This document shows positions 1 to 22,134 of a stretch of DNA of 22,134 bases, piece by piece (within the stretch, counting starts at the first letter, position 1; every line of letters starts with the position of its first letter). Where the stretch lies: positions 1 through 22,134 of the IMG/VR virus record IMGVR_UViG_3300049893_002987. One strand, written 5' to 3'. Position numbers and translations under genes: made by a program. The stretch is from a virus. Under the pieces are notes generated by a model. It made no database searches. It was not told where the DNA came from and was given only the letters and a program-made list of their open reading frames with translations.

Positions 1-7
1 CCCCTAA

Positions 8-67
8 CCCCTCCCCCTTCCTTCGACTGCGGCGACGATCATGCCTCCGCTCAGGATGGGGGAGGGG
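8..67. repeat. Inverted repeat before the first gene
   Basis: A perfect 10-bp inverted repeat: CCCCTCCCCC at 8-17 and GGGGGAGGGG at 58-67, separated by 40 bases. It sits directly upstream of the Shine-Dalgarno site of the first gene (AAGGA, 71-75). It lacks a T-run, so it does not look like a simple terminator. It could be an mRNA processing or attenuation hairpin between a missing upstream gene and the connector gene, or host-type intergenic repeat material. Confidence 0.5.
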
Positions 68-81
68 AACAAGGAATTGAT

Positions 82-720
82 ATGACAACTCTCGCAGTTC
101 TCTTAGCTCAATTGCAATCGGAAGTTCCGGCGGTGAACAGCGTGCCGACGACGACGCAGTACACGCAGGCGATCAAGGATGCGGCGGCGGATTTTTCGCG
201 CCGCTGCGGGTTGACGAAGTTTGCGGAGTTGTCCATCGTCTCCGGCACGGCGGCATACAACCTGCCCGCCGATTTTCTGAAACTGGTGATGCTGGAAAGC
301 CTCGCCGGGGCAGATGGGGTGATTATCTCGGATGCGGGCATCATTCCGATTGCCGCGGATTGGGAGGAGACGTATCAGATCGTGAACAAGGTCATCACGT
401 TTTCGCCCACACCGACCTACACGTTGACGCGCGACTACCGCTATAAGGCGGCATGGATATTGACGGGCGGCTCTGGCAGTGAAACCTATGCAGACATGGG
501 TGATGATGAGGCGCAGGTGGTGATGTTGAAGGCGCGTCAACTGGCGACGGAGAAACTTTCGAATGCGCTGGCATCGAGCGGTGGGCAGTATTCGTTTGGC
601 GCGGTGTCGGTCAATAAAGGCGGCGGGATGGATGGGTTGATCAAGCAGGTCTATTCGTTGCAGGGTCAATTCGTCGAGGCGTGCGAACGCTATAACGGCT
701 CAAGATTGGAGATCTCGTGA
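82..720 (+). CDS. Putative head-tail connector/adaptor protein
   Basis: A 212-residue protein that starts at ATG 82 behind AAGGA (71-75, spacing 6). The N-terminal third is rich in helix-forming residues with a repeated short pattern (TQAIKDAAADFSRRCG). The segment AAYNLPADFLKLVMLES is typical of small phage proteins that dock under the portal, where a short strand leads into a hydrophobic core. The call rests mainly on position: it is the first of three small head-completion genes, and the next gene overlaps it by 4 bases (GTGA). No catalytic motif is visible. Such proteins extend the portal ring and receive the tail. The exact family (gp6-like, gp15-like or other) cannot be decided by eye. 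Confidence 0.55.
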   Translation: MTTLAVLLAQLQSEVPAVNSVPTTTQYTQAIKDAAADFSRRCGLTKFAELSIVSGTAAYNLPADFLKLVMLESLAGADGVIISDAGIIPIAADWEETYQIVNKVITFSPTPTYTLTRDYRYKAAWILTGGSGSETYADMGDDEAQVVMLKARQLATEKLSNALASSGGQYSFGAVSVNKGGGMDGLIKQVYSLQGQFVEACERYNGSRLEIS

Positions 721-1034
721 CCTTCGACTGGACCGGCGCGCGCGCGGATATGACCGCGATCATCAACGATAACCCGACCACGGCGGCATTGCGGCGTGGG
801 AGCGGCACGACGGCTTCGCAGACCTTCCGGCTGGAGATCGCCGGTCCGCGCGGGATGCAATTACAGAGCGACGCGGCGCGCCAGGCAACACAGTCGGCGT
901 TGATCCTCGGCGCATATAACATGGATATCGCGGTCGGAGACCGGGTGACGGTGAACGGGATATTGTTCGATGTTGTTTTCGTCCAGCCGAACCGGTTGAG
1001 TTGCACGATTGCGGAAGCGGTTGTGGTCGAGTAG
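717..1034 (+). CDS. Putative head-closure / head-tail joining protein
   Basis: A 105-residue protein starting with GTG at 717, overlapping the stop of the preceding gene (GTGA) and preceded by GGAG at 708-711 (spacing 5), so translation is probably coupled. The C-terminal half alternates short beta-strands (MDIAVGDRVTVNGILFDVVF), the small beta-barrel pattern of head-closure and neck proteins, which often contain a G-D-x-V-x-x-x-G-x-x-y-x-V turn. This supports a neck role between the connector and the gp10-like protein. The family assignment is inferred from length, beta-barrel pattern and order, not from a diagnostic motif. Confidence 0.5.
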   Translation: MTFDWTGARADMTAIINDNPTTAALRRGSGTTASQTFRLEIAGPRGMQLQSDAARQATQSALILGAYNMDIAVGDRVTVNGILFDVVFVQPNRLSCTIAEAVVVE

Positions 1035-1036
1035 TT

Positions 1037-1064
1037 TCAGGTATCAGGTGTCAGGTGTCAGGTT
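1037..1064 (+). repeat. Four tandem TCAGGTN heptads
   Basis: Four exact 7-nt units: TCAGGTA (1037-1043), TCAGGTG (1044-1050), TCAGGTG (1051-1057) and TCAGGTT (1058-1064), followed by a partial TCAAG. The array starts three bases after the stop of the head-closure gene and runs into the 5' end of the next gene, so the presumed start codon (GTG 1055) lies inside repeat 3. Two further tracts with 7-nt periodicity occur at 3252-3314 and 5973-6000. Confidence 0.85.
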
Positions 1065-1486
1065 TCAAGTGGATTGTTTCGCCGGAAGAGCGGATCATTC
1101 CGTCGCTTCGGAAGTATGGTCAAGATGCCTTGGTTGCGATTCAAGCCGCGGCGACTTATTGGGGTCAACACATCCAAAATGAGGCGCGGCAGAGCGCGGT
1201 CTGGGAAGACCGGACAGGCAATGCCAGGGGCGGCATCTTTTTTGCAGTGGACGGTTTCGGGCTGAATACGATCACCGGCGAGGTGACGCCCGAAGCCAAG
1301 AGCGAGATGAGCGACGTGGGGATCGAAAGCGGGGACGCAAACACGCTGGTCGTCACGCTGGGACACACGGTTTTTTATGGCAAGTATTTGGAATTATCGA
1401 ACGGCGGTCGTTACGCGATCATTATGAGCACGATTGAAGCGAATTTGCCGATGTTGGAACGATTGCTTATCAACTCGTTGAAATAA
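1055..1486 (+). CDS. HK97 gp10-like neck/tail component
   Basis: About 143 residues from GTG 1055. The frame is open back to TTG 1001, but that would put 34 bases inside the preceding gene and translate repeat DNA. GTG 1055 has AGGTG at 1046-1050 upstream, although that is itself part of the heptad array. The C-terminal segment (VFYGKYLELSNGGRYAIIMS, then a terminal helix EANLPMLERLLINSLK) matches the gp10/neck pattern in which a tyrosine-rich edge precedes a conserved terminal helix. Proteins of this type complete the head-tail joint or bind the tail terminator. The insertion of repeats over the start makes the N-terminus uncertain. Confidence 0.6.
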   Translation: MSGFKWIVSPEERIIPSLRKYGQDALVAIQAAATYWGQHIQNEARQSAVWEDRTGNARGGIFFAVDGFGLNTITGEVTPEAKSEMSDVGIESGDANTLVVTLGHTVFYGKYLELSNGGRYAIIMSTIEANLPMLERLLINSLK

Positions 1487-1498
1487 AAAGGCTAAAGC

Positions 1499-2779
1499 AT
1501 GGTCACACTCAGACAGCGCATCAACGCATTTTGGAAACCGCCCGCGTCGCAGGAGACAACGGCGGAGGTGAATCCGTCCGCTGCGGGGGAGGCGACGGTT
1601 TCGGTTTACGAAAAAATGAAAGCGGACCGCGACCGGCTGGCGATCATCAAGACCTGCCGCGCGATGTATGAGACGGATCCGCGCGTGAAGAAGGCGTTGA
1701 GAATGTATGCGACGGATGTGGTGCGCTCCGGTTATTTCGTAAAAACTGCGGATGCCAAAGCATTGGAGATCGCGCAGGCGATGCAGAATCGGCTCGGGTT
1801 GAACAAGAAATTACAGGATGTGACGCGCCTCTCCGGGCGCGACGGCGATTCGTTCTACGAGGTGGTGATCGACGACAACCTGGATATTGTCAAACTTTCG
1901 CGCAAACCCACTTTGCAGATGCGCCGCGCCAGCAATAATTACGACGAGTTCGACAATCCGCAAAAGGCGTTCTGGCTGGGACCCGAAAACCAATACAGCC
2001 CCGAGCCGCCGAAGGATGCGATCTGGTTTGCGAAGTGGCAGATCATCCATTTGCGTTTCGATCATGACGAGGAGAAACGCTACGGCACGCCGATGTGGGC
2101 GTCCGCGACCGGCGCATTCAAGCGCGTGAGCGAGGGCGAGATCGATATTTCCGTGCGGCGCAAGGTGCGGGCGGGGATGATCCTGCATCATGTGGTCGAG
2201 GGGTCGAACAGCGACGTGGAAGCGTACAAGGAAAAAAACAAGGCGGCGGAGGATAACCCGTTCGCAGCGATCCGCAATTATTACACCAACAAGCCCGGCT
2301 CGATCAGCGCGATCCAGGGCGACGCGCACCTGAACGAGATCGCGGATATTGTGCATCACATCGAGACTATGTTCACAGCGAGCGACATCCCGATGGAGCT
2401 GGTCGCTTACGGCGGGGACCTGAACCGCGATGTCCTCGGAGAGAAAAAGGAAGAGTACGACGAGACGCTCGATGACGGGCGCGAATGGCTGAGCGAGGAA
2501 TTCCTGAAACCCCTGCATGAGTTGCAGTGGATGTTGAAGGGCATTTATCCGCAGGACCTTGGTTACAAATTCATCTGGCGCAAGGCGAAGAGCCTGACGC
2601 CGGTGATGCTGAGAGACCTGGCGGATGCGTTGATGCGGATGCGGGTGCTGGGCGCGAAAGAGGAGTTGATCCAGTCGCTTCTGGCGCAGTTTGTGCCGGG
2701 TGTGGATTTGGATATTTTGCAAGGCGACGGTTTGGACAGCACGGCGTTTGCGAATAATCTCAAAGGCTTGAGTATCTAA
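1499..2779 (+). CDS. Phage portal protein
   Basis: A 426-residue protein from ATG 1499 with AAAAGG at 1486-1491. Portal proteins form the dodecameric ring at one capsid vertex through which DNA is packaged and to which the connector binds. Support: the length fits; the region around residues 175-230 has the portal signature, with a W-x-I-I-H-L-R-F strand, YGTPMWASATGAFKRV and a following helix EIDISVRRKVRAG. Further on, a long helical wing carries TASDIPMELVAYGGDLNRDV, like the portal stem region in T4-gp20-like and related families. The N-terminus (VYEKMKADRDRLAIIKTCRAMYETDPRVKKALRMYA) also fits portals that begin with a helical clip over the tail-proximal face. It is placed after the connector-like genes, which is unusual. 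Confidence 0.85.
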   Translation: MVTLRQRINAFWKPPASQETTAEVNPSAAGEATVSVYEKMKADRDRLAIIKTCRAMYETDPRVKKALRMYATDVVRSGYFVKTADAKALEIAQAMQNRLGLNKKLQDVTRLSGRDGDSFYEVVIDDNLDIVKLSRKPTLQMRRASNNYDEFDNPQKAFWLGPENQYSPEPPKDAIWFAKWQIIHLRFDHDEEKRYGTPMWASATGAFKRVSEGEIDISVRRKVRAGMILHHVVEGSNSDVEAYKEKNKAAEDNPFAAIRNYYTNKPGSISAIQGDAHLNEIADIVHHIETMFTASDIPMELVAYGGDLNRDVLGEKKEEYDETLDDGREWLSEEFLKPLHELQWMLKGIYPQDLGYKFIWRKAKSLTPVMLRDLADALMRMRVLGAKEELIQSLLAQFVPGVDLDILQGDGLDSTAFANNLKGLSI

Positions 2780-2788
2780 GGGCAAAAG

Positions 2789-2926
2789 ATGAAAGAAGAA
2801 AGATTTGATTCGCTTCGTAGAGTAATAAACCCTTGGATGAGAAAGTTATTCGGATTGGAAATCTGCAAAATTCATAACAGCCAAAATATATGGATCGGTA
2901 TTGGAATTCGTAATGAACAAAAATAA
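2789..2926 (+). CDS. Small hypothetical protein (45 aa)
   Basis: An ORF of 45 codons from ATG 2789, with AAGGG just after the portal stop (2778-2782, about 6 bases spacing). Its stop lies inside the next gene's 5' end, so the two overlap by 14 bases. It is clearly AT-richer than both neighbours. The peptide is basic (MKEERFDSLRR, MRKLFGLEICK), with no recognisable motif or membrane segment. It could be a real small gene inserted between portal and minor head genes, or a non-coding leader. I see no function. Confidence 0.35.
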   Translation: MKEERFDSLRRVINPWMRKLFGLEICKIHNSQNIWIGIGIRNEQK

Positions 2927-4070
2927 ATTGCTTTTACGGTTGGATGAAGTGGCTTTGGGCGCGCTGGATAAGGCGGCGTTCAAGGCGCTCCTGCGTTTGC
3001 AGGTTTTCTTTACCGGGCGGACGCATGAGTTGATGATCCAGTTTGGGAAGCAGGCGGCGGCGATCTTGATGAAGCACAGCGACGCGGACGGCAAGCTGGA
3101 CGGTCTGCATGGCTACCGGGCGCAAAGCGATCTGATTCAGACGTGGAGCGATACGTTTGCAGTGTGGCAGGCTGAGTTCCTTGCGGCGCGGCGTGAGGCG
3201 GTGGCTTTGCCGTTTGGGGTTTTGGCGGTGAGGCATGAGAGGCTGGTGGTCGAAGGTTCAAGGTTGAAAGTTGAAGGTCGGAATTTGCAACCTTCAAACT
3301 TGCAACCTGTCACCGAATCCATCGAGGATGGCGTGTTCAAGCCGCAGATCGATGTGTTGTTGAAGATCGCGGAAGAATATCTATACGGCGACGGGATCAC
3401 GTTGGATAACCGCATCTGGCGCATCGATGGGGAGGGGCGGGATGCGATCAATAACGTGATCATGCAGGGCATCGCGGACGGTGATTCGGCATGGGGCATG
3501 GCGAAAAAATTGGAGGAGTTCCTTGGGGCGGGCGAGGATTGTCCGCGCTGGACTTCGACGCGGCTGTACGGGCGCACGGCAAAGGATAAGGCGGCAGGCG
3601 ACACTACGGGCTTGCTTTCAGGCGGCGGATGCGATGGACGCGGCGTATCCTACAAGGCTTTGAGACTGGCACGGACGGAGATCCAAAAAATTCACGCGCT
3701 GGCGACGGACAGACTGATGGCGCAGCAGCCCTGGGTGAAGCAGGAGCAATGTCATCTTTCGGCGGCGCATCCCACGGCAGACGAATGCGATGATGTTGTC
3801 AACGGTGGCGAAGGCGGCAAGGGCATTTACCCGGTCGGGACAATCGAGTATCCCCTGCACCCGAATTGTTTTTGTTACAAGACCGCCGTGTTGATGGACG
3901 AGAAGGCATTTACCGATCAGTTGAACGGCTGGTTGAACGGCGAGACGTGGAGCGAGATGGACGATTACGCCTCTTTCATCGGGAGCGATCCCGCTTCGTT
4001 CAATGAAGTTTCACTGATGCCGGATGCGGTCAGCCTGGCGGTCTGGTTGTTTGGAGAGGAGTTTGGATAA
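2913..4070 (+). CDS. Minor head protein (Mu gpF / SPP1 gp7-like)
   Basis: A 385-residue protein. ATG 2913 is preferred over the in-frame TTG 2901 because it gives a usual start, with GGA at 2903-2905. This family sits next to portal genes and is packaged with the capsid to help head morphogenesis and DNA ejection. Support: position right after the portal; a C-terminal region with an arginine/aspartate-rich helix (RLARTEIQKIHALATDRLM); and the diagnostic HPNCFCY motif (residues 316-322, preceded by a strand and turn), which matches the H-P-x-C-x-C zinc-like signature of the family. Residues 114-134 (EGSRLKVEGRNLQPSNLQP and neighbours) are encoded by 7-nt repeats and look like an in-frame insertion. 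Confidence 0.8.
   Translation: MNKNKLLLRLDEVALGALDKAAFKALLRLQVFFTGRTHELMIQFGKQAAAILMKHSDADGKLDGLHGYRAQSDLIQTWSDTFAVWQAEFLAARREAVALPFGVLAVRHERLVVEGSRLKVEGRNLQPSNLQPVTESIEDGVFKPQIDVLLKIAEEYLYGDGITLDNRIWRIDGEGRDAINNVIMQGIADGDSAWGMAKKLEEFLGAGEDCPRWTSTRLYGRTAKDKAAGDTTGLLSGGGCDGRGVSYKALRLARTEIQKIHALATDRLMAQQPWVKQEQCHLSAAHPTADECDDVVNGGEGGKGIYPVGTIEYPLHPNCFCYKTAVLMDEKAFTDQLNGWLNGETWSEMDDYASFIGSDPASFNEVSLMPDAVSLAVWLFGEEFG
3252..3314 (+). repeat. Heptad-repeat insertion inside minor head gene
   Basis: Nine consecutive 7-nt units, 63 bases: GAAGGTT, CAAGGTT, GAAAGTT, GAAGGTC, GGAATTT, GCAACCT, TCAAACT, TGCAACC, TGTCACC. The first half is purine-rich and the second half resembles its reverse complement (AAGGTT versus AACCTT), so the tract can fold on itself. 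63 is a multiple of three, so it adds 21 residues (the NLQPSNLQP stretch) without breaking the frame. Confidence 0.75.
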
Positions 4071-4486
4071 TGAGCCTGGCAGACGATATTCGCACGGTGC
4101 TGATCGCGGATGACGACCTGATGGACGTATTGACGGGCGGCGTTTATACGGGTGTGGAGGAGGTGAGCCGCCAGAACACGTCAGGCGCTTTCGATGCGAC
4201 CACGAAGGAGATCAAGCCCTGCGCGCTGGTGAAGCTCGGCACCGAGTTCAAACTGGGCGACACGCGCCGGGGCGTGCGCACGCCGATCACGATCTATTTT
4301 TACGAACGCCAGGGATATGCCAGCATCGACCAGGCGACCGGCATGGTCTTCGAACTTTTGAACGAGGCGAAGGTCGGTGAAAACACCTGGAATATCCAGT
4401 TTCAGAACGCTGTGTATCAACAGCGCGACCAGGCGCTCGATTGCGCCCTGGAGACGCTGAGATTTGTAGCCGCACGATTGCGGTAA
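4070..4486 (+). CDS. Putative tail terminator / tail completion protein
   Basis: A 138-residue protein whose ATG at 4070 overlaps the preceding stop by one base (TAATG), with GAGGAG at 4056-4061 (spacing 8). It has the size and position of a tail terminator: small, between head genes and the tail tube, and ending in a helix (QQRDQALDCALETLRFVAARLR) that continues a beta-rich body (TPITIYFYERQGYASIDQATGMVFELLN). Such proteins cap the tail tube and connect it to the head-completion complex. The N-terminus (SLADDIRTVLIADDDLMDVLTGGVYTGVEE) fits the family style. No diagnostic motif; the call rests on synteny, length and fold pattern. Confidence 0.6.
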   Translation: MSLADDIRTVLIADDDLMDVLTGGVYTGVEEVSRQNTSGAFDATTKEIKPCALVKLGTEFKLGDTRRGVRTPITIYFYERQGYASIDQATGMVFELLNEAKVGENTWNIQFQNAVYQQRDQALDCALETLRFVAARLR

Positions 4487-4497
4487 GGAGACTAAGA

Positions 4498-5337
4498 ATG
4501 ACACTAAATACCACCCCCAAGCCGTTCGGTCTGAGTGACATCAAGATCACGAATATCGGCGGCACCACGCAAGTTGATCTGCCCGATTCGGCGGAGTTTA
4601 CGTTCAAGGAACGCATCCTTTCGGCGGAAGGCAAGGGCGATGACAAACTCGGTTCGGTCGTTTCGGTGCTCGAAGCGGTCGAATGGGAGTTGAAATGTTC
4701 ATCCCTGCCGCTGGAGGCGCTTGCCATCATGTACGGCGACCCGACCGTGACGGGCGGCACCACGCCGACCCAAACCAAGGAACTGGCGCGCGACGGCGCA
4801 AGCCGCCTGCCGTATTTCAAGATCTACGGCAAGAGCCTCGGCGAGGGCGATGACGATGTGCATTGCATCCTTTTCAAGGTCAAAGTGACCGAGGGACTGG
4901 ACGCCGGTATGAAATACGGCGAGATCATGCAGCCCTCGATCAAGGGCATCGGCATCGACGACGGCACGAACGGCGTTTACAAGTGGGTCCAGAACGAGAC
5001 GGCGGATGATCTGCCCGGCACGACCGCCAGCCCGGATGCCTTCACACTGTCTTCCAGCCCGGCGGATGCCGCGACCGGCGTTGTGGTCTCTGCCAATGTC
5101 GTGTTGACCTTCAGCAACCCGCTGGAAGTTGGCGCGGAGAACGGCATCATCCTCACCACGGCGGCAGGTGTGCCTGTGGCTTGCGCCCGCACTCTCGATG
5201 CCGTCCGCGAGGTTGTGACCCTGAACCCGAACAGCAATTTGAGCGCTTCGACCGATTACCTGGTGATCGTGCCCGGCGTGACCGATATTTACGGTCAGAC
5301 GCTGGCGGACACGGTGATCAACTTCACCACGGCGTAA
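4498..5337 (+). CDS. Major tail tube protein with C-terminal Ig-like domain
   Basis: A 279-residue protein from ATG 4498 behind a strong TAAGGAG (4484-4490). An in-frame start at 4441 would lie inside the preceding gene and is rejected. Residues 1 to about 175 are a tail-tube-type beta-barrel (KPFGLSDIKITNIGGTTQVD, then strands and ISNVEW-like body). From about residue 180 to the end there is an SbsA/Big-type Ig-like domain: FTLSSSPADAATGVVVSANV, LTFSNPLEV, then LVIVPGVTDIYGQTLADTVI. Tail tube proteins polymerise around the tape measure. The Ig-like domain is expected to project from the tube and could bind the host surface weakly. Highly expressed structural protein; the hairpin just downstream (5349-5385) may help separate it from the next gene. 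Confidence 0.75.
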   Translation: MTLNTTPKPFGLSDIKITNIGGTTQVDLPDSAEFTFKERILSAEGKGDDKLGSVVSVLEAVEWELKCSSLPLEALAIMYGDPTVTGGTTPTQTKELARDGASRLPYFKIYGKSLGEGDDDVHCILFKVKVTEGLDAGMKYGEIMQPSIKGIGIDDGTNGVYKWVQNETADDLPGTTASPDAFTLSSSPADAATGVVVSANVVLTFSNPLEVGAENGIILTTAAGVPVACARTLDAVREVVTLNPNSNLSASTDYLVIVPGVTDIYGQTLADTVINFTTA

Positions 5338-5348
5338 TTCAATGATGA

Positions 5349-5385
5349 ATGAGGAAGGATGAATTCTGAATTCATCCTTCCTCAT
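5349..5385 (+). repeat. Perfect 18-bp inverted repeat between tail tube and chaperone genes
   Basis: ATGAGGAAGGATGAATTC at 5349-5366 and its exact reverse complement at 5368-5385, with a single T at 5367 between them. It is followed directly by the SD GGAG (5386-5389), without a T-run. The hairpin could tune the ratio of tail tube to chaperone product, or protect the tail tube mRNA 3' end. It may also be host-type repeat DNA. Confidence 0.8.
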
Positions 5386-5395
5386 GGAGAATGAT

Positions 5396-5791
5396 ATGAG
5401 CAAAACACCCAGCAAGAAAGCTCTGGCAGACTGGCGCGCAAGCCGCGTGCATGAGATGACCCTGCCCTCGGGTCTGGCGGTGAAGGTGCGCGATGTGACC
5501 ATGACCGACCTGCTCTTTACCGGCAAACTGCCGCCCGCCTTTGCGGACATGGCGGAGAAGGCGGCAAAGGATAACAACGCGGTGGATTTGAAAGAGATGT
5601 TCAAGAACGCCGCGGACTTTGCCCAGATGCTCGATGCGCTGGTGAGCATTGCGCTGGTGGAGCCGAAGATCGGCGAGTTTGCGGACGATGACACCATCAC
5701 CCTCGGCGAACTGCCCAACGACGACAAGATGTTCATTTTCAACTGGGCGAACCGGGAGGTGTCGCAGTTGACCTCCTTTCGTGAGGGATAA
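5396..5791 (+). CDS. Tail assembly chaperone (first reading frame)
   Basis: A 131-residue protein. ATG 5396 is chosen because GGAG (5386-5389) stands 6 bases upstream; the in-frame ATG 5384 lies inside the hairpin arm. The central LPSGLAVKVRDVTMTDLLFTG, followed by a Lys/Ala-rich helix and LDALVSIALVEPKIGEFADD, is the style of the short tail chaperones found between tail tube and tape measure. These fold or load the tape measure and are usually made from two frames. Here the second frame (5781-6083) overlaps the end of this one by 11 bases. The chaperone is not expected in the mature virion. Confidence 0.7.
   Translation: MSKTPSKKALADWRASRVHEMTLPSGLAVKVRDVTMTDLLFTGKLPPAFADMAEKAAKDNNAVDLKEMFKNAADFAQMLDALVSIALVEPKIGEFADDDTITLGELPNDDKMFIFNWANREVSQLTSFREG
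5755..5776 (+). promoter_or_regulatory. Hairpin hiding a ribosome-binding sequence before the second chaperone frame
   Basis: GGAGGT (5755-5760) and ACCTCC (5771-5776) form a 6-bp stem with a 10-nt loop. GGAGGT is an excellent SD sequence and lies 20 bases before the GTG (5781), so it is too far for a normal start but close enough to influence ribosomes. The stem could act as a stimulator of frameshifting or as a masked SD site. Confidence 0.35.
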
Positions 5792-6083
5792 GGTCAACCT
5801 GTGGCGGCTTTACAACCAGTCCACCGGCTACGGCAGGCGACCGAGCGATTATTTCGAGCATCTGGAGACCGACTTGGCGAAATGGGTCCTCGATGAAAAA
5901 TGCCTGAGCATTGGGCGCATGTACGAGAATGCGTTGAACGAAGGCAAGGACCCGTTTGCGGGCGCGGCGGAAGGTGATAGGTCGCAGGTCAAAGGTAAGT
6001 ACGCCAGCGCGCCGAAGCGCCGCATTCATAAGATCAAGAGCCTGGCTGAGATAGGAATACAAGATGGCAATTCAACTCGGTAG
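5781..6083 (+). CDS. Tail assembly chaperone, second reading frame
   Basis: A 100-residue frame beginning at GTG 5781, 11 bases before the stop of the first chaperone frame and in the +1 frame relative to it. The protein (RDKVNLWRLYNQSTGYGRRPSDYFEHLETDLAKWVLDEK) fits the second part of tail chaperone pairs. In many phages it is made by ribosomal frameshifting as an extension of the first. Here the two frames share only 5772-5791, so a shift would have to occur at TCC TTT CGT GAG GGA. No classical -1 slippery heptamer is visible; independent initiation at GTG is equally possible. The C-terminal part contains four 7-nt repeat units (5973-6000), and the last 20 bases overlap the tape measure gene. 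Confidence 0.6.
   Translation: MRDKVNLWRLYNQSTGYGRRPSDYFEHLETDLAKWVLDEKCLSIGRMYENALNEGKDPFAGAAEGDRSQVKGKYASAPKRRIHKIKSLAEIGIQDGNSTR
5973..6000 (+). repeat. Four GGTNNNN heptads inside the second chaperone frame
   Basis: GGTGATA (5973-5979), GGTCGCA (5980-5986), GGTCAAA (5987-5993), GGTAAGT (5994-6000). It is the same 7-nt periodicity as at 1037 and 3252. 28 bases is not a multiple of three, so if this was an insertion it would have changed the reading frame of the last 27 codons of the gene. Confidence 0.5.
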
Positions 6084-7725
6084 CGCGTACGCGAAAGTGA
6101 GCATGGACTCTTCTGGCGTGACCAGCGGGGTCAATTCCGCGATTGGCAGCATGAGCAAACTTGCCGGTGTTGCGACGGCTTTGGGGAATACCCTGACGAA
6201 TGTTGGTCAATCCATGACCATCGGTTTGACGCTCCCGATCCTGGCGATGGGCGCGGCGTCCATCAAGGCGGCGAGCGATTACGAAGAAACAAAAAACAAG
6301 GCGGTTGTTGTATTCGGCGAAATGGCGGATGCCATTGTCGAAAACTCCGACAGGGCGGCAACCGCTCTCGGCATGTCGAAACAACAATACCTCGATTATG
6401 CTGCGTCGCTTGGCGCGGCTTTTACAGCGGGGGGGATGGGGATAAAAGATTCTACGGAACTGGCTGAACAGGCAGTCAAACATTTTGCAGACCTGGCTTC
6501 CTTCCATAATGCTCAGGTAGAGGATGTTGCGCTTGCCTGGCAAAGCGCAATCCGTGGACAATACGAACCTATACAGCGTTATTTTCCGTTCATTACCGAT
6601 TCGTACTTGAAAACCTATGGGATCGCAAATAACCTTGTCGATGCCAACACAAAAAACCTGACAGCCAACCAGCGCGCAATTATCTTGAACGCCATTGCGT
6701 TCAATGAAGAGCTGAATCCCGCAGTCAACGACTTTGCCGAAACCTCGAAAGGACTGGCGAATTCGACCCGCATTATGAAAGCCGAATTTCAAAATGCGCT
6801 TGTCACGCTTGGGACGAATCTCCTGCCGATTGCATTGAAGGTCGTTCAGGGGTTGAACAGGATGTTGGAAGCCTTCAACGCCATGCCGCCGGGTGTTCAA
6901 AAAGCCATCATCGTTTTCGCGGGCTTCCTGGCATTGTTGGGACCCCTGCTTTCCTTCCTCGGCACCATCATCTCGTTCATCGGCGGGATCATGTCGCTGG
7001 CAACCACAGTGGGCGGCTTGGGCATTTCCTTTGCGGCTGTGGCTTCCGCGGTTGGCGCGGCGGGTTCGGTGCTGCTTGCGTTTGCAGGCGCGGCGCTTTC
7101 GGCGCTCGGCTCGATCCTCTTGTTGGCGGCGGGACCGGTCTTACTTTATCTCGCATTCAAAAACAACTTCATGGGCATCACCACCACAGCCAAGCAGTTG
7201 TGGTTCATCATCAAATTCGCTTTCAGCGAGGGCTGGAAGTGGCTGGTCAACTCGGTGAAGCAGGGCGGCGTCACGGTCTGGAACGGTTTCAAGAGCATGA
7301 TCCAGCGCGTGGTGCAGTTGTTCCGCTCGATGAACTGGCGCGACCTGGGCAGGTACATGATCCTGGGCATCATCAACGGGCTGTTGGGGGGCATCCCGGC
7401 GCTGGTGCAGGCGGCGATCCGCGCGGCGAAGGCGGTTTTGAGTGCGATAAAGACCACGCTCAAGATCAAATCGCCCTCGGAAGAGTTCATGAAGATCGGC
7501 GCGTTCAGCGGGCAGGGCTTCCGCATGGGTCTCGAAAAGATGATGGACCCGGGCGCCATTGCCAAGAGCATGGCGAAGCCCAGCAATTCCTTCGTGACCT
7601 CCTCGCGCACCAATTACCAGATGAACTTCGGCAACGGTCTCACCGTCCGCGACGTGGACCGGCTGATGGAACAAAAACTTGGAAACTTCACGCGCCAGTT
7701 GACCAAAGCGGTAGGAGCGGCTTGA
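6064..7725 (+). CDS. Tail tape measure protein
   Basis: A 553-residue protein from ATG 6064 (AGGA at 6053-6056). It sets tail length and is ejected or inserts in the membrane during infection. Evidence: it is the longest gene behind the chaperone pair; Ser/Ala/Gly-rich helical N-terminus (KLAGVATALGNTLTNVGQSM); a long hydrophobic stretch at about residues 276-370 (IIVFAGFLALLGPLLSFLG, then several more hydrophobic helices); and the hallmark TTLKIKSPSEEFMKIGAFSG at about 460-480, found near the C-terminus of many siphovirus tape measures (K-S-P-S-x-x-F/x-x-x-G). At 553 residues the tail should be short, on the usual rule of about 0.15 nm per residue (roughly 80 nm). Confidence 0.9.
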   Translation: MAIQLGSAYAKVSMDSSGVTSGVNSAIGSMSKLAGVATALGNTLTNVGQSMTIGLTLPILAMGAASIKAASDYEETKNKAVVVFGEMADAIVENSDRAATALGMSKQQYLDYAASLGAAFTAGGMGIKDSTELAEQAVKHFADLASFHNAQVEDVALAWQSAIRGQYEPIQRYFPFITDSYLKTYGIANNLVDANTKNLTANQRAIILNAIAFNEELNPAVNDFAETSKGLANSTRIMKAEFQNALVTLGTNLLPIALKVVQGLNRMLEAFNAMPPGVQKAIIVFAGFLALLGPLLSFLGTIISFIGGIMSLATTVGGLGISFAAVASAVGAAGSVLLAFAGAALSALGSILLLAAGPVLLYLAFKNNFMGITTTAKQLWFIIKFAFSEGWKWLVNSVKQGGVTVWNGFKSMIQRVVQLFRSMNWRDLGRYMILGIINGLLGGIPALVQAAIRAAKAVLSAIKTTLKIKSPSEEFMKIGAFSGQGFRMGLEKMMDPGAIAKSMAKPSNSFVTSSRTNYQMNFGNGLTVRDVDRLMEQKLGNFTRQLTKAVGAA

Positions 7726-7726
7726 T

Positions 7727-8110
7727 ATGACATCTTCATTCGAGATCGACACAACCTATGGCGGTTTGACGGCGTTGGATGCGCTGGCAGTTCCATTGCC
7801 AGACCCGCAGCCGGTCTTCAACGAATACCGCAAGATGATCCGCCTGGGCGACGGCTCGCTCCTCGGCTCGGGTCCGCGGAGCGTGCTCTGGCAGTTTCCC
7901 CTGCTCGAACCGGATCAGATCGCGCAGTTGGAATCGTTCTTTTCGACCGACCCGATCTACATCACCACGCGCGGCAGGGACGACGCCTTTACGAGTTACG
8001 AGGTCATCATGACCGTCCCCGATCCGCGGCAGGACGGCGAGCATCTGTTCCAAGGCGTCCGTTCGGGATACACCGTCGAATTCATCGTGCTGGCATTGGC
8101 AGGTGATTGA
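7727..8110 (+). CDS. Distal tail (Dit-like) / minor tail protein
   Basis: A 127-residue protein; ATG 7727 lies one base beyond the tape measure stop, with AGGAG at 7713-7717. It has a beta-rich fold with LGDGSLLGSGPRSVLWQFPL, FFSTDPIYITTRGRDDAF, and a C-terminal strand pair (GYTVEFIVLALAGD). The pattern of a short loop (LGDGS) leading to W-x-F-P and later Y-I-x-T-R is common in small proteins directly behind the tape measure in siphoviruses, where they form the ring connecting tube to hub. No catalytic motif. The family could equally be a lambda gpM-like minor tail protein; position is the stronger argument. Confidence 0.55.
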   Translation: MTSSFEIDTTYGGLTALDALAVPLPDPQPVFNEYRKMIRLGDGSLLGSGPRSVLWQFPLLEPDQIAQLESFFSTDPIYITTRGRDDAFTSYEVIMTVPDPRQDGEHLFQGVRSGYTVEFIVLALAGD

Positions 8111-11052
8111 TGGCTAGAGCCGCCACCACCGAAGAGAAAGCGTTATTCCGCACGCCCGGCTCATGGTCGCGGCTGTGGCTGGCTGTCTATAAACCGAACA
8201 CGGTCTACACGGCGCGGCTGGCGGCGGTGCCTTCGTCCACAGACCGCGTGGCGAGCATCACGTATAACACCGGCTCCGGCACGCTGGCGGATGTCAAAGC
8301 CGAGATGACGCTCTGGGTCGGCTCCACGGCGGGCGCGAGAGACCTGGGCGTGTGCCGCATCCGCAAAGCGCCGATCAGCGGGACGTTGTACATCGGCATG
8401 ACCAGCGAAATAGACTGGCAGAGCAATTGTTATTTGACGGTCGTGGACTTGTTCCCCATCTCCGCCCGTGTGCCATTCATGGATAACGGCGCGCTCAAGA
8501 TGGATTACGACCTGGCATACAGCAACCAGCACGCCACCTTCGACCCCGTGCCCGTGCTCGGTCCGCACGCGGTAGCCTGGCTCACCGGCGCGACCGTGGA
8601 TGTCACGTTCGATTCGAGCAACTCATGGGTCTTCGGCTCGTCCATCTCGTCGCGGTCATGGTCCGCGCCTGGCGCATCCGCCACCAGCGGCATGACCACC
8701 AACACCCCCACCATCACCTATAACGCGGCGGGCTATTACCGCGTGTATTGCACGGTCACAGCCGCGAACGGAAAATCTTACACGGGCATCCGTCACGTCT
8801 TCATCTTCGATGCGGACAATCTTCCGCACCGGGTCGAGATCACCGACTCTCCCACGGTGGACGAATCCACGGGCGGCTGGTCGTATGGGGTGAAATTTCA
8901 TGCTTCTACTGCTGATGAAATTGTGGAAGGCGCGCTGGCAATTCTCTTCGCCGAGAACTGGCATGGGTCCACAAAACAAAGCATCGGTCCCGTGACGAGC
9001 CGCGAAAACATCCTCTGCGTTGGTTACATTGCTGGCGAATCCATCGAATGGGACAGCGAAGCCTCGACTGTCGAGTTCACCGTCCACGGCGCACATGAAG
9101 CCCTCTCGCAGATCGAGATCAACCCGGTCGCGCTCAAATGCGCCACAGACACCCCCGCCGAATGGGGCGTCGTCTCAGCCCTCACCGCAGACCGCGCCGC
9201 CTTCCACCTGCTCCACTGGCGCACGAACGTCACCGCTTTGATGGATTTCTATCCCTCGAACGATGCGCGTTACTCGCCGGTCTTCGAAGCCAGCCAGGGC
9301 GATGTATGGAACCAGCTTGAGCAGATCGGCGCGAAGATCTACGCCCGCGGCGGCGTGGACCGTTTCGGGCGGCTGTTTTTCGAGGTCCACCCGAACCTGG
9401 TGCCCGAGGCGGACCGGGCATGGGCGATCGTGATGACGATCACCGAAAAAGATTACAGCGAGCGCGTCAGCGTCACGCGCAGCACGCGCCGCAAAATGTC
9501 CATGCTCGCATCGAGCGGCTGGGTCTCCGACGCCTACGGCAACACCAACATCGTCTATTCGCTGGCGATGGGGCACGTCCACGCGCGGCATGGCAGGGGG
9601 GAGGTGAAAGACCAGTTGCTCGCCGAAGACCAGACCCAATTCAACGAACTGACCGGGCTGGCAATGGGCAAAGAGAACGCCGAGTTCGAGTTCGCCCTCG
9701 CCTTCCCCTACCTCAACGGTCTGGTGGATGTCTTCCCGCGCCAGTTTTTGGATATCACCCTCGCGGCTGGGGATACCCCGCGCGGCGTGGGCTACGCCGG
9801 GAATTTGGTTCCCCGCTCGGTCACGCTTCAATACGACCCCGAGAGCTTGTCCATTACAACCGAGGTGGAATGCGACCCCGAGACCTTCCCCGAACTCGCC
9901 GTAAATGGCGACGTGCCCGCCGACACCGGCGTGACCGATTGGGACGATTCCACCATCCCCGATTTCGACATGCCAGACTTCGGCGACATCGGCGATTTCG
10001 GACTTCTGCCGCCATCGGTGGAGAACCCCAACCATCCCAAAGTGGTGGTCATTGCCTCGACCCAGGGAGTGTTTTATACGCAGGACTTCGACGCCGATAA
10101 CCCGACCTGGAAAGCGATGAACAACGGATTCGCAGAGGATGATGCCATTGAGATCGCCAATTTAGTCGTATGCCCAAACGGTGCGTTATATTGTTTGACA
10201 CGCAGTAGTACAGGCTGGGAAAAGGTATATCGAGCATCCGCATTGGGCGGAACATGGGTCGATGTTTTCGATGCGGCGGTTTACGGAGGGACAAATCCCC
10301 GCGTTACAGGACTTGGGGTATCGGATGAACACGATGAGTTGGTCGCAATCTGTGTCGGGAATGCGTTTGTCAATTTTGGGTCATTGGATACCCATAAAAT
10401 CTATGTAAGCGACGGGGGCGGATTTGCACCGGGCGATTACGTCCGCACTAAATATCGAGACCGATACACTGCAATAGTTTATTCGAAAGGCTCTTGGTAT
10501 GTTTTTGGCTCTCGCCCAATAGGTATCGGCGGTTCGTTGTCCGATTCAAGATTTTGGGTTTACAACGCGGGCGGCGGATTGGTAAGCGACCAAAACGGCG
10601 TCAATTGGGGAAGCGGGGCTGGGGCTGGCGCATCAAGCACCTATGCCGTAGGCGGCGCATTGGTGATTTGCTGGGGCAATGGGGTTGCAGGATACAACAT
10701 TATCAATGACTTGCTGGGCACGTCGCAGACTCATGTCACAACAGAGATCAGCCCGTCTGGATTGCAGGCAATAGCAATGGCTCCCCCATTTGTTTATGGC
10801 ATGGGCGCAAGCGGCGGATCAAGTCCGTACAAAACAACGGACAGCGGCGCATCCTGGCAAAGCGTGGGCGGGGTGATTCCAATCGGCTCCGACGTTTGGG
10901 CGCATTGCGGCGATAACAACCGTTTTATTTTCGGTGGCGGTACTACACTGCGCCTGACCGTCGATCAAGGTGCAACATACGTTGATAAGGCTGGCAACCT
11001 GGCATATATAGCCGCCTCGCAAGACATTTTCGCTATCAGGTTTATCGCATGA
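8110..11052 (+). CDS. Tail hub / tip protein with PKD-like and propeller-like domains
   Basis: A 980-residue protein. ATG 8110 overlaps the previous stop by one base (TGATG) with AGGTGA at 8101-8106; the in-frame TTG 8107 is rejected. Domains in order: N-terminal beta-rich region (1-150), tail-hub-like; a PKD/Ig-type domain at about 151-233, ending in NAAGYYRVYCTVTAANG, the classic G-x-Y-x-V-x-x-x-V-x-x pattern; a hub-like middle (240-600) with KDYSERVSVTRSTRRKMSML; an Asp/Pro-rich linker (DSTIPDFDMPDFGDIGDFG, about 610-632); and a propeller-like C-terminus (642-980) with an Asp-box TTDSGASWQSVG near 909 and a similar LTVDQGATYVDKAG. This suggests host-glycan contact at the tail tip. GC and codon style change near the linker (see findings). 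No nuclease or lysin motif is evident. Confidence 0.65.
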   Translation: MARAATTEEKALFRTPGSWSRLWLAVYKPNTVYTARLAAVPSSTDRVASITYNTGSGTLADVKAEMTLWVGSTAGARDLGVCRIRKAPISGTLYIGMTSEIDWQSNCYLTVVDLFPISARVPFMDNGALKMDYDLAYSNQHATFDPVPVLGPHAVAWLTGATVDVTFDSSNSWVFGSSISSRSWSAPGASATSGMTTNTPTITYNAAGYYRVYCTVTAANGKSYTGIRHVFIFDADNLPHRVEITDSPTVDESTGGWSYGVKFHASTADEIVEGALAILFAENWHGSTKQSIGPVTSRENILCVGYIAGESIEWDSEASTVEFTVHGAHEALSQIEINPVALKCATDTPAEWGVVSALTADRAAFHLLHWRTNVTALMDFYPSNDARYSPVFEASQGDVWNQLEQIGAKIYARGGVDRFGRLFFEVHPNLVPEADRAWAIVMTITEKDYSERVSVTRSTRRKMSMLASSGWVSDAYGNTNIVYSLAMGHVHARHGRGEVKDQLLAEDQTQFNELTGLAMGKENAEFEFALAFPYLNGLVDVFPRQFLDITLAAGDTPRGVGYAGNLVPRSVTLQYDPESLSITTEVECDPETFPELAVNGDVPADTGVTDWDDSTIPDFDMPDFGDIGDFGLLPPSVENPNHPKVVVIASTQGVFYTQDFDADNPTWKAMNNGFAEDDAIEIANLVVCPNGALYCLTRSSTGWEKVYRASALGGTWVDVFDAAVYGGTNPRVTGLGVSDEHDELVAICVGNAFVNFGSLDTHKIYVSDGGGFAPGDYVRTKYRDRYTAIVYSKGSWYVFGSRPIGIGGSLSDSRFWVYNAGGGLVSDQNGVNWGSGAGAGASSTYAVGGALVICWGNGVAGYNIINDLLGTSQTHVTTEISPSGLQAIAMAPPFVYGMGASGGSSPYKTTDSGASWQSVGGVIPIGSDVWAHCGDNNRFIFGGGTTLRLTVDQGATYVDKAGNLAYIAASQDIFAIRFIA

Positions 11053-13352
11053 CAAAGTATAAAAAATTTGCGCGCTCGCTCAAGTCTGTTTTGCTCCGCG
11101 ACAAGTATGCAGAGATCCCCGCGTTTCTTGGTAATCTCTCCGGCACGGTCGCTGCCGATGTGACCGGCAGGGTCTATGTCACGCTCTTCAACGGCGAAGT
11201 GCTCGAAGTCTTTAATGGCAGGGTCCCCAACGTTCCGCGCCTGCCCGTGTTGATCGGCTATGGGGGAGGCGAGAAATTGCAGATCCTGCGCTCGCGGGAT
11301 GTGTACACCTCGCCGCCCTTCCCAGATGTTCCGCCTCATGCCTTCCTGCATACGTTTCCAAATGCCGACACAGTGCCCGTGCATGAACAGCAAATCATGC
11401 CTTTGCTGGTCGAGCCTGCCTCCGGTCTCACAATACGGATTCATGGCGGATCATACGAGCTGGAGGATGGCTGGCATGTTTTCGTCACGCAGGAAGTGGA
11501 CCTGACCGCGAATGTGCCTGCCAGCGGCGCGATCTACACCCTGCTTGAAGTGGACAGCACCGGGGCAATCTCTGCCACCGATGGCTCCGCGGTCGATACC
11601 CGCGCCATGCTCGAATACAGCGACATCCCCGCCGCAGACCCTGACAAATTCGCGCTTGCGGCGGTCAAACTGTACAACGGTCAATCGTCGTTTGTCTTTT
11701 TACCCACCGACACAGACATCATTGACTTGCGATTTGGACGGCGCACGTATCCCGCCGACCTTGCGAACATCGGCGCGATCCTCTCCAGCGTTTCAGCCGA
11801 TACGCCGCTCGATGCGGATACGATCAATTTTTGGGATGCGGTCGATGCCGTCTTGAAAAAAATCACCTGGGCGAATGTCAAAGCCAAACTCAAAACCTAT
11901 TTCGACACGCTCTATGCGGCTGTCTCACACGTTCACGACGCATCAGTCATCACCTACACCCCAGCCGTCAATGCCGATTGGGACGGCTCCGCAGACCCCG
12001 GCGACGTGGACAACGCGCTCGATCAACTCGCTGAACGGACTGCTGACCTTGAAGCGGGTGGCGGCGGCGGTCACACTATTCAGGACGAGGGCACGCCGCT
12101 CACACAGCGGACAAATCTGAATTTTGTTGGTGCGCGTGTTGCCGCAACGGATGATGCTGGAAATAATGCGACAGTCATTACCATCTCAAATGAAACTGCT
12201 CAGACCATCGGCGACCTGATCGAAGGATCGACCAATAAGGCGACCCCGGTCGATGCCGACCGTTTCGGATTTTGGGACAGCGTTGCCGACATCCTGAAAT
12301 ACGCGACCTGGGTAAATATCAAAGCCACGCTAAAAACGTATTTTGATACCCTCTACGCCACATTGACCGGCACAGACTTATATAACTTCGCTCTCAATGG
12401 CGGAGCCGATTTTTTCCAACGGGTAGACCCCGCCGCATCAACATCCCTGACCGATGGCGCATACAACGGCATGGATATGTGGTATTCGCTCATTCAGGGA
12501 TCAGGAGCCACAGAAAAACGAGACAGCGGCATCGGAACGGCAGAATACTCTTTGCGCCTGACTGCGGGCGGAACGACAAACCGCTACGGCAAAGCACAGA
12601 TCATACATTCCAAAAAATCCATCCCATTGCGCGGACAAACCATCACAGCCCAATTTCGCGTCAAGCCCACAAACAACGCGGGAAGCGGCACGCGGGATTA
12701 CCGTATCGCCATCCTTGCGTGGACAGGCACAAAGAACACAGTCACGCGGGATGTCGTCAATGACTGGACTTCATCCAATTTCACCACCAGCAATTTTTTT
12801 GCATCCACGTCATTGTCACTTATCGGGACGGCGGCAGTCACCGCCACACATGGCGTGGAAAGCGTCCTGTCGATCAGCGGCTCCGTGCCCACCAACTGCA
12901 ACAACCTGATATTTTTCTTTTGGGCGGAGGATGTCCCGACACATGCAAGCGACTATGCCCAATTCAGCGAAATTGGATTATATATCTCGTCCACTGTCCA
13001 GACATGGAAAGCGTTTGACGGCGAACTTGAACGATGTCAAAAGTTTTTTACAAAATCGTATGCGCCCGATATTCCACCAGGCAACACTTTATCAACAAAT
13101 GCCGCAGGCATGTACAACGACTTCACAACGCAGACAGTCGGATGGGTGGGCTTCAAGGTCACTATGGAAGGCTCCCCCACAATGGTTTTTTACAGTCCCG
13201 TTACTGGATCATCAGGCTATATCAGATCAAATGGAGCAGACGCGGCAGTTACCGGAGGCGTTTGGGGGCATGGGGGTATCGGCGCGGTTTATGCCACACT
13301 GACAGCGGCAAAAACATCCCTATTCCACTACACCGCCGCATACGAACTATAG
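11049..13352 (+). CDS. Tail fibre protein with duplicated 40-residue module
   Basis: A 767-residue protein; ATG 11049 overlaps the preceding stop (ATGA). Two copies of a roughly 40-residue module are visible: residues 251-290 (PLDADTINFWDAVDAVLKK, then TWANVKAKLKTYFDTLYA) and 398-437 (PVDADRFGFWDSVADILKY, then TWVNIKATLKTYFDTLYA). Modules of the TW-x-N-x-K-A-x-L-K-T-Y-F-D-T-L-Y-A type are common in trimeric tail fibres. Between them lies a fibre-shaft segment with IQDEGTPLTQRTNLNFVG. From about 440 the chain looks like a beta-sandwich receptor-binding part, ending with ELERCQKFFTKSYAP and a glycine-rich end. The Gly-rich spacer (GGGGG near 339) separates shaft segments. Function: receptor recognition at the tail tip. 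Confidence 0.8.
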   Translation: MTKYKKFARSLKSVLLRDKYAEIPAFLGNLSGTVAADVTGRVYVTLFNGEVLEVFNGRVPNVPRLPVLIGYGGGEKLQILRSRDVYTSPPFPDVPPHAFLHTFPNADTVPVHEQQIMPLLVEPASGLTIRIHGGSYELEDGWHVFVTQEVDLTANVPASGAIYTLLEVDSTGAISATDGSAVDTRAMLEYSDIPAADPDKFALAAVKLYNGQSSFVFLPTDTDIIDLRFGRRTYPADLANIGAILSSVSADTPLDADTINFWDAVDAVLKKITWANVKAKLKTYFDTLYAAVSHVHDASVITYTPAVNADWDGSADPGDVDNALDQLAERTADLEAGGGGGHTIQDEGTPLTQRTNLNFVGARVAATDDAGNNATVITISNETAQTIGDLIEGSTNKATPVDADRFGFWDSVADILKYATWVNIKATLKTYFDTLYATLTGTDLYNFALNGGADFFQRVDPAASTSLTDGAYNGMDMWYSLIQGSGATEKRDSGIGTAEYSLRLTAGGTTNRYGKAQIIHSKKSIPLRGQTITAQFRVKPTNNAGSGTRDYRIAILAWTGTKNTVTRDVVNDWTSSNFTTSNFFASTSLSLIGTAAVTATHGVESVLSISGSVPTNCNNLIFFFWAEDVPTHASDYAQFSEIGLYISSTVQTWKAFDGELERCQKFFTKSYAPDIPPGNTLSTNAAGMYNDFTTQTVGWVGFKVTMEGSPTMVFYSPVTGSSGYIRSNGADAAVTGGVWGHGGIGAVYATLTAAKTSLFHYTAAYEL

Positions 13353-13359
13353 GAGCAGA

Positions 13360-13740
13360 ATGTATAGCATTACATACAGTCCCGAAGGCATACCAACCGG
13401 AATCCGGCAAGAGATAGGTCAAAAAATTACTTTCATCCCTCTTGATGAAAGCAATGCAGATTTCCGGGAATTTGTGAAGTGGAATAATACCCAAAATGTA
13501 CCACTGGACTGGCGAACTCCAATCGCTCCGATTGCAGAAGATATTGTTCTGCGATTTGACATGCCCGTCCAAGCCCCCGATTTTCTGGTCGCAACCCCGG
13601 CAATCAATCCAGACCCCGAAAAAGCATTCGATGAAGCCATTGCGGAGATGAAAAAGAAAGAAGGCAACTCAAAATCAATAGCACTAATGGTATTGTCCCT
13701 GACAAAATATCTTGAATCGAAAAAGGCGAAACTAAAATGA
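13360..13740 (+). CDS. Small tail-fibre-associated protein, assembly-like
   Basis: A 126-residue protein from ATG 13360 with AGGAG (13351-13355), which overlaps the fibre stop. It opens with MYSITYSPEGIPTGIRQ and IPLDESNADFREFVKWNN, a pattern (short strand, then I-P-x-D-x-x-N-x-D-x-x-x-F/Y-x-x-W) widespread in small phage proteins next to fibre genes, followed by a Lys/Ala-rich helical end (KAFDEAIAEMKKKEGNS, LTKYLESKKAKLK). A role as fibre chaperone or peripheral fibre component is inferred from position and sequence style. The next gene overlaps by 4 bases (ATGA). Confidence 0.5.
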   Translation: MYSITYSPEGIPTGIRQEIGQKITFIPLDESNADFREFVKWNNTQNVPLDWRTPIAPIAEDIVLRFDMPVQAPDFLVATPAINPDPEKAFDEAIAEMKKKEGNSKSIALMVLSLTKYLESKKAKLK

Positions 13741-15167
13741 GTAAAACCCTACGCAATACCCTGATTGGCGCGGCACTCGCGGCAATTGTGTCGATTATGT
13801 TACTGTCACCAACGGCAGAACCCGCTCGGATTGCCCTTGCCTCCCCTGCACCGTTTACAACCATTCAGGCGGCGGTCAATGCGGCGCAGGCGGGGGATAC
13901 GCTCGTCATAACGGCGGGAACATATACGGAGCAGGTGACAATCTCAAAACCACTGACCCTACAGGCGGGCGGGATAGTAAAGGTCAATGGCTTCATCATC
14001 AAAGCCGACGATGTGACGATTGAGGGATTCGACATCACCAGCCCGAAAACATCAACCGGCTTCGGGGTGAGGGCATATAACTCACGCTGTAAAATCCTTG
14101 ATAATTACATACACGATACGTGGTGGGACGGGATTTTGCTTGAGGCAACATCAAGCAACTGCCTCATTAGTGGAAACAGGATTGAACGCCCTAGTCAAAG
14201 CGGGGCGGAAGTGCGCGGGACAAACCACATCATCCAAAACAACGAGGTATGGAATACATTACAAACCCCGCCCGATTCGACATTCACCCGCTCACAGGGC
14301 GCGGATGCGGATGGATTCCGCTTCTTTGGCAGTGGACACCAATTCATCGGTAACTATGTCCACGATATAAAAGCAGGGACAGCAACCAACCCCGACCCGC
14401 ACACGGATTGTTTTCAGTCATGGAAGGATACTGACCCGAACAGAAAGCCCGCAAGTGACATTGGCTTTTATGATAATGTATGCTTTTTATCGTGGGATTT
14501 TGGCGGTAATACCGTAAACGCATCCTCGAAAATTTTCCAATTCGGCGGCGTCAGTAATGTAATTGCCAAAAACAACATTTCCCGGTCACGGATGGTTTCA
14601 ATTATCCAGAGTAGTTCGACCAATGTTCAACTGACCAATAACACGTTCATCGGTGACGGGTCATTATCGTGGGGCGTTGAGATACTGAACTCCACCTATA
14701 TCACAATTCGGGACAACATTTTTTACCACCAAGAAAACGGGTACGGTTATTTGCCAAAACGCGGAAGCACAGGGTTGAACGCCGGACACAACTGCGTATT
14801 TACAACCACTCGCACCCCGCCCGGCTCACCCATGCCCGGTGATGTTTGGGGGCTTGACCCGCTTTTCGTAAGCTATCTTAGCAATGACTTTCATCTGCAA
14901 CCAAGTTCCCCGTGTTTGGGTATTGGGGTGATTTACGACCAATCGCCTATTCTAACAAGCACATATACCCCCACAGGGTCAACGACACCCATTCCCACAA
15001 GCGCCACACCGACCAAAACACAAATCCCCATAATGAGTGTGACGCCTACCATTACAGTGACCAAAACCATAACACCATCACAAACCGCAACTAGAACGCC
15101 ATCCGCCGTCCCTACGGTTTGTGAGACGGCGGTAAGCACTCACTATTGGTTCATGGGATGCAAATAA
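13737..15167 (+). CDS. Secreted-type right-handed beta-helix protein (NosD/pectate-lyase-like fold)
   Basis: A 476-residue protein; ATG 13737 overlaps the previous stop (ATGA). Residues 1-35 look like a signal peptide: basic start (MSKTLRN), hydrophobic core (LIGAALAAIVSIMLL), then Ala/Pro-rich. The sequence then enters a typical beta-helix: FTTIQAAVNAAQAGDTLVI, repeated turns such as IEGFDI, ILDNYIHD, ISGNRIE, IIQNNEVWNT and VQLTNNTFIGD at about 20-30-residue spacing up to about 340. The C-terminus from about 415 is Thr/Pro/Ser-rich (TPTGSTTPIPTSATPTKT), as on secreted Chloroflexota proteins. It ends the late operon. It could be a polysaccharide-acting tail-spike-like enzyme, or a moron made by the lysogen and exported; the signal peptide favours the latter. 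No catalytic residues identified. Confidence 0.7.
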   Translation: MSKTLRNTLIGAALAAIVSIMLLSPTAEPARIALASPAPFTTIQAAVNAAQAGDTLVITAGTYTEQVTISKPLTLQAGGIVKVNGFIIKADDVTIEGFDITSPKTSTGFGVRAYNSRCKILDNYIHDTWWDGILLEATSSNCLISGNRIERPSQSGAEVRGTNHIIQNNEVWNTLQTPPDSTFTRSQGADADGFRFFGSGHQFIGNYVHDIKAGTATNPDPHTDCFQSWKDTDPNRKPASDIGFYDNVCFLSWDFGGNTVNASSKIFQFGGVSNVIAKNNISRSRMVSIIQSSSTNVQLTNNTFIGDGSLSWGVEILNSTYITIRDNIFYHQENGYGYLPKRGSTGLNAGHNCVFTTTRTPPGSPMPGDVWGLDPLFVSYLSNDFHLQPSSPCLGIGVIYDQSPILTSTYTPTGSTTPIPTSATPTKTQIPIMSVTPTITVTKTITPSQTATRTPSAVPTVCETAVSTHYWFMGCK

Positions 15168-15198
15168 CTAAAAACCGCCCAAAAGGCGGTTTTTAGTT
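15166..15198. terminator. Strong bidirectional rho-independent terminator
   Basis: AACTAAAAACCGCC (15166-15179), loop CAAAA, and the exact reverse complement at 15185-15198; a 14-bp perfect stem with a GC core and A/T flanks, giving a U-run within the stem on either strand. It overlaps the beta-helix stop codon (15165-15167), closing the late operon. On the minus strand it overlaps the stop of the recombinase remnant (15193-15195), so it probably works in both directions. Confidence 0.85.
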
Positions 15199-15540
15199 GT
15201 GGGATGGATGTTTCGTTGTTGCATGAAACTCCACCTTGAGAATGTGCCTATATGAAGGCGGTCCCGACGGGGATTGGAATATAGACACATCATCCACCAC
15301 GGCGGGACCGTGGGCTTTTGGGAGCGGTACCGGGGGGTAGTAGTAATAAATTACACCAAAAAGCATTTTGTCTTCGCGGCGGACTTCTACGTGGTCTACG
15401 ACCAGGCGCAGGAGCAGACGCTGTGTGTCGAGGTCTGCGGCAGCGAAGGCTCTGGCAAAGTTGACGGCGATGTAGGCGAGGATGTCTGGCGGGATTTCTG
15501 GGATGGGTTCGATGGCGGCGGCATCGAGTTCTAAGTAGCA
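15193..15540 (-). pseudogene. 5'-truncated remnant resembling a large serine recombinase C-terminus
   Basis: On the minus strand a stop-free frame of 115 codons runs from a TGA (15541-15543) to a TAA at 15193-15195, without any start codon in the first half. It reads like real protein: IEPIPEIPPDILAYIAVNF, then ARAFAAADLDTQRLLLRLV and VDHVEVRREDKMLFGVIYYY. A tail with L-x-x-Q-R-x-L-L-R-x-L-V-x-x-V-E-V followed by strands is what follows the zinc-ribbon/coiled-coil part of large serine recombinases, in which DLDTQRLLLRLVVDHVEV matches the region near the end. Catalytic serine and zinc ribbon are missing, so it is a remnant. No strong SD or ATG begins it. The plus-strand frame in the same bases is a shadow. 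Confidence 0.5.
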
Positions 15541-15575
15541 TCATTTTACCTGTGATTTTCATTTGTCACGCGCAC

Positions 15576-15604
15576 TTGACAAATTATCAATACGGTAGTA
15601 TTCT
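15576..15604 (+). promoter_or_regulatory. Sigma-70-like promoter of the regulator
   Basis: TTGACA (15576-15581, perfect -35), a 17-bp spacer, and TATTCT (15599-15604, 4 of 6 -10 consensus). The transcript would begin about 15611, leaving a leader of roughly 40 bases before the regulator's ATG. The -35 lies within an inverted repeat (TTTGTCA 15562-15568, TGACAAA 15577-15583) and the -10 within another (AATAC 15589-15593, GTATT 15598-15602). Confidence 0.75.
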
Positions 15605-15613
15605 ACGTGTCAC

Positions 15614-15644
15614 TTGTAAATTACAAACAAATTGTAAGTAACAA
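15614..15644 (+). promoter_or_regulatory. Tandem operator-like palindromes downstream of the promoter
   Basis: TTGTAAATTACAA at 15614-15626 is a perfect 6+1+6 palindrome. TTGTAAGTAACAA at 15632-15644 is a near copy, starting 18 bases later (about two turns). Both lie in the leader between the likely start of transcription and the SD, a usual site for autoregulation. The pair could be bound by the XRE-like protein encoded just downstream. Confidence 0.55.
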
Positions 15645-15653
15645 AGGTGACGA

Positions 15654-15965
15654 ATGGAAGAACAACTGTTCCAAAAAACTGTAAAAGAATATCGAAACCA
15701 AAGCGGGCTATCCGTGCGGAGATTCGCCGAAGCCCTCACCGAAAAACTGGTCAACACCAACCTTTCGGGTAACACGATCAACCAGTGGGAAAACGATCCC
15801 AACCGCGCACCAGATCTTTATTTTTTCTTCAATTGTTTCACCACCTATACCGACTGGCGCATGTACTTTGCCGTGGATGCGCTCAAAGCCTTGATGCCGC
15901 ATGTCTTCGACAGCGGCATGGTCACGTTCCATCTGCCAAAGCATAACGAAACTATACAGCCGTAA
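15654..15965 (+). CDS. XRE-family-like helix-turn-helix regulator
   Basis: A 103-residue protein from ATG 15654 with a perfect SD (AAAGGTGA, 15643-15650). Residues 12-47 form a HTH of the XRE/Cro type: an N-terminal helix, then SGLSVRRFAEALTEK, the short turn and second helix of which (LSGNTINQWENDPNRAP) ends with the Q-W-E-x-D/N-x-x-R-x-P style of lambda-repressor-like domains. The C-terminal half is hydrophobic and may dimerise or contact effectors. It stands alone at the start of the lysogeny/integration region, beneath a promoter with several palindromes, so it is a candidate repressor of that promoter and of others. No cleavage (LexA-like) domain is visible, so induction by RecA would need something else. 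Confidence 0.65.
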   Translation: MEEQLFQKTVKEYRNQSGLSVRRFAEALTEKLVNTNLSGNTINQWENDPNRAPDLYFFFNCFTTYTDWRMYFAVDALKALMPHVFDSGMVTFHLPKHNETIQP

Positions 15966-15969
15966 GTCG

Positions 15970-15978
15970 AATTTGTCA
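15970..15978. promoter_or_regulatory. AATTTGTCA motif, possible operator half-site
   Basis: AATTTGTCA at 15970-15978 is the reverse complement of TGACAAATT at 15577-15585 (in the -35 of the regulator promoter) and of 22090-22098 (near the right end of the window). It lies immediately after the regulator's stop and before the small membrane ORFs. A fourth match at 11642-11650 is inside the fibre gene and is probably chance. Confidence 0.3.
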
Positions 15979-15995
15979 GAAAGTCACGGTCAAAA

Positions 15996-16070
15996 ATGGC
16001 GAAATTTTGGCTCTTTCTTATTCTTTTCTGCTCAGTTCTGCTCATCATCTTGGTGCTTGTATGGAAATAA
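15996..16070 (+). CDS. 24-residue hydrophobic membrane peptide
   Basis: ATG 15996 to TAA 16068-16070 encodes 24 residues: MAKFWLFLILF, a run of hydrophobic residues, and a final WK. The whole peptide is one transmembrane helix with basic ends. It lies 30 bases after the regulator gene and overlaps the following gene by 10 bases, giving translational coupling. The SD is weak. It could be a type I-toxin-like or holin-like peptide, or a leader peptide. Length and composition are clear from sequence; the function is unknown. Confidence 0.4.
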   Translation: MAKFWLFLILFCSVLLIILVLVWK

Positions 16071-16297
16071 TCATCATCATTCTTCTCATTCTCGTGATCG
16101 CTCTCTCGGCTGTGATGCTGTATCGCGAATTTCAGCGGGTGAGTGAGCGCATGGGAAAACTCGAAGAACGTGTCCACCGTGCTGCTCTCAACCGTGAAAA
16201 AGAAGAACGCCAGCTTGGGATTAGCTTCATCGAAAATGCCGAAGCCTGGCTCGATCAAGTAATGGCGGAAGGCACAAAACGCGATGAACAAAAATAG
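16061..16297 (+). CDS. Small membrane protein with coiled coil
   Basis: 78 residues from ATG 16061. An alternative TTG at 16007 would translate the 24-residue peptide's bases in another frame and is less likely. Residues 1-23 form a transmembrane segment (MEIIIIILLILVIALSAVML), and residues 24-60 a charged coiled coil (EFQRVSERMGKLEERVHRAA, then NREKEERQLG). This is the layout of a type II membrane-anchored helper, as in phage inner-membrane spanins or small membrane-bound assembly proteins, but no lipobox partner is seen. It is linked to the upstream 24-residue peptide (10-base overlap) and to the next gene (3-base gap). Confidence 0.5.
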   Translation: MEIIIIILLILVIALSAVMLYREFQRVSERMGKLEERVHRAALNREKEERQLGISFIENAEAWLDQVMAEGTKRDEQK

Positions 16298-16300
16298 CCT

Positions 16301-16597
16301 ATGCAAACCGACTTCCGCATTGAATGGGTCCCGCTTCCCGCAGAACGCGCAGGCGAGTGGCGGCACGCCATCGAATTGATCGCCCAAATCATCAAGGAGT
16401 ATGCCATGACCCTATCCACCGACAATCTCTATCGCTTCGCATGGACGGACCCGGAAAAAGAAGGTGCCCAATATGGAGCCTGGCTGTTCAACAGTCCCGC
16501 CGAGGCAAAGGAACCCCTCAAGGTCATGCAGATGTTATTCCGCAGCTTCACGATCTGGCTCGAAGACCGCAATGGGAAACGTGTGGTGGTCGAATGA
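16301..16597 (+). CDS. Hypothetical protein (98 aa)
   Basis: A 98-residue protein from ATG 16301, three bases after the previous stop. No clear SD, so translation is probably coupled. The sequence starts MQTDFRIEWVPLPAERAGEW and continues as an amphipathic mixed alpha/beta protein with a hydrophobic core (KEPLKVMQMLFRSFTIWLED). No family is recognised. The next ORF overlaps by 4 bases (ATGA), so it is part of the same small-gene operon (15996-16719). Confidence 0.5.
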   Translation: MQTDFRIEWVPLPAERAGEWRHAIELIAQIIKEYAMTLSTDNLYRFAWTDPEKEGAQYGAWLFNSPAEAKEPLKVMQMLFRSFTIWLEDRNGKRVVVE

Positions 16598-16719
16598 TCA
16601 TCCTCGTAACAGCCCTCCTCATTGGCAAAGACGCCCCGAAAGATTCCTTCTACCTTGCCGTCCTCGAATTTTTTCTCGAAATCGAAATTGTCGTTTTCCT
16701 GTTCAACGCCTTGCCATAG
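16594..16719 (+). CDS. Small hydrophobic protein (41 aa)
   Basis: ATG 16594 overlaps the preceding stop (ATGA) and the frame stops at 16717-16719, giving 41 residues. It has hydrophobic ends (MIILVTALLIG; EIEIVVFLFNALP) with a short charged middle (KDAPKDSFY). It may be a one- or two-segment membrane protein, or just a small residue of a longer gene. Coupled overlap makes translation plausible. Nothing in it indicates function. Together with 15996 and 16061 it makes three hydrophobic small ORFs in 720 bases. Confidence 0.4.
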   Translation: MIILVTALLIGKDAPKDSFYLAVLEFFLEIEIVVFLFNALP

Positions 16720-16787
16720 GCGCATAAACAAAGCCCGGCGAAATTATTTAAATTGATTGGGGGTAGGGCGCAACTCCCGAATGGCAT

Positions 16788-16813
16788 CCCTGCGATTGTT
16801 GCGGATCGCAGGG
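16788..16813 (+). repeat. 9-bp perfect hairpin
   Basis: CCCTGCGAT (16788-16796), loop TGTTGCGG, and ATCGCAGGG (16805-16813). A GC-rich perfect stem. It has no T-run and sits directly before the tRNA-like minihelix. Confidence 0.7.
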
Positions 16814-16816
16814 CGC

Positions 16817-16860
16817 GGACTGGACGGCGCAAGATAGAAGGTTCGAACCCTTTACAGTCC
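16817..16860 (+). other. tRNA T-arm/acceptor-like minihelix, candidate att core
   Basis: T-stem GAAGG (16837-16841) pairs with CCTTT (16849-16853), one G-T pair; its loop is TTCGAAC, the canonical T-loop. The seven bases after the T-stem are ACAGTCC (16854-16860), and GGACTG at 16817-16822 pairs with CAGTCC at 16855-16860 as an acceptor stem would. Only 14 bases separate the 5' acceptor strand from the T-stem, so D and anticodon arms are absent. Tyrosine integrases commonly use tRNA 3' ends as attachment sites, and one lies 157 bases downstream, so an att identity is likely but unproven. Confidence 0.4.
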
Positions 16861-16864
16861 CATA

Positions 16865-16885
16865 GGCAGAGCTGGTTACTCTGCC
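16865..16885 (+). repeat. 7-bp hairpin next to the minihelix
   Basis: GGCAGAG (16865-16871), 7-nt loop, CTCTGCC (16879-16885). Perfect stem with a 7-nt loop, the geometry of an anticodon arm. It begins four bases after the minihelix. Confidence 0.65.
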
Positions 16886-16913
16886 GAAGAGAGCAAGCAC
16901 GTTCGTTCTCTCC

Positions 16914-16961
16914 TCCTTTGAAAGGCTTGCATCTGGCAACGGGTGCAAGCCTCACAAAGGA
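16914..16961 (+). promoter_or_regulatory. 16-bp hairpin enclosing an SD-like sequence, integrase leader
   Basis: TCCTTTG (16914-16920) pairs with CAAAGGA (16955-16961) and AGGCTTGCA (16923-16931) with TGCAAGCCT (16944-16952); a 2x2 internal loop (AA/CA) lies between them. The outer stem pairs an anti-SD-like TCCTTT with AAAGGA. It stands 55 bases before the integrase start and looks like an attenuator or translational switch, though no alternative partner has been tested. Confidence 0.6.
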
Positions 16962-17016
16962 AAAGACCCTAAAAATCGATCAGCGACCAGTCACACCAAA
17001 GGAGAAACCCATAACA

Positions 17017-17943
17017 ATGCAAACCCAAACTAATTTCCGGTTTTCAATTCTTCTCACCACCTGGCAGGACCAATTCAAAGCCTACCTTGAAGCCGACCAT
17101 CGCAAGGTCACGCGCCGCCAATTGGATGACAAGTCCATTCGGCTTGCGGTCCAACACATGCGCCGCTTCAGTCTCTGGTATCAAGCGCAGTTCCAGCAAG
17201 CCTTCGAGCCTGTCATGCTCACCAACTATGACCTGCATCTCTATCGCAAGGTCTCGCTCGAAAATGAAAAGGTCAAAGCCGCCACATGGAACTCCCGCTT
17301 TTGGGCGCTCGGAATTTTCTGTATCTGGATCGGGCGACCTGAATTGATGGATGGCATCGAGCAGAAGTCCGCCGGTCGCGCCTCGACTAAGCACCGTTCG
17401 CTCGCCTCAGACGAATATCATCGCCTGATTCACACCATCGAGCTTGATCCACGCCGCGCATTGAGCGTTTTCGAAGCCTACAACGCATCGCGTAATTGGG
17501 CGGTCGTATCGCTCATGCTCTTCGCCGGTCTGCGCGTTGAAGAAGTTTTTCTCCTGCAAGTGGAAGATATCACCATCGGCGAACGCAGTGGCAATGTGTT
17601 CGTCCGCAATGGCAAGGGGAGTAAAGAACGCAACGTACCGCTCAACCTCATGGCGCGACGCGCCTTCTCTCAATATCTCGCGGGTCGCCCCGCATCGGGT
17701 CCGCTCTTCGATGTGTCCATTCGCACCATGCAGCGCATCGTCAGTGATTTGGGTCAGCGCATCGACGTGCCCGATATGACCTGTCACTGGTTGCGCTATC
17801 ACTTCGCCAAGATGCTGGAGAAGGCAGGCAAGCCCATTGAAATGATCCGCGACCTGTTGGGACATTCCTCCATCGAAATCACGCGCCGCTACCTGCGCTC
17901 CTCGATGGAAGATCTCCAGTCCGCTGTGGAAGAGGTGATGTGA
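17017..17943 (+). CDS. Tyrosine recombinase / phage integrase
   Basis: A 308-residue protein. ATG 17017 is chosen because AAAGGAG lies upstream (17001-17004 end of GGAG, 12-base gap, rather long); an in-frame extension to 16753 would cross the hairpins. Catalytic residues are all visible: Arg173 in FAGLRVEEVFLLQ, Lys203 in NGKGSKERNVPL, His257-x-x-Arg260 in CHWLRYHFAK, His283 in LLGHSSIEIT and the nucleophile Tyr292. The N-terminal part (TWQDQFKAYLEADHRK, RFSLWYQAQFQQ) is a core-binding domain of SAM-like type. Its role is integration and excision at the attachment site. The following gene overlaps by one base. Confidence 0.93.
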   Translation: MQTQTNFRFSILLTTWQDQFKAYLEADHRKVTRRQLDDKSIRLAVQHMRRFSLWYQAQFQQAFEPVMLTNYDLHLYRKVSLENEKVKAATWNSRFWALGIFCIWIGRPELMDGIEQKSAGRASTKHRSLASDEYHRLIHTIELDPRRALSVFEAYNASRNWAVVSLMLFAGLRVEEVFLLQVEDITIGERSGNVFVRNGKGSKERNVPLNLMARRAFSQYLAGRPASGPLFDVSIRTMQRIVSDLGQRIDVPDMTCHWLRYHFAKMLEKAGKPIEMIRDLLGHSSIEITRRYLRSSMEDLQSAVEEVM

Positions 17944-18239
17944 TGAAAATCGTAGATCGCAATTCCAAAGAAGAAATACAAGGCGATATCGACCATCTGA
18001 ACAAAATGCGCGAACAAGTGGAGGCTCATCTCAACCGCCCCGATGTCACCCGCATTGAATATCTCCAGCAGATGATTGGGGATTGGTTGGACGAATTGCA
18101 GAAACCAGATACCCGTTTTACCACCAGCAATGATGGATTCTTTGGTGGTTTGCTTACGGCATGTATCTGCATCCATCTCTTCGACGAAGCCATCATCATC
18201 GAAGAGATCATGGGCACCCTGGGCGATACGCTGTTTTGA
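17943..18239 (+). CDS. Hypothetical protein coupled to the integrase (98 aa)
   Basis: ATG 17943 overlaps the integrase stop by one base (TGATG) with AGGTGATG upstream inside the integrase end, so translation is coupled. A mostly helical, acidic N-terminal half (NSKEEIQGDIDHLNKMREQ, then RIEYLQQMIGDWLDELQ) is followed by a hydrophobic end (FFGGLLTACICIHLFDEAII). No family is recognised. By position it could be a recombination directionality factor, but it is larger and more acidic than the usual excisionases, so I do not claim that. Confidence 0.5.
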   Translation: MKIVDRNSKEEIQGDIDHLNKMREQVEAHLNRPDVTRIEYLQQMIGDWLDELQKPDTRFTTSNDGFFGGLLTACICIHLFDEAIIIEEIMGTLGDTLF

Positions 18240-18614
18240 AAAGGATGCAATGATATTAGCCGTCAACATTTCCCCGTTTACGCCGTGTCTGCTCGCCGTG
18301 CGTTTACTGATAAAGCAGTAGAAGAAAGAAACCCAATGTTCACCAAATTCATGGGCGTAGCGGGCTGTGGGCTTGGGCGTTGCCAGAAAAGCGCGGCTGT
18401 GTCACTAAATAAGCATTATGCGACACAAAGGCACGATCCGCGGGTGATTTTGGCGGTTAGATACGGCGATAAGGGCATGTTTTTTTGTCGCATAAGGTGA
18501 GCGGGTAGGGGGGTGGGGGTCTTCGGGGATTTCGGTTTGGTTGTGCGGATAGGCTTGCGGCGGGCAGGCTCGAACGGTGAGAAAAATTCTGGAAAAACGC
18601 TGGAGAAACGGTTG
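18240..18614 (+). other. Intergenic region before the primase gene
   Basis: 375 bases with only weak short ORFs (one of 54 codons from ATG 18336, without a good SD). It contains a perfect 10-bp inverted repeat (18416-18425/18486-18495) and a G-rich run (18500-18520). Base composition changes here: the + strand is C-rich to the left and G-rich to the right. Probably regulatory or replication DNA. Confidence 0.4.
18416..18495. repeat. Inverted repeat TTATGCGACA / TGTCGCATAA before the primase gene
   Basis: TTATGCGACA at 18416-18425 and its exact reverse complement at 18486-18495, 60 bases apart, with a seven-T run before the right arm. GCGACA/TGTCGC also forms the repeat downstream of the primase gene (21832-21858), and the 9-mer TTTTGTCGC is shared by both places (18483-18491 and 21850-21858). 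Confidence 0.7.
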
Positions 18615-21600
18615 ATGGATAACTTCAAAGATTTCATCGAGAATGTGAGAGATGCAAACCCAATCGAGGATGTGATTCAGAGCGCGGAGTTCGGCGGCGT
18701 GAAGTTGACACACGGGGCGCATACGTTGAAGGGCGTGGAGCATGACAGCCTGCATGTGAGCGTGGATTGGCAGAACTATTACTGGTATTCGATGGAGAGC
18801 CAGACCAAGTTCTGGCAGGGCGATGTGTATTCGTGGGTGCAGATGCAAAAGGGCTGTGACTTCATGGAGGCGTTGCGTATCCTGGCGGAGCGGGCACGGC
18901 TGGATATGCCGAAGTTCAGCGAAGAGGATAAGACCCACCTGGCGGCTGTGCGCATGACGCAGGATGCCTATGATATCGCGGCGGGAATATTTGCGGATTG
19001 GTTGTGGAAGGATGAACAGGCGTTGACTTATGCGCGCTCACGCGGATGGACGGATGAGACGATCCGGACGGCGCGGCTTGGGTTTACGGGGCGGGGAACA
19101 CCGGCTGAATATGAACAGATGAAGAACGCGCTTGTTGCTGCTATCGATATTCATTCACCGGCGGCGGTTGCCTTGCTTGGGCTACACGGCGGGGTGAAAG
19201 CGTGGGGAGAGGCGCGAGGGCTTGAGCTAAAAAGCAACTGGATCGAGGATAACCGCATCCCTTCGATGCTGGGGTGGGGAAAAATCTTTGGGTTGATCTA
19301 TCCATTTTACGAGCGCGGAAGATGCGTTTATTTTACGCGGCGGCATTTGTCCCTGAATGAACAGGGGGAGATGGTTGGGCATGACAGCCCGAAGAGCTAT
19401 AACCTGCCGAAGGAATTGGTGGGCGAGCGGCATTTGTATCGGAATGCGGTGTGGTCACGCGGGACCGAGCGGGGAATCTTTGTTGAGGGTCCGGCTTGCG
19501 CGGTGACGTTTCTTCAGTGGGAATTGCAAAGGCGGGCACTGGTGAAACAATACCGCGATGATGGGAAAGAATTGCCAGCCTGGTTGGACACCATGCCGGA
19601 TATGTCTGCGACGGCGATCAACGGCAAGGAATGGCACAGCCTGGCGGATGTAATTGCGAGGGATACGACCGGCGAGAATGCGCATGATGCGAGTTTCATT
19701 GGGCAGGATAACGATGCAGCGGGTAAGAAATCCATCAAGGGGGAGAAGGGCGCGGAGTTTGCGATCACCGAGAAGATCGGGGCGATGACGCGCCTGTTGG
19801 AGTTCCCTGAGAAGGACGCGAACGACTGGTTGAAGTGGATGGTGAAGAGCGGGGTTTCGGTAGAGGATCAGCTTGAATTGGTGAACCAGCAATTGGGTAA
19901 TGCAAAGCCGATTGCTGTTCATGCGGCGCGCTGGATGGGGAGTTTGCGAAGCGAAGACCAGGTGAAGAAGGCTTCGGAGCGGGTGGCGCGGATATTGAAC
20001 TCGCTGCCTGCCACGACTGTGCAATTTTATAACAAGGATTTATTGAAGGCGCTGGCTCCACTGACGAGCGATGACGGGCAAAAACTGTATGCGACGAAAC
20101 GCGATATTGATGCGTGGCTTGGCAAGGTGAAGAAGGAAGACAAGGGGAGCGGCAAGGATGACGATAATGTTGCCTGGAGTTTTGGCGGCAAGGTGGGGAA
20201 GTGGCTGCTGTTGTACTGCTACAACGAAGAAACCAAGAAAGCGCATTGGGCTTACCGCGACCCAGACGGAAAGGTGGATGAGGCGGAGGAGGTGTTGATC
20301 GACGGGGTGAAACACCGACCGAATAACCCGCTGCATAACAAGATGATCTCGAAAGGGGCGGTGCTGTTCCCGTCAGGATTGGCGCGGAATTCGGATGGGA
20401 GCATCGAGCGGCTTTCGACGAAGCAATTGGTGGTAAAGACTGCGACCGAGTTTCGGAAGGATTACCTGTTTGCGGATGGCAAATGGGCGATGTTGTGCGC
20501 CTATTGGGTGGGCGGGACGTGGGTGTTCGATAATTTCCACGAGCTGGTCTATTTGCGCATGGTGGGGGATGCGGGGGCTGGGAAATCGGCGCTGTTGAAC
20601 CTGCTGATGCACACCTCGTATATGGCGATCAAAATGTCTGGCGCGGACAGCGATGCGACGTTCTTCCGCATTACGGATGAATATAACGGTTCGATGTTCT
20701 TCGAGGAGGCAGATTTCGACGAGAAGACTGGACCCGAGAACCCGAAGGTGAAGTACATCAACCTGGGGGCGTTCGACGGCAACTATATCTACCGGTTGGA
20801 GGAAGTGATCAAGCCGGATGGGACGAAGGGCTGGGCGAGCGCTCCTCATGCGACATTCTGCCCGAAGGCGTTTGCGATGCGCGGGGATTTCATGGATAAC
20901 GCGGTGGCGCAGAGGTCGATCACCATTGAGTTGACGGCGGCTGAGACTTCGACGATGAAGGAGAGCGGCATCCCATGGAGGATGACGGAGGATATGAAAC
21001 GCAGGCTTTTGCGGCTGCGGAATTTGTGGGCGACCTGGCGGATGTATGAGTTTTCGTTCGAGGAGAGGGAGCTGGGGTGGGACCTGATCGATATTGAGAT
21101 CCCGATGCGGTTGAACCAGGTGTCTGCGCCGTTGAAGTCTTTGGCGCGGAATGTGGACGGCACGGTGGACATGGAATTCCTGAACCAGATGGAAGTGCTG
21201 CTGAGGGAGCATTATCAGGATTTGATTGGGGATGCGGCGATTTCGTTGCAGGCGCGTGTGGCTGAGGCGATGTGGAAGATATACACATACTCGGACCTTC
21301 AGGAGCGGATCGACATTGCGGATGACGGGTCGTTGTTGATCAAGGTGGGGGAGATCACGGCGATTGCGAACAACATCATGAACGAGATGAACGACGAGGG
21401 AAGCGACCTGCGCGAGGAGAAACCGCAATTCAAGACGATCAAGAAGGATGACGGGACCGAAGAGCAGGTGGAGGTGACGAAATTCAAGAAGAATACGGAG
21501 ATCGGGGCGCAGAAGATCGGCAGGATCCTGCGGAAGGATTTCCAGCTTGAGTTCCCGCCGAGGAGCGGGAAGGGGTATCGGGTGATCTGGAATGAGGCGA

Positions 21601-21806
21601 AGATGCTTGCAATTGGGAAAAAGTACGGGTGTTTGCCCCAGGCTGAGGTGCTGGAAGAGGCGCGGCAGAGGATGGAGGGGCGGCTGGCTGGGAAGAGAAA
21701 GGCTGAGGCTCCGAAAAATCCCGATCCGGTGCAATCGACCCTGGTAGACGGCGATTTTAGCGATTTTTATGTGGATAAGGACGGGGTAGCGTGGAAAAAG
21801 GAGTGA
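18615..21806 (+). CDS. Fused primase-helicase, zinc-ligand-less N-terminus
   Basis: 1063 residues from ATG 18615 (GGAG 18602-18605); an in-frame ATG 18513 is rejected as it runs through the G-rich intergenic stretch. Domains: residues 18-105 follow the DnaG-type CHC2 pattern (ANPIEDVIQSAEFGG, then HDSLHVSVDWQNYYWY and GDVYSWVQMQKGCDFMEALR), but the Cys/His ligands of C-x2-H...C-x2-C are absent. A TOPRIM-like region follows: IFVEGPACAVTFLQ near 286, IGQDNDAAGKKS near 361, FPEKDANDWLKW near 400. The C-terminal half is a P-loop helicase: GDAGAGKS (651-658), Walker B GSMFFEEADF near 692-701, and a Gln-Arg near 766 as candidate arginine finger. It would prime and unwind at the phage origin. Confidence 0.8.
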   Translation: MDNFKDFIENVRDANPIEDVIQSAEFGGVKLTHGAHTLKGVEHDSLHVSVDWQNYYWYSMESQTKFWQGDVYSWVQMQKGCDFMEALRILAERARLDMPKFSEEDKTHLAAVRMTQDAYDIAAGIFADWLWKDEQALTYARSRGWTDETIRTARLGFTGRGTPAEYEQMKNALVAAIDIHSPAAVALLGLHGGVKAWGEARGLELKSNWIEDNRIPSMLGWGKIFGLIYPFYERGRCVYFTRRHLSLNEQGEMVGHDSPKSYNLPKELVGERHLYRNAVWSRGTERGIFVEGPACAVTFLQWELQRRALVKQYRDDGKELPAWLDTMPDMSATAINGKEWHSLADVIARDTTGENAHDASFIGQDNDAAGKKSIKGEKGAEFAITEKIGAMTRLLEFPEKDANDWLKWMVKSGVSVEDQLELVNQQLGNAKPIAVHAARWMGSLRSEDQVKKASERVARILNSLPATTVQFYNKDLLKALAPLTSDDGQKLYATKRDIDAWLGKVKKEDKGSGKDDDNVAWSFGGKVGKWLLLYCYNEETKKAHWAYRDPDGKVDEAEEVLIDGVKHRPNNPLHNKMISKGAVLFPSGLARNSDGSIERLSTKQLVVKTATEFRKDYLFADGKWAMLCAYWVGGTWVFDNFHELVYLRMVGDAGAGKSALLNLLMHTSYMAIKMSGADSDATFFRITDEYNGSMFFEEADFDEKTGPENPKVKYINLGAFDGNYIYRLEEVIKPDGTKGWASAPHATFCPKAFAMRGDFMDNAVAQRSITIELTAAETSTMKESGIPWRMTEDMKRRLLRLRNLWATWRMYEFSFEERELGWDLIDIEIPMRLNQVSAPLKSLARNVDGTVDMEFLNQMEVLLREHYQDLIGDAAISLQARVAEAMWKIYTYSDLQERIDIADDGSLLIKVGEITAIANNIMNEMNDEGSDLREEKPQFKTIKKDDGTEEQVEVTKFKKNTEIGAQKIGRILRKDFQLEFPPRSGKGYRVIWNEAKMLAIGKKYGCLPQAEVLEEARQRMEGRLAGKRKAEAPKNPDPVQSTLVDGDFSDFYVDKDGVAWKKE

Positions 21807-21810
21807 ACAG

Positions 21811-21978
21811 ATGAACAGTTATAGCCCACTGGCGACAAAAACAATTTTGTTTTGTCGCGGGACGGAAAAAGTGTTCATATGTTCACTTTGGAGGTTTTTT
21901 AGCGATTTTTGGGCGTTTTTTGGTTATTTCGACGTAAAAAGTACGGTTTTGTTCTACGGTTTTAGAGTGAAGAAGTGA
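21811..21978 (+). CDS. Possible small protein (55 aa) over the iterons
   Basis: ATG 21811 with GGAG (21800-21803) 7 bases upstream starts a frame of 55 codons ending at TGA 21976-21978. The product is rich in aromatics and hydrophobics (LWRFFSDFWAFFGYFDV) and has no family signature. The overlap with iterons and the palindrome suggests the frame may be incidental, but the SD is good. A minus-strand frame of 70 codons crosses the same DNA and is judged a shadow. Confidence 0.25.
   Translation: MNSYSPLATKTILFCRGTEKVFICSLWRFFSDFWAFFGYFDVKSTVLFYGFRVKK
21832..21858. repeat. Inverted repeat GCGACAAAA / TTTTGTCGC after the primase gene
   Basis: GCGACAAAA (21832-21840) and TTTTGTCGC (21850-21858), perfect 9-bp arms with a 9-nt centre that can pair further after a one-base bulge. 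It is followed by GGGACGG, not a T-run, so it is not a classical terminator, and its motif is shared with the repeat at 18416-18495. Confidence 0.6.
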
Positions 21979-22119
21979 ATATATATGAATGAGTATGTAG
22001 TAGTATTTGCGATTTTGCCTTGTTCCGAGTGAACAAGTGAACAGTCGATTTATGAGATGTTCACTTGTACCGCTAAAGTGTTCATTGTCTGACAAATTTT
22101 CCGGTTACTTTGCCCCCTA

Positions 22120-22129
22120 CTACCGGTAG
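22120..22129. repeat. CTACCGGTAG palindrome at the right end
   Basis: A perfect 10-bp palindrome in the last bases of the window. It may belong to the regulatory region of a gene beyond the right edge. Confidence 0.3.
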
Positions 22130-22134
22130 GGCGC

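Follow-up and report, generated by a model that had tools for sequence, protein, structure and literature searches.

The gap upstream of the tyrosine integrase gene of a phage contains a 45-nt element that can fold into the acceptor/T-arm half of a tRNA. Comparative sequence analysis indicates that this element is a genuine, conserved, anticodon-less tRNA-like RNA. With a probability that we put at about 0.55, in view of its sequence context and of analogy to known systems, it would mark a processing site between cistrons, where cleavage by RNase P and RNase Z would leave a hairpin at the 5′ terminus of the integrase message.

RESULTS

A tRNA-like element between the regulator block and the integrase gene

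The window, i.e. the whole stretch of DNA that was analysed, is one IMG/VR virus record of 22,134 bases. It encodes portal, head-morphogenesis and tail tape-measure genes, a Cro-like regulator, a tyrosine integrase and a primase-like protein; a right-handed beta-helix protein resembling a tail spike is encoded at 13737-15167 (PF13229, phrog_7458). The region studied is the gap between the regulator block, whose last stop codon ends at 16719 and whose genes have the same order in relatives, and the integrase ATG at 17017. A promoter scan gave a single promoter-like + strand site near these blocks, at 15576-15604. Between the two blocks neither a promoter-like nor a terminator-like site was found by scans, of which the promoter scan lets non-sigma-70 sites escape. 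The genes and the parts of the element are as follows.

15654-16719, + strand: upstream regulator block, whole
15654-15965, + strand: Cro-like regulator
16007-16297, + strand: 96-aa membrane-like protein
16301-16597, + strand: 98-aa MQTDF protein
16594-16719, + strand: 41-aa ORF
16817-16861, + strand: tRNA-like element, 45-nt acceptor/T-arm minihelix (sequence, seven other phage contigs, covariation)
16817-16823, + strand: acceptor 5′ strand GGACTGG
16824-16836, + strand: 13-nt linker ACGGCGCAAGATA, containing GGCGCAAG
16837-16841 and 16849-16853, + strand: T-stem GAAGG/CCTTT, four Watson-Crick pairs and one G-U
16842-16848, + strand: T-loop TTCGAAC
16854-16860, + strand: acceptor 3′ strand ACAGTCC
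16861, + strand: discriminator C
17017-17943, + strand: tyrosine integrase gene, the first gene past the leader (PF00589, 7.8e-23; phrog_216 integrase)

The order of the element is thus GGACTGG-ACGGCGCAAGATA-GAAGG-TTCGAAC-CCTTT-ACAGTCC-C (16817-16861), and the canonical tRNA features present are an acceptor stem and a T-arm with a TTCRANY-type loop. The T-loop and five-pair T-stem described in an earlier sequence-only reading are there, one T-stem pair being G-U. The pairing of CAGTCC with GGACTG, also described there, was found as six pairs, with G opposite A at the seventh position (6/7 pairs). In agreement with the same reading, the D and anticodon arms are absent from the window element, which has only the 13-nt linker in their place; ARAGORN reported no tRNA gene and Rfam no match at gathering score at the element. 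CCA is not encoded. As to the hairpins said to flank the element, the upstream one (16788-16797/16804-16813; nine Watson-Crick pairs and one G-U) and the 7-bp one were recovered; the later one forms 13 pairs in an isolated fold, versus the 16 bp claimed. A block of ∼50 bases with a 10-bp hairpin, lying just 5′ of the element (window 16765-16816), is identical in contig L013 (minus strand, about 977-1030) but not in the other members.

The element occurs in other phages and in three forms

Relatives were collected by an integrase search and DNA patterns (L002, L008, L011, L012, L013, L087 and L096/L097). The element was found in the same gap, between regulator block and integrase block, in seven other phage contigs; the L002 integrase is 50% identical to that of the window. 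In all relatives the element lies between the regulator block and an operon that includes the integrase where the sequence reaches far enough. The gene immediately following it varies, being an integrase, an ATPase-like protein, a membrane protein or a small ORF. The earlier idea of an RNA controlling the integrase is therefore too narrow, although in contigs of sufficient reach an integrase does appear further on. The reading frame ahead of the integrase, in phase with it, is open, but a coding reading of the region was rejected because relatives place a different gene after the element.

Virus Rctr41k, the sole relative found by BLAST of phages and plasmids, carries a complete tRNA-Thr(CGT) in the exact slot: a stop codon lies 11 nt upstream of it, and the same TAGGCGG hairpin follows directly. 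The L011 element begins 1 nt after the upstream stop codon, and the arrangement is similar in L002, Rctr41k and the virus behind contig L111. The element is hence found at an mRNA end or an intercistronic position. Three grades can be distinguished: (i) the full tRNA of Rctr41k; (ii) an acceptor, a 5-bp hairpin with GG in its loop (D-like) and a T-arm, with a linker of 27-28 nt (L087, L096 and element E1 of L111); and (iii) in the window group, an acceptor, an 11-13-nt linker holding GGCGCAA or a close variant, and a T-arm. Every tRNA-like member lacks the anticodon arm, and all keep the T-arm and acceptor.

A third phage type, the virus behind L111, has one tRNA-like in each of three neighbouring intergenic gaps that run from a stop codon to the next start; all three are on the coding strand. 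L112 4761-3748 (minus strand) covers three tRNA-likes in three nearby gaps of one small virus, which has a GP88-like gene. A probable further, distant tRNA-like is present at 792-838 of L006 (linker 15 nt; E 0.07 with model R1); this element, in another virus, starts inside the stop codon of the upstream gene. In 383 kb of sequence from member phages a scanner yielded 17 hits, some of them full tRNAs and a few due to chance, compared with 3.2 on average in shuffled sequence.

The element is missing from some relatives whose integrases are similar, and it is therefore not essential. No tRNA-like was found in the control virus vir526. A leader with a hairpin and CTCCTCCTT, without a tRNA-like, was observed at about 3170-3310 of L089. 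Model R1 gave two weak hits against 396 genomes, neither of them a tRNA-like on reading, and the hits of a genome pattern scan were read as chance matches, except for L019, which is binned with a Chloroflexi MAG and belongs to a relative of Rctr41k. In L019 a methyltransferase-like gene (2563-3255) is inserted immediately upstream of tRNA-Thr; the gap ahead of the element may serve as a site for cargo. Other candidates were set aside as ordinary tRNAs (L109, L110) or chance matches (L005, L007, L009, L010). A known Rfam family was rejected as well, neither the window element nor its relatives matching one above the gathering score; the best sub-threshold resemblance of L096 was to mascRNA-menRNA (E 0.22; 19 bits against a 42.5-bit cut-off), and L012 resembled tRNA (E 0.033). 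A tmRNA fragment was also rejected, as the core is not a tmRNA 3′ end.

Acceptor and T stems covary among relatives

The 297-nt region folds better than dinucleotide shuffles on both strands (z -3.4 on the + strand, z -3.8 on the - strand). The isolated 45-mer is not unusually stable against shuffles (z -0.7) and, given the T-arm, a 5′ partner as good as that of the window arises by chance in about 8% of shuffles. For these reasons the acceptor match is only suggestive when judged from the window alone, and the argument therefore rests on the relatives.

Among six close relatives, 96.1% of cells are paired versus 90.8% in shuffles, none of 500 shuffles being as high, and four pairs changed on both sides. 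Ten aligned elements, with linkers removed, gave 93.3% standard pairs versus 70.3% in shuffles (0/500 as high) and changes on both sides in 9 of 12 pairs, counts that are inflated in that the acceptor 5′ strands of divergent members were picked as the best upstream match. T-stem counts are much less biased, though the search patterns fixed GGTTCGA in some members. Sliding the partner by one column lowered pairing in the ten elements to about 53%. In a corrected test, in which the choice of partner was repeated on shuffled sequence, p ranged from 0.001 (L111 E1) to 0.28, with a Fisher p of about 1e-5 over eight elements. The TTCGA of the T-loop is invariant across the aligned tRNA-likes. Many changes in the acceptor and T-stem are G-U wobbles, as expected for RNA; a DNA-level cruciform was judged less likely because so many acceptor changes are G-U. 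Together, covariation and the corrected test strongly indicate selection on a coaxial acceptor/T-stem of about 12 bp. The folding and covariation check that the sequence-only reading had proposed for 16720-17016 thus came out in favor of a structured RNA: the region beats shuffles on both strands and the acceptor and T stems covary in relatives.

A conserved leader follows the element

Right after the discriminator, members have in common a leader composed of a TAGGC hairpin, a CTCCTTT anti-Shine-Dalgarno stretch, a long hairpin and the Shine-Dalgarno (SD) of the next gene. TAGGC begins one base after the discriminator in the tRNA-like members. In the window the leader features are these.

16862-16886, + strand: hairpin 1, conserved ATAGGC hairpin of 7 bp (16865-16871/16879-16885) with loop CTGGTTA; same spacing in tRNA-like relatives and after the Rctr41k tRNA
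16888-16911, + strand: hairpin 2, AGAGAGC/GTTCTCT (fold); equivalents in most relatives, absent in L008
16913-16920, + strand: anti-SD stretch CTCCTTTG (folds of 10 leaders)
16923-16952, + strand: hairpin 3, long, 13 pairs (16923-16935/16940-16952; fold); a long hairpin of different sequence at the same place in relatives
16997-17004, + strand: SD of the integrase CAAAGGAG, partner of the anti-SD stretch (sequence, fold)

The stem of hairpin 1 shows an A-U to G-C double change among relatives. A pseudoknot between its loop and ACCAG was not significant (combined p 0.09) and was dropped. In the best fold of the window, CTCCTTTG (16913-16920) pairs with the SD at 16997-17004; alternatively, 16914-16920 pairs with the local 16955-16961. 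One or the other pairing is present in most folds of 10 leaders, and several relatives prefer the local one. The conservation of the anti-SD stretch is in part a product of ascertainment, since several members were picked up with search patterns that required CTCCTTT, a sequence to which any SD is complementary. These alternative pairings, as modelled, suggest a translational switch.

DISCUSSION

Proposed role in message processing

According to the processing reading, the regulator and integrase blocks would be co-transcribed, and their transcript folds into the tRNA-like at the gap, as the covariation shows. Host RNase P would then cut before G16817 and RNase Z after the discriminator at 16861. 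The upstream message would thereby be freed and the integrase message would gain a new 5′ end with a hairpin within 3 nt; the hairpin and its spacing are present in the sequence, and they would stabilise the message. Finally, the leader hairpins and the possible CTCCTTTG/SD pairing would set translation of the downstream gene.

We favor this reading because the parts kept in all forms, the acceptor and T-arm, are those that RNase P contacts: the enzyme touches the stacked acceptor/T stems and T-loop, and the rest of the tRNA is dispensable for binding (PMC11221534). It is also favored because the acceptor and T stems covary, with G-U wobbles; because the element or a full tRNA stands right before the same TAGGC hairpin in seven contigs and Rctr41k; because the gaps are same-strand, with no promoter- or terminator-like site seen between the blocks and a hairpin at the would-be new 5′ end; and because the L111 virus has its three coding-strand tRNA-likes in three gaps. 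The sub-threshold matches of L096, to a known RNase P/Z product, and of L012, to tRNA, point the same way. The full tRNA, the D-like-hairpin form (L087, L096) and the bare acceptor/T-arm of the window group appear interchangeable in the processing role. Several points weaken the reading: RNase P contacts are weaker without an encoded CCA, a full tRNA is a better substrate than a bare minihelix, the window acceptor has only six pairs, the isolated 45-mer is not unusually stable, and some relatives do without the element.

Alternative explanations

The main rival is a tRNA-mimic translational switch, which we regard as unlikely. Here the element would bind a host factor (an aminoacyl-tRNA synthetase, EF-Tu, a tRNA-modifying enzyme or RNase P), and this would decide between local pairing of CTCCTTTG and masking of the SD that belongs to the next gene. 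Mimicry of the thrS type is established for E. coli, the leader hairpins are conserved and, in the folds, CTCCTTT can pair with either of two partners that exclude each other. However, the acceptor sequence, the discriminator (C, A or T) and the linker vary too much for one synthetase, and the element has no anticodon. A switch of this kind also fits poorly with the anti-SD leader of L089, which has no tRNA-like, with the loop-loop pseudoknot result and with the full tRNA-Thr in the Rctr41k slot. That same tRNA could indicate simple decay, in which the phage group once carried a tRNA, lost the arms and kept a remnant by inertia, and the graded forms, from a full tRNA to one with a D-like hairpin and then a bare T-arm, would fit. 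We nevertheless consider decay improbable: it would not spare acceptor and T-arm together, whereas in divergent phages compensatory changes have preserved the helices, and the T-loop TTCGA is the same in all aligned tRNA-likes.

The sequence-only reading had left two interpretations standing. The tRNA-like RNA is upheld at the level of structure, by covariation and the full tRNA-Thr in the Rctr41k slot; an attP carrying a tRNA 3′ end is not, and its odds are as poor as those of decay. As an attP core, the T-arm/acceptor half would correspond to the 3′ terminus of a host tRNA gene, with GGTTCGAACCCTTTACAGTCC as its last bases, and integration would restore the host tRNA. The position upstream of the integrase and the Rctr41k tRNA agree with this, and tRNA 3′ fragments are common at integration sites (PMC9897764). 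Yet the core, searched for as that reading had advised, does not occur anywhere in 396 genomes of the presumed host class, hence at no tRNA 3′ end there; this class is that of the Chloroflexi MAG holding L019, a binning from which the host is inferred, so that the attP verdict is not final. In addition, other viral contigs lack the core, tmRNA is ruled out as a target and a search at 1e-40 found no relative of the integrase in the 396 genomes. For an attP core, identity to the host tRNA is required at the 3′ end, but it is there that the Rctr41k tRNA departs most from host tRNAs: its matches among the tRNAs of 60 other genomes of the family are at 72-86%, the best of them ending at the T-loop (query position 71 of 82). 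Also against an attP are the covariation of the complementary 5′ acceptor strand, which it does not need, the three copies in one virus (L111) and the retention of the element though the L008 and L096 integrases are only 23-24% identical to that of the window.

Relation to known systems and significance

The closest parallels to the processing reading are plant mitochondrial t-elements, tRNA-like structures at mRNA ends that are cut by RNase P and RNase Z to define transcript ends and are CCA-tailed and not aminoacylated (PMC11658184). The phage elements resemble them in lying at mRNA ends or between cistrons, cleavage being presumed for the phage. They differ in sitting in phage operons with a conserved leader following, and t-elements are described with a typical tRNA-like secondary structure, whereas no anticodon arm, and often no D arm, is present in the phage elements. 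Another reduced tRNA-like, mascRNA/menRNA (RF01684), is a substrate of RNase P and RNase Z (PMC4919922) and the best sub-threshold match of L096; it derives from an animal lncRNA 3′ end, however, and homology of the phage elements is not above threshold (19 vs 42.5 bits). RNase P also acts on phage RNAs, riboswitches and polycistronic mRNAs (PMC4919922, PMC11143913). Among these, the C4 antisense RNA of P1/P7, M3 RNA and bacterial polycistronic mRNAs (PMC11143913) are likened to the phage element by substrate class only, not by structure. Phage-carried tRNA genes share the slot, as the tRNA-Thr(CGT) of Rctr41k shows, but the window element cannot decode and is not called by ARAGORN. Like tRNA-located attP/attB cores, the element has T-arm and acceptor sequence and an adjoining tyrosine integrase; in contrast to them, it has no matching host tRNA in the 396 genomes and its 5′ acceptor strand covaries.

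More generally, and at slightly less than even odds, we propose from these comparisons that phages may have evolved a class of tRNA-like punctuation marks without an anticodon, the smallest being a bare acceptor/T-arm of 45 nt. Host tRNA-maturation enzymes would cut the polycistronic message at these marks, several in a row in some viruses, and each downstream mRNA would receive a hairpin-capped 5′ end. In the laboratory, acceptor/T-arm minihelices serve as minimal substrates for RNase P; if phage operons contain natural minihelices under selection, this would show viruses using tRNA-end processing as programmed mRNA shaping. Such elements may be common, because tRNA finders miss them, as ARAGORN did in the window. 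The element is a directly testable system, requiring one short transcript and two host enzymes.
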